Source: Sporosarcina sp. Te-1 (GTDB taxonomy: Bacteria; Bacillota; Bacilli; Bacillales_A; Planococcaceae). Taken from it: a stretch of 64,000 nt of DNA. The stretch covers positions 4,203,501 through 4,267,500 of the forward strand of contig NZ_CP071798.1 of assembly GCF_017498505.1 (NCBI RefSeq). The letters run 5' to 3'. This document shows, piece after piece, positions 1-64,000 of this stretch (positions within the stretch are counted from its first letter, which is position 1; each line of letters opens with the position of its first letter). Made by a program: the position numbers and the translations under genes. The notes beneath the pieces are model-generated. The model was given only the letters and a program-made list of their open reading frames with translations. It was not told the origin of the DNA and ran no database searches.

Positions 1-11391: not shown

Positions 11392-11631
11392 GAATTTCTC
11401 TTGCTTTCTTGGCGGATGTTCTCTACAATGCTAGTAATCATCATCCTTTGAAGCGGGCTGAATCGCATGGAAGCCTTGCCTCTTGGAAGGTTGAAATGAA
11501 TTTAATATACGTCCTAGGTGAACCCTTTCATATCCTGCCGGACGGTCATATAGTATGAATAAGCATTGCAGGTTTAGTGCAAATAAAATGAAACGGGCAT
11601 CTGCCGGTTTTAGGGAAGGGAGAGAAAAGGG

Positions 11632-12285
11632 ATGGAAATAGAACGTATAAACGAAAACACAGTGAAGTTCTACTTATCATATATCGACATTGAAGAACGT
11701 GGTTTCACTCGCGAGGAAGTATGGTATAACCGGGACAAAAGTGAAGAATTGTTCTGGGAGATGATGGACGAAATCAATGATGAAACTGAATTTGAGATCG
11801 AAGGTCCTCTTTGGATCCAAGTCCACGCGATGAATAATGGAATTGAAGTGACCGTCACACGTGCTCAAATGCCGTCTGATGGCGAGGATATGGAAATGCC
11901 GTTTGGCATGGAAGATCCGAGGAAAATGTTCCACCAAGATCCTACCATGTTCGGCAAGTCGGATGAAATGCAAGATGAAGTGAACGATGAGCCGGAAGAA
12001 TGGACATCAGATATGTTCGTCTTCGGTGATTTTGAAGAATTAATCTCCATGTCGAGTGAACTTTCCAATTACACGGTCCACACATCTCTTTACGCATTCG
12101 AAGAGAAATATTATCTCTATGTCGAATACGATGAGAATTCCGATGATGCACGCAAAACCGATTTTTGCAGTGTAATGACGGAGCATGGCGCTCTTTCAAA
12201 CGTTTCAATCCACAGATTGCAGGAATACGGAAACGTCATTATGGAGTCGGATGTGTTTCAAACAATCCGGACCTATTTTGGCTAA
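11632..12285 (+). CDS. mecA: Adaptor protein MecA
   Basis: ClpC adaptor that targets ComK and other proteins to ClpCP. 217 residues, typical length: an N-terminal substrate-binding domain beginning MEIERINENTVKFYLSYID, an acidic Met-rich linker around residues 80-125, and a C-terminal ClpC-binding domain. ATG 11632 follows GGGAAGGGAGAG. It sits between spxA and coiA as in B. subtilis. MecA also influences Spx turnover in B. subtilis. Confidence 0.93.
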   Translation: MEIERINENTVKFYLSYIDIEERGFTREEVWYNRDKSEELFWEMMDEINDETEFEIEGPLWIQVHAMNNGIEVTVTRAQMPSDGEDMEMPFGMEDPRKMFHQDPTMFGKSDEMQDEVNDEPEEWTSDMFVFGDFEELISMSSELSNYTVHTSLYAFEEKYYLYVEYDENSDDARKTDFCSVMTEHGALSNVSIHRLQEYGNVIMESDVFQTIRTYFG

Positions 12286-12294
12286 CCTTAACTA

Positions 12295-12317
12295 GACCGC
12301 GCATGCGGTCTTTTTTT
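12295..12317 (+). terminator. mecA terminator
   Basis: GACCGC / GCGGTC stem with GCAT loop followed by seven T residues. Confidence 0.85.
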
Positions 12318-12405
12318 ATTTCCTGGATTGACGGCGCCAGAGCGTCCCTTTTCTTGCAAATGAACAGGCGGGTTCCTTATGATAGAAGGGAAGGAGGGAG
12401 TTACT

Positions 12406-13545
12406 ATGTTATCAGCCAAGACTGGGAACGGGCAGCTCATCATTCTTTCATCAGAACTGTCCCGGTACGAGTTGAAACAACTTCGGATTTCTGAACGATT
12501 TTTCTGTCCGGACTGCGGTTCTGTTCTGCATTTGAAAGTGGGTGACATCGTTATTCCACATTTTGCACATGCAAGAGATTCCCAATGTACAAGCGCTTTT
12601 TCAGAAGGAGAATCGGCTGAACATTTAAAAGGCAAGCAGCAGCTGTATCGCTTTCTGACCAGCGCGGATCAGCAGGTACTTCTGGAACCGCTGTTGTCAG
12701 CGCTGTCACAACGTCCCGATTTGCTCATTCGGGACGTAAAGGCCAGCGTCCCGATCGAATTCCAATGCAGCCGTATTCCGATCTCGCTGATGAAGGAACG
12801 GACGCAAGGCTATCGAAATGCAGGCATGGAACCCATATGGATTTTGCATACCCCGGCAAAATTCAAGACGCTTCCACTAGGCGTAGGAGAGTTCCGTTTC
12901 TCTAAATTTGAGGAACAATTTATTAGTACCCCCCCAACTCAAATCCCGTATCTCCTCACATACAATACGTATCAGCAGACATTCCACTATTATAGCAATT
13001 TGTTGCCCGTTGACGGACAACGTTATATCGGCGTTCACACTACATTGCCGATCGCTTATCAGCGATATCCTTTTGCTCTTCCGAAAGTGCCGACTGATTT
13101 GATGCTTGCCCAATATTTGTCTACCTATGTTCGACTTAGGGAACACTACATTTGTTCACGAATTCATTACAATCGGCAAGGGATTCAGAATCCATTTTTA
13201 AGAAGCTGCTACGAACTTCGAATACCACCCATGCTGCTCCCCGATTGGATTGGCGTTCCGGTTCAAGGAAAGAGAGCGTTCCGTATCAATGATTGTGAAT
13301 GGCAACTCTGCCTTCTCCACGACTTAACGCAAAACTGTATGGAATTCAGCGAAGCTTCAGCTGACTATCTGGACCAATTTTGCCGACAATTTCAAGGCTC
13401 TACTTCTGAACAGGCAACCGCCTGTCGATTGTATCTCGCATTTTTAATGGAAAATGGCATACACTCCTTTCAAGGACAGTCGGAACTAGGCGAAAATAAG
13501 ATTTTGCGTTTAATTTCAGAAAGATTTCTTGCAAACCACGTTTGA
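12406..13545 (+). CDS. coiA: Competence protein CoiA
   Basis: CoiA-family protein with a nuclease-like domain, needed for transformation in competent Firmicutes. 379 residues from ATG 12406, chosen over the in-frame ATG at 12379 because AAGGAGGGAG lies just before 12406. A zinc-finger-like FCPDCG and IPHFAH segment occupies the N-terminus; the restriction-endonuclease-like core includes PDLLIRDVKA and PIEFQCS, where Asp, Glu and Gln are the likely catalytic residues. It lies between mecA and pepF as in B. subtilis (yjbF). Whether this organism is competent cannot be told here. Confidence 0.88.
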   Translation: MLSAKTGNGQLIILSSELSRYELKQLRISERFFCPDCGSVLHLKVGDIVIPHFAHARDSQCTSAFSEGESAEHLKGKQQLYRFLTSADQQVLLEPLLSALSQRPDLLIRDVKASVPIEFQCSRIPISLMKERTQGYRNAGMEPIWILHTPAKFKTLPLGVGEFRFSKFEEQFISTPPTQIPYLLTYNTYQQTFHYYSNLLPVDGQRYIGVHTTLPIAYQRYPFALPKVPTDLMLAQYLSTYVRLREHYICSRIHYNRQGIQNPFLRSCYELRIPPMLLPDWIGVPVQGKRAFRINDCEWQLCLLHDLTQNCMEFSEASADYLDQFCRQFQGSTSEQATACRLYLAFLMENGIHSFQGQSELGENKILRLISERFLANHV

Positions 13546-13602
13546 AATTGAGAGAATAAAAATGATTCGCTTTCCGAAGAAAGGCGAGAAGGAGGAAACA
13601 AA

Positions 13603-15423
13603 ATGACAACGGAATCTACTAATAAGGTATTAACTCGTGATGAAGTAAAAGTGGAAGAAACTTGGCGTCTGGAAGATATTTTCCCGACCGACGAGGCATG
13701 GGAAACGGAGTTTAAAGAGATCGAGTCTCTGCTCGAACAGGCAGGTTCTTTCCAAGGGACGTTAGGGAATGGACCGGAAGCTCTATTCGAAGCGCTTTCC
13801 TATCGGGATACGATTTCGCAAAAAATGCGCAAACTGTACACCTATTCGCATCTGAAAGGTGACCAGGATACGACAAATAGCTTCTACCAAGCAATGGATA
13901 GCCGTGCTAAGTCACTTTATGTCAAAGTGTCGACAGCTCTATCCTATTTTACGCCGGAATTGCTTGCTATTCAGGAAGCTCAGTTGAGCAAAATGGTGGA
14001 AGAAAACGATAACCTCCGTGTCTATACGCATGAATTCGAGGAATTGAATGCACTCCGTCCTCATGTGCTGCCGGCTGAACAAGAAGCATTGCTTGCCCAG
14101 TTAAGTGAAGTGACGTCAAGCTCTTCTGAAACATTTAGCATGTTGAACAATGCGGACTTGACATTCCCGATGGTCAAAGATGAAAACGGGGAGGAAGTCG
14201 AGCTGTCACATGGCCGTTATATCCGCTTCCTGGAAAGCACTGACCCACGTGTTCGTGAGGATGCTTTCAAAGCGATGTATAGCAAATATGGCGAGTTTAA
14301 AAACACATTTGCTTCCACGCTTGCTGGCAATGTGAAGAGCCACAATGTCAATGCGCGTATCCGAAAATTTGAATCAGCACGTCAAGCGGCCCTATCGGCA
14401 AATCATATTCCGGAGCAGGTGTATGATAATCTGGTATCTACAATCAACAAAAACATTGGCTTGCTTCACCGTTATGTTGCACTGCGGAAGAAAGTTATGG
14501 AAGTCAGCGAGCTTCATATGTGGGACATGTTCACACCGTTGGTAAAAGATGTGGAGATGAAAATCCCTTATGAGGAAGCGAAAGCAACGATGCTTGAAAG
14601 TTTCCATCCGCTTGGTGAAGAGTATAAGTCGATTGTAAAAGAAGGGTTGGATAATCGCTGGGTGGACGTCCGCGAAAATAAAGGAAAGCGCTCGGGGGCT
14701 TACTCTTCTGGCGCTTACGGCACGAATCCCTATATCCTCATGAACTGGCAGGATAACGTGAACAACATGTTCACATTGGCACATGAATTCGGTCATAGTG
14801 TACACAGCTACTACTCACGGAAAACACAGCCATTCATTTATAGCGGCTACTCCATTTTCGTGGCTGAAGTTGCTTCCACAGTAAATGAGGCTCTTCTGAA
14901 CGATCATCTATTGAAAACGATCGATGACGAGCAAAAACGGATCTACTTGCTCAACCACTGGTTGGATGGATTCCGTGGTACTGTCTTCCGTCAAACGATG
15001 TTTGCGGAGTTCGAGCATTTGATTCACCAGTTGGATCAGCAGGGTGTAGCGCTCACGGCGGATAAGTTGACAGAAGAATACTATGCGCTTAATCAGAAAT
15101 ACTTCGGGGATGCTGTGGCGGAGGATAAGGAAATTGGTCTTGAATGGGCTAGAATTCCGCATTTCTACTACAATTACTATGTCTATCAATACGCAACAGG
15201 CTTCAGCGCGGCTGTTGCATTGAGCCATCAGATCCTAACGGAAGGGCAGCCTGCTGTCGATCGTTATATCAATCACTTCTTAAAAGCCGGATCATCCGAT
15301 TATCCGATTGAAGTATTGAAAAAAGCTGGCGTCGATATGACAAGCACTGCTCCAATCGAAGAAGCATGCAAAGTATTTGAAGAGCGCTTGAACGAATTGG
15401 AAGAACTGTTGAACAAACAATAA
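13603..15423 (+). CDS. pepF: Oligoendopeptidase F
   Basis: Cytosolic M3-family zinc metallopeptidase that cleaves short peptides. 606 residues, with the zinc motif HEFGH at residues 394-398 and the downstream glutamate region in the family fold. ATG 13603 is preceded by GGCGAGAAGGAGG. Gene order coiA-pepF is conserved with B. subtilis (yjbG). Followed by a strong terminator. Confidence 0.95.
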   Translation: MTTESTNKVLTRDEVKVEETWRLEDIFPTDEAWETEFKEIESLLEQAGSFQGTLGNGPEALFEALSYRDTISQKMRKLYTYSHLKGDQDTTNSFYQAMDSRAKSLYVKVSTALSYFTPELLAIQEAQLSKMVEENDNLRVYTHEFEELNALRPHVLPAEQEALLAQLSEVTSSSSETFSMLNNADLTFPMVKDENGEEVELSHGRYIRFLESTDPRVREDAFKAMYSKYGEFKNTFASTLAGNVKSHNVNARIRKFESARQAALSANHIPEQVYDNLVSTINKNIGLLHRYVALRKKVMEVSELHMWDMFTPLVKDVEMKIPYEEAKATMLESFHPLGEEYKSIVKEGLDNRWVDVRENKGKRSGAYSSGAYGTNPYILMNWQDNVNNMFTLAHEFGHSVHSYYSRKTQPFIYSGYSIFVAEVASTVNEALLNDHLLKTIDDEQKRIYLLNHWLDGFRGTVFRQTMFAEFEHLIHQLDQQGVALTADKLTEEYYALNQKYFGDAVAEDKEIGLEWARIPHFYYNYYVYQYATGFSAAVALSHQILTEGQPAVDRYINHFLKAGSSDYPIEVLKKAGVDMTSTAPIEEACKVFEERLNELEELLNKQ

Positions 15424-15450
15424 ATACAGTAGCTATCTACTGGAGAAAGA

Positions 15451-15481
15451 AGCGACGGAATATGCATCCGTCGCTTTTTTC
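15451..15481 (+). terminator. pepF terminator
   Basis: AGCGACGGA / TCCGTCGCT stem with a T-run. Confidence 0.85.
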
Positions 15482-15595
15482 GTTTTCAGCCGTCATGATT
15501 TCCTTGTTTCTCTGTTTTTTCAATCAGGTTACGGATAAGTCGATTGTATATGACAACAAAGACTAATACAGTAGTTATATTTATATAATTAAATA

Positions 15596-15746
15596 TAAAG
15601 CGCTTTCATCAAGTCGAATCTTGTCGTTTCAAGGAATGTGGCTGTTATATAACTTGTATCTATAATGTTTTGCCTGTTCCGCAAATGTGACATATATGTG
15701 AATTTATTTGTGAAATGTTGATTTAACTATTATTCCATGATAAATT
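15596..15746 (+). promoter_or_regulatory. roxS promoter region with TGTGA half-sites
   Basis: SigA-like promoter TTGATT (15718-15723), 17-bp spacer, TAAATT (15741-15746). TTGTGAAATG at 15708-15717 matches a left half of the Rex operator and runs into the -35; its right half is degenerate. Two more TGTGA half-sites lie at 15686 and 15697, about one helical turn apart. A near-match to a cre box is at 15596-15609. In B. subtilis roxS is controlled by ResD and Rex; the same kind of redox control is inferred here. Confidence 0.6.
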
Positions 15747-15754
15747 ATAGATGT

Positions 15755-15862
15755 GAAATAAATCACATACCAAACATACACCCCTTTTGTTTGAACGTGA
15801 ACATTTCTCCCATTCCCTTTATTAGAGCATCCCTCTCCCCCAGGAGGGATGCTCTTAATTTT
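15755..15862 (+). ncRNA. roxS: Small regulatory RNA RoxS (RsaE family)
   Basis: The segment starting GAAATAAATCACATACCAAA matches the conserved 5' end of the RsaE/RoxS family as I know it, and is followed by family-type C-rich stretches (ACACCCCTTTTG at 15776-15787, CTCCCATTCCC at 15807-15817). It ends in a terminator hairpin GAGCATCCCTC (15825-15835) / GAGGGATGCTC (15844-15854) plus a U-rich tail, with a CCCCC loop. Length about 108 nt, close to B. subtilis RoxS, and the position upstream of yjbH is the same as there. RoxS represses central-metabolism and redox mRNAs by pairing through its C-rich motifs. Confidence 0.88.
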
Positions 15863-15879
15863 AATTATTGAAAATGAAC

Positions 15880-15917
15880 AAGAAAAAACTCGATTTCCTG
15901 TAAAGGAATCGAGTTTT
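15880..15917 (-). terminator. yjbH terminator
   Basis: On the minus strand AAAACTCGATTCC pairs with GGAAATCGAGTTTT (one bulge), followed by a T-rich run. It overlaps the last codon of yjbH and is convergent with roxS. Confidence 0.8.
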
Positions 15918-16713
15918 ATTTATTTCGCCATAATGTCGTGTTTTCTAAAGGTAAGCGTTCGACCTTCTGTTGAAGAAGGCGTTTTTTCAATTCACGTTCC
16001 GCTTCTTTTTCCGTCAAGGAATAGATGCTCGCGATTTCTTTCGTAGACATCGTATCAAAACGTTGCAATAAATCATCTAGCTCAGGAGGGCATTCGGGCG
16101 TGATTGAGCAGCCGAGAAGTTCCTCCAGTATTTGCTCATATACCTCATATGGGTAGGATCCGCTAACCATCAAGCCTTCATCTTCAATGTTGCCATTAAA
16201 AAAGACAAATGTCGGTGCTTCAAGCACTTCCATTTCCTTTGCTAAATATAAATCCACTTGCAGGGAACGCATGACATTTTTAGAAGAGAAATCGCGAACG
16301 AATTCATCCACATCCAGGGTAAGCTTTTCTGCAATTTCGGTTAAGACTGAAAAAGAGGTAATGTTCCTGTTTTTCAAGAACGTATACTCATACATTTTGG
16401 ATAAGAAGCGGAAACCGGCCCGTTTGCCTTGGAATTCGGCGGCTTTCATGGCGATGCTCGGAAAAGCTGGATGGCTTTTCTCGCACGCTTTTAAATCCGC
16501 TTCATTGCGGCAGCACGCATTTGTTTTCGGAATAGAGGTGCGCAAGGCGAGTTGCAATGAAAAGTAGCGATCATATTCGATCTGCAACTTACGGAGCAGC
16601 GGCTGCAAAGACCAGCATGCGCTGCACAATGGATCCACGAAAACATATAATTCAATCGGCCTCGATTGGGATGGCGTAGAGACCGGAGTTTCCAACAATG
16701 TCCGACGGTTCAA
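15916..16713 (-). CDS. yjbH: Spx-degradation adaptor YjbH/SpxH
   Basis: DsbA/thioredoxin-fold adaptor that delivers Spx to ClpXP. 265 residues; the N-terminal Trx-like motif is CSACW after the FVDPL strand, and the cis-Pro region EAPTFVFFNG is near residue 180. The C-terminal tail is rich in Glu, Leu and Arg. It overlaps the upstream globin gene by 4 bp (ATGA), so the two are translationally coupled, as in B. subtilis yjbIH. It completes the Spx control circuit with spxA in the same window. Confidence 0.92.
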   Translation of the reverse strand: MNRRTLLETPVSTPSQSRPIELYVFVDPLCSACWSLQPLLRKLQIEYDRYFSLQLALRTSIPKTNACCRNEADLKACEKSHPAFPSIAMKAAEFQGKRAGFRFLSKMYEYTFLKNRNITSFSVLTEIAEKLTLDVDEFVRDFSSKNVMRSLQVDLYLAKEMEVLEAPTFVFFNGNIEDEGLMVSGSYPYEVYEQILEELLGCSITPECPPELDDLLQRFDTMSTKEIASIYSLTEKEAERELKKRLLQQKVERLPLENTTLWRNK

Positions 16714-17102
16714 TGAATATCACCCTCGTTCCGATTTACCATATGATTAGCTGTCATTTCCAGCCGCTTAAAGTAAATTTCGCGCAGTTTTCCTTCCATT
16801 CCGACTTCATCCATAGCTTCGTGCATGCAGGATAGCCATGCTTTGGCCCGAGTCGGTGTGATGGGGAATGGCATATGTCTTGCTTTCATCATCGGATGTC
16901 CATGTTCTTCGGTATATAAATTGGGTCCGCCCAAATATTGAGTCTGAAATTGTTTCTGCTTTCTCGCCGTTTCGGTCAGGTCTTTTGGGAAAATCGGATA
17001 TAAGTCCGGATGGACAGCAACTTTTTCATAAAATCGGTCGATGAGTTCCGACAACTTTTCAGCACCGATCTCCTCATAAGGGTTCAAAGGTTTTCGAGTC
17101 AT
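16710..17102 (-). CDS. yjbI: Truncated hemoglobin (group II, YjbI-like)
   Basis: 2-on-2 globin that binds oxygen or NO. 130 residues, with the B10 tyrosine (Tyr25 in RFYEK), proximal histidine His76 in KARHMPF, and a tryptophan in AKAWLSC at the G8 position, all features of group II truncated globins. ATG 17102 follows GCAAAGGAGATTGACATAA on the minus strand. It is co-transcribed with yjbH; in Bacillus YjbI also protects or modifies partner proteins under oxidative stress. Confidence 0.92.
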   Translation of the reverse strand: MTRKPLNPYEEIGAEKLSELIDRFYEKVAVHPDLYPIFPKDLTETARKQKQFQTQYLGGPNLYTEEHGHPMMKARHMPFPITPTRAKAWLSCMHEAMDEVGMEGKLREIYFKRLEMTANHMVNRNEGDIH

Positions 17103-17195
17103 TTATGTCAATCTCCTTTGCTCTGACTGTAATGACATTTTATCAACCAGACTATTCTTTCACAAATAAATAGCCTTACAACTTCTGCAAGTCAG

Positions 17196-17879
17196 TTATA
17201 CATGGAAACTTTCATAATACCCAAGTACCTTTTGAACGTATTGCTGTGTCTCTTTGAATGGGGGAATTCCGCCGTATTTTTTCACATTGCCGGGTCCCGC
17301 ATTATAAGCCGCCAGTGCCAGTTCAATATTATCGCCGAACTGGTCCAACATTTGCCGCAAATATTTGGCCCCGCCATTAATATTTTGAACGGGATCCAAA
17401 CTGTTTTGTACTCCGAGCAGTCTGGCAGTTCCGGGCATCAGCTGCATCAGTCCCGTGGCACCTGCATGGCTGACGACGGACGGATTGAAATTGGATTCCT
17501 GTTTAATGACTGCAGAAATCAATTGTTCCGGAACTCCAAACCGTTCTGCAGCTTCCTTAATAATATCTGCAAAATCCCGGTCTTCATTCGTGCCAATCCC
17601 AGGCATTGAAACGGCTATGGCGTTTTCATAGCTGTTGCCGATCGAGAGAGGCATAAACACTTGGTTGGGACCGGAATAGGTCAAAGGTCGAACAGCATCC
17701 AGCAATGTTCCGGAAACATTCGTCATAGAGTCCGTAATAGAGGACGTACCCATAAACTCGCCAAGCAATTCATCAAACAAGGAAGTCGTCCCAGTTTGTC
17801 CATATGCATAAGATTGCACAGAGCCTAACGTCTGCATGGCATTTATGTCAAGTAGCGTGCGGATAGCGCGCGCATCCAT
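17196..17879 (-). CDS. cwlQ: Lytic transglycosylase (YjbJ/CwlQ-like)
   Basis: SLT-domain peptidoglycan hydrolase. From ATG 17879 (AAAGGAACG ribosome site) it is 227 residues; the longer upstream frame lacks one. The SLT domain covers the C-terminal half: catalytic Glu in KQESNF, then [10 protein letters not shown] and [10 protein letters not shown], the diagnostic blocks. The N-terminal ~100 residues are low-complexity and have no evident signal peptide, so how it leaves the cytosol is unclear. Divergent from yjbL. Confidence 0.88.
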
Positions 17880-18020
17880 AATGATCGTTCCTTTCGTGTA
17901 AACAGTCAATTGCACTACATATATAGTATAACAAGTATCGGTCCAAACGCATATTACAAACTGCATGAAAACCTATCATATGGTAGACTGAACGTATGAT
18001 AAGGAAAGGAAGTAGAGCAC

Positions 18021-18404
18021 ATGCGAATTCAATATCGGGTGAACGACGCAACTATACATAATGAAACAATGCAATTTACAATTGATGCCGCAAATGGACG
18101 GCCTGAGGGATCTCCATCAAAGAAAATGATAACCGACTCGGATGAGCTGGCATTCGTTTATTTATTTGAAACAAATGAAGGATACAACTATATACATTTT
18201 CCGAAACATGTCTGGCCGCAGATGGTTGAGGTTTTGGAATTAGACAAGCAGCCTGTATTAAAATGGAATGATGAATTGATCGGCCTTCCGGGTTTTGTGG
18301 AAGAGTTGACGATGTTGATTTTCAATATTGAAGGAAATGATAATTATGGCGAAGAATTCTCAACAGCTGTAGAAAGCGGGTTCAACAAGATCTTGCAGGC
18401 TTGA
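18021..18404 (+). CDS. yjbL: UPF0738 protein YjbL
   Basis: 127-residue cytosolic protein of the UPF0738/YjbL family, of unknown function. Recognised by the conserved position between yjbJ and yjbM and by motifs such as YIHFPKHVWP. ATG 18021 with GGAAAGGAAGTAGAG upstream. The CYTH-domain gene yjbK that stands here in B. subtilis is absent. Confidence 0.82.
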   Translation: MRIQYRVNDATIHNETMQFTIDAANGRPEGSPSKKMITDSDELAFVYLFETNEGYNYIHFPKHVWPQMVEVLELDKQPVLKWNDELIGLPGFVEELTMLIFNIEGNDNYGEEFSTAVESGFNKILQA

Positions 18405-18467
18405 CCGTTTCAACGGATCGGATTAGTCGATTTGAAAGTATAGAATAGAGTGGGGGGAGGGTCCTTG

Positions 18468-19136
18468 ATGAAGGAATGGAAACAATTTTTAGGACCATAC
18501 AAACAGGCAGTGGCCGAGTTGAAAGTAAAATTGAAAGGGCTGCGGTCGCAATACGAATTGGAGAACATCCATACACCTGTAGAATTTGTAACCGGCCGGT
18601 TGAAGCCTTTAGCAAGCATCTATGATAAGACGCTTGAAAAAGGGATCCCGTTTGAACCCTCGGAGGCTTTGGCGAAAGAGTTGCCTGATATTGCGGGCGT
18701 CCGTCTGATGTGCCAATTTGTCGATGACATCGGCAAAGTCGTTCAGACGCTTCGCCAGCGGACCGATATGCGTGTGATCGAGGAACGCGATTACATCTCC
18801 AATAAAAAGGCGAGCGGCTATCGATCCTACCACATGATCATCGAATATCCGGTACAAACAATCCATGGAGAGAAGACGATTCTCGCTGAAATCCAAATCC
18901 GGACTCTTGCCATGAATTTCTGGGCCTCGATCGAACATTCATTGAACTACAAATATAAAGGTGAATTGCCGGATGAAATCAGACATCGGCTGGAGCGGGC
19001 AGCAGAAGCGGCGTTCCGCCTGGATGAAGAAATGTCGCTTATTCGGGATGAAATTCACGATGCCCAAAAGTATTTCAGTGCCTTCAAAGAAACGCCGGAC
19101 CGTGATTATGGCGAACAAAAATGGAAGGGGGAGTAA
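18468..19136 (+). CDS. relQ: Small alarmone synthetase RelQ (YjbM)
   Basis: Makes (p)ppGpp from ATP and GDP/GTP during cell-wall and other stress. 222 residues from ATG 18468, preceded by GGGGGGAGGG; the GTG at 18450 lies inside the ribosome site. Contains the synthetase motifs [18 protein letters not shown] and [17 protein letters not shown]; it has no HD hydrolase or regulatory domains, defining the small synthetase class. First gene of a tight relQ-nadK-rluD operon. Confidence 0.94.
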
Positions 19137-19140
19137 AGAC

Positions 19141-19941
19141 ATGAAGTTTGCAATTCAAACAAGGAATGATGAGCTTTCCGAACGACTACGCGATGAAGCG
19201 AAAGGCTACTTGTCGGATTTTGGTCTTGAATATGATGAATTGGAACCGGATATTGTGCTGTCCATTGGAGGGGATGGCACATTGCTTCACGCCTTCCATA
19301 AATATATCCATCGTCTTCAGAATACGGCATTTGTCGGAATCCATACAGGACATCTAGGCTTTTACGCGGATTGGAAACCGTTAGAGATTGAAAAGCTTGT
19401 CATTTCCATCGCACGGAAAGAATATGATGTCATCGAATATCCACTGCTCGAAGTGCGTATTAACTATCGTACATCTGATAAGGCGGCCACGTATCTGGCG
19501 TTGAATGAATCCACTGTGAAATCGCCTGAAGTGACGCTCGTCATGGACGTAGAATTGAATGGCGAGCATTTTGAACGGTTCCGTGGAGACGGCCTTTGCA
19601 TGTCTACGCCTTCAGGGTCCACAGCTTATAATAAGGCACTGGGCGGCGCAATCATCCATCCTGCATTGCCGGCCATGCAGCTGACTGAGATGGCTTCGAT
19701 CAATAACCGGGTGTTTCGTACTGTCGGATCCCCGCTCGTACTGCCATCCCATCATAATTGCGTCCTGACACCAGTCAATGGACCTGATTTCATGGTGACG
19801 ATCGACCATTTGCAATTGCTTCATAAAGATGTGAAGTCGATTGAATACAAAGTATCCGATCAGCGCGTCCGTTTTGCACGTTTCCGCCCGTTCCCTTTTT
19901 GGAAACGCGTGCACGATTCGTTTATCGCGAGTGATGAATGA
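19141..19941 (+). CDS. nadK: NAD kinase
   Basis: Phosphorylates NAD to NADP. 266 residues from ATG 19141, preceded by AAGGGGGAG and starting 4 bp after relQ; in-frame extension upstream would overlap relQ and is rejected. Key motifs are GGDGT (residues 43-47) and [15 protein letters not shown]. Order relQ-nadK-rluD matches B. subtilis yjbM-yjbN-yjbO. Confidence 0.95.
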
Positions 19942-20846
19942 TGCGTCAAGATGACCGGAGATTCCGGCTAGATTTCATAGTGGAGGAAGACTCCATCCTG
20001 CTGCGTAACTTTTTGCAGAGGAAAGGCATTTCAAAAAAGACGTTGACCGCAACGAAATATGAAGGCGGCGCCATTCTAGTCAATGGGAAGGAACAAACCG
20101 TCAGATACCTAGTAGGCATGGGCGATACCGTTTCTGTCCTATTTCCTTTGGAGGAGCCGAGCGAAGGGCTGACGCCGCAAGAAGGAGAATTACAGGTAGT
20201 CTATGAGGACGGTTCGCTTTTAATTCTAGACAAGCCTGCAGGTGTGGCGACTATTCCTTCGAGAGACCAGCCATCCGGCACCATAGCGAATGTAGTGGCG
20301 GGGAAGTTTCGAAGAGAGCGAGTGCCAAGTACGGTGCATGTCGTAACGAGGTTGGATCGCGACACGTCCGGACTTTTGTGTATTGCGAAGAACCGTCATA
20401 TCCATCATTTGTTGAGCGACCAAATGGAAAAGATCGGATTTCACCGTCAATATATTGCCTTTGTGGAAGGGCATGTATCCGAAACCAGTTTTACCATTGA
20501 GCGTCCGATCGGCAGGAAAGACGGGAGCATTATTGAACGAACGGTTCGGGAGGATGGCCAATATGCTCGGACGGATGTCCAAGTGCTTGGCTTTCATGAG
20601 AAGGAAGGCTGTCAATATACTGAAGTCATGCTCATTCTCCATACAGGCAGGACTCACCAGATCCGGGTGCATATGCAGTCGCTCGGTCATCCTTTGGTGG
20701 GAGATGACTTATATGGGGGTTCTCTTTTGCTAAGCAGCCGGCAGGCATTGCATTGCGCGTCTATCGGATTCAACCATCCCCTCACGGGACATCCGCTCCG
20801 CTTTTCGAGTGGGCTTCCGTTGGATTTGAAGCGGCTCGCTACGTAA
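19938..20846 (+). CDS. RluD-family pseudouridine synthase (YjbO-like)
   Basis: RNA pseudouridylation enzyme. 302 residues; an S4-like N-terminal part, then the catalytic motif RLDRDTSG with Asp140, and the [11 protein letters not shown] block. Overlaps nadK by 4 bp (ATGA), indicating coupling. The exact uridine target, rRNA or tRNA, cannot be assigned from sequence. It converges on prpE, overlapping it by 8 bp. Confidence 0.9.
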
Positions 20847-21579
20847 AATAAGTGAACCTTGCAGATTGGAACGGTTGACGGGACGGCACGCTGACGATTT
20901 CCATTTCCGGATAACGAAGTGCAGACAATTTGCCGCCGAACACGCATCCGGTATCAATATTGACGGTGTTTTTTATGAAACGGGCTTCACGAACCGGCGT
21001 ATGCCCGTATATGATGAATGGGTTTCCATTATAGTGTCTCGCCCAATCCCGGCGTTCTGGCCTTCCATCCGGCAAGGTTTTACCGGAAATATCACCATAG
21101 CGGACGAACGTCCGAATGCTTTTGGATAGTGGAGCGCCTATCATTTGTTCTCGGATGCCTGCATGAGCAATAAGAAGTTGTCCATTTTCCAAGGACACAT
21201 AAGGAGGCAGACTCTCATAAAATAGCCTGTAGCGTGTCAGAAACCGTTCCCTCTCCTGTTTTGGCAGTACATCAAGTTCTGCCACTGTCGATTCCAGACC
21301 GTGCGTTTGCTGCACTTGATTTCCCTTGGCGTATCGATAGAATTTATTGCAGTGATTGCCAGGCGCATAGAGCAACAACCCGGCATCCTGCATCGAGAAG
21401 AGAAGCTTCAGTGTTTGGAGTGAATCGGGACCCCGATCCATTGCGTCTCCGACAAAGGCGAGCTGCCGTTTTTCCGGATGAACCGGCAGTCCGTTTTCGA
21501 ATGTGTAGCCAAGTAAACCGATCAATTCAATTAGTTCAGCAAAGCATCCATGAACATCACCGATCACGTCATACTTCAT
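20839..21579 (-). CDS. prpE: PrpE-type bis(5'-nucleosyl)-tetraphosphatase / phosphatase
   Basis: Metallophosphatase with the calcineurin-like signature GDVHG, GDAMDRGPDS, GNHCNK, and later AHAG and GHTP blocks. 246 residues from ATG 21579, preceded by AAAGGGGGTC on the minus strand; the longer frame lacks a ribosome site. In B. subtilis PrpE (yjbP) hydrolyses Ap4A and affects spore germination. Divergent from mgtE. Confidence 0.9.
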   Translation of the reverse strand: MKYDVIGDVHGCFAELIELIGLLGYTFENGLPVHPEKRQLAFVGDAMDRGPDSLQTLKLLFSMQDAGLLLYAPGNHCNKFYRYAKGNQVQQTHGLESTVAELDVLPKQERERFLTRYRLFYESLPPYVSLENGQLLIAHAGIREQMIGAPLSKSIRTFVRYGDISGKTLPDGRPERRDWARHYNGNPFIIYGHTPVREARFIKNTVNIDTGCVFGGKLSALRYPEMEIVSVPSRQPFQSARFTYFT

Positions 21580-21720
21580 TTTCAAGACCCCCTTTATTTG
21601 GGATTCACTATTTTTAAATACCTTGTAGATATTGAGAAGAAATATTGTTATTGTTTTTATGTTATCATATCTTGATTTCATTCAATTATACACGTGCAGA
21701 GCGGGAAGGACGGTGCAGCC

Positions 21721-23094
21721 ATGACGGATTATAACGAAACGAAAGAAGAAATCAACATTGATGAGGAGAAAATGACCGATGCTCTAATTAATCGGGATAT
21801 CCAAACATTCCGGGACGAGTATTTAGCACTCCATCCCTATGATCGTGCTATCATTTACGAAAATGTGGGCTCGGAATTACGGAAACAAATCTACTATTTT
21901 CTTTCTCCTAAAGAGCTGGCGGAAATTTTCGAGACGAGTGAGATTGATGAGGATGAATATAAAGAGTTCCTTCAGGAGATGGACACGACGTATGCGGCGG
22001 AAATGATTTCCCACATGTTCGTCGATAATGCGGTCGATGTCCTGAAAGAACTGGATAAATCGCAAATAGCGAGCTACCTCATATTAATGAACAAAGAGGC
22101 AGCCGACCAGATCAAATCGCTCTTGCATTACGAAGAATACACAGCCGGATCAATCATGACGACAGAATATGTATCCATCCCGGAATTTTCAACCGTTCGT
22201 TCGGCGATGACCATTCTTCGCAATGAGGCTCCCGGTGCGGAAACCATTTACTATGTATTCGTTGTGGACGAGGACAATCGGTTGACCGGTGTCGTTTCAT
22301 TGCGTGACTTGATCATTGCAGACGAAGATACGCTAATTCGAGATATTATGAATGATCGAGTTGTCAGTGTGCTTGTTTCCGATGACCAGGAAGATGTGGC
22401 ACGAATGACGCAGGATTATAATTTGCTCGCTGTGCCAGTCGTCGATTTTCAGCAGCATCTGTTAGGGATCATTACGGTGGATGATGTCATTGACGTATTG
22501 GATGAAGAGGCATCAGATGACTACTCCAAGCTTGCCGGTGTCGCCAACATGGATTCAATGGATAAAAATTCACTGTCAGCTGCTAAGAAAAGGATTCCTT
22601 GGCTGCTAATCTTGCTCGTATTGGGCATGTTGACCGCCAATCTGATTGATTTATTCACGGATACGATTTCCCAAGTCGCTCTTTTGGCAGCCTTTATCCC
22701 GTTGATCGGCGGAACAGCTGGAAACAGCGGAACCCAAGCATTGGCGGTAGCGGTCCGCGGGATTGCGACAAGAGATATCGAAGAAGAAAGCAAGTTCAAG
22801 TTATTGTTGAGAGAGGCCGGCACCGGTTTGATCACAGGGCTGACTTGTTCCGTATTTGTAGTCGGTTTAATCTTTGTCTGGAAACATGAATTTATCATTG
22901 CACTATTAGTAGGGGCAGCCATTTTGGTTTCCATTTTTGTGGCTACCATTTTAGGTTCCTTTATTCCTTTATTCATGCATCGGATGAAAATTGACCCGGC
23001 GGTGGCTTCAGGCCCATTCATCACAACGTTGAACGATGTCATCAGTATATTGATTTATCTAGGACTCGCTACAGCTTTCATCGGAAATTTATAA
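21721..23094 (+). CDS. mgtE: Magnesium transporter MgtE
   Basis: Mg2+ channel of the inner membrane, gated by cytosolic Mg2+. 457 residues from ATG 21721 (GGGAAGGAC upstream). MgtE N domain at about residues 30-130, two CBS domains at about 130-260, then a five-helix membrane domain with IGGTAGNSGTQAL, a family signature. No M-box riboswitch is visible in the 141-bp upstream gap. Its stop codon lies in the loop of its own terminator. Confidence 0.94.
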   Translation: MTDYNETKEEINIDEEKMTDALINRDIQTFRDEYLALHPYDRAIIYENVGSELRKQIYYFLSPKELAEIFETSEIDEDEYKEFLQEMDTTYAAEMISHMFVDNAVDVLKELDKSQIASYLILMNKEAADQIKSLLHYEEYTAGSIMTTEYVSIPEFSTVRSAMTILRNEAPGAETIYYVFVVDEDNRLTGVVSLRDLIIADEDTLIRDIMNDRVVSVLVSDDQEDVARMTQDYNLLAVPVVDFQQHLLGIITVDDVIDVLDEEASDDYSKLAGVANMDSMDKNSLSAAKKRIPWLLILLVLGMLTANLIDLFTDTISQVALLAAFIPLIGGTAGNSGTQALAVAVRGIATRDIEEESKFKLLLREAGTGLITGLTCSVFVVGLIFVWKHEFIIALLVGAAILVSIFVATILGSFIPLFMHRMKIDPAVASGPFITTLNDVISILIYLGLATAFIGNL

Positions 23095-23113
23095 TCCGAT
23101 GGAAGCTTTTTTT
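23073..23113 (+). terminator. mgtE terminator overlapping the stop codon
   Basis: AGCTTTCATCGGA (23073-23085, inside the gene) pairs with TCCGATGGAAGCT (23095-23107, one G-U) and is followed by TTTTTTT; the mgtE stop is in the loop. Confidence 0.85.
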
Positions 23114-23124
23114 ATAAGGGACTC

Positions 23125-23152
23125 ACTTTGGAAAAGTTAGGCGCATATACTA
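23125..23152 (+). promoter_or_regulatory. SigK-type promoter of cotO
   Basis: AC (23125-23126), 17-bp spacer, CATATACTA (23144-23152), fitting the SigK -10 consensus CATANNNTA with the minimal -35 AC. Places cotO in late mother-cell expression. Confidence 0.7.
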
Positions 23153-23171
23153 AAGGGAAAAGGGGGGACGT

Positions 23172-23606
23172 ATGATACGCTTCCAAAAACCGCTGTTGTT
23201 TGTGCAAGGACCGCCGGTTTACACCCGTATCATCGTATCAGACGAGGAAAGCACTTCTGTCTTTGTTATGATCGAGGATGGGAAATCGACCATGGAGGAT
23301 GCGCCCGAGTATGACATTACGCCAGTCTTTGACGGTGAAAGCCTGCCGAGTGATGACAACGACGAGCGACCGAGCCATCCAGTCATATTTGATACGCTTC
23401 ATTATTTGAACAATCCTTTCCGGCGACAGGTATACCGCCCGTTGCAGTTTTATCTGAAAGAGGAACAAGTAAAGGGAAGCCTCCGAAAAGTAGAGGGAGA
23501 CATCATATGGATTGACCCGCTAGAAGGCGGGGAAGGACCGGTCAAGCTTGTCATCAATGAAATCGAAAGTATTCACTGGCGTGGTCAACCATTTATTATG
23601 GATTGA
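23172..23606 (+). CDS. cotO: Spore coat protein CotO-like
   Basis: 144 residues; the N-terminal PLLFVQGPP stretch, an acidic linker at about 38-70, and a C-terminal part with RPLQFYLK and a SLRKVEGDIIWI block resemble CotO, an outer-coat/crust morphogenetic protein. It is shorter than B. subtilis CotO (about 227 residues). ATG 23172 with AAAGGGGGGACG upstream, a SigK-type promoter ahead, and cotZ next door support a coat role. Confidence 0.75.
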   Translation: MIRFQKPLLFVQGPPVYTRIIVSDEESTSVFVMIEDGKSTMEDAPEYDITPVFDGESLPSDDNDERPSHPVIFDTLHYLNNPFRRQVYRPLQFYLKEEQVKGSLRKVEGDIIWIDPLEGGEGPVKLVINEIESIHWRGQPFIMD

Positions 23607-23642
23607 AAAACAGGACGGGACAATCGCCCCGGTCCTGTTTTG
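23606..23642. terminator. Bidirectional terminator, cotO side
   Basis: AAAACAGGAC... / ...GGTCCTGTTTT hairpin right after the cotO stop, T-rich on both strands. Confidence 0.75.
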
Positions 23643-23695
23643 TCATTTGGTAAAGCATGTTTCTGTTGCTGCCTGAAAATTCCGGTTGCCTAAAA

Positions 23696-23725
23696 CAAAA
23701 AAAACGGCCGCCAATTCGGCAGCCG
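23696..23725 (-). terminator. cotZ terminator
   Basis: On the minus strand CGGCTGCCGAATTGGCGGCCG forms a hairpin followed by eight T residues, about 25 bp after the cotZ stop. Confidence 0.8.
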
Positions 23726-23749
23726 ATCGGAACATTGCAGGTTGGCAGA

Positions 23750-24304
23750 TCAGTCTTCGTCGCAATTGATAAATACGTCGCGGATACATTGAATGCCACA
23801 GAAGCATTTCAAGTCGACAGTGACACAGGAGCCTGTCGCTTCAAAACGGACTGCATCACAGACAGCATCCAGATCCAATTTTCCGTTCTTAAACAGATCT
23901 ACAGTTCTGCCTCTCGCATCTCGCGGCTCGAGGACTTGGAGTGTAGCACAGCAGTTATCAAAGATATTTTGTACTCTAAAGAAGATAGAGAAACAGCTCG
24001 TGCAGTCCCTCACTCTGTTTTGCTCATTCGCCGTATCGTTGTCCCTAGGGAACCGTTTACGATTGAATAACGCTTTGAATGGATTACCTTCGTCATCTAA
24101 TAGCATGAATACCCGTGTGTTCGCCCGTTGTCTTGCTGGGCTCACAAGGCTGCCAAGCGGAGTCAGGAAGCAGTCGGTTCTGCAATCGTCACAATCGATA
24201 TCATCGCGGATATCCTGTACTCGTTTAATCGCACGAACGACTTCGCAAATACAGTTGTCATGACGGCGCGTCTCACCTACTCCTTCAGTTCTTCCACATC
24301 CCAT
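23750..24304 (-). CDS. cotZ: Spore coat/exosporium protein CotY/CotZ family
   Basis: 184 residues, cysteine-rich with clusters at CDDC, DCTSCF and KCFCGIQC, the pattern of the self-assembling CotY/CotZ/ExsY proteins of the spore outermost layer. ATG 24304 with AAGGAGGTGG upstream. Faces cotO convergently and has its own SigK-type promoter. Only one family member is present, so CotY against CotZ cannot be decided. Confidence 0.88.
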   Translation of the reverse strand: MGCGRTEGVGETRRHDNCICEVVRAIKRVQDIRDDIDCDDCRTDCFLTPLGSLVSPARQRANTRVFMLLDDEGNPFKALFNRKRFPRDNDTANEQNRVRDCTSCFSIFFRVQNIFDNCCATLQVLEPRDARGRTVDLFKNGKLDLDAVCDAVRFEATGSCVTVDLKCFCGIQCIRDVFINCDED

Positions 24305-24333
24305 TCATTCCACCTCCTTTTTTCAATTCCCTA

Positions 24334-24360
24334 TACATTATGCGGATGTCATCCAATCGT
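24334..24360 (-). promoter_or_regulatory. SigK-type promoter of cotZ
   Basis: On the minus strand, AC (24360-24359), 16-bp spacer, CATAATGTA (24342-24334), a perfect CATANNNTA match, 30 bp ahead of the cotZ start. Confidence 0.65.
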
Positions 24361-24381
24361 CAGGGCGGAATACATGGTTTT

Positions 24382-24411
24382 GAATAAACTTCTCTTTCAA
24401 ATGCCATACTG
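24382..24411 (+). promoter_or_regulatory. SigG-type promoter of the spoVA operon
   Basis: GAATA (24382-24386), 18-bp spacer, CATACTG (24405-24411), close to the forespore SigG consensus GHATR / CATNHTA with one mismatch. spoVA operons are SigG-dependent. Transcription would begin near 24418, so the GTG at 24411 cannot be the start of the first gene. Confidence 0.6.
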
Positions 24412-24428
24412 TGAAAAAAAGGGAGGGA

Positions 24429-24827
24429 ATGGATATACGAAAGCGAATACTTATCGTACTGCTAGCAGTGCTACTCGCCGGTTGCTCAAAAGATGACTTC
24501 CGGTTTCAAAACGAGTCGGACGAAGCAGCGGCACAAGCCGAATCGATTATTAGGAAGGATAAACGGATTAAATCAGCAGCAGTTGTTTTCCATGATGAGA
24601 ATTTGCTCGCAGGAATCCGTGTGGAGACTTTTTCAAGATATAAAAAGAAAAAAATTGCTTCAGAATTGAAGAAAAAGCTGGAAGAGGAATACCCCGATAT
24701 GAAAGTGACCGTATCGGCGGACAGTAAAATCTTATATGAAACGAATAAGCTGATCGATAATGGAAAAAAGGACGAGCTGGGCAAGGATATTGATCAGTTG
24801 AAATTACTTTTGAAGGAAGAGACATAA
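24429..24827 (+). CDS. YhcN/YlaJ-type sporulation lipoprotein
   Basis: 132 residues from ATG 24429: a short basic N-terminus, hydrophobic core and lipobox LLAGC with the lipidated Cys near residue 18, then a YhcN/YlaJ-like alpha/beta domain with the AAVVFHDENLLAGI strand. Such lipoproteins sit in the spore inner membrane. The GGGAGGG ribosome site is unusually close (about 2 nt) to this ATG; the upstream GTG has none and lies within the promoter. First gene of the operon, with a 1-bp stop/start overlap to spoVAC. YhcN-family genes are also part of mobile spoVA operons. Confidence 0.8.
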   Translation: MDIRKRILIVLLAVLLAGCSKDDFRFQNESDEAAAQAESIIRKDKRIKSAAVVFHDENLLAGIRVETFSRYKKKKIASELKKKLEEEYPDMKVTVSADSKILYETNKLIDNGKKDELGKDIDQLKLLLKEET

Positions 24828-25282
24828 TGGACAAAGAACAGTATTCAACAATTGAACAGGAAATATCGCCAAAGCCTTCGCTAGTGAAAAATTTGTTCAA
24901 AGCCTTTTTAACGGGCGGAACTATTTGTTTGATTGGCCAGTTTGTCACCCTATTTTATATCACTTTCTTCGACTTTACCGAACGGACTGCGAGCAATCCG
25001 ACAGTTGCGACGATGGTATTCTTCTCCATGCTTCTGACTGGATTTGGTCTCTATAAAAGGATCGGTCAATTCGGAGGTGCCGGAGCGGCTGTTCCGATAA
25101 CCGGTTTCGGCAACGCGGTTATTTCATCGGCGATTGAACATCGGACGGAGGGCTATGTGCTCGGCGTTGGAGGGAATATTTTCAAATTGGCCGGCTCGGT
25201 CATCCTGTGGGGTGTCTTTTCGGCATTTGCAGTTGCTTTAATTAAGACGATACTCGTTAAACTGGGAGTTGTATCATGGTGA
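24827..25282 (+). CDS. spoVAC: Stage V sporulation protein AC
   Basis: Mechanosensitive membrane component of the spore dipicolinic acid channel. 151 residues, four to five hydrophobic spans with GGTICLIGQ and FGNAVISSAIEH blocks that also occur in SpoVAE. ATG 24827 shares its first base with the preceding stop, and the gene overlaps spoVAD by 7 bp. Confidence 0.93.
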   Translation: MDKEQYSTIEQEISPKPSLVKNLFKAFLTGGTICLIGQFVTLFYITFFDFTERTASNPTVATMVFFSMLLTGFGLYKRIGQFGGAGAAVPITGFGNAVISSAIEHRTEGYVLGVGGNIFKLAGSVILWGVFSAFAVALIKTILVKLGVVSW

Positions 25283-26277
25283 CACGTGGTGTAATTCAAT
25301 TCAAAACGGCGCCCTCGATCGCGGCAACAGGCGTCACTGCAGGCCCGCTAGAAAGAAAGAGCCCATTTTTTGAGAGCTTCGACAAAATATACGATGGAGA
25401 AAGAAGCGGTCTCGATACAAATGAACATGGCCATGCGAAATTGATGGAGGATGCAACAATGATTGCCCTCAGCAAAGTGAATGCTGTTCCGGAAGATGCT
25501 GATTTTTTTCTAACGGGCGATTTGGTCAATCAAATGACTCCATCGAATTTTTGTGCAACGACGCTAGGAATTCCGTTCATCGGCATGTTTTCAGCTTGTG
25601 CAACTTCCGTCTCTTCCCTTCTAACCGCCGCTATCCTGACAGATGCGGGAATTTCAGAACTGGCGATTGCCGGCTCATCCAGTCAACATAATTCAATTGA
25701 AAGACAGTTCCGCTATCCGATTGAGTATGGGGTGCAAAAAGGGGATACGGCGCAATGGACAGTGACGGCTGCGGGAGCTGCCGCGGTCACTCCGCATTGT
25801 GAAGGTGTACCGTCTATTGAAAGGGGCACGATCGGCAAGGCGATTGATATGGGAATGACCGATCCTTTGAACATGGGAGCCGCCATGGCACCAGCAGCTG
25901 CAGATACACTATTTCGTCATTTGGAAGGCCATGGGGCTTCAATTGATGATTATGATGTCATTATGACAGGTGATTTAGGAAAAACAGGGTACGAAATATT
26001 GAAAAGGCTAGCTGATTTGAAGGGGATTCAGAATACAGATAATTTCAGAGATGCCGGTGTGGAGTTCTACGGAAAAGATCCAAAATTTTTCTCGGGTGCA
26101 AGCGGCGCGGGATGCTCAGCGGCTATTTACTTTTCCGAAATCTATAACAAGTTATTATCCAGAGAATACCAACGTGTCCTGTTGATTGCGACAGGTGCCC
26201 TGTTGTCCCCGTTGTCATTTCAACAGGGGGATACGATTCCTTGTACGGCCCATGCGATTGAATTAACGATGAAATGA
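25276..26277 (+). CDS. spoVAD: Stage V sporulation protein AD
   Basis: Dipicolinic-acid-binding, thiolase-fold protein of the spore SpoVA channel. 333 residues; the Cys in FSACATS corresponds to the ketosynthase nucleophile position, and GASGAGCSAA follows toward the C-terminus. ATG 25276 with GGGAGTTG upstream. Distantly related in fold to fabH and fabF found earlier in this window. Directly abuts spoVAE. Confidence 0.95.
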   Translation: MVTRGVIQFKTAPSIAATGVTAGPLERKSPFFESFDKIYDGERSGLDTNEHGHAKLMEDATMIALSKVNAVPEDADFFLTGDLVNQMTPSNFCATTLGIPFIGMFSACATSVSSLLTAAILTDAGISELAIAGSSSQHNSIERQFRYPIEYGVQKGDTAQWTVTAAGAAAVTPHCEGVPSIERGTIGKAIDMGMTDPLNMGAAMAPAAADTLFRHLEGHGASIDDYDVIMTGDLGKTGYEILKRLADLKGIQNTDNFRDAGVEFYGKDPKFFSGASGAGCSAAIYFSEIYNKLLSREYQRVLLIATGALLSPLSFQQGDTIPCTAHAIELTMK

Positions 26278-26649
26278 GTGGTTCATTTGTTTTCCATTTA
26301 TATTACCGCCTTCATTGTAGGAGGCTTGATTTGTGTCATTGGCCAATTGTTGTTCGATGTCGCAAAATTGACACCAGCCCATACCCTTTGCACCTTGGTT
26401 GTGGTCGGATCCATCTTAGACGGTTTTGGGCTTTATGAGCCGTTCATTGATTTTGCCGGGGCAGGAGCTACAATTCCAATCACATCATTCGGCAATTCAT
26501 TAACTCATGGTGCACTGGCGGAAGCCGAGAAACACGGTATCATCGGTGTTCTGACCGGGATGTTCGAAGTGACGAGTTCGGGCATCACATCTGCAATATT
26601 ATTTGGATTTATTGCTTCCTTTCTATTTCGATCGAAAGGAAAGGCATGA
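26278..26649 (+). CDS. spoVAE: Stage V sporulation protein AE (AEb type)
   Basis: 123 residues, four hydrophobic spans, GGLICVIGQLLFDV near the N-terminus and GAGATIPITSFGNSL in the middle, matching SpoVAEb. The GTG immediately after the spoVAD stop is taken as start; a TTG at 26287 is possible. The operon lacks spoVAA, spoVAB, spoVAEa and spoVAF, so this is a reduced AC-AD-AEb set. Confidence 0.92.
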   Translation: MVHLFSIYITAFIVGGLICVIGQLLFDVAKLTPAHTLCTLVVVGSILDGFGLYEPFIDFAGAGATIPITSFGNSLTHGALAEAEKHGIIGVLTGMFEVTSSGITSAILFGFIASFLFRSKGKA

Positions 26650-26727
26650 TCCCCAAGATAACAGTGTCGCCGCATCTTAGTATGCAATGTAAAAAACGAA
26701 TCATTGCACAAAATTTGTGCGTTTGCC

Positions 26728-26778
26728 CCCCTCCTTCTTTTCACCTCCTGCATAGGATAGGTGGAAGGGAAGGAGGGG
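26728..26778 (+). promoter_or_regulatory. Long hairpin covering the ribosome site of the YjcZ-type gene; SigK-like box in loop
   Basis: The pyrimidine-rich arm 26728-26746 pairs with the purine arm 26759-26778 (about 18 bp, one bulge, two G-U), and the purine arm contains the AAGGAGGGG ribosome site of the next gene. The loop region holds CATAGGATA (26751-26759), a perfect SigK -10 pattern without an obvious AC at the right spacing. Either the hairpin hides the ribosome site in readthrough mRNA, or transcription starts inside it. Confidence 0.5.
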
Positions 26779-26784
26779 TTTGTA

Positions 26785-26943
26785 ATGTCTGGAGGATACG
26801 GTCCTTGGAATCCAGGATGCTTCGGCGGCGGTTACGGCGGAGGCTATGGCGGCGGCTACGGAGGTACGAATGGTGGTTCCACGTTCGTTCTCATTGTCGT
26901 TCTCTTCATCCTGTTGATCATTGTTGGCGCAGCGTTTGTATAA
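26785..26943 (+). CDS. YjcZ-family small sporulation peptide
   Basis: 52 residues from ATG 26785, chosen because AAGGAGGGG ends 6 bp upstream; the longer frame runs through that site. N-terminal Gly/Tyr-rich repeats (GGGY four times) followed by a single C-terminal hydrophobic helix ending in VGAAFV, the standard YjcZ/sporulation small-protein architecture. Probably a spore-coat or membrane-associated peptide; molecular role unknown. spoVIF follows 16 bp later. Confidence 0.82.
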   Translation: MSGGYGPWNPGCFGGGYGGGYGGGYGGTNGGSTFVLIVVLFILLIIVGAAFV

Positions 26944-26959
26944 GAGGAGGGGATGAAGC

Positions 26960-27211
26960 ATGAACGATTCATTTTTCCGGAAAATCGAATCTAAGACAGG
27001 CGTGCCAATGGAGGAAGTCTTTGCACTTGCCAACGCGATCCAATACGCTGACTTCAGCGATGAGCGACAAGTACGAAAAATTGTCAAGAAGGTTGGCAAG
27101 TTGGCAAATAAAGACGTACCGCCACATTTGGAAGATGAATTAGTACGGTCCATTATATCAAGTGGCAGTTCTTTTAACATGAACGATATTCAAAAAATGC
27201 TTGGAAATTAA
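26960..27211 (+). CDS. spoVIF: Stage VI sporulation protein F
   Basis: 83 residues, all-helical look, recognised as SpoVIF (YjcC) from B. subtilis, which is needed for correct coat assembly and stabilises GerR-dependent late mother-cell expression. ATG 26960 with AAGAGGAGGGG upstream. Clustering with cotO, cotZ and a YjcZ peptide agrees with the B. subtilis cot/yjc region. Confidence 0.85.
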   Translation: MNDSFFRKIESKTGVPMEEVFALANAIQYADFSDERQVRKIVKKVGKLANKDVPPHLEDELVRSIISSGSSFNMNDIQKMLGN

Positions 27212-27289
27212 AAAATAGATAAATAGGTTTCAAGTCTTTTGAATATGGTTATAGAAAGAGGAAAATGTATTAGAAAAGGGGTGTGGACG

Positions 27290-27601
27290 ATGGGCTATCA
27301 GTTGCCGATCCAACCGATCCAATCTCAAATTTATGCAAACCGATTATATGATGAGCGCTCCAATTTCGCTTATATCAATCGTATAGAGAAAGTAAAGATG
27401 GATACGACATTTTTTGAGACATTCGATCAAACGATTGAGAAACAGCTGCGAAATGGAGAGGAGACAGATCAGCCGGTCCAAACATCCGGTATGCCGCTCT
27501 ATAAGGATGGTTTCATCTATCCGAACCCTGCTAATCTTTCACCTGATCCTGACATTGCAAGAGTTACAGGGAAAGGATTGGCAATCAATCGATATGCGTA
27601 A
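27290..27601 (+). CDS. Hypothetical protein in sporulation cluster
   Basis: 103 residues from ATG 27290 (AAAAGGGGTGTGG upstream), preferred over the ATG at 27239. No membrane span or signal peptide; Gln/Pro-rich start (QLPIQPIQSQIYANRLYDER), a charged middle and a C-terminal segment rich in Asn, Pro and Tyr. I do not recognise the family. Its place between spoVIF and a bidirectional terminator suggests a sporulation product, but no sigma-specific promoter was seen. Confidence 0.65.
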   Translation: MGYQLPIQPIQSQIYANRLYDERSNFAYINRIEKVKMDTTFFETFDQTIEKQLRNGEETDQPVQTSGMPLYKDGFIYPNPANLSPDPDIARVTGKGLAINRYA

Positions 27602-27610
27602 TGTATGTAG

Positions 27611-27641
27611 AAAGCCCGTTGCCTTCATGGCAACGGGCTTT
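27611..27641. terminator. Bidirectional terminator
   Basis: AAAGCCCGTTGCC / GGCAACGGGCTTT, a 13-bp perfect stem with a 5-nt loop, between the hypothetical gene and convergent yjcF. A second weaker stem (AAGAGGC / GCCTCTT, 27668-27719) lies directly at the yjcF stop. Confidence 0.85.
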
Positions 27642-27716
27642 ACAAATGGGCAACCTTTTAGAAAAGACAAGAGGCCGAGGTCCTTCCGATAAACAGATGG
27701 ACGATTCAGCCTCTTC

Positions 27717-28151
27717 TTATTGGGTAATCATTTTTTCCATTGCACGATGAGGGATATCCGCATCCATGAACTCTGGAGAGGTTACAAGATAACCTAGCTT
27801 TTCATAGAATGGGACAGCGTAAGACTGTGCATTCAGCACAATTTTGTGCATTCCGGTTTGCTTCGCATGTTCCTCGAGAGAATGCATGATCAAGTTCCCA
27901 AGGTGCTTGCCCCGAAATTCCTTCAATACACAGACACGCTCGACTTTGCCAACCCCTGTGCTGATTTTACGGATACGTCCGGCACCGATCGGCCGTTCTT
28001 CGGAATACACAATAAAGTGGGCGGCAGTGGCATCGTTTTCATCCAATTCCAAGTTCAACGGGACGCCTTGCTCCTCCACAAAGACCATTTTCCTTACGGA
28101 GAAAGCATCTTCCCGTTCCAGCGCCGAACCGGCTACTTTTACATGGAACAA
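27717..28151 (-). CDS. yjcF: GNAT acetyltransferase YjcF
   Basis: 144-residue GNAT-fold N-acetyltransferase, with the acetyl-CoA-binding block RVCVLKEFRGKHLGNLIM and the LNAQSYAVPFYEKLGY C-terminal motif. TTG start at 28151 with GAGGGGCAATAAGCA upstream. It begins 3 bp after yjcG. Substrate unknown. Confidence 0.87.
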   Translation of the reverse strand: MFHVKVAGSALEREDAFSVRKMVFVEEQGVPLNLELDENDATAAHFIVYSEERPIGAGRIRKISTGVGKVERVCVLKEFRGKHLGNLIMHSLEEHAKQTGMHKIVLNAQSYAVPFYEKLGYLVTSPEFMDADIPHRAMEKMITQ

Positions 28152-28154
28152 TGC

Positions 28155-28670
28155 TTATTGCCCCTCGTCCAGACGGAATGTTTCGTAGACAGTCCATGAA
28201 CCGTCTTCCAACTGATAAAGTAGGTGAATACGGTCGATCGTCTCCGTGTGGTCAACCCCGATCATTTTTAATTGACCAATAATATCGTCATGTTCCGTCG
28301 GATTCAATTTTTGAGCGATCGTTATATGGGGAACGAAGGAATATTCCGCTTGAGTTTCAGTAAAAACACCATCTAAATCCTTGTGAAGTGCGAGTAGTTC
28401 ATCATTCGGCGTCACTTTAAAATAGATAGTATTCGTAATTGGGGCAAAGGTGCTTACTTTTGACACGTTCAGTTCAAACGGGTTGTTTTTAATAGCAATA
28501 TTCCGGATTTCTTTTGCAACTTGCTCAATCTCTGTATCGTCTGCCTCAAATACATCTTTCAATGTCATATGAGGTGTGATAAGCGCATAGTGGGGATCAT
28601 ACCGCTTCCTATAGCCGTTCGCCAAATCTTGGAGCTTTTTTGATGGAAACGCAACTACACCATATTTCAT
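28155..28670 (-). CDS. yjcG: YjcG, 2H phosphoesterase / 2'-5' RNA ligase-like
   Basis: 171 residues with the paired H-x-T motifs of the 2H phosphoesterase superfamily: HMTL near residue 34 and HITI near residue 115. Recognised as YjcG by sequence and by neighbours yjcF and yjcH. Physiological substrate unknown. ATG 28670 has TAGAGGAGGTC upstream on the minus strand. Confidence 0.88.
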   Translation of the reverse strand: MKYGVVAFPSKKLQDLANGYRKRYDPHYALITPHMTLKDVFEADDTEIEQVAKEIRNIAIKNNPFELNVSKVSTFAPITNTIYFKVTPNDELLALHKDLDGVFTETQAEYSFVPHITIAQKLNPTEHDDIIGQLKMIGVDHTETIDRIHLLYQLEDGSWTVYETFRLDEGQ

Positions 28671-28743
28671 AATAAAAGACCTCCTCTAGAATATGATTCC
28701 AACCTGATACGGTTAATTATAACAGATACATTAGATTTTTGTC

Positions 28744-29472
28744 TTATTTGGCATCATTATAAGATTTCAATAATGCCCTTTTGACATCCTTTTGCCAATA
28801 TTTCCATGTATGATTCCCGTCAAATTCTTCATAAAAATAAGGGAAGCCTTTGCTCTTGATTGCTTCATTCAACTGGCGATTGGGCGTCAAAAAATCCTGA
28901 ATGCCATCAATGGTTGTTTGAACTTCGGTCTCCTCCAAACCAATAATATGGTAAATAGAAAGACTGGATGGATTTTTTGCGTCTCTCACTTTTTCGAGAA
29001 CGGACTCATCGACGTATGGCGAATGTAACATCACTTTTCCAAAGCAATTCGGATACTTTAAAGCGGTCAGCAAAGATATAGTGGCGGCCAAGGAATCCCC
29101 GATCAATCCTCTGCCGGCCCCTACTTGATACGTCGGATAATTCTCGTCGATATAGGGGATAAGCTCATGAGCTAGAAAGCGGATATACGCTTCATGGCGG
29201 TCGCCTTCCGGATGATACATCCTTCTTCTTTCCATGACACTTTTGTATGGAACCCCGACGATAATCATATTATCAATTTCGCCCTCTTCCATCAGTTCAT
29301 CTGCAACCCGTCCGATCCGTCCATATTGGAAATAGTCCTTGCCGTCCGAAGCGATCAATACGGAGTGCTTATATAAAGGAGAATAATGATGGGGCAAGTG
29401 GATCAGCAATTGCATCTCTTCATTTAGTGATTGGCTGTACAGGGTGATTTCTTCAATCTTTCCGTAATTCAT
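28744..29472 (-). CDS. yjcH: YjcH-type alpha/beta hydrolase (esterase family)
   Basis: 242 residues from ATG 29472, preceded by GGAGGAGGTACAA; the longer frame from 29628 is rejected. Esterase-D/enterochelin-esterase-like fold with nucleophile motif GDSLAA and a C-terminal FDGNHTWKYW supplying the histidine. Cytosolic; substrate unknown. Order yjcF-yjcG-yjcH as in B. subtilis. Confidence 0.85.
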   Translation of the reverse strand: MNYGKIEEITLYSQSLNEEMQLLIHLPHHYSPLYKHSVLIASDGKDYFQYGRIGRVADELMEEGEIDNMIIVGVPYKSVMERRRMYHPEGDRHEAYIRFLAHELIPYIDENYPTYQVGAGRGLIGDSLAATISLLTALKYPNCFGKVMLHSPYVDESVLEKVRDAKNPSSLSIYHIIGLEETEVQTTIDGIQDFLTPNRQLNEAIKSKGFPYFYEEFDGNHTWKYWQKDVKRALLKSYNDAK

Positions 29473-29620
29473 TTTGTACCTCCTCCAGGCTGTCATGTAT
29501 TGAAATTGTAACATAGGATGAAGAACAGGTATAATGCTTGAATAGGATGCACAAAAAAGCGGAGGTTTCCCTTCCTCTTTTTTGAAGTTGGATTTTCTCA
29601 AGAGAAAAGGGGTCATTGTT

Positions 29621-30169
29621 ATGTTCACTGGGAAAAATATTGTTCATTCTGATGTGGTAACGGAAGCGACAAAACAGGCGCTCGTCCGACGCGGGGTGGA
29701 GCTTGAGGATATTGCGAAAATTGTCTACGAAATGCAGGCTCCATATAATCCGAGCTTGGATTTGGAGGAATGCTTGGATTCAGTGGAGAAAGTGTTGCGG
29801 AAACGCGAATTGCAGCATGCCATCCTCGTGGGGATTGAATTAGATGAGTTGGCAGAACAGAAAAAGCTGTCTGCTCCTCTTCAACAAATAGTCGAAAACG
29901 ATGAAGGGCTCTTTGGCGTTGATGAAACCATTGCGCTCGGTGCCGTCTTTACGTATGGTTCCATTGCGGTTACGACGTTTGGCCATCTTGATAAGAACAA
30001 GATAGGCATCATTAATGAGTTGGATACAAAAAAAGGCCGAGGTGTTCATACATTCCTCGATGACCTGGTAGCGAGCGTCGCTTCTTGTGCGGCTTCCCGG
30101 ATTGCCCACCGGACCCGTGATTTAGAAGAAGCAGGGCTGACCTATTCGGATAGTAAACAAAAAGATTGA
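29621..30169 (+). CDS. pgpA: Phosphatidylglycerophosphatase A-type protein (YutG-like)
   Basis: 182 residues from ATG 29621 (AAAAGGGGTC upstream; the earlier in-frame ATG lacks a site). PgpA/YutG family alpha-helical domain with LDLEECLDSVEKVLRKRE, GVDETIALGAVFTYGS and FLDDLVASVASCAASRIAH; the aspartates in these blocks are the likely metal and phosphate ligands. Expected to dephosphorylate phosphatidylglycerol phosphate or a related lipid precursor. A terminator follows. Confidence 0.82.
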   Translation: MFTGKNIVHSDVVTEATKQALVRRGVELEDIAKIVYEMQAPYNPSLDLEECLDSVEKVLRKRELQHAILVGIELDELAEQKKLSAPLQQIVENDEGLFGVDETIALGAVFTYGSIAVTTFGHLDKNKIGIINELDTKKGRGVHTFLDDLVASVASCAASRIAHRTRDLEEAGLTYSDSKQKD

Positions 30170-30186
30170 ACAATTCGCCGAGTGAG

Positions 30187-30218
30187 GGACAGAGGGTTTC
30201 AAAGTCTGTCCTTCTTTT
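30187..30218 (+). terminator. pgpA terminator
   Basis: GGACAGA / TCTGTCC hairpin followed by TTCTTTT. Confidence 0.7.
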
Positions 30219-30272
30219 GTTGCGGATTAAGATGGAACCGCTTGCAAATTACTGATAATTTCCTAAGAATCA

Positions 30273-30302
30273 TTGACAAAAGAGTCAGCCTTCGTGTTAA
30301 AA
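30273..30302 (+). promoter_or_regulatory. Promoter of the TAXI-TRAP operon
   Basis: TTGACA (30273-30278), 18-bp spacer, TTAAAA (30297-30302), about 47 bp before the first gene. Confidence 0.6.
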
Positions 30303-30348
30303 TGGACACTAAGTTACAAAACTTTTAAATAAAGGGGAGAATGGTTGA

Positions 30349-31338
30349 ATGAAGAATAGTAAAATACGTTTATTTGCTTTCATCACTATGATTGCTATGC
30401 TCGTTCTTGCGGCATGTGGTACGGATGATTCAAGCAAAGGCTCGGGATCGGATTCCGGGAAGACTGAAAAGGACTATAAATATCTAAGTATTCTAACAGG
30501 TGGTACGCAAGGAACATACTACGCCCTTGGGGGAGCGCTAGCAACTTTCATTGATGAAGAAACAGGCGTCAAAACGACAGCGGAAGTTTCCCAAGCGTCG
30601 GCTGCCAATATGACTGCTTTAAAAGAGAATAAGGCGGAATTGGCTTTTGTTCAAACAGATATCGCGTATTATGCTTCCAAAGGAGAAATGATGTTTGATG
30701 GAGAAGTGATCGATAACGTTTCGGCAATCGGTGCACTTTATCCGGAGACAGTCCAATTGGTAACGCTTGAAAAGACGGGCATCAAATCGTTTGAGGATTT
30801 AAAAGGCAAAAAGGTGTCAGTAGGGGCGCCTGGTTCAGGTACATATGCGAACGCTGAACAGCTATTGGAAGTACACGGGTTGACAATGGATGATATCCAA
30901 CCACAAAATCTGGACTTCGGTGAATCGCAAGAGAGCTTGCAGGCGGGACAAATTGATGCCGCTTTCATTACTGCTGGTACACCGACAGGAGCAGTTGAAG
31001 GATTGAATGCGGTTGCTCAAGTATTTGTTGTTCCAGTTTCAGATGAAAAGGCTGATGAATTAATTTCCAAGTACGAATACTATGCAAAAGATGTTATCCC
31101 AGCAGGCACATACGGGATGAAAGAGGAAACGTCAACTGTTTCTGTTGGTGCGATGATTGTCGTTCAAAATGATATTCCGGAAGATCTGGGATATAAGATT
31201 ACGAAAGCGATCTATGACAATGCTTCCAATTTGGAACATGCCAAAGGCAAGTTGATCAAAGCAGAGACGGGACTTGACGGAATCGGTATTCCTGTACATC
31301 CTGGTGCTCAAAAGTATTTCAATGAAGTGAATAAGTGA
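30349..31338 (+). CDS. TAXI-family TRAP transporter substrate-binding lipoprotein
   Basis: Extracytoplasmic receptor of a TRAP transporter, anchored by a lipid: signal peptide with lipobox LAACG (Cys near residue 23), then a Ser/Gly-rich linker. The mature part starts SILTGGTQGTYYALGGAL and has KGKKVSVGAPGSGT, both typical of the TAXI group. 329 residues. Receptor, DUF1850 protein and fused permease form one operon. Ligand is not predictable; family members take C4-dicarboxylates, glutamate and similar anions. Confidence 0.92.
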   Translation: MKNSKIRLFAFITMIAMLVLAACGTDDSSKGSGSDSGKTEKDYKYLSILTGGTQGTYYALGGALATFIDEETGVKTTAEVSQASAANMTALKENKAELAFVQTDIAYYASKGEMMFDGEVIDNVSAIGALYPETVQLVTLEKTGIKSFEDLKGKKVSVGAPGSGTYANAEQLLEVHGLTMDDIQPQNLDFGESQESLQAGQIDAAFITAGTPTGAVEGLNAVAQVFVVPVSDEKADELISKYEYYAKDVIPAGTYGMKEETSTVSVGAMIVVQNDIPEDLGYKITKAIYDNASNLEHAKGKLIKAETGLDGIGIPVHPGAQKYFNEVNK

Positions 31339-31425
31339 TTCAAAACAGCACGTTGGAACGGGGCGGTGAAGCAGATTGCTTCTGCCGTCCCATTCTTCAT
31401 TACTCGAATGGAAAGGAAGTGACAG

Positions 31426-31947
31426 ATGGGAAAGAAAGGGATCACCCTGACCATTCTTTTGCTGTTACTCCTACTTACCCTCATCTTTTTTTTCCTGCCT
31501 TTTCAAAAGGCATTCACTTTCACCGAGTACCGGACAGACCACCCCGCAGTTTTCTATTTAAAACAGCAGGAGGAAAAGGAATTTCAAATCCGATATGTCC
31601 ACTCGATCTTTTTATCCAACGTACTGGAAACGTACCGAGTTGTCCAACGGGATCACATTAAAATGCTTTCTATGGAATACGAGGATGTTGGAATCGGATT
31701 GCCCGGCTATGCCGAAGAAGGAGAGTCTCTGACAGTGGAAGAAGGAGTGTATACGCTTACTTATGACAATCGTACAGTCAAGTCGTTCGTCTTGTATGTC
31801 GGTGATGTTGACGCCGATCTGGCTTTCCGCTATCAGCAGCATGAATACGATTTAAAACAATATTTGACTAGAGGGGAATCGTACGAGTTTCAAATCGAAT
31901 GGCTTACCCTGTTTCAAATGATGAAAGGAGTCAACTTGAGTGGTTAA
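31426..31947 (+). CDS. DUF1850 domain protein of TAXI-TRAP operon
   Basis: 173 residues: an N-terminal transmembrane helix or uncleaved signal (residues 5-24), then an extracytoplasmic beta-rich DUF1850 domain with FQIRYVHSIFLSNVLETY. DUF1850 proteins are a common third member of TAXI-TRAP operons; role unknown. ATG 31426 with GAAAGGAAGTGACAG upstream; overlaps the permease gene by 8 bp. Confidence 0.85.
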   Translation: MGKKGITLTILLLLLLLTLIFFFLPFQKAFTFTEYRTDHPAVFYLKQQEEKEFQIRYVHSIFLSNVLETYRVVQRDHIKMLSMEYEDVGIGLPGYAEEGESLTVEEGVYTLTYDNRTVKSFVLYVGDVDADLAFRYQQHEYDLKQYLTRGESYEFQIEWLTLFQMMKGVNLSG

Positions 31948-33958
31948 AGATAAAACGAAACAGCATGAACTAACCGACGAACAGTTTGACATGCTAACTG
32001 AAGAAGAACAGCTTGAAATTTTACAGAAGTACGATCCGGAATCAAACACGAGAAATGTAAAAGGAATTTTTAAATATATTGTGTTTGGCGGCTTGCTTGC
32101 CTTTTCTATATTTCAATTATACACATCGATCGGAACGCCATTTACTGCTTACATACAGCGATCCATCCATTTAGGGTTCGCCCTTGCGCTTATTTTCATC
32201 CTTTTTCCAGCAAGGAAAAAGGCGGGGGTCAAGAAAAACAAAGTGCCATTTTATGATGTGATTCTATCATTAGTTTCCATTGGAATAGGACTATACTGGC
32301 CGCTCTTTTACGGTGAGCTTGTATTACGTGTCGGCAGGGTATCATTACTTGATTTGATTGTCGGGATTGCCGCTGTACTATTGACACTCGAAGCAGCCCG
32401 TCGTGCGGTTGGTCTGCCGATTACGATAATTGCATCTGTTTTTTTGGTCTATGCATTTTTCGGCCCTTATTTTCCAGGGTTCCTTGCTCATCGCGGGCAA
32501 GATGTCGAAAGTTTAGTTCAGCTAATGTTCTTTACGACAGACGGTATTTTGGGAACGCCGATTAGCGTGTCTTCCACCTTTATCTTCGTCTTCCTGTTAT
32601 TTGGGGCATTTCTCGTCAAGACGGGTGTCGGAAATTATTTCAATGACCTAGCCGTTGTGTTGGCAGGTCGTTTGACGGGAGGTCCTGCAAAAGTCGCAAT
32701 CTTCTCAAGTGCTTTGCAGGGAACAATTTCAGGCAGCTCTGTAGCGAATGTTGTCGGATCCGGTTCCTATACAATTCCGATGATGAAAAAGCTTGGTTAC
32801 CGAAAAGAATTTGCCGGCGGTGTCGAAGCAGCAGCGTCTACAGGAGGGCAAATCATGCCGCCGATCATGGGGGCAGCCGCATTCTTAATGGTTGAATTCA
32901 TTGGGAATGTGACATATTGGGAAATTGCAAAGGCTGCGGCCATTCCTGCGTTGCTCTACTTTACGGGCATTTGGATTATGACCCATTTCGAAGCGAAGCG
33001 GGTAGGATTGCAAGGAATGTCGGAAGATCAAATTCCAGATCGAAAGGCGACTTTGAAGAAAATTTATCTGCTTCTTCCGATTCTCGGTATTATCTTATTC
33101 CTATTACTAGGAATTCCAACAATGAAAGCAGCTTTGCTCGGTATCGTTTTGACGTTGGTTGTCAGCTTTTTTGACAAGTCAACACGCTTGGGGATCAAGG
33201 ATATTATTGTGGCGCTCGTTGACGGAGCCCGTACAGCGCTTGCCGTTGCAGCTGCAACGGCATGTGCAGGGATTATTGTCGGTGTTGTCGTAAAAACAGG
33301 TCTTGGCCTAAGTTTGGCAAATGGTCTAATTTCAGCAGCCGGCGGAAATATTGTCTTGACGTTGGTCTTCACCATGCTGGCAGCCATTGTGCTTGGCATG
33401 GGATCGCCTACAACAGCTAACTATGTCATTACATCGACTATTGCTGCACCTGCCATTATTACATTACTGATGTTGGATATGCCTGCTGATGCAACGGTTC
33501 CAGTTGTTGTCGCCATTTCCGCACACCTTTTCGTTTTCTATTTTGGAATCGTGGCGGACATCACCCCGCCGGTAGCTCTTGCTGCATTTGCAGCTTCCGG
33601 GATATCAGGTGGAGATCCGATCAAAACAGGGGTCAACTCGGCTAAATTGGCGATTGCCGCGTTTATCATTCCGTATATGTTCGTGTTTAACCCTGCATTG
33701 CTCATGATTGATTCATCATTCTTTGAGATTATCTGGGTTACCTTTACAGCGATTATTGGAATGGTGGCTATTGGAGCGGGAATCATCGGCTACTGGTTCC
33801 GTAAATGTAATTGGATCGAACGGATCATTATTGTGCCGATTGGGCTCCTCTTAATTTATCCAGAAACGATTACGGATATAGTAGGACTTGGATTGTTTGT
33901 CATCATGATGGCGATCCAATGGAAAACTAAAGAGAAGGGCAAAGTCGTTATTGCCTAA
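31940..33958 (+). CDS. TRAP transporter permease, fused 4TM-12TM
   Basis: 672 residues in which the small (DctQ-like) and large (DctM-like) membrane subunits are fused, typical for TAXI systems. Acidic cytosolic N-terminus of about 50 residues, then some 16 to 18 hydrophobic spans; the SGSSVANVVGSGSYTIPMM and GMGSPTTANYVI blocks are DctM signatures. GTG start 31940 with AAAGGAGTC upstream. Uptake is expected to be sodium-coupled. Confidence 0.93.
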   Translation: MVKDKTKQHELTDEQFDMLTEEEQLEILQKYDPESNTRNVKGIFKYIVFGGLLAFSIFQLYTSIGTPFTAYIQRSIHLGFALALIFILFPARKKAGVKKNKVPFYDVILSLVSIGIGLYWPLFYGELVLRVGRVSLLDLIVGIAAVLLTLEAARRAVGLPITIIASVFLVYAFFGPYFPGFLAHRGQDVESLVQLMFFTTDGILGTPISVSSTFIFVFLLFGAFLVKTGVGNYFNDLAVVLAGRLTGGPAKVAIFSSALQGTISGSSVANVVGSGSYTIPMMKKLGYRKEFAGGVEAAASTGGQIMPPIMGAAAFLMVEFIGNVTYWEIAKAAAIPALLYFTGIWIMTHFEAKRVGLQGMSEDQIPDRKATLKKIYLLLPILGIILFLLLGIPTMKAALLGIVLTLVVSFFDKSTRLGIKDIIVALVDGARTALAVAAATACAGIIVGVVVKTGLGLSLANGLISAAGGNIVLTLVFTMLAAIVLGMGSPTTANYVITSTIAAPAIITLLMLDMPADATVPVVVAISAHLFVFYFGIVADITPPVALAAFAASGISGGDPIKTGVNSAKLAIAAFIIPYMFVFNPALLMIDSSFFEIIWVTFTAIIGMVAIGAGIIGYWFRKCNWIERIIIVPIGLLLIYPETITDIVGLGLFVIMMAIQWKTKEKGKVVIA

Positions 33959-33964
33959 AAGCTA

Positions 33965-33996
33965 ACGTCCTGTGGTGAAAACCATAGGACGTTTTA
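33965..33996 (+). terminator. TRAP operon terminator, insertion site of intron 2
   Basis: AACGTCCT... / ...AGGACGTTTT hairpin around TGGTGAAAACCA. Intron 2 begins at 33998, directly behind the T-run, mirroring intron 1. Confidence 0.85.
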
Positions 33997-33997
33997 G

Positions 33998-35885
33998 GTG
34001 TGCCCAGCATGGGCGTAGTCTATAGGGTGCAAGTCCCGAACTGTGAAGGCAGAAGTAGCAGCTAGCTTAACGCAAGGGTGTTCGCGGCGACGCGAAATCT
34101 GAAGGAAGCGAGCGGCAAACCTCCGGTCTGAGGAACACGAACTTCATATAAGGCTAGGTACAATTGGGTGAGTTTGCCTAACAAAACAAAACCCTTTCTG
34201 CCAAAGGTTGTACAGAGTAAATGAAGCAGATAGATGGAGGGAAAGACTACGTTCTTACCTGGGGAGGTCTGATTGATACGCCAAGTCCCCTTGGTAACCT
34301 ATTCAGTGATGAATAGCTGAACAATCAGAAGTCAGCAGAAGCCATAGTACCATTCATACTCGAGAAGAGTGGGAAGGGCTGAACAATTAAGAGAGAACAA
34401 CACCTTGGCATTCAGTAACCTACGAAGAACACAGATAACCGGTAAGGCATACTTGAAGGAGGAAGTGGTGAATCCCACGGGGGACTTCGAGATGGTGGAG
34501 TAGGGCTGGCATAAAGAGAATCGTTGTTCACGGAAAGAGGCGTAACACATGTTGATGGAACGAATCCTGTCACGGGAAAACCTGCTTTCTGCTCTGAAAC
34601 GGGTGGAACGCAATAAAGGGAGCCATGGTGTAGATGAAATGCCCGTACAAAACCTACGGAAGCACATCTTAGAACACTGGGAATCCATGAAAGTGGAACT
34701 CCTTCAGGGAACTTATGAGCCGCAACCTGTCCGCAGGGTCGAAATCCCGAAACCTGACGGGGGTGTGCGTCTATTAGGCATCCCTACCGTGATAGACCGT
34801 TTCATTCAACAGGCGATTGCCCAAGTTTTAACCTCCTTATATGATCCGACCTTTTCAGACCATAGTTATGGGTTTCGACCTAATCGAAGCGCACACGATG
34901 GGGTAAGGAAAGCAAAAGGATATATACAGGAAGGGAATCGCTGGGTCGTCGATATCGACTTGGAGAAATTCTTCGACAAAGTGAACCATGACAGGCTTAT
35001 GGGCGTACTTGCAAAACAAATCGAAGATAAGCGTCTTCTTAAGTTAATCCGTAAATACTTGAAATCTGGCATCATGATAAATGGTATCGTAACAAGGAGT
35101 GAAGAAGGCACTCCGCAAGGAGGTCCTTTGAGTCCACTACTTTCCAACATTGTGCTTGATGAACTAGATAAGGAATTGGAGGAAAGAGGTCATAAATTTG
35201 TGCGATACGCTGATGACTGCAACATCTATGTGAAAACAAGAAAAGCAGGAAATCGGGTCATGAATTCTGTCACTTCGTTTATTGAAGGGAAGCTTAAGTT
35301 GAAGGTCAATCTGGATAAGTCCGCAGTAGACCGTCCTTGGAAGAGAAAATTTCTTGGGTTTAGTTTTACCTCTCACAAAGAACCTAAGGTTCGGATTGCG
35401 AACGAAAGTGTGAAACGAATGAAGAATAAAATCCGTGAAATCACCTCAAGGAAGAAACCTTATCCTATGGTGTACCGAGTAGAGAAAATCAATCAATATC
35501 TCATGGGTTGGTGCGGCTACTTTGCATTGGCAGATACACCGAGCGTATTTGTTCACTTTGATTCGTGGATTAGAAGACGGCTCCGAATGTGTATGTGGAA
35601 GGATTGGAAACTTCCAAGAACCAAAGTGAGAAAACTCATCGGGCTAGGTGTTGAGAGAAGAAAGGCTTACGAATGGGGCAACTCACGGAAAGGTTATTGG
35701 AGAATATCCAACAGCCCCATATTACACAGAGCCCTCGGAAACTCCTATTGGAGTTCCCAAGGGCTCAAAAGTCTGATATCTCGTTACGAAGCTTTGCGTT
35801 ACCCATCTTAATTGAACCGCCGTATACCGAACGGTACGTACGGAGGTGTGAGAGGTCGGGAGTTAATCACTCCCACCTACTCGAT
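33998..35885 (+). mobile_element. Group IIC intron, copy 2
   Basis: Same boundaries (GTGTG ... CTACTCGAT) and the same 1888-bp length as copy 1, with scattered substitutions throughout, so the two copies are related but not recently duplicated. Nucleotides 33998-34548 are the structured RNA domains with no other gene. Domain V lies at 35816-35847; here the base that pairs with the G of the CGC triad is A instead of T (TACGGAGGT against TACGGTGGT in copy 1), turning a conserved G-U wobble into G-A. Inserted behind the TRAP operon terminator and before the ABC cluster. Confidence 0.87.
34549..35811 (+). CDS. ltrA: Group II intron reverse transcriptase/maturase, copy 2
   Basis: 420 residues, collinear with the copy 1 maturase, with YADD catalytic motif, PQGGPLSPLL block and C-terminal GIIM region all intact and no endonuclease domain. 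About 43 differences from copy 1, many near the C-terminus (ERRKAYEWG against PSGKAYEWG). The reading frame is intact even though the ribozyme core carries the domain V change, so it could act on other introns. Confidence 0.92.
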   Translation: MLMERILSRENLLSALKRVERNKGSHGVDEMPVQNLRKHILEHWESMKVELLQGTYEPQPVRRVEIPKPDGGVRLLGIPTVIDRFIQQAIAQVLTSLYDPTFSDHSYGFRPNRSAHDGVRKAKGYIQEGNRWVVDIDLEKFFDKVNHDRLMGVLAKQIEDKRLLKLIRKYLKSGIMINGIVTRSEEGTPQGGPLSPLLSNIVLDELDKELEERGHKFVRYADDCNIYVKTRKAGNRVMNSVTSFIEGKLKLKVNLDKSAVDRPWKRKFLGFSFTSHKEPKVRIANESVKRMKNKIREITSRKKPYPMVYRVEKINQYLMGWCGYFALADTPSVFVHFDSWIRRRLRMCMWKDWKLPRTKVRKLIGLGVERRKAYEWGNSRKGYWRISNSPILHRALGNSYWSSQGLKSLISRYEALRYPS

Positions 35886-36023
35886 TATATAAAAACGGAC
35901 AGTTTATTTTGTTTTATTGAAAATTTCATTCAATTAGGATATAGTAGGATGAAGGAATTAGAAAACTACCATAGTCCTCCAATAAAGATAGACATGGACT
36001 GCAAGCAGAGGGGAAAGTTTGGG

Positions 36024-37235
36024 ATGAATCGTTCTTATTTAAAACATGAATTTCTCATTACAGCCAGAAGCAAAAAGAATGTACCCTTCGTGATATTTTT
36101 AGGGGTACTTCTATTTAGTTATTGTTTTATTTTTTTGCCAGATCAAAAGTCAAAAGAATCATTCGATGTAGAGGAAACAGAAACCTATTTGACAGGATTA
36201 AAGTTAGAAATGAATATTCGGGAAGAGAAAGGGACGACAGGCATTGTTCAGCGTACAGGATTCCCTGCTTATGGATGGAGCGCAAAACAATATGATTTCT
36301 ATAATGGGATGCTCCATGCTTATCAAGATAAAAACTTTACTCGTTTCCTTTTATTCCGAATTGCGTTGCTAAACAAGGATATGGATGAGTATGTTTATGA
36401 TGAGGAATTGTTCAAAACATCTCCGTATCCTGGAAAAGACCGGCAACACTTATATTATCAAACGATGACTCGCTATAACGACTATATAGCAAAAGAACAT
36501 CCTATTACATATGGCCTTATTTACGAAAAAACTGGATTGCAAGTCCTCAAAAACTTTTTGATTGATTACGGATTCTATTTATTCCTTTTTTGTGCCATCT
36601 ATTTTAGTAACGATATGATAACGAGGGATCGGAAATATCGTACCGTACTGCAAGGCTTGCCAGTATCATGGTATCGTCAGTTGAATTTGAAGTCTCTTGC
36701 ATCCTATCTTTATAGCCTGCTGCTAATTGCAGGATTTATTGTGTTAGGCGTAGTATTCATGACAATCCAGTTTGGGTTCGGTTACTTTGATCTAAAAGTT
36801 CCTATCATGATAGCCCAAGAAACGTTTACATTAGCTGATTACGACGTGATTTCAATGGCGGCCTTTTTAGGCAAGACGTTGTTGGTCATACCAATTTTGG
36901 TATTTCTGTTTGTTAGGCTTTCAGCTTTATTAAGTCTTTTGTTTAAAAATGAATGGATTGTGCTTTTCATTGGATCTTTGATACTTTTTATAGATCAACT
37001 TTTTGTAACAAGAACGACGAGGGAATTATTCGGCATTGATATCAGCTTTTTTCCACAAACTTACTTTAACTTTGGAAAGATACCGACTGGTGAAAAGAAC
37101 TTCCTTGTCAATACTGAAACAATCACCTATAGCAAAGGGATCGTAGTGCTTTTCATAACCATAATTATTGTTGAGAGTCTCGTTTTCCTATTCTCAAAAA
37201 TTATTAATAAACGACGATTTTATCAAACTCGTTAA
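36024..37235 (+). CDS. ABC-2 type permease subunit
   Basis: 403 residues from ATG 36024 (AGAGGGG upstream). The open frame reaches back into the intron, but that part is intron sequence; an ATG at 35949 is possible but has a weaker site. One N-terminal helix, a large extracytoplasmic domain of about 150 residues, then six hydrophobic spans, the ABC-2/Nat B-like architecture. Followed 16 bp later by a second, similar permease. Substrate unknown; export is likely. Confidence 0.8.
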   Translation: MNRSYLKHEFLITARSKKNVPFVIFLGVLLFSYCFIFLPDQKSKESFDVEETETYLTGLKLEMNIREEKGTTGIVQRTGFPAYGWSAKQYDFYNGMLHAYQDKNFTRFLLFRIALLNKDMDEYVYDEELFKTSPYPGKDRQHLYYQTMTRYNDYIAKEHPITYGLIYEKTGLQVLKNFLIDYGFYLFLFCAIYFSNDMITRDRKYRTVLQGLPVSWYRQLNLKSLASYLYSLLLIAGFIVLGVVFMTIQFGFGYFDLKVPIMIAQETFTLADYDVISMAAFLGKTLLVIPILVFLFVRLSALLSLLFKNEWIVLFIGSLILFIDQLFVTRTTRELFGIDISFFPQTYFNFGKIPTGEKNFLVNTETITYSKGIVVLFITIIIVESLVFLFSKIINKRRFYQTR

Positions 37236-37251
37236 AAAGGATTGATCCTAT

Positions 37252-38406
37252 ATGTTTTGGACTTACATGAAATTTGAATCGAAACTATTATTGTATAATT
37301 GGAAAAACTGGTTGATTGGTATTGGCCTCATTCTATTTTTCCCTCTTTATTTTTCTTATTATAGTCAACTTGACATCAAAAATTTATCAGATCAGAAAAG
37401 AGAAGAAGACGAACAGATGATGAGCACCTTCAATGGGTTTAATTTGGATACTGACTTAGAGCCAAATCTAGAAGCTGTGTATAATAATTTGACTGAACAG
37501 TCTCATTTGATCAACATGCAGCGTTTCTATTTAAGGAAAGAGGAGACACATAATGATTTTATTCAAAATGGGTTAAGGTTAAATGAGCTGCGGCTCCAAT
37601 TGTATGAGTACGATAATCAGGGGATCCCTTCTGAGTATGTAAAACCGAAGGAGGAAATTTTCAAAGAGAGTACACTTTTACAATACTACAAAGAGCATCA
37701 ACTTTTTCTTGCTCCAGATCCCTTTACGGCGAGTAATTATATGCCGATTGCGCTGAAAATGATTAGTGGTATTATTTTCTTGTTATTTGTGCTATTGATG
37801 GGCGGAAGCATGCTGGTTCATGATCAAGAACATGCGTCTGTGATCAAAGGGTTCCCCATCTCATTCATGAGAAAATTGCACGGCAAAGTGGCGATTCATT
37901 TTCTGCAAATCATGTTCTTTTTAGTAGTAGGCGGGATAGTCGGCACAATTTATGTGGGAATTAAACATGGGTACGGTAACTTTATGACACCGGTGCTCGT
38001 TTTACAAAACGGTACATTTATCGCAATGTCCAATTTAAAGTATTACGGCTACCTGTTGATCGGTTTTGCACTGGTTACTCTTTTATTGCTATATGCGACG
38101 GTATTATTGAATATCCTGACGAAAAACATGTATGCGTCGGTATTGTGTATCCTCGGCATTTATTATGTACCGGATTTATTATTAGCAGCAGGAGTCAAAG
38201 CGGACTTCATGCAAGTAATCAAGTATATCGATGTCAGTTATGTGCTGAGCGGTGAAGCAGCGCAGCAATTCGTAAATAATAACTTGGATGGTACACATAT
38301 GTACGGTTGGCTAGTCGGACTAAACGTGCTGCTCCTCGTCATCCTCTTTGGGTGGAATAAGATAAAAAAGATTAGGAAAGTCGAAACAGCTGTAAAAGTG
38401 AATTGA
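37252..38406 (+). CDS. ABC-2 type permease subunit, second
   Basis: 384 residues with the same layout as its upstream neighbour: an N-terminal helix (residues 17-35), an extracytoplasmic domain with coil-like charged stretches, and six C-terminal spans including LLFVLLMGGSMLVHDQEHASVIKG. Probably pairs with the upstream permease as a heterodimer driven by the downstream ATPase. Confidence 0.83.
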   Translation: MFWTYMKFESKLLLYNWKNWLIGIGLILFFPLYFSYYSQLDIKNLSDQKREEDEQMMSTFNGFNLDTDLEPNLEAVYNNLTEQSHLINMQRFYLRKEETHNDFIQNGLRLNELRLQLYEYDNQGIPSEYVKPKEEIFKESTLLQYYKEHQLFLAPDPFTASNYMPIALKMISGIIFLLFVLLMGGSMLVHDQEHASVIKGFPISFMRKLHGKVAIHFLQIMFFLVVGGIVGTIYVGIKHGYGNFMTPVLVLQNGTFIAMSNLKYYGYLLIGFALVTLLLLYATVLLNILTKNMYASVLCILGIYYVPDLLLAAGVKADFMQVIKYIDVSYVLSGEAAQQFVNNNLDGTHMYGWLVGLNVLLLVILFGWNKIKKIRKVETAVKVN

Positions 38407-38424
38407 GAAGGTGGATTGGTCTTG

Positions 38425-39321
38425 ATGTTAAAAATAAAAAATGTGTCAATTTCTTATCAACATAAAATGGTTCTGGATCAGCTTGATTTCTCTGCAGCTA
38501 AAGGGGAAATCATTGGTGTGGCAGCACCGAACGGAACTGGCAAGACGACAATGTTCAATATTATCGCAAACTATGTAAAACCAGACGCAGGCCAAGTCAT
38601 TTTTGATGATAAATATTCCTATAAGAATGAGAAAGAAGAGCTATTGATCCATCGTCTTTTGGCAACTTTTCCTGACCAGAAGGATTTGTATGAGGAACTG
38701 TCTGGAATTGATCATATGAAATTGTATGCGAATATGTGGAAGGGTTCTGCAAAAAATGTACCTGCCATCGTGGAACGTTTGCAAATGGGCCATTACGTGA
38801 AACGGAAAGTAGGGACATATTCTCTAGGGATGAGACAGAGATTATGCTTTGCCATGATGATGGCTGCTGACACTTCCATCATGCTAATGGATGAAGTGAT
38901 GAATGGGCTCGACGTTACCAATGTAGCGCTTATTTCAGATTGTTTACTAGAAATGAAACAAAGGGAGAAGCTCATCTTTGTTGCTTCTCATTTATTAGAG
39001 AACCTGGACTTGTATGCGGATCGTGTCATTTTCTTGAAAGGGGGAAAAATAGTTCACGAGCAAAAGTTTACGGGAGAAAATGATGTGTATTTGAAAACAG
39101 ATATGGACGCTGAACAGTATAAAAAGTTAGTTACGGAGAATGTGCTTCCGAATGATCACATGTATATTGCCAAACGTCTGCTTTGTATCCCATTAAAAGG
39201 GATGGCGGCTGCAGATCAAACAAAATGGATTGAACGCATGCTAACTGATGAAAAAGAATTAGCTGTGGGTACATTGGGGACGGTGGAATACTATGAAAAA
39301 TATTACTCAGAATCCTTATAA
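38425..39321 (+). CDS. ABC transporter ATP-binding protein
   Basis: 298 residues from ATG 38425, with GAAGGTGG 10 bp upstream; the TTG at 38416 is too near that site. Walker A is degenerate-looking but functional (APNGTGKTT), signature SLGMRQR replaces LSGGQ, Walker B is IMLMDEVMNG, and the switch His is in ASHLLEN. A C-terminal extension of about 90 residues lacks a recognised domain. Energises the two upstream permeases. Confidence 0.9.
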   Translation: MLKIKNVSISYQHKMVLDQLDFSAAKGEIIGVAAPNGTGKTTMFNIIANYVKPDAGQVIFDDKYSYKNEKEELLIHRLLATFPDQKDLYEELSGIDHMKLYANMWKGSAKNVPAIVERLQMGHYVKRKVGTYSLGMRQRLCFAMMMAADTSIMLMDEVMNGLDVTNVALISDCLLEMKQREKLIFVASHLLENLDLYADRVIFLKGGKIVHEQKFTGENDVYLKTDMDAEQYKKLVTENVLPNDHMYIAKRLLCIPLKGMAAADQTKWIERMLTDEKELAVGTLGTVEYYEKYYSESL

Positions 39322-40009
39322 TTTCCGTTTCAAATTTGTTTTATTTCCCGTGTTACTATTGGGAATCGCTTTTCTAACCGGCTGCAATCAAATGCAGAAA
39401 GCAAAGACAGAAGAAGTAATTCAGTATGAAAAAAATTATGAAATTATTGGGTTAGAAAAAGAAGAAATGCTTGGAGAGGTAAATCCGGCTATCGTAGCAA
39501 CTGTAGATCGATCGACAGCTAATTTACAACCGGTTCATGGTTCAATCTATTATCACAAAGGGGAAAAAATCCATGTGCCATCAGGCAGGTATCAAATTAC
39601 AGGAACCCCGGCAGGTAACATAATTATTTATGATGAAAATGATGAATTGATCCTTCGAGAGCTGGTCGGGTATGTAGCAGGGGTTTATTCCTTAACACTT
39701 GACATTGATGAAACACATGGTATTTATATAGACGGAGGGTATACCGACTATACTATTATGCCGGTTGAAACAGAAAAGTCTGTGGATTTGTCAGCTGGAT
39801 TATGGAAAGTTGGTCTTGACATTGAGCCAGGCACTTATACAATTACAACAGAGGTGGATTTCGGATATCTTCATATAATTGAAGAAAATAAGGAACCGAT
39901 CGTCTATGAGGTTATTAGTGGAGAACATGTTGGGGGAACAGTCCAACTGAAGGAAGGACAAACAATCCGCATCACAAAGACATCTATGGTTCATTTTGAG
40001 AAAAAGTAG
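39293..40009 (+). CDS. Lipoprotein with two beta-domain repeats
   Basis: 238 residues; signal peptide with lipobox FLTGC (Cys near residue 31). The mature part has two similar beta-rich segments, each with a G-x-Y-x-I-T turn: VPSGRYQITGTP and IEPGTYTITTEV, the latter in the AGLWKVGLDIEPGTY pattern seen in many small extracytoplasmic domains. Starts inside the ATPase gene (29-bp overlap). Probably an accessory of the exporter, perhaps for immunity or substrate capture; not established. Confidence 0.75.
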   Translation: MKNITQNPYNFRFKFVLFPVLLLGIAFLTGCNQMQKAKTEEVIQYEKNYEIIGLEKEEMLGEVNPAIVATVDRSTANLQPVHGSIYYHKGEKIHVPSGRYQITGTPAGNIIIYDENDELILRELVGYVAGVYSLTLDIDETHGIYIDGGYTDYTIMPVETEKSVDLSAGLWKVGLDIEPGTYTITTEVDFGYLHIIEENKEPIVYEVISGEHVGGTVQLKEGQTIRITKTSMVHFEKK

Positions 40010-40033
40010 ACTAATCCGGACAGGAGAGGTTAT

Positions 40034-40873
40034 GTGGAATCAATAATCAAATTGCAAAATATCTCCTTGAGAAAAGGAACAAACGAGATACTTTCGAATA
40101 TCAGTTTAACGATGATGCCAGGCGAGCATTGGGCTATTTTAGGCTTGAATGGCTCAGGGAAGACATCATTGTTAAATATCATTGCAGCACATCATTTTCC
40201 AACTGAAGGAGCAGTCGAGATTCTAGGGAACTGTTTCGGGAAGACCAACTTGCCGGAATTGAGAAAGCAAATAGGCTTCGTCAGCAGTTCTCTCGAACGG
40301 TTTTCTCAAATGTTTATAAATGAAACGGTCGAACGGGTTGTCGTAAGCGGCAAATATGCAAGTTTTGGCCTTTATGAAAAGACATCTAAGGAAGACTGGG
40401 ACAGGGCTGAAGAATTGTTGCATGACTTCCGTCTGGCGTACTTGAAAGGCAAGAAGATCAGTCTGCTGTCCGAAGGGGAGAAACGGCGTGTTTTTATTGC
40501 CCGTGCCTTAATGAGTGAACCTTCGCTGCTTATTTTGGACGAGCCGTGTTCCGGTCTGGATATTCTATCGAGAGAACAATTTTTGCATTCATTACATACG
40601 GTTGCCAAAACAAATTGTCACTTAGTGTATGTGACCCATCATGTAGAAGAAATTATAGAAGACATTACACATGTTCTGCTTATTAGAAATGGACAAGTAG
40701 TTGCGGCTGGGCCAAAACAGGATGTCATCATCGACGAATTTTTGACAAAGACGTATTCTGTTCCGGTGAAAGTACAATGGGAAGGTAGTCGTCCGTATCT
40801 TCATGTCGATCAAACAACAGTACTTCGGCAAATTGATGCGGAGAAAGAGGGAATGGTTACAAGTGCTCTTTAA
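40034..40873 (+). CDS. ABC ATP-binding protein, YlmA-like
   Basis: 279 residues, GTG start with AGGAGAGG upstream. Walker A GLNGSGKTS, signature LLSEGEKRR, Walker B LLILDEPCSGLD, and switch His in VTHHVEE. It resembles YlmA/ModF-type stand-alone ATPases rather than the upstream exporter ATPase. No membrane partner of its own is seen, so it may be a regulatory or translation-associated ATPase, or share the permeases upstream. Confidence 0.82.
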   Translation: MESIIKLQNISLRKGTNEILSNISLTMMPGEHWAILGLNGSGKTSLLNIIAAHHFPTEGAVEILGNCFGKTNLPELRKQIGFVSSSLERFSQMFINETVERVVVSGKYASFGLYEKTSKEDWDRAEELLHDFRLAYLKGKKISLLSEGEKRRVFIARALMSEPSLLILDEPCSGLDILSREQFLHSLHTVAKTNCHLVYVTHHVEEIIEDITHVLLIRNGQVVAAGPKQDVIIDEFLTKTYSVPVKVQWEGSRPYLHVDQTTVLRQIDAEKEGMVTSAL

Positions 40874-40886
40874 AGGAGCGCTTTTT
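40862..40886 (+). terminator. Terminator overlapping stop of YlmA-like gene
   Basis: AGTGCTCT / GGAGCGCT stem (two G-U pairs) with the stop codon in its loop, then TTTTT. The 154 bp after it, up to the SLC13 start, hold no gene I can support. Confidence 0.7.
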
Positions 40887-41040
40887 ATTTGGATGTACTA
40901 CAATCGTAAGTAGATAAAATAATTCAGAAGTAACAGGGAGTGATCCGTGCTATGCCTTGTCACCTTGAAATATAGGTAGAACGGAAGTAGCATTCGTTTG
41001 GTAAGTCATCTTGTGGATAACAGAAAGGAACAGGATAGTT

Positions 41041-42885
41041 TTGCAGCTCACGTTGACATTTCTCATTTTAGGTATTACCGTCATCCTCTTTATGACGAAC
41101 CGGTTGCGTTCGGATTTGGTAGCGGTCCTTGCGCTTCTAGCCATGGTGCTGACAGGCATCCTTTCGCCGGCAGAAGCATTGACCGGCTTTTCCAATACCG
41201 TCGTCATCATGATCGCCGGGCTTTTCATAATTGGAGCCGGGATTTTACGGACGGGGCTTGCTCAAATGGCAGGTTCCCTTTTACTTCGTTATTCAGGTGA
41301 AAGTGAAAAGAGGCTCTTTGTATTGCTATTGCTCATAGTGGCGGCTGTCGGTGCGTTTATGAGCAATACAGGGACTGTGGCATTAATGATGCCGATTGTG
41401 GTGAGCATTGCCATTAGCATTCAAAGCAGTCCGTCCAAATATTTGATTCCGTTGTCGTACATGGCTAGCTTCTCAGGGCTCTTGACGTTGATTGCTTCGC
41501 CTCCCAATTTGATTATTAGTCAAATGCTTGTGGATAATGGATTTGAAAAACTGGGCTTCTTTCAGATCACGCCAATCGGCATTGTTGGCGTTGTCGTTGG
41601 ATTGATCTACATGTTTCTCATTCGTAATACTTTATTGCCTGCCGGCCAAACAAGCGGTTCGGGTGCATCTCAGCATAAGCTTTCACCAAAGCAGCTGGCA
41701 ATCGATTATGAACTGGGAGGCAATTTATTCAAATTGAAAGTGCCAGCACATTCAGATCTTGCGGGTAAACGGCTGGCACAGTTGAAGATTCCAGCTTCCT
41801 TTCATTTATGTGTGCTGAAAATCAGCAGGAAGTCGATGGAAAGCATGAAATTATTACCGATGACGTATCAGGAGATGGCAGGTCCGGATAGTATGGTCCA
41901 GCCGAAAGACCGTCTCTATGTGCAAGGTTCTTTAACGAACGTCGAAAAGTTTGTCGCTGCGTACGGGCTGGAAATTGAAGAGGAGGAGCCGGAAGCTTCT
42001 GAACTGATTTCCAAACAGTTTGGCATCGCTGAAGTGTTATTGACGCCTCATTCCAGTTTCATTAACGAAACGATCCGCGGCATCGGGTTTCGGGAGAAAT
42101 ACAATGTCAATATTATCGGCTTGAACCGGCAGGGTGATTATGTGGCCCGTGATATGACGAAGCAACGCTTGCGTTTCGGGGATTCACTGCTGATCCAAGG
42201 AGCTTGGGACTCCATTGAGTTGCTGGCCAAGGAAACGAAGGATGTCGTTGTCATTGGTCAGCCGAAGGAACATGCCGGGGTGGCAGCGGCTAGCGGAAAG
42301 GCATTGATCGCCGGAGCTATTATGATTCTTGTTGTCGGATTGATGATCTTGGAATTATTCCCTGCTGTCATTTCGGTTTTGATTGGCGCAGTTCTCATGA
42401 TTGTGACCGGATGCGTCCGCAATATGGATGATGCGTACGGACAGATCAACTGGGAAAGCATCGTTCTGATTGCAGCGATGCTGCCGATGGCGACCGCGCT
42501 AGAAAAGTCGGGCGGCATGGTGATGCTGGCGGAAGGGATAGTGAATTTGCTTGGCCCGATTGGTCCGGTTGGCGTGTTAGGGGGAATTTTCCTTCTGACT
42601 ATGCTCTTTGGCCAGTTTATTAGCAACACGGCAACGGCGGTATTATTTGCACCAATCGGATTAAGTGCTGCGCTTAGCATGGGGGTCAGTCCCTATCCAT
42701 ACTTGATCGCTGTTGCTGTCGGTGCGAGCATGGCCTTTTCGACTCCGGTCGCATCGCCGACCAATGCACTTGTCATGACGGCGGGCAATTATCGTTTCAA
42801 AGACTTCGTCAGGGCGGGTATCCCGCTGCAAATTATCATGTTTATCGTCATGATGATTGCCATACCGCTTTTCTTTCCGCTATGA
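41041..42885 (+). CDS. SLC13-family permease with TrkA-C domains
   Basis: 614 residues from TTG 41041, which has AAAGGAACAGG upstream; the in-frame GTG at 41011 lacks a ribosome site. Two blocks of about six hydrophobic spans flank a cytosolic section (about residues 215-400) with two RCK-C/TrkA-C domains, as in the YfbS/sulfate-like group of the divalent anion:sodium symporters. SNTGTVALMMPI and SNTATAVLFAPIG are the paired re-entrant motifs. Substrate probably sulfate, another oxyanion or a dicarboxylate. Confidence 0.87.
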   Translation: MQLTLTFLILGITVILFMTNRLRSDLVAVLALLAMVLTGILSPAEALTGFSNTVVIMIAGLFIIGAGILRTGLAQMAGSLLLRYSGESEKRLFVLLLLIVAAVGAFMSNTGTVALMMPIVVSIAISIQSSPSKYLIPLSYMASFSGLLTLIASPPNLIISQMLVDNGFEKLGFFQITPIGIVGVVVGLIYMFLIRNTLLPAGQTSGSGASQHKLSPKQLAIDYELGGNLFKLKVPAHSDLAGKRLAQLKIPASFHLCVLKISRKSMESMKLLPMTYQEMAGPDSMVQPKDRLYVQGSLTNVEKFVAAYGLEIEEEEPEASELISKQFGIAEVLLTPHSSFINETIRGIGFREKYNVNIIGLNRQGDYVARDMTKQRLRFGDSLLIQGAWDSIELLAKETKDVVVIGQPKEHAGVAAASGKALIAGAIMILVVGLMILELFPAVISVLIGAVLMIVTGCVRNMDDAYGQINWESIVLIAAMLPMATALEKSGGMVMLAEGIVNLLGPIGPVGVLGGIFLLTMLFGQFISNTATAVLFAPIGLSAALSMGVSPYPYLIAVAVGASMAFSTPVASPTNALVMTAGNYRFKDFVRAGIPLQIIMFIVMMIAIPLFFPL

Positions 42886-42913
42886 TGAATAAAATACGAA
42901 AGGAGTGGCTCAA

Positions 42914-43330
42914 GTGGCAGTCGATATCTATTTGACGTTCAATGGCAATTGTCGGGAAGCAATCGAATTTTATTCCGAGGTTTTCAAGACAGAACAACCG
43001 CAAGTGATGACTTTTGGAGAAGCCCCGCCGAATCCCGAATATCCATTGCCGGAAGATGCGAAAGACTTGATCATGCACGGAAGATTGAAGATTAACGGAA
43101 GTACCGTCATGTTTTCAGACACCTTTCCAGGATCGAAAGTGATGGAAGGCACGAATATCAGCTTAGCCATCGTCAGTAATGACAGGGATGCCATTCAAGA
43201 GTCCTTTGAAAAGCTGAAGCAAGGCGGAACGGTAAAGATGGAACTCCAGGAGACTTTCTTCAGCAAATGCTACGGGAGTGTCAGGGATCGTTTCGGTATC
43301 GAGTGGCAGTTAAGCTACGAAGAACAATAG
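42914..43330 (+). CDS. VOC-family (PhnB-like) protein
   Basis: 138 residues from GTG 42914, preferred to GTG 42905 which overlaps the AAAGGAG ribosome site. Vicinal-oxygen-chelate fold of the PhnB/YonS type: FNGNCREAIEFYSEVF at the start and DRFGIEWQLSY at the end. Substrate unknown. The SLC13 gene is 28 bp upstream. Confidence 0.85.
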   Translation: MAVDIYLTFNGNCREAIEFYSEVFKTEQPQVMTFGEAPPNPEYPLPEDAKDLIMHGRLKINGSTVMFSDTFPGSKVMEGTNISLAIVSNDRDAIQESFEKLKQGGTVKMELQETFFSKCYGSVRDRFGIEWQLSYEEQ

Positions 43331-43331
43331 G

Positions 43332-43372
43332 AAAACGGGCGGCGCAATTCCTTGCGCTTCGCCCGTTTTTTA
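43332..43372. terminator. Bidirectional terminator
   Basis: AAAACGGGCG...GCGC / GCGC...CGCCCGTTTTTT, between the convergent VOC and yitT genes. Confidence 0.85.
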
Positions 43373-44233
43373 ATGGATTGCGGATTTAAACGTCGCCCCA
43401 TGCGTTTCTTGTGTGTTCATAATCGTGACGAAGGCGGTCGGATCGACATCACGTACAATTTGTTTCAGTTTGGAGATCTCCAATCTGGTTACGACGACAT
43501 AAATGACATCCTTTTCGTTATCACTAATTCCGCCTTTTCCATGCAGTTTTGTTACGCTGCGTCCCAGCCTCTCTACAATCGCATCACTTAAATCCTCATA
43601 TTCGTCGGAAACAATGATGATCGCTTTTGTTTCATCCAAGCCTTGAATGACCATATCGATCATCTTCGAAGCAATATAGTAAGTTAAAATGGAGTACATC
43701 GCTTTTTCCCAAGTCAAGACGAAACCGGCCCAACCGAAAATGAAAACATTCAGGAACATGACAAATTCTCCTACCGAGAACGGTATGCGTCTTGTCAATA
43801 AAATGCCGAGTATTTCAGTTCCATCCAGCGCACCGCCATTTCGTATGACTAAGCCTACCCCCGCCCCGAGGATTAAGCCGCCAAATACAGTTGCCAGCAA
43901 CGGATCGGTTACAAACGGGCCAACGGATTTTAGCGGAAATTCAATGATTGCCAATAAGGCAATGGCGAGTACCGATGAAATGAAGAAGCTTTTACCGATA
44001 TGTTTAAATCCGAAAAATAGAAAAGGTAAGTTGATGAGGAGGATCAAAATACCGAAGGGAATGCCGGTGATGATATTTAACAAAAGAGAAATCCCGATGA
44101 TGCCGCCATCGATGACGGAATTTGGTATAAGGAATAGTTCCAATGCAACCGCCGCTAACGTAGCACCGATCGCAATCAGTACATACCTCTTCAACTGGTC
44201 ACTAAACTTTTCTTTTTTATGCTCCCTTTTCAT
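43370..44233 (-). CDS. YitT-family membrane protein
   Basis: 287 residues: DUF161/YitT membrane repeats with about five to six spans ([11 protein letters not shown] and [19 protein letters not shown] are the family blocks) followed by a C-terminal cytosolic DUF2179 domain of about 80 residues ([18 protein letters not shown]). ATG 44233 with AAAGGAGC upstream. Function unknown. A cre box lies in its promoter region. Confidence 0.87.
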
Positions 44234-44309
44234 GAATGGATACAGCTCCTTTAGACGTCAGGATATACGGTTTTTCATGTAGAAAAAATTCGTATTCTTA
44301 CTATAACAT

Positions 44310-44323
44310 TGAAATCGCTTTCA
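44310..44323. promoter_or_regulatory. Candidate CcpA cre box
   Basis: TGAAATCGCTTTCA matches the cre consensus TGWAANCGNTNWCA at every fixed position and on both strands. It lies between yitT and the NhaC gene: just upstream of the NhaC -35 and within the likely yitT promoter, so it could repress yitT or activate NhaC. Confidence 0.7.
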
Positions 44324-44331
44324 ATAAAATA

Positions 44332-44360
44332 TTGACAACTTGCTAATAAAAATATAATAT
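44332..44360 (+). promoter_or_regulatory. Promoter of the NhaC-type gene
   Basis: TTGACA (44332-44337) with TAATAT at 44355-44360 (17-bp spacer), or TATAAT at 44353 with 15 bp. The direct-repeat operator follows 10 bp later. Confidence 0.65.
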
Positions 44361-44370
44361 TCTATTATTA

Positions 44371-44387
44371 ACGACTATATAACGACA
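44371..44387 (+). promoter_or_regulatory. Direct-repeat operator, site 1
   Basis: ACGACTATATAACGACA: two ACGAC half-sites 11 bp apart, just after the NhaC promoter. The same motif with two changes is at 47204-47220, beside the regulator gene. Confidence 0.6.
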
Positions 44388-44427
44388 TTTTGGAATTATT
44401 GAACAACTTAGAGTAGGGGGAAAGAAT

Positions 44428-45888
44428 TTGGATAAGAAAAAAGATAAGAAAATCGGCTTTTTAATGGCCATCTTGCCACTCTTTATCATGATCATCGTTA
44501 TGCTCGTAACAGTGGTCAAATTGGAGCAGGGACCTCATATGCCTCTCATTGTGGGGACGACAGTGGCAGCTCTTGTTGCATGGCGCGCCGGCTACAGCTG
44601 GAAAGAGATTGAGGAAATGATGTACAAGGGTATCCGTTTGGCGTTGCCTGCGGTTGTCATCATTATGCTCGTTGGCCTTACAATCGGCGCTTGGATGGGC
44701 GGCGGTATTGTTGCTACCATGATTTATTATGGGCTGCAGATTATTTCGCCTTCGTGGTTTCTTGTTGCGATCGCCATCATTTGCGCCATCGTTTCTTTAG
44801 CCATCGGCAGCTCCTGGTCTACTATGGGAACAATCGGGGTTGCGGGGATGGGAATCGGCATGAGCATGGGAATACCGGCAGGCATGGTCGCCGGGGCCAT
44901 CATCTCAGGAGCGTATTTCGGGGATAAAATGTCACCCCTTTCAGATACAACCAACTTGTCATCGGGTTTAACAGGCACGGATTTGTTTGACCATATCAAG
45001 CATATGATGTATACGACCATACCAGGTTTACTCATCGCATTAGGCGTTTATGGCTTCATTGGAAGACGGTTTGCCGATGGAAATATGAAGTTGGAGGAGA
45101 TCGCCCAAACGGCAAGTGTATTAAAAGAAAGTTTTCTCATCTCCCCTTGGTTATTGCTCGTCCCATTGGCTGTTATTGTTCTCGTGGCGGCTAAAGTACC
45201 TGCCGTTCCCGCGTTGCTTATCGGAATTATTTTAGGTTTCATGTCTCATATATTCATTCAAGGAGGTACGGTCGCGAGCGCGTTAGGTGCTTTGCAAAGC
45301 GGGTTCTCCATTGAAACTGGCAATACGATGGTGGACAACCTTTTTAATGGCGGCGGTTTGGATAGTATGATGTACACCGTCTCCATGACCATTGTAGCGA
45401 TGACTTTTGGGGGAATCCTCGAGTATTCGGGTATGTTGCAAGCGATCATGAACCAATTATTGAAAGTGATCAAATCGACGTTCACCCTCATTTCATCTAC
45501 GATTGCTGCTTGTATCTTGACCAATGCGACTTGTTCGGAACAATATATTTCGATTGTTGTTCCATCAAGGATGTTTACTAAGGTATACAAGGATAAAGGA
45601 CTTCATTCCAAAAACCTATCAAGGGCATTGGAGGATGGAGGAACGCTTACTTCTGTATTCATACCATGGAATACATGTGGCGTTTTCATCTTGGGGACGC
45701 TCGGTGTAGGTGTCGTGGAATATGGGCCTTACGCCATCTTAAACTACGCAGTTCCGATTCTGTCGATCATCTTCGCAGCTACCGGTTTCTCCATCGTTAA
45801 AATGACGAAGGAAGAAATAGAGAAAGCAAAACAGGCGGAAGCAGATACAGCAGCGGAGGAAGAGAAAGAACTGCAATTGGAAAGTTGA
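44428..45888 (+). CDS. NhaC-family Na+/H+ antiporter-type transporter
   Basis: 486 residues, TTG start with TAGGGGGAAAG upstream, about 11 to 12 hydrophobic spans and the family block GAYFGDKMSPLSDTTNLSSG. NhaC members include Na+/H+ antiporters and malate/lactate-type exchangers such as MleN, so the cargo may be an organic acid or amino acid used by the downstream enzyme rather than protons alone. Acidic C-terminal tail. Shares an operator motif with the regulator/enzyme promoter 2.8 kb away. Confidence 0.88.
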   Translation: MDKKKDKKIGFLMAILPLFIMIIVMLVTVVKLEQGPHMPLIVGTTVAALVAWRAGYSWKEIEEMMYKGIRLALPAVVIIMLVGLTIGAWMGGGIVATMIYYGLQIISPSWFLVAIAIICAIVSLAIGSSWSTMGTIGVAGMGIGMSMGIPAGMVAGAIISGAYFGDKMSPLSDTTNLSSGLTGTDLFDHIKHMMYTTIPGLLIALGVYGFIGRRFADGNMKLEEIAQTASVLKESFLISPWLLLVPLAVIVLVAAKVPAVPALLIGIILGFMSHIFIQGGTVASALGALQSGFSIETGNTMVDNLFNGGGLDSMMYTVSMTIVAMTFGGILEYSGMLQAIMNQLLKVIKSTFTLISSTIAACILTNATCSEQYISIVVPSRMFTKVYKDKGLHSKNLSRALEDGGTLTSVFIPWNTCGVFILGTLGVGVVEYGPYAILNYAVPILSIIFAATGFSIVKMTKEEIEKAKQAEADTAAEEEKELQLES

Positions 45889-45910
45889 GTCAAGATAACA
45901 GGGATAACAA

Positions 45911-45945
45911 AAAGAGGAAAGTCCGCTAAGGACTTTCCTCTTTAC
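45911..45945. terminator. Bidirectional terminator
   Basis: AAAGAGGAAAGTCC / GGACTTTCCTCTTT hairpin between the convergent NhaC and regulator genes. Confidence 0.85.
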
Positions 45946-47183
45946 AATAATGGGAAATTCAATTCATATAACGTTCGTGGACGTCCTTGCTTGTAGGTCA
46001 TCTCCTCGCCGGCGATCCGAATATATCCGCACTCGCTCATCTTTTTAATAATCCGTTCTGCTGTGCGTCTCGTCACATTCATATAGGTCGCTAGGTCATT
46101 GGCCGAAAATTGCTTGGAATGACGGAACTTGCCGAACTGAATGATTTTCGAAATATTGGATGGACTTAATTTTGTTCTATCAGCTATTTTAAGCATAGCC
46201 GGATTCTTTAGTTGCATATCGATTATGCTGTCTGTTTTTTGAGGAAGGGGCCCCCGCAACTGTTTAAAACCATCCAATACATAAAATTGATCAGGATGGT
46301 TACTGAGAGATAACGCCTGCTCTGCATGTTGGGATGCCTCGACTGTCGACTCCCCGGCTCCGAATGCCAAATGAGCTTTGGTGGAGAGTTTTTGAAAGAG
46401 CTTCTGAAAGGAGGCAGTCCCCACAATCTTTTCTATGTTTCCCAGGGTAGTAAAAACGCTATGTCCATTTTCCGAGCCGGCTGCATGTCCATGAAGCATG
46501 TTAGCTAATTGGCTCACTTCATCATCTGCTGAATCGCCAGTCGATAAGGGACGGATCAAACCGACCGCGATTTGGGAAGACTTGCTGCGTGAGTAGAGGG
46601 CTTTCTGCTTTGCCTCTTCGATGGTGTGCAAGATATTGCTTTCTGGGTCAATCATTTTCATGGCAGGTACTTGATATTCAACAAGACGTTCATAGACAGC
46701 ATGGATACTTGTCACACCAATCACAGTTTTCCCGTCTCGGTAAAGGGCAGCATGAAAGTCTGTAATGGGGTCTATGGATTCGAGAGGGTTTATTGGATAA
46801 ATAAAGGGACCCTCCACGGAATGACTCAAGTCATTCAATACGTGCCTCATATGGATCGGATCTCGAATATCGATTGAAATAGCGTTCGGATGGATGTGTC
46901 TTGTTGTGGAAAGGAAAAGAAGAGTCATAGCAATCGCTGTTTCGTCTTGCTTCAAATAAACCGAGGGAATCTGCAGTTTCTCCAGTTCATCCAGCGCAAA
47001 TTGATAAGGCAAGGAGCCTGAAAAAAGAATCGCATCACAAGGGGTTACCGTGGCGACAATTCCTCTTGCTTCTTTTGGATGTTGATATATATACGGATTA
47101 AGGGATATATCCGAATGCGGGTCGAGCAGTCCGGCAGCCCGCTGACAAAAATCCTCCGATCCGATCATAGCAATTTTTATCAT
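45942..47183 (-). CDS. HTH transcriptional regulator of the NhaC/enolase-superfamily locus
   Basis: 413 residues. The N-terminal ~130 residues look like a Rossmann-type sensor with alternating strands, the middle section resembles a degenerate GGDEF-like domain (GVTSIHAVYERL, AHLAFGAGESTVEAS), and the last ~75 residues form a winged helix (SANDLATYMNVTRRTAERIIKKM) ending in a YKQGRPRTLYEL wing. I do not recognise a named family. ATG 47183 with AGGAGG upstream. It is divergent from the enzyme gene and next to operator site 2, which suggests it controls both units. Confidence 0.75.
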   Translation of the reverse strand: MIKIAMIGSEDFCQRAAGLLDPHSDISLNPYIYQHPKEARGIVATVTPCDAILFSGSLPYQFALDELEKLQIPSVYLKQDETAIAMTLLFLSTTRHIHPNAISIDIRDPIHMRHVLNDLSHSVEGPFIYPINPLESIDPITDFHAALYRDGKTVIGVTSIHAVYERLVEYQVPAMKMIDPESNILHTIEEAKQKALYSRSKSSQIAVGLIRPLSTGDSADDEVSQLANMLHGHAAGSENGHSVFTTLGNIEKIVGTASFQKLFQKLSTKAHLAFGAGESTVEASQHAEQALSLSNHPDQFYVLDGFKQLRGPLPQKTDSIIDMQLKNPAMLKIADRTKLSPSNISKIIQFGKFRHSKQFSANDLATYMNVTRRTAERIIKKMSECGYIRIAGEEMTYKQGRPRTLYELNFPLL

Positions 47184-47203
47184 AAAATCCTCCTGAATAT
47201 ATA

Positions 47204-47220
47204 GCGACTATTTAACGACA
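47204..47220 (+). promoter_or_regulatory. Direct-repeat operator, site 2
   Basis: GCGACTATTTAACGACA, 15 of 17 positions identical to site 1, in the 86-bp divergent gap between the regulator and the enzyme gene. Confidence 0.6.
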
Positions 47221-47269
47221 ATGATACAATATTTTATAAAGAAAAGCGAATTAGAAAGGAAAATATTTC

Positions 47270-48379
47270 ATGAAAATTACAAGTATCGATCTATATGGTA
47301 TACACCTTCCATTGTACGAACCCTTTATCATCAGCTATGCAACTTATGATACAATGCCTTCCATCATCGTAAAAATTACGACGGATACGGGACATGTCGG
47401 CTATGGTGAAGGAGTGGCGGACGAGCATGTCACTGGAGAAAGCTGGGAGAGCACTTTTGCTGTCTTGCAACATACGCTGGCACCAAAGTTGATTGGCGAA
47501 AATCCAGCGAACTTTGAAAAGCTGCATGAATTGATGGACAAGGAAATCTATGGGGTACCTACAGCAAAAGCGGCAATTGACATCGCTTGTTACGACCTAG
47601 TAGGAAAAGCGCTTGGCGTACCGGTCTATCAACTGCTTGGTGGGCGCTACCATGATGAATTTCCGATTACCCATGTATTAAGTATCGCTTCGCCGGAGGA
47701 AATGGCTGATGAGGCAGAGAACCGAGTAACGGAAGGATACCGTTCGTTAAAAATGAAAGTGGGCACTGATATGCGGAAGGATGTCGAGCGGATCCAGTCT
47801 GTCCGTGAACGCGTTAGAGATGAAATTGCCATCCGAGTTGATGTGAACCAAGGATGGATAAACAGTGCCACCACATTGCAGGCGTTAACAAGGCTGGAGC
47901 AATGCGGATTGGACTGGTTGGAGCAGCCTGTTAAGGCGGATGACATTGACGGCATGGTGGAGATCAAATCCAAGACATCAGTGCCGGTCATGATCGACGA
48001 AGGGTTGCGTGGTTTTCGTGAAATGCGGGAGATTATTGCAAAAAGAGCCACGGATAAAGTGAATGTCAAATTGATGAAGTGCGGAGGAATTTATCCAGCG
48101 ATGAAGTTGGCTCATATGGCCGAAATGGCGGGCATCGAATGTCAAATCGGCTCGATGGTCGAATCATCAGTCGGATCGGCTGCCGGTTTCCATGTCGCAT
48201 TTTCAAAGCGCATGATAACGAGCGTAGAATTGACGGGCCCGTTGAAATTTAGCGAGGATATCGGGGATTTGAAATATGACGTGCCATTTATTCGATTAAC
48301 GGAACAACCGGGGTTAGGAATCCATGTAGATGAAAAGGTGTTGGAAAAATTGACGGTTATGACGGAGAAGATTTCATAA
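47270..48379 (+). CDS. Mandelate racemase / muconate lactonizing enzyme family protein
   Basis: Enolase-superfamily enzyme, 369 residues. General-base pair K-x-K in SLKMKVG, metal ligands Asp in RVDVNQG, Glu in LEQPV and Asp in MIDEG, and a second lysine in NVKLMKCGG: the muconate-lactonizing subgroup pattern. Close in outline to the dipeptide epimerase YkfB, but the D-x-D that holds the dipeptide amino group there is replaced by VELTGP, so that activity is unlikely. Racemisation or dehydration of an amino acid derivative is a better guess. Stop overlaps the GNAT start by 1 bp. Confidence 0.85.
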   Translation: MKITSIDLYGIHLPLYEPFIISYATYDTMPSIIVKITTDTGHVGYGEGVADEHVTGESWESTFAVLQHTLAPKLIGENPANFEKLHELMDKEIYGVPTAKAAIDIACYDLVGKALGVPVYQLLGGRYHDEFPITHVLSIASPEEMADEAENRVTEGYRSLKMKVGTDMRKDVERIQSVRERVRDEIAIRVDVNQGWINSATTLQALTRLEQCGLDWLEQPVKADDIDGMVEIKSKTSVPVMIDEGLRGFREMREIIAKRATDKVNVKLMKCGGIYPAMKLAHMAEMAGIECQIGSMVESSVGSAAGFHVAFSKRMITSVELTGPLKFSEDIGDLKYDVPFIRLTEQPGLGIHVDEKVLEKLTVMTEKIS

Positions 48380-49062
48380 TGAAACGACAGCTTACTTTGA
48401 AGAATGGTCAAATTGTTGAAATTCGCCCTGTCGGATTGGAACAGTTGAAAGAGATTTTATCGCTCCAACAGAAGGTGTTTTCCACGCTTTCAACAAAAAC
48501 GTTTCTTCAGCCGCTTACGGAGGAAGAGTTCGCCTACATTCTAGGTGGCAAAGGTGTTATGCTCGGTGTTTATCTACGAGGGGAGCTGATTGCATTTCGT
48601 GCCATGATGGAACCGGATGAATTGGATGATGAGCATCTTGGATTGGATGCAGGGCTTACGAAAGAAGAATTCTCAACTGTACTTTATTCCGAAATCACAA
48701 ATGTGCACCCCGATTATAGAGGAAACAGCTTACAGCGGATTTTGGGCCGTATGCTGCTTGCTGAAATTGACCAGGAAAAGTACCGGTATATCTGTACCAC
48801 GGTTGCCCCCTTCAACATTGCGAGTTTGAAAGATAAATTCAATTTGGGGATGCATATCGTGGCTTTAAAAGAAAAGTACGGAACGAAGCTTCGTTATATA
48901 TTAATGAAGGATTTAACAGCTAGGCCAGTATACCGCGCTGCTTCCGTCTTCATTCATATGGGGAATACGGAACGCCAGCAAGAGTTGCTCGAGAAGGGCT
49001 GGGTCGGAGTCGGCATGGTGATGGAAGAAGATGAATGGAAAGTGGAATATCGGAAATTTTAA
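48379..49062 (+). CDS. GNAT-family acyltransferase-like protein
   Basis: 227 residues; a GNAT core with EITNVHPDYRGNSLQRILGRMLL as the acyl-CoA site and TTVAPFNIASLKDKFNLGMH after it, plus a long acidic insertion (DELDDEHLGLDAGLTKEE). Translationally coupled to the enolase-superfamily gene (TAATG), so it very likely acts on the same substrate. A terminator-like hairpin follows the stop. Confidence 0.82.
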   Translation: MKRQLTLKNGQIVEIRPVGLEQLKEILSLQQKVFSTLSTKTFLQPLTEEEFAYILGGKGVMLGVYLRGELIAFRAMMEPDELDDEHLGLDAGLTKEEFSTVLYSEITNVHPDYRGNSLQRILGRMLLAEIDQEKYRYICTTVAPFNIASLKDKFNLGMHIVALKEKYGTKLRYILMKDLTARPVYRAASVFIHMGNTERQQELLEKGWVGVGMVMEEDEWKVEYRKF

Positions 49063-49101
49063 AAGAGGACGGCTTTCATCAAAAGATGAAAGCTATTTTT
49101 A
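49062..49101 (+). terminator. Weak terminator after GNAT gene
   Basis: GGCTTTCATC / GATGAAAGCT hairpin followed by ATTTTT. Confidence 0.65.
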
Positions 49102-49205
49102 TAGGTAAAAGGTTTTAGTGTCGTTATGTAATAAAAGTACTATTAAATTATGGTTAGCTGAATTATAATTGAACCTACATTCTAAAATAAAGGAGTCAGT
49201 CACCC

Positions 49206-50894
49206 ATGAAACATACAGTAGGTAAAAAGATTTGGTTCGGTTTCCTCTCCGTTTTACTCATTATGATTGTCATCGGAGCCTCAAGTTTATGGTCGCTATT
49301 CAAGGTGAGCGATGAATATCGTTTTCTAATAGATGATCGGATGAAGAAGATCGTACTTTTGGAAGAACTTTCTGCAAATCAAAACGAAATATCGAATAAT
49401 ATTCGCGGTTACATGCTCTATAAGGAACCGAGGTTGTTGGAAGACCGGGAACAATTAAACAAAGAGGCTAATCAACTGTTGGAAGAGCTTGATTCCCTTG
49501 TGAAAAGTGAAAGTGCAAGTAAGATATTAGCAGATGTAATAGATCGTATCAGTACACATGAAAGCATGACCGGGTTCATTTTGGAAGAATTTCAGAAAGG
49601 AAACGAAAAAGATGCCATTGGTCAAGCCTATGAAGCAACCGGGCAGCTGAAAAAAGCGAAAGATGGAATCGATCAATTAATTGAGCATCAAAATAATCAA
49701 CGGGATAAAACAGAAAAGGATTTACATAATGTACTTCTAATGACTCGCATATTGACCATTGGTCTCATAGCGGTCGCTATTGTTGGCAGCATTATAGTTG
49801 CACGTGTCATCAGTAATAGTATTGCAAGGCCTGTGGCGGCATTAACAACAGTCATCAAACAAATGGCGGATGGAAATTTTTCATCAGAGCCAATCCAAAT
49901 CAAAAATAAGGATGAAATCGGTGAAATGGCGTCTGCTTTTAATGTGATGGCAAGTGATATCCGACATATCATCTCACACACGAGGGAAACGGCAGTTCAA
50001 CTGGCGGTTCAAGCGGAAGAACTGTCAGCCAGTTCCGAAGAGAGCTTGGCTGCATCCGAAATGGTGGCAGAAATTGCTGAGAAAAATATTATGGCGAGCG
50101 ATGCGCAAGTCGCTATTGTTCAAGAGTCGAATGCTTCTATGAAAGAGATGGAGGCAGGCATCGACCGGATTACGGAAGAAAATGATCATATGTTAAAATC
50201 CACGGGAGAGGTGACTCACTTAGTCTCGGACGGAGCGTCTCTTATGACAGAATTCACTGTTCAAATGAAATCGATCAACCAGACGATGGAAGAGTCCGTT
50301 CAGACGATCTCCGAAATGGCTTCACAATCGGAGCAGATCCGCAGCGTCACTTCGTTGATTACTGCGATTGCGGAGCAAACCAATTTGCTTGCGCTGAATG
50401 CAGCCATTGAGGCCGCAAGAGCCGGTGAACACGGAAAAGGGTTTGCCGTTGTGGCAGAGGAAGTACGCAACTTGGCTGAGCAATCAAAACAATCTGCTGA
50501 GGAGATTGGCAGAATGGTAGAAACCATGATCCAAAATGTTAACAACGCAGTAGCGAGAACAGAGGATGGCAGCCGACGGGTTGCCGATGGTTTAACGGTC
50601 ACCGGTAAGACGAACGAAGTATTTGAACAGATTGAAAAGGCAGCAGTGGAAGTAGCTGATAAGGTGAACAATGTGTCAGCAGCGATTGTGCAAATGACTT
50701 CCATGGTGAACGAGGTAGCAACTGGAGCTGCGGAAGTGGAGAAATTGGCTGTCAAAGGGGCAGCAGAGGCACAATCCACTAGTGCGGCGACGGAACAACA
50801 ACTGGCTGCCAATCAAGAAATTTCATCCAGCTCTCAACAGCTGGCCACGCTGGCTGAAAAACTGCAAAGTGATCTTTCGAAATTCACTGTGTAA
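49206..50894 (+). CDS. Methyl-accepting chemotaxis protein (4HB sensor), MCP 1
   Basis: 562 residues: transmembrane helix at 10-30, an extracytoplasmic four-helix-bundle sensor (to about 175), second helix at about 180-200, HAMP domain, then the coiled signalling domain with the invariant hairpin tip [23 protein letters not shown] split around residue 390 and [12 protein letters not shown]. Ligand unknown. ATG 49206 with AAGGAGTCAG upstream. Lies directly after the enzyme locus; the signal could be that substrate, which is only a guess. Confidence 0.93.
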   Translation: MKHTVGKKIWFGFLSVLLIMIVIGASSLWSLFKVSDEYRFLIDDRMKKIVLLEELSANQNEISNNIRGYMLYKEPRLLEDREQLNKEANQLLEELDSLVKSESASKILADVIDRISTHESMTGFILEEFQKGNEKDAIGQAYEATGQLKKAKDGIDQLIEHQNNQRDKTEKDLHNVLLMTRILTIGLIAVAIVGSIIVARVISNSIARPVAALTTVIKQMADGNFSSEPIQIKNKDEIGEMASAFNVMASDIRHIISHTRETAVQLAVQAEELSASSEESLAASEMVAEIAEKNIMASDAQVAIVQESNASMKEMEAGIDRITEENDHMLKSTGEVTHLVSDGASLMTEFTVQMKSINQTMEESVQTISEMASQSEQIRSVTSLITAIAEQTNLLALNAAIEAARAGEHGKGFAVVAEEVRNLAEQSKQSAEEIGRMVETMIQNVNNAVARTEDGSRRVADGLTVTGKTNEVFEQIEKAAVEVADKVNNVSAAIVQMTSMVNEVATGAAEVEKLAVKGAAEAQSTSAATEQQLAANQEISSSSQQLATLAEKLQSDLSKFTV

Positions 50895-50920
50895 TAGTAT
50901 TTTTTAATAGTAACAAAACG

Positions 50921-50953
50921 GGATGGCTTCCCCATGAAGCCATCCTTTTTTTC
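50921..50953 (+). terminator. MCP 1 terminator
   Basis: GGATGGCTTC / GAAGCCATCC stem followed by seven T residues. Confidence 0.9.
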
Positions 50954-51094
50954 TTTAGGTTAGGTAAAAAGATCCACATACCCTCCTTGGTTTACTGTGA
51001 AAAAGGAAATATGTTCGATTTATTGGTTATCTTCTTCTTAATACAAATGATATAGTTTATACTATTTATGGCATAATAGTTTAGGAGGATACTA

Positions 51095-52783
51095 ATGAAA
51101 TTTTCTGTTAGCAAAAAAATGTGGGCGGGGTTCCTTGGGTTAGTCTTGTTACTTATTGTCTCAGGTGTACTGAACTATTTAACCATCCCCGATATTAAAC
51201 AGAGATACACGTATTTAATTGACGATCGGTTGGAAAATGTGATAACTCTAGAACAGCTGGCAACCAACCAAAACGAAATTTCCAATGATCTGCGAGGATA
51301 TTTACTATATAAACAAGTCAATTACTTGAAAGACCGTCGGGAGTTACTGGGAAATTTTAACATGTCCATTGAGAGGTTGGCTGCTAATTTTGACGATGAG
51401 ACGGCGCAAGCATTATTGCAAGAAATCAAAGTCGCAGCAGCAAACTATGAAGAATTGACTGCGGGGGCGATCAGTGCATTTCATAATGGCGACAACGATG
51501 AAGCACTACGGCAAGCGGGTAAAGCGGAACCGTATCAGTCACTCATATCTGAGAAAGCGAAGGAGTTAATAAACTATCAAAGGGAACAAGTAGAGACGAC
51601 TCAAAAACAGTTGGATAAGCGGCTGCAAGTGACTGGTTTTTTCATATTGGGAGTTATTGTGGCAGCCACTGTAATAAGTATTGTGATCGCAACAGTCATT
51701 AGCCGAAGCATCACGAGACCGGTTAGAAAGGTGACAACTTCACTAAAACAGCTTGCTTCCGGCGATTTTTCAATGGAACCGCTCCGCATCAAAAACAGGG
51801 ATGAAATTGGTGAAATGGCGGATGCCTTCAATGAGATGGCAGCTGATCTAAGGGCTATAATCGGCTCGACCCGCCAGACTGCACATGAGTTAGCTGCCCA
51901 GGCAGAGGAATTATCCGCAAGTTCCGAAGAAAACCTGGCCGCTTCTGAAATGGTGGCGGAAATTGCTGAAAAGAACTTGATTTCCAGTGATATGCAAACA
52001 AATCTCGTGACAGAATCCGTTTCGGCAATGTCAGAAATGACGGAAGGTATAAACCAAATCACCAACCATAATGATGCAATGCTCACATCGTCTGAACAGG
52101 TGACTCTTCTAGTGGAGGATGGGTCAGCGCTCATGAAAGAAGTAACAGATCAGATGTCTACCATTTCCCTGTCCATTCAGGAATCAGCACATGTTATAAG
52201 CCAGTTGGCCGAGCACTCTGAAAATATTCGCCAAGTGACTCATCTCATTACGGATATCGCGGAGCAAACGAACTTATTGGCATTGAATGCGGCAATCGAG
52301 GCGGCACGTGCAGGCGAACATGGGAAAGGTTTCGCTGTTGTCGCAGATGAAGTTAGGAACTTGGCTGAGCAGTCTAAACAATCCGCGACAAATATTGGCC
52401 GCATGATTGAAACAATCATTAACAATGTTGCATTGGCAGTGGGAAGTACCGAGGCAGGAACAGAGAAAATACAAGAAGGGTTGGGCATTACAGTGCGGAC
52501 AAGTCGTGTCTTTATAGAGATTGAAGGTGCAGTAACGGAAGTCAAAGAGAAGGTACAATCAGTATCCGCTGCTATACTGCAAATTCAGCAGATGACAGAA
52601 CAGGTGCAAGAGGGAGCTGCCAAAGTGCAGGAGTTGGCTGCCCAAAGTGCGGCTGAAGCACAATCGACAAGCGCTGCGACAGAAGAGCAGCTAGCTTCCA
52701 ATGAAGAAATCTCTTCCAGCGCCCAATCCCTTTCAGAAGCGGCGGAAAAGCTGCAAAGTGAAATGGCTCGATTTACAATATAA
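51095..52783 (+). CDS. Methyl-accepting chemotaxis protein (4HB sensor), MCP 2
   Basis: 562 residues, same length and domain order as MCP 1: helix near residues 12-30, four-helix sensor, second helix at about 178-200, HAMP, signalling domain with [18 protein letters not shown]. The sensor domain differs clearly from MCP 1 while the signalling half is nearly the same, as after tandem duplication followed by ligand divergence. ATG 51095 with TTAGGAGGATAC upstream. Confidence 0.93.
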
Positions 52784-52803
52784 GCTTAGTAGTCTCAAAA
52801 CTT

Positions 52804-52850
52804 AATCAGATGAAGAAAAATATGTCGTTTTTCTTCATCTGATTTCTTTA
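52804..52850 (+). terminator. MCP 2 terminator
   Basis: AATCAGATGAAGAAAAA / TTTTTCTTCATCTGATT, a 17-bp perfect stem, then TTCTTT. Confidence 0.85.
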
Positions 52851-52970
52851 CGTTACCAAAACCGCTGACCTTTCGACCGAGAAAAGTGATCGATAACCAC
52901 GAAAAACTAAATAGCTCCATATTAATTCAATGAAAAAGACATACTGATACAAGTTTTCTGTAAAATCGTC

Positions 52971-52999
52971 TTGCCCGAAATGTTACCCCATGGTACAAT
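52971..52999 (+). promoter_or_regulatory. helD promoter
   Basis: TTGCCC (52971-52976), 17-bp spacer, TACAAT (52994-52999). Confidence 0.65.
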
Positions 53000-53078
53000 C
53001 AATTTCTGTTTCAATCCCCAACATCTCAATCACTACATAACGCAGGACGCAAAATATGCAAATTGGAGGATCTGTACA

Positions 53079-55316
53079 ATGCAGAAACACCCTGATTTTG
53101 ATTTTGAATTGGAGCGTCTCGACTACACGAAGAAATACATGCAGACACTGTTGGAAGTGTCACAGCGTGATGTGAAATCCTCGCAGGAACAAATTCGGCA
53201 TGCGATGGCTGACTTGGATTATTTGGATTCCAGTTTAAGCTTCATCAACATTTTGACAAACACCCGATTTTTTGAAATGGCCCGCTCCCAGAAGGAAGGG
53301 CTTGAAGCCATTCAGCAAAAGCCTTATTTTGCCCGTATTCATTTCCAGACGGAAGGAGAAAAGGACCAATTCCTCTACATTGGAAAGACGTCGGTTTTTC
53401 ATCAGGAAACCCAAGAGCCGATTATTGTCGACTGGCGTTCACCTGTTGCAAATGTTTATTACGATGGAAGATTGGGCGATCTGACGTACCAAGTCCGTGA
53501 TGAGGAAATCAGTGGGCATCTCTTTTCAAAACGCCAATATAAAATCGAGGAAGGCGAACTGCTCGATATCCGGGACATCGATCTGACAACAAATGACGAA
53601 TTGCTTCAAGAAGCGCTTTCCGGCAAGGCGGATGTCCGGCTTACTGAAATTGTTTCTACCATTCAGGCGGAGCAGAACGAAATTATCCGGGCTAATTTAC
53701 ATCAGCCGATTATCGTGCAAGGGGCGGCGGGTAGTGGAAAGACCACAATCGCTCTTCATCGAATCTCGTATTTTCTTTATACGATGACAGATTTTCCGGC
53801 AAATAAATTGATGATTTTAGCGCCGAGTAAACTGTTCATGGACTATATCGGAGATGTATTGCCAGAATTAGGAGTAGGCAATATCTATCAATCGACATTT
53901 GACGAGTATGTACTTCAGGCAACGGGTTTGTCCTTGAAATTGACTGATCCGAATCGTAAACTGGAGCACTTGACAGCTGCAGAATCAATGGGGGAAGAAT
54001 CGTTGTTTCTTACCCGGATGAAAGGATCATTGCAGTATCGCACGATAATGCAGCGGTATATTGAAAAGTTGGAAGAGGACACGGCCAGTCTGTTTGAAGA
54101 TGTGTACATTGATAAATACCGGATTATGAGAGCGACACGATTGAAACGGCTCTTCATGGAAGATTTCCGCTACATGCCGATCGAGAAGCGTCTTGATCGG
54201 ATTAAACTCGTTATGCAAACGGAAGTGACGCGGAAACGGAAGCAGCTGTATTCCAACTTGTCCGCTAAATACGAGGAGGCGCTCGATAAAGCGCTCTATG
54301 GAATCCGGGATGATGAAAAACGGCGTGCGCGGATTACAAGGGTGATGGAGGAACGGGATACGAGATTGCCGGCAATCGAAAAAGAAGGGAAATCGAAAGT
54401 AGCAAGCTATATGAAGCGATTTAAAAAACATCATGTGAAGCGACTCTATCGAAATTGGTTGACAGATCAGGAGTTACAAGAAAAATTGGCGTTTGATTGG
54501 ACTGCTGACGAACGCAATTTATTGCTGGAGGCACATCGGAAAGAAACATGGGAGACGGAGGATTTGGCGGCTCTCTTCTATTTGCATGTCAAAATCAAGG
54601 GACTCTCGGACGACTGGAAGATGCGGGTTGTGTTTATTGACGAGGTGCAAGACTACAGTGAGTTCCAACTATCGGCATTGCAGGAGGGACTAGGAACGGA
54701 TATGTTCACGATGGTCGGCGATCTTGCGCAAGGAATCCATAGCTACCGGGCACTGACATCTTGGGAACCGATCCAGGACATGTTTCCCCGTGCGACGTAT
54801 ACCACATTGCAAAAGAGCTACCGGACGACAATTGAAATTATGGAGCTGGCTAATGAAGTGTTGAAGGAAATGGAAGAGGAGCTTCCTCTCGTCGAGCCGG
54901 TCGTCCGTCATGGCCGTGAACCTGAGTTTTATGATATGCAAGAGCTGGAGACGGAGAAATTCCAAGCCATATATGAAGAAATCCGTCTGCGCGGTCATCG
55001 GTCGGTTGCGTTGATCTGTAAAACTAGAAAAGAAGCGCGAGAAATCTTCAGTAAATTGGAGAGTGCAGGCATGTCCGTCCAATTGCTGGAGGAGCAGTCT
55101 GACATCGATGGGGACCGGATGCTCATTGTCCCGAGCCATTTATCGAAGGGTCTCGAGTTCGATGCAGTAATCGTGGCTGCTTTTGACGATCCATTCCGTG
55201 ATCAGCCGATCGATCGCAAACTCATTTATGTGGCGATGACTAGGCCGATGCATGAATTGCATTTGATTACATCCGCAAGTCCGGAAATTTTAGGCGGTCT
55301 TAGAAAAAACGAGTAA
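53079..55316 (+). CDS. helD: RNA polymerase recycling motor HelD
   Basis: UvrD/Rep-like superfamily 1 ATPase that releases stalled RNA polymerase from DNA. 745 residues from ATG 53079 (TTGGAGGATC upstream); a longer frame would overlap the promoter. N-terminal coiled coil (residues 1-75) that enters the polymerase secondary channel, Walker A GAAGSGKT from residue 215, Walker B FIDEVQDYS, then QKSYRTTIEI and the C-terminal VAMTRPMHELH motif VI. Confidence 0.92.
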   Translation: MQKHPDFDFELERLDYTKKYMQTLLEVSQRDVKSSQEQIRHAMADLDYLDSSLSFINILTNTRFFEMARSQKEGLEAIQQKPYFARIHFQTEGEKDQFLYIGKTSVFHQETQEPIIVDWRSPVANVYYDGRLGDLTYQVRDEEISGHLFSKRQYKIEEGELLDIRDIDLTTNDELLQEALSGKADVRLTEIVSTIQAEQNEIIRANLHQPIIVQGAAGSGKTTIALHRISYFLYTMTDFPANKLMILAPSKLFMDYIGDVLPELGVGNIYQSTFDEYVLQATGLSLKLTDPNRKLEHLTAAESMGEESLFLTRMKGSLQYRTIMQRYIEKLEEDTASLFEDVYIDKYRIMRATRLKRLFMEDFRYMPIEKRLDRIKLVMQTEVTRKRKQLYSNLSAKYEEALDKALYGIRDDEKRRARITRVMEERDTRLPAIEKEGKSKVASYMKRFKKHHVKRLYRNWLTDQELQEKLAFDWTADERNLLLEAHRKETWETEDLAALFYLHVKIKGLSDDWKMRVVFIDEVQDYSEFQLSALQEGLGTDMFTMVGDLAQGIHSYRALTSWEPIQDMFPRATYTTLQKSYRTTIEIMELANEVLKEMEEELPLVEPVVRHGREPEFYDMQELETEKFQAIYEEIRLRGHRSVALICKTRKEAREIFSKLESAGMSVQLLEEQSDIDGDRMLIVPSHLSKGLEFDAVIVAAFDDPFRDQPIDRKLIYVAMTRPMHELHLITSASPEILGGLRKNE

Positions 55317-55332
55317 AGTATAATGGAGTAGG

Positions 55333-55362
55333 GGGGTCCTAAATAGGGACCTCTTTTCTTTA
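55333..55362 (+). terminator. helD terminator
   Basis: GGGGTCC / GGGACCTC-type hairpin followed by TTTTCTTT. Confidence 0.7.
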
Positions 55363-55461
55363 CGATTTATAAAAAACATAGAATCTAAAACTTTCTTCTA
55401 CGATATTACGAATATAGTTACGAGGGCGGAAAGACTGAGGGAAAGCATGTGGTGACCGACT

Positions 55462-56013
55462 ATGGATGAACAGCGATGGATTAGGCAAATACAGAAAAAA
55501 GCGAGCGAACCTGCGGCAGATGCGCTTGTCTCCAAATACTACAAAGAGATGTATGGGTTTCACTATAAACAGACCATGAATGTGGATTTATCGCTCGATT
55601 TGACGCAAGAATTGTTCATCGGCGCGTTGCAGGCAATCCGCAATTATGACAGTTCCAAAGCCTCCTTCCGGACATGGCTATACAAACTGGCATCTAATCG
55701 GCTTGTTGATTACTACCGGTCGAAAAGTTATCGGTACGCTCAACTCGCCCAACCGCTTGGCGAGTATGAAGTGGAGGATACCCACGATTTTGCGATATCG
55801 CTTGAGTATAAAGAGGATGTCCAAAAGGTGATCGGAATTGTCAACGGTTTGGATGCGAAACTTCAACAAATCATCCGTTTGAAATTATTTGGTGACTATA
55901 CGCTTCCGGAAATAGCGGACATGGAATCGATTCCGCTGTCTACTGTCAAGACAAGGTACTATGCCGCTTTGAAGTATATCCGGAAAGAAATGGAGGCGGT
56001 TCACGATGCATAA
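55462..56013 (+). CDS. ECF-type RNA polymerase sigma factor
   Basis: 183 residues with sigma region 2 (DLTQELFIGALQAIRNYDSS and FRTWLYKLASNRLVDYYRSK) and region 4 (IRLKLFGDYTLPEIADMESIPLSTVKTRYYAAL). The ribosome site at ATG 55462 is poor. First gene of a five-gene operon; the following gene overlaps by 8 bp. ECF factors usually activate their own operon and are held by a membrane anti-sigma partner. An autoregulated promoter could not be identified with confidence. Confidence 0.92.
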   Translation: MDEQRWIRQIQKKASEPAADALVSKYYKEMYGFHYKQTMNVDLSLDLTQELFIGALQAIRNYDSSKASFRTWLYKLASNRLVDYYRSKSYRYAQLAQPLGEYEVEDTHDFAISLEYKEDVQKVIGIVNGLDAKLQQIIRLKLFGDYTLPEIADMESIPLSTVKTRYYAALKYIRKEMEAVHDA

Positions 56014-56764
56014 AGAAAAGTTTGAAATTCCAATGCCTGATGATGAGACAATTCAAAAACAAGTGAAGTTGATTGTCTCGCAAGGCGTACAACCAAAAGT
56101 TTCTTTTTACTCCTTCTTGCGAGAAATGATGAGCCAAGTGGGATGGCGTCATCTTTTTTCCGATCGTCTTGAATTGGGTTTGATCTTTTTCCTTGCCCTT
56201 TCCATTAACAGCCTGCTGTTTCTATTGCCAGCTGATCTAGATGTTCAAGCCATCTACGGGGCGGTTTTCCTGATCTCTCCACTCGTTTTCCTAAGCTTGT
56301 CCATCTATGCTTTCGTGAATAAAACGGAGAATGCGACGTACGAAGTGGAGATGGCTTGCAAATACAATGTGTATCAGATTGTCGCCTTCCGGATGCTCGT
56401 GTTCAGCATCATCGCGATTGTCACCAATACAATCGTTGTCAGTCTAGTCGTCATGCATTTTCCAACCGTCGAGTTCCTGCGTGCTTATATGATATCGACA
56501 ACGTCACTATTTCTATTTTCCGTCCTGTTCCTTTATGCCTTGATGGGGAGGCATTCGAGGAAGTATGTCATCGGGATGGTCAGTCTTTGGCTCGCCGCCA
56601 ATCTTTCCGTGCAAATAGTGGATGCAAATTTTTATTCCGCGTTTTTGATAAAAACGCCATTAGTCGTATATGCAATCGTCAACTCGGGCTGTCTATACGG
56701 TTTTGGCAAATCAATTAAGAGGTTCGCCCAATTCAAGCAAATGGAAGGAGTGTTATTCAGATGA
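56006..56764 (+). CDS. Six-helix membrane protein, candidate anti-sigma factor
   Basis: 252 residues: a hydrophilic N-terminal part of about 55 residues facing the cytosol, then six hydrophobic spans. No zinc-finger HxxxCxxC motif of ZAS-type anti-sigma factors is seen. Translational overlap with the sigma gene (8 bp) and with the ATPase gene (4 bp) suggests that it links sigma activity to the transporter, which is inference. Confidence 0.7.
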   Translation: MHKEKFEIPMPDDETIQKQVKLIVSQGVQPKVSFYSFLREMMSQVGWRHLFSDRLELGLIFFLALSINSLLFLLPADLDVQAIYGAVFLISPLVFLSLSIYAFVNKTENATYEVEMACKYNVYQIVAFRMLVFSIIAIVTNTIVVSLVVMHFPTVEFLRAYMISTTSLFLFSVLFLYALMGRHSRKYVIGMVSLWLAANLSVQIVDANFYSAFLIKTPLVVYAIVNSGCLYGFGKSIKRFAQFKQMEGVLFR

Positions 56765-57636
56765 TTGTTGTGAAGGATGTCTGCAAACGATATGGAGATT
56801 TCACCGCATTGGAAGATATCAGTTTGGAATTCTCCAATGGCCTCTACGGTTTACTTGCACCGAACGGGGCGGGGAAAACGACGTTGATCAAAATGCTGGC
56901 AACGTTGATCAGCCCTTCTTCAGGTGAGATTCAATATAACGGCGAGAATATTGTCGCGATGGATCAACGATACCGAGAGCTGTTAGGATTTTTGCCACAG
57001 CATTTCGGTTTTTATAAAAATTATTCACCGGCTCAATATCTATTATATTTGGCGGCTTTGAAAGGGATACCGAAACAACAAGCGCGTCTTAAAATAGAAG
57101 AGCTTTTGGCAAAGGTCGCCCTCTCAGATGTGAAGCATAAGAAAATGAAGAAATTTTCAGGAGGCATGATTCAACGCGTTGGCATCGCGCAAGCTCTCTT
57201 GAACGATCCGAAAATTCTTATCTTAGATGAACCGACAGCGGGGCTGGATCCGAAAGAAAGAGCGCGTTTCCGGCATTTGCTTACCGATCTGGCACGGGAA
57301 CGGCTTGTCATCATTTCGACTCATATCGTTTCGGATATTGAATCGATCGCCAATGAGATCATTATGATCAAAAATAAACGATTGTTATATAAGGATTCCG
57401 TAGAACGGATTTGCGACACACTTCGAGGAGCTGTCTATGAGACGACAGTGGATTTTGGGCAGTTGGATGAATTCAGAAAGCGATTTGTTCTATTGTCTGA
57501 AAAGCAAGAGTATGGGAAGATGATTGTCCGGTTTATCCACAAGGGCGGAAAAGAGGAAGAATGGATACCGGTCCAGCCGCAACTGGAGGATGTTTTCCTG
57601 TATGAATACCAAGATGAGATGGTCGAGGGATTGTAA
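56761..57636 (+). CDS. ABC transporter ATP-binding protein
   Basis: 291 residues with Walker A APNGAGKTT, Q-loop in FLPQHFG, signature FSGGMIQR, Walker B LILDEPTAGLDPKER, and switch His in ISTHIVSD. A C-terminal ~70-residue extension follows the nucleotide-binding domain. Overlaps its neighbours by 4 and 1 bp, so it is made in fixed ratio with the two permease-like proteins. Confidence 0.93.
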   Translation: MIVVKDVCKRYGDFTALEDISLEFSNGLYGLLAPNGAGKTTLIKMLATLISPSSGEIQYNGENIVAMDQRYRELLGFLPQHFGFYKNYSPAQYLLYLAALKGIPKQQARLKIEELLAKVALSDVKHKKMKKFSGGMIQRVGIAQALLNDPKILILDEPTAGLDPKERARFRHLLTDLARERLVIISTHIVSDIESIANEIIMIKNKRLLYKDSVERICDTLRGAVYETTVDFGQLDEFRKRFVLLSEKQEYGKMIVRFIHKGGKEEEWIPVQPQLEDVFLYEYQDEMVEGL

Positions 57637-58886
57637 TGCGTATTTTCCTGTTGGAGTGTAAAAAGGTCATCATGTCGCCGGTCATCATCTGTTTGTTTCT
57701 CCTTTTCACTGGGTTCAATTTACTCGTCATCTTCAACTCTTCCGACCATAAAGACGAATTGAAGATGGTGAATCAAATCATTGATTTATATGGTCGGGAG
57801 ATTACACCGTCATCCTTAAAGAAGTTGAAAGATGATATTCAAAACGATTTATCGAAGCTGGAGCAGTTGGCGGGGAAGCGGTACGACAGTGTGTATGATT
57901 TTCTAGAGGACTTAGATATGAAAGAGTACGAGCGCTATTCCAAACAAGAACAGGCATTTCTTTCGGATTTGCAGCTGAAGGAAATGTATGAGTCGATGGC
58001 GAGATCCATCGACGAGAATTACGAGGAAATTGACGTCGGAAAAGATGGAGAGGTCGCACTAAAGCGATATCAGCTCAGCGGTAAAGCAGCAGAGACCTAT
58101 CTTGCAGAGAATGAGAAATTCGCCAAGCGCTTCGATGAAATGATACGGAACGGCGAGCATAAACAGTGGTTTTTTGCGGGGAAAGCTTATTACATGCATA
58201 CTCTCTTGTTTACCGATCTCTTCTCAAAAATGACAATTGAAATCTTGCTGCTTGTTATTCTGTCCACTACTTTTCTGGCGAATTATGAATACGAGCAGCG
58301 TACCCATCTTGTAGCTTTCGCAACACGAAGAGGCAGAAGGCTAATGAAAGATAAGCTGATGGCATCTTTGGCAACGGCCTTTGCTATCTCAGTATTGGTT
58401 CTTGGCAGTACACTCGGTGTATTTTTCACGGTGTTTGATTACTCGCATGTATGGGAGACGTCCATAAGCAGTGCGTTCAACTGGGAATACAATTTTCCAA
58501 ATGTCTCTTGGTGGGATATATCTGTTGGCCAATTTCTGCTTGCTGTCATCGCGGTATTATTTTTCTCAGTCCTCCTGATCTCGGCTTTGACATTTTCAAT
58601 TTCTATCTTCATAAAGAATAGTTACGTTTCGTTCTTTGTGACAGCAGCTAGCTTTATCCTGCTCTATATGCTTCCAGGTTTCATGCCGCATTCATCCAAT
58701 TGGCTATTTGTCGCCGGATATACACTGCCGACACTCGTGATGGCAATACCAGGATTGTTTATGGGAAGTAGCGGTTTGATCTTTTTTAAGAACTTCGAAT
58801 GGATGACCATCTGCTCGTGGACTGCCATTACAATGATTTTACTATGTATTTCATATAGACGATTCGCAAGATCGGATATTCAGTAA
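57636..58886 (+). CDS. ABC-2 permease-like protein with large external domain
   Basis: 416 residues: N-terminal helix (about 12-30), a charged coil-rich extracytoplasmic domain of about 160 residues, then six hydrophobic spans. No recognised substrate motif. ATG shares its first base with the ATPase stop (TAATG). Confidence 0.83.
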   Translation: MRIFLLECKKVIMSPVIICLFLLFTGFNLLVIFNSSDHKDELKMVNQIIDLYGREITPSSLKKLKDDIQNDLSKLEQLAGKRYDSVYDFLEDLDMKEYERYSKQEQAFLSDLQLKEMYESMARSIDENYEEIDVGKDGEVALKRYQLSGKAAETYLAENEKFAKRFDEMIRNGEHKQWFFAGKAYYMHTLLFTDLFSKMTIEILLLVILSTTFLANYEYEQRTHLVAFATRRGRRLMKDKLMASLATAFAISVLVLGSTLGVFFTVFDYSHVWETSISSAFNWEYNFPNVSWWDISVGQFLLAVIAVLFFSVLLISALTFSISIFIKNSYVSFFVTAASFILLYMLPGFMPHSSNWLFVAGYTLPTLVMAIPGLFMGSSGLIFFKNFEWMTICSWTAITMILLCISYRRFARSDIQ

Positions 58887-58897
58887 GGGGGAAGACC

Positions 58898-60031
58898 ATG
58901 CAGATTTTATGGTATGAAATGAAGAAGATTCTTACATGGAAGTCGTTGTTGCTGCTTTTAATCATCAATTGCATACTCTATTTCTTCCTCATCCATTTTT
59001 ACATCAAGTATTTTCCAAACGGAAGGCCAGAGTTGGATTCCTATCGGATCGGTATTGAGATGGTCGAAAAATATGGTTCTTCTATGGATGATGAAGAATT
59101 CAAGGATTTCCTGAAAACGTATAAGGCACAGACCAAAGAAGCGGACCAATACTTACAGACGAAGAAACTGGCCGTTGCCGAAGGGTTTGACACCTATGAG
59201 AAGTTTAATACTTTCCGCTGGGACAAAGCTTCTAAGGAAGCAAATGCGTTCCGGGATCGACTATTTTTCGAGTCAGATATCGATTTGTTTTGGGAACTGC
59301 AGGCAAGGCAATCGATAATAGGTTACTATGAGGGGAAAGAAATGTATCCAAGTGATATAACTTCTGCGCAAAAACAACGACTTGAAGAATTGGCCCAAGC
59401 GGGGATCTTTGCCACTTATCCAGAAGTAGCCATAAGAAATTTCCGAGATTATATTTCAAACGTGGCGGTGGCCATCTTGTTCAGTGTCGTGGTCGTCATG
59501 TCCCCAACGATCTTAAAGGATCGAACCAGGAAAATTGTGCCGATGCAGTATACCGCAAGAAAAGGAAGAAACTTGCTCACGACAAAACTCATAGCAGGAT
59601 TGGTGTCGACCTTACTCATCATTACGGGGCTTCTTGTTATTTATATAGGCATATATACGCTCAATGACACATCCATGTTTTTCAATGTCCGAATTAACAC
59701 CTTCATTGGGAATGAATCATGGTACAATCCGACATTCTTCCAGTACATCTTGTTTACCATAGGAGGCATCTATCTCGTTGGCCTCGCCTTTGGACTGGCC
59801 GCAATGAGTTTTTCGGCGATTGTCCCGAACACCCTCACATTGCTTGGTGTTCAGATTCCTTTCATTGCTGGATTTCTCATTTTCGGCTTGCACCGGTTGA
59901 TCACTTATCCAATGAATATGTGGTTTCCAAAATGGCAAATGCCAGTCTTCTATGGACTGATAATACTAAGCAGTGTCATCTTCGTCTGGTATGTCAACCG
60001 CAGGGAAAAAAAGATGGATATCAACATATGA
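58898..60031 (+). CDS. ABC-2 permease-like protein, second subunit
   Basis: 377 residues with the same layout as the preceding permease (single helix, external domain, six spans), preceded by AAGGGGGAAGACC. Likely heterodimer partner. Ends 8 bp before a strong terminator. Confidence 0.83.
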   Translation: MQILWYEMKKILTWKSLLLLLIINCILYFFLIHFYIKYFPNGRPELDSYRIGIEMVEKYGSSMDDEEFKDFLKTYKAQTKEADQYLQTKKLAVAEGFDTYEKFNTFRWDKASKEANAFRDRLFFESDIDLFWELQARQSIIGYYEGKEMYPSDITSAQKQRLEELAQAGIFATYPEVAIRNFRDYISNVAVAILFSVVVVMSPTILKDRTRKIVPMQYTARKGRNLLTTKLIAGLVSTLLIITGLLVIYIGIYTLNDTSMFFNVRINTFIGNESWYNPTFFQYILFTIGGIYLVGLAFGLAAMSFSAIVPNTLTLLGVQIPFIAGFLIFGLHRLITYPMNMWFPKWQMPVFYGLIILSSVIFVWYVNRREKKMDINI

Positions 60032-60032
60032 A

Positions 60033-60069
60033 AAAACGAGGGCTCCCTATCGCAGGATGCCCTCGTTTT
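60033..60069. terminator. Bidirectional terminator
   Basis: AAAACGAGGGC / GCCCTCGTTTT hairpin between the ECF-ABC operon and the convergent symporter gene. Confidence 0.88.
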
Positions 60070-60071
60070 CG

Positions 60072-61535
60072 TCAATTTTTATTTTGGCCGGGTTTGTCCT
60101 CATAAAACACGCGGAATTTCGGATCAACCGTTCCGATATTCAAATACCTAGCCTTGTAGTCCCGCAGCAAATCGAAAAATTTCTTGCTGAGGACAAGGAT
60201 GACAACCAGATTGACAAATGTCGGGATAGCGGTTGTAATGTCCGCGAAATACCAGACGATCTTTCCAGGCAGCTCATAGTAAACGGCATAAAGGACCATA
60301 AGCAAGCCCGGCAGCGGATATAGCCATTTGAAAGCGGTCAATGTGATATTCTTCACTTTTGTATTGCCGCTCCCGGCAAATAAATGGCGGATAATGATTT
60401 CATAATACGTATACCAACCTGTCGTTGTGGTCAATCCGAAGAGGAAAACGGAGATAGTCAAAATGATTCGTCCGACTTCTCCGACACCGGACTCAAAAGC
60501 AGCCAATGTCAATGCAGCGCCATCCATCCCGGAAGACCATACGCCTGTAATGATGATCGTCAAAGCAGTCATTGTGCAAATCACGATCGTATCAAGGAAT
60601 ACTTCGACGGCTCCCCACATCCCTTGCTTGACAGGATGATCGGTTTTAGCGGTCGAGTGAATCATCGGAGAAGTCCCCCAGCCCGCTTCATTACTGTAAA
60701 CGGCGCGTGAAACGCCAATCCGGATCACTTGCGCAATGGCGGCTCCGGTAAAACCACCTACTGCAGCGGTTCCATTGAAAGCGCTGTCCAATATCAGTCC
60801 GAGCACTGGAACGATTTCGCTATAGTTCTTAAAAATAATAAAAAGAGAACAAACGATATAAAAGACACCCATGAACGGGATTAACAGAGAAGCAATTTCT
60901 CCAATTCTTTTAATGCCCCCGTAAATGATGATATAAATTAAAAAAACATAGATAAGTGAAGCGGGAATCATTCCCATAGAAAAGGTGGAACTGACCGCTT
61001 CTGAGACTGTGTAATTTTGCAGTGTGATGATAAAGGTGATGAAAATACCAAAGCCGAATAGAAAGGCGGGAATTTTCCAGTATTTAAATTTCTTTTCCAC
61101 ACCAAGCCCTTTTTCCATGTAATAGGTCGGTCCTCCGTACGGGTTTCCTTCTTCATCGGTATTCCGATAGTGGACAGACAGCGAGACTTCCACCGCTTTC
61201 GTTATCATTCCTAACAAGGCCGTCACCCATAACCAGAAAACGGCTCCCGGTCCGCCGACTGCGATTGCGGTAGCAACCCCGCCGATATTTCCGACGCCTA
61301 TACTGCCCCCTACTGCGGTGCTGACCGCTTGAAATGGAGTCAAAATTCCTTTCGTATCTTCCGACTTATCCTTTCTCTTAAATAAAAGTCCGAAAGTCGA
61401 TTTGAAAATATGAGGTAAAAATATTATTTGAAAGAACTTGCTCCCAATAGTAAAATACACACCAACAAACAGTACTGTAAAGATAAGCGGCAGCCCCCAC
61501 AGCCAATCTGCTACAGTCTCTAATAATTTCCCCAA
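60072..61535 (-). CDS. Sodium:alanine/glycine symporter (AGCS family)
   Basis: 487 residues, about ten to eleven hydrophobic spans, AGCS blocks GSIGVGNIGGVATAIAVGGPGAVFW and SNEAGWGTSPMIHSTAKT split across the protein. Takes up alanine or glycine with sodium. TTG start at 61535 with AAAGGAGGGGGC upstream. No glycine riboswitch was recognised in the 178-bp divergent gap to MCP 3. Confidence 0.93.
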   Translation of the reverse strand: MGKLLETVADWLWGLPLIFTVLFVGVYFTIGSKFFQIIFLPHIFKSTFGLLFKRKDKSEDTKGILTPFQAVSTAVGGSIGVGNIGGVATAIAVGGPGAVFWLWVTALLGMITKAVEVSLSVHYRNTDEEGNPYGGPTYYMEKGLGVEKKFKYWKIPAFLFGFGIFITFIITLQNYTVSEAVSSTFSMGMIPASLIYVFLIYIIIYGGIKRIGEIASLLIPFMGVFYIVCSLFIIFKNYSEIVPVLGLILDSAFNGTAAVGGFTGAAIAQVIRIGVSRAVYSNEAGWGTSPMIHSTAKTDHPVKQGMWGAVEVFLDTIVICTMTALTIIITGVWSSGMDGAALTLAAFESGVGEVGRIILTISVFLFGLTTTTGWYTYYEIIIRHLFAGSGNTKVKNITLTAFKWLYPLPGLLMVLYAVYYELPGKIVWYFADITTAIPTFVNLVVILVLSKKFFDLLRDYKARYLNIGTVDPKFRVFYEDKPGQNKN

Positions 61536-61713
61536 CTTGCCCCCTCCTTTATTTGCTATCTTTTCCTGTTCCCTTACTTGCTGGCTTAGAAACTACTAAA
61601 TTATCGCAAGAGTATAAATTGTTACCGAAGAACTTTAACAAAGAATTTACATAATTCTTTTGTCCTAGCCTTTACAATGACATTAGACCAGTTAATGAGG
61701 GGGACACCAGGAC

Positions 61714-63411
61714 ATGCGTATCACGATTGGAAGAAAACTTTGGTTTGGATTTACATCAATCCTTATCCTCGTTTTAATTGCCGGTGGGGCAGGACTTTGG
61801 GGACTGATGAAAGTGAATTTGGAATATGACTATTTAATCAATGATAAAATTCGGAAGGTGATTCTATTCGAACAATTACTATCCGATCAAAATGAGGATG
61901 CTAAAAATATCAGGGGATATATTATCTACCAAGAAGCTTCTTACGTGGAGAGACGCAATGAGATCATGGTTTCAATAAAAAGCAAACTGAAAGAGCTAAA
62001 TACTTTGGTGAAAACGCCCTCTGCCCGCGAGCTGCTTGCCCAGGTTACCGAAACCTCCAAAAGCTATGAGCAGATCAGCGAACTGATTATTCGGGATGTC
62101 GAGGAGGGAAAGATGGAAAGTGCGATGAGTTTAGCGAAGGAAGGCGCATTCTATCAAGAAGAGATTACTAAAAACCTTCTATTATTAATAGAACATCAGA
62201 ATAATCAGCAGGCAAAAACAGAGAAAGAATTGAGTCGTGTTGTATACATGACACGAATGCTGATTATCGCTCTCATGATAATTACTTTTGCAGCTAGTCT
62301 AAGTATAGCGAGTGTGATTAGTCGATCTGTTACAAAACCGGTCAGTACTCTCACTGCGGCTATTAAACGAATGGCTGCAGGTGATTTCACAATGGAACCG
62401 ATTAACATACGGAATAGAGATGAAATAGGTGTTATGGCAATTGCCTTTAATCAAATGGTAAGCGATCTTCAACATATCATTGCGTCTGTTCTAAAAACTT
62501 CTTCTACGTTAGCTGTTCAAGCAGAAGAATTGTCTGCGAGCGCTGAAGAAAGCTTGGCCGCATCTGAAACAGTCGCCACAGTGACAGAGCGAAATTTGAG
62601 TGTCAGTGAGAAGCAAATAGATACGTTGAGGAAATCCAATCAGTCGATGGAGAAGTTGACGAAAGGTATTGGTCAAATCACAACCGATAACGAAGGGATG
62701 CAAGTCACTTCACTGGCTGTGAAAGCAAATGTGAAGGAAGGCGTCACTAGTATGGAGCGCTTTATAACACAGATGGAAACAATTCAGAAAACAATGGTGC
62801 AATCCGCTTCACTCATCACAGAGATGGCCGCCCATTCATCGCAGATCAGTAAAGTGACGTCATTATTATCAACGATCGCGGAACAGACCAATTTATTGGC
62901 TCTAAATGCTGCAATTGAAGCGGCTCGGGCTGGGGGACATGGGAAGGGTTTCGCTGTCGTTGCGGAAGAAGTTCGGCTGTTAGCAATCCAATCGAAACAA
63001 TCTGCAGGTGAGATCACTTGGATTGTAAATAAAATTATTGTTGATATAGAGCAGGCCGTAGCCAGTGTGAAAGAAGGGAATGAACAGTTAGGAAAAGGGC
63101 AGGAGATCGCGTATAAGACCCAGGAAGTGTTGAAACGGATTGAATATGCAACGAAAGAGATGGAAATGAAAACAAATGCGATCTCGCTTGCTATCAAGCA
63201 AACGAACACATTGACCGAACGAGTGGCAGAGGGTTCATCGGAAGTCGAACGACTATCTAGTCAAGTCGCCGTAGAAGCGCAATCTGCAAGTGCAGCGACG
63301 GAAGAGCAGCTGTCCGTGACAGAAGAAATAACCTCGAATGCGTTACTAGTCGCTGAAATTGCGGAAAATTTGAAGATAGAAGTGGAGCATTTCACAATAA
63401 GAGATTGCTAG
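61714..63411 (+). CDS. Methyl-accepting chemotaxis protein (4HB sensor), MCP 3
   Basis: 565 residues, helix at about 10-29, four-helix-bundle sensor, second helix at about 180-202, HAMP, signalling domain with [22 protein letters not shown] third paralog of MCP 1 and MCP 2; GEHGKG is GGHGKG here and VRNLAEQS is VRLLAIQS, so it has diverged further. ATG 61714, GAGGGGGACACC upstream. Placed divergently from an amino acid symporter, a possible hint at ligand. Confidence 0.92.
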   Translation: MRITIGRKLWFGFTSILILVLIAGGAGLWGLMKVNLEYDYLINDKIRKVILFEQLLSDQNEDAKNIRGYIIYQEASYVERRNEIMVSIKSKLKELNTLVKTPSARELLAQVTETSKSYEQISELIIRDVEEGKMESAMSLAKEGAFYQEEITKNLLLLIEHQNNQQAKTEKELSRVVYMTRMLIIALMIITFAASLSIASVISRSVTKPVSTLTAAIKRMAAGDFTMEPINIRNRDEIGVMAIAFNQMVSDLQHIIASVLKTSSTLAVQAEELSASAEESLAASETVATVTERNLSVSEKQIDTLRKSNQSMEKLTKGIGQITTDNEGMQVTSLAVKANVKEGVTSMERFITQMETIQKTMVQSASLITEMAAHSSQISKVTSLLSTIAEQTNLLALNAAIEAARAGGHGKGFAVVAEEVRLLAIQSKQSAGEITWIVNKIIVDIEQAVASVKEGNEQLGKGQEIAYKTQEVLKRIEYATKEMEMKTNAISLAIKQTNTLTERVAEGSSEVERLSSQVAVEAQSASAATEEQLSVTEEITSNALLVAEIAENLKIEVEHFTIRDC

Positions 63412-63470
63412 GGGGAGGAATCTATGTAAAAATAAAAGTCACTTTTACTAAACAGGATGGGGGAAGAGTT

Positions 63471-63914
63471 ATGGTGCAGTTTGAATATGTTTGGGGATTA
63501 CCTGAAGCGGATGTGTTGGAGAAAATTAGACCTTTGCATCAGCAAATTTTTGAAAATGCGGATGAGTTTTTCAAGAAAATGAAGGAGAGGAATCATCTCC
63601 TCACGATTATTGCCTTGGAAAATAATAGAGTGGTCGGTTATAAAGTAGGCTATGCTTTGTCGGATAAAGCCTATTATAGCTGGTATGGCGCAGTGGATGA
63701 AGCCTGTCGCGGGAGAGGGATAGCCGCCAAGCTGATGGATATCCAACATGATCTTGTAAAAGAAGCAGGATATCGAACAATCCAGACGAATACTCGAAAC
63801 ATGTGGCGGGCGATGCTCATCTTGAATATTAAAAAAGGATTTGACGTGAAAGAGACGTTTGTGGACGATGAGGGGATTCATCGAATTATATTACATAAAC
63901 AACTCAAATCATAA
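63471..63914 (+). CDS. GNAT-family N-acetyltransferase
   Basis: 147 residues from ATG 63471, preceded by ATGGGGGAAGAG; upstream in-frame extension is rejected. Acetyl-CoA block AVDEACRGRGIAAKLMD followed by TNTRNMWRAMLILNIKKGF. Substrate unknown. A GGGGGAGGAATCTATGTAA start-stop sequence sits 47 bp upstream. The remaining 86 bp to the window end show no gene. Confidence 0.85.
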   Translation: MVQFEYVWGLPEADVLEKIRPLHQQIFENADEFFKKMKERNHLLTIIALENNRVVGYKVGYALSDKAYYSWYGAVDEACRGRGIAAKLMDIQHDLVKEAGYRTIQTNTRNMWRAMLILNIKKGFDVKETFVDDEGIHRIILHKQLKS

Positions 63915-64000
63915 GTATTTATTATGACTTTAGTTAAAAACTATCTAATTTCCTTATAGGAAATAGCGGCGTATACTAGATATAGAAGCAGGGGGTGTAT

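Follow-up and report, generated by a model that had tools for sequence, protein, structure and literature searches.

The locus analyzed here recalls a D- to L-amino acid pathway composed of NSAR, a succinyltransferase and a desuccinylase, reportedly described by Sakai et al. in 2006, a work cited in PMC8762209. Its racemase resembles that of Bacillus cereus, a textbook case of docking-based function assignment, whose Arg/Lys racemase activity is said to have been confirmed by experiment by Song et al. in 2007 and for which we know of no pathway. In excerpts of the literature, the enzyme of B. cereus ATCC 14579 is predicted as an N-succinyl arginine racemase (PMC4372640), and NSAR/L-succinylase pairs are described (PMC7431475). 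The window, the whole stretch of 64,000 nucleotides of Sporosarcina sp. Te-1 DNA that was analyzed, contains the gene of an enolase superfamily racemase of 369 aa (47270..48379, + strand) and, overlapping it, that of a predicted GNAT-fold acyltransferase of 227 aa (48379..49062, + strand). An earlier note on this DNA saw in the two an echo of the N-succinylamino acid route, and the logic is indeed the same: relatives of the locus add an M20 hydrolase and thus unite N-acyltransferase, N-acylamino acid racemase and deacylase in one cluster, while the window locus holds only the first two and candidates for the deacylase lie elsewhere. It differs from the NSAR pathway in that the racemase comes from another clade (26% identity to Te-1’s own NSAR-type enzyme), in its regulator and transporter, and in the missing M20 gene at the Sporosarcina locus. 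We consider it reasonably probable that the locus serves the regulated use of basic D-amino acids, with D-lysine, D-arginine or both as the likeliest substrates.

Judged by its sequence, the racemase belongs to an already characterised kind and is not a new enzyme type. Its top PDB sequence match, at 589 bits, is 2p88/2p8b/2p8c, which we take to be the B. cereus N-succinyl-Arg/Lys racemase; the PDB itself titles 2p88 no more precisely than ‘Mandelate racemase/muconate lactonizing enzyme family protein’. Next comes the B. subtilis epimerase 1jpm with 259 bits. Alignment with 2p88 is gap-free with 255 of 366 residues identical (69.7%), the motif VELTGP and the catalytic residues are common to both, and in a tree of 36 rows 2p88 falls into a 21-row clade (support 99/99) together with the window racemase and 17 other GNAT-adjacent racemases. 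Paralogues, including the second racemase of Te-1 (59% identity), stand outside this clade, and the long branches flagged by the tree program lie elsewhere in the tree. Clustering with a characterised family is what the earlier note had named as speaking against its reading; the score to 2p88 and the shared clade rule out a new family. In this comparison, which covered the B. cereus protein itself, the Sporosarcina gene comes with an attached GNAT gene, regulator, operator-like site and transporter. An identity of 70% to 2p88 does not fix the specificity of the window racemase, which is here predicted from sequence.

The active site agrees with this assignment. K161, K163, D191, E218, D243, K267 and E320-L-T-G-P are invariant in all 100 aligned racemase-type homologues, which were taken from the fetched loci and include the window protein, and the catalytic lysines and metal ligands are therefore intact, as had been claimed; an excerpt of PMC8142540 names the Lys pair as the catalytic bases of this enzyme class. 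Also confirmed is the replacement of the D-x-D of dipeptide epimerases: VELTGP (residues 319-324) occupies the position at which both PDB 1jpm and Te-1’s own YkfB-like gene have DFD in the alignment. The name to be expected from most automatic annotation is nevertheless that of a dipeptide epimerase, here a YkfB-like one with a changed binding motif, and the second-best PDB matches, 1jpm and 3jva (244 bits), are such enzymes. We regard this identity as hardly tenable, and in effect ruled out, given that the motif is E-x-T (E320-L-T322) in 100 of 100 members of the clade, that a separate Te-1 gene with DFD matches 1jpm at 466 bits, that the enzyme clusters elsewhere, and that no peptidase or peptide transporter gene is present at the locus. 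All 100 clade sequences likewise share D51 and H53, which are absent from 1jpm and from Te-1’s own NSAR-type enzyme in the alignment, a pattern consistent with a side-chain pocket that has been kept.

Other family models score the racemase below their thresholds. The low-GC menC/NSAR model TIGR01928 gives it 126 bits (cut-off 200.65) versus 386 bits for Te-1’s own L005, and the tree places it on a branch separate from Te-1’s own NSAR-type genes. The cis-3-hydroxyproline dehydratase model gives only 175 bits against a cut-off of 500, which rules out that enzyme and leaves the hydroxyproline derivatives suggested earlier as substrates without indication.

Coupling of the GNAT protein to the racemase, also proposed from the sequence, is borne out. 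The stop of the racemase gene and the start of the GNAT gene overlap by one base (TAATG), and GGAGAAG ends 8 nt before the second ATG. Pfam gave no GNAT match to the window protein at E<=0.1, its score lying under the Acetyltransf gathering score, and Acetyltransf_1 was matched weakly by 8 of 28 relatives, the best of the 28 at 0.0025-0.0032. A search of the PDB by sequence returned nothing but one chance match (E 0.74). The AlphaFold2 model built from 28 sequences (pLDDT 92.2) confidently predicts a GNAT fold: residues 12-179 match it with a Foldseek E of 2.9e-9, and the top VIA row has a Z of 16.1 at 2.4 A over 153 residues, the absence of a fold family from the VIA lists proving nothing. 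Beyond this fold, the model has a C-terminal strand-helix-strand-strand extension.

The fold neighbours of the GNAT model are mostly acetyltransferases, which says little about the acyl donor. They would fit a pathway of the same type that differs in its acyl group or in the side chain: the GNAT protein would be an N-acetyltransferase, and the racemase would act on N-acetyl or, broadly, on N-acyl amino acids, including those that are not basic. Two points weigh against it, namely that the characterised member of the clade is reportedly specific for N-succinyl-Arg/Lys and that D51/H53 distinguish the clade from 1jpm and the NSAR-type enzyme. In its favor, an excerpt of PMC7431475 states that NSAR-type enzymes accept many N-acyl groups; overall, we think this version unlikely, if worth keeping in mind next to the use of basic D-amino acids that we prefer.

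Scanning contigs with the single GNAT protein did not find relatives; an alignment-based search found 304, of which the best 80 were retained as 80 named loci. Among these best 80 by GNAT similarity, a racemase lies directly upstream in 66 and not in 11, and the GNAT ORF was not recovered in 3. Within the host’s family, 257 genomes out of 261 encode the GNAT family. In 398 evenly drawn Bacilli genomes, racemases occur at E<=1e-100 in 92 and the GNAT protein at E<=1e-20 in 73. Of the 398, 46 (24 from the host’s family, 22 from five others) have a racemase of 60% identity or more, and all 46 carry the GNAT gene, 45 of them directly downstream. Where only more distant racemases are present (46 genomes), the GNAT protein occurs in 18 and is adjacent in none; 9 further genomes have the GNAT protein and no racemase at E<=1e-100. 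From these counts, the GNAT protein accompanies this racemase clade without being confined to it. Since 28 of the 73 GNAT-bearing genomes lack an adjacent racemase, it may have another or a wider job.

Several loci illustrate the surroundings of the gene. When no racemase is present (L093, L099, L100), the GNAT gene adjoins a P-loop protein of 173-180 residues and MurE-like and FumC-like genes. At L110 (7825-10029) and L227, an NhaC-type gene directly precedes the GNAT gene, and neither between the two nor next to them is there a racemase; this arrangement links the transporter to the GNAT protein. The record of L227 is labelled Roseburia and looks like a case of mislabelling similar to that of Arthrobacter beigongshangensis REN13 (L154), a probably mislabelled record with a Sporosarcina-like locus and the same flanking genes. 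Just downstream of the pair in the window are two related chemoreceptor (MCP) genes (49206-50894 and 51095-52783), and one or both stay beside the pair in many Sporosarcina genomes.

Upstream of the pair lies the gene of an NhaC-family transporter of 486 aa (44428..45888, + strand), which scores 464.5 bits with the NCBIfam NhaC model TIGR00931 (cut-off 370) and keeps its place in relatives. The arginine/ornithine antiporter model ArcD matches it over its whole length with 374.5 bits (cut-off 650), and ‘basic amino acid antiporter YfcC’ is, beside ArcD, a neighbouring model of the transporters. It is from these two models and from the characterised clade member that basic substrates are suggested. 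The NhaC-family protein probably serves the system as its importer or exchanger, although plain Na+/H+ antiport can also be a function of NhaC proteins. Its gene is outside the racemase-GNAT operon, the regulator gene on the opposite strand standing between them.

The regulator (413 aa; 45942..47183, - strand) is divergent from racemase-GNAT and convergent with nhaC. Its model (pLDDT 85.3, pTM 0.60) comprises a PrpR_N-like sensor fold in residues 1-199, a middle region and a C-terminal winged helix-turn-helix, for which Pfam names HTH_11. VIA matches the N-terminal part to 2q5c with Z 17.0 and to PrpR (2pju) with Z 15.7, and the C-terminus to the winged helix of 6cmv with Z 9.1; Pfam PrpR_N is found weakly in 11 of 23 regulator relatives and is absent from the window protein. 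Any likeness to PrpR is that of the predicted fold of the N-terminal 199 residues. PrpR carries AAA+/Fis parts, whereas the Sporosarcina regulator has a C-terminal winged helix.

Both units share an upstream site, TARCGAC-NNTN-TARCGAC, a direct repeat with 11-bp spacing that is conserved in relatives. One copy, TAACGACTATATAACGAC (44369..44386, + strand), precedes the NhaC-type gene, and the other, TAGCGACTATTTAACGAC (47202..47219, + strand), lies before the racemase-GNAT unit and the divergent regulator gene. With at most one mismatch, the narrow pattern NCGACTATNTAACGACA occurs in the Te-1 genome at just these two places (reversed-pattern control, 1), and a looser pattern adds one 1-mismatch place (control, 2 matches). 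A search of 68 Sporosarcina genomes gave exact matches in 43 of them; these number 54 and all stand on the upstream side of the racemase, 42 no more than 100 bp from it and 12 near nhaC. Allowing one mismatch yields 113 matches versus 130 for the reversed control, so that the count alone proves nothing; of these 113, however, 87 stand no more than 6 kb upstream of the racemase, and only its exactness and position distinguish the site. In 61 fetched neighbourhoods from several families, 37 matches were found and none in five shuffles of each, and the 37 mostly precede nhaC, racemase or YfcC genes. Among the best 80 of 304 loci, 40 have the regulator, and 38 of these carry the site, as against none of the 40 without it, a contrast inflated by shared descent; the two regulator-bearing loci from which it is absent are L193 and L228. 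When the regions upstream of nhaC and of the racemase were compared in 18 loci without a target pattern, the repeat was the top shared word at about half of the loci, though at L073 it did no better than the best of 12 shuffles; the remaining loci gave other words at shuffle level. The regulator presumably binds the 11-bp repeat, and the joint control of the racemase-GNAT unit and the NhaC-type gene that the earlier note had asserted is supported.

Terminator-like hairpins follow the GNAT gene (49071..49094, + strand) and lie between the convergent nhaC and regulator genes (45911..45943, - strand, 14 pairs). These calls are weak because they come from a pattern scan only, in which 3 terminator-like sites were found versus 4.6 expected in shuffles and in which shuffled sequence gave consensus promoters and terminators at least as often.

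The absence of a deacylase near the pair had been taken as a hint of a new pathway. The observation itself stands for the window, whose 64,000 nt contain no M20-like gene; Te-1 has 14 M20-like places, all elsewhere in the genome. It does not extend beyond Sporosarcina. Among the 66 loci of the best 80 of 304 that have the pair, 23 of the 29 non-Sporosarcina ones have an M20 hydrolase gene no farther than 8 kb away, as against none of the 37 labelled Sporosarcina, and of the six non-Sporosarcina loci without it, one is from Filibacter and one is the Arthrobacter-labelled record resembling Sporosarcina. In picked neighbourhoods, the order M20-racemase-GNAT is uninterrupted in L081, L082 and L088, and M20, nhaC, regulator (reverse), racemase and GNAT follow one another in L079, L080, L085, L086, L089, L090 and L092, as well as in L133, L134, L135, L143 and L145 from other families. 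A system with no deacylase is thereby ruled out beyond Sporosarcina, and with M20 genes also at two other Te-1 racemase loci, the conclusion that the pathway may be new does not hold.

The persistence of the GNAT protein where no racemase adjoins it, at L100 in a row of genes that includes a MurE-like one, and the lack of a hydrolase at the Sporosarcina loci would also suit a pair that works towards D-amino acids, either N-acyl-D or free D forms for instance for the cell wall or signalling, or a GNAT protein that detoxifies an imported amino acid while the racemase only widens its range. We judge this quite improbable, as the M20 partner of the relatives matches TIGR01891 with 247 bits and so belongs to the general aminoacylase/amidohydrolase type. 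Known members of this type are mostly L-specific, and for this reason the direction from D to L is favored.

The M20 protein of Te-1 that best matches the cluster M20 of a relative is 48% identical to it (the next reaches 30%), and its gene overlaps that of an NSAR-type racemase. Another overlaps racemase 2; next to it are a YfcC-type transporter and the one further member of the regulator’s family in the genome. This unit of regulator, YfcC-type transporter, M20 hydrolase and 59% racemase (L009; 1861000-1875000, therein 6104-11263) is probably in the same regulon as the window locus. The operator-like site is absent from it at up to one mismatch and occurs once with two, 24 bp upstream of an ATG inside the YfcC ORF. 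The NSAR-type locus (L012; 1816000-1826000, therein 1331-5937), with its racemase overlapping M20, an RpiR-like regulator and a YfcC-type transporter, is a classical N-acylamino acid racemase locus.

Gene order, overlap, clade, folds, conserved linkage and conserved site are findings of this analysis. For the use of basic D-amino acids, we infer the substrates, the acyl donor, the D to L direction and the binding of the site by this regulator as follows. The NhaC-family protein would import or exchange a basic D-amino acid, whose alpha-amino group the GNAT protein would acylate, probably from succinyl-CoA. The racemase would then turn N-acyl-D into N-acyl-L forms and back, K163 and K267 carrying out a 1,1-proton transfer on a metal-bound enolate, and the M20 hydrolase would free the L-amino acid. 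This last step is an assumption at the Sporosarcina loci, since none of the 37 has M20 within 8 kb; the enzyme would be supplied from another locus, either the unit of regulator, M20 and racemase 2 or the NSAR-type one. The PrpR_N-like/winged-helix regulator, by binding the repeat before nhaC and before racemase-GNAT, would tie both units together.

More tentatively, and as a picture that we find possible but somewhat short of probable, the locus could represent a widespread and so far undescribed D-lysine/D-arginine salvage system of Bacilli. The new GNAT family would act as an N-succinyltransferase selective for D forms, in obligate partnership with the Arg/Lys-type racemase, and an M20 desuccinylase and an NhaC-family importer would complete the set. 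All of it would be under a PrpR_N-winged-helix regulator whose signal is the D-amino acid or its N-acyl form and whose target is the 11-bp repeat, with the paralogous unit of regulator 2, YfcC, M20 and racemase 2 in the same regulon.

The pathway logic and the racemase clade are already known; the GNAT family, the regulator and the site are apparently undescribed, and a description of the surrounding gene set was not found in the open-access literature searched. Our results caution against ‘dipeptide epimerase’ as a name for this racemase clade. The conserved partners, GNAT protein, M20 hydrolase, transporter, regulator and operator, would give the B. cereus-type racemase a testable pathway, and they bear on the bacterial fate of the D-lysine and D-arginine released by other bacteria.
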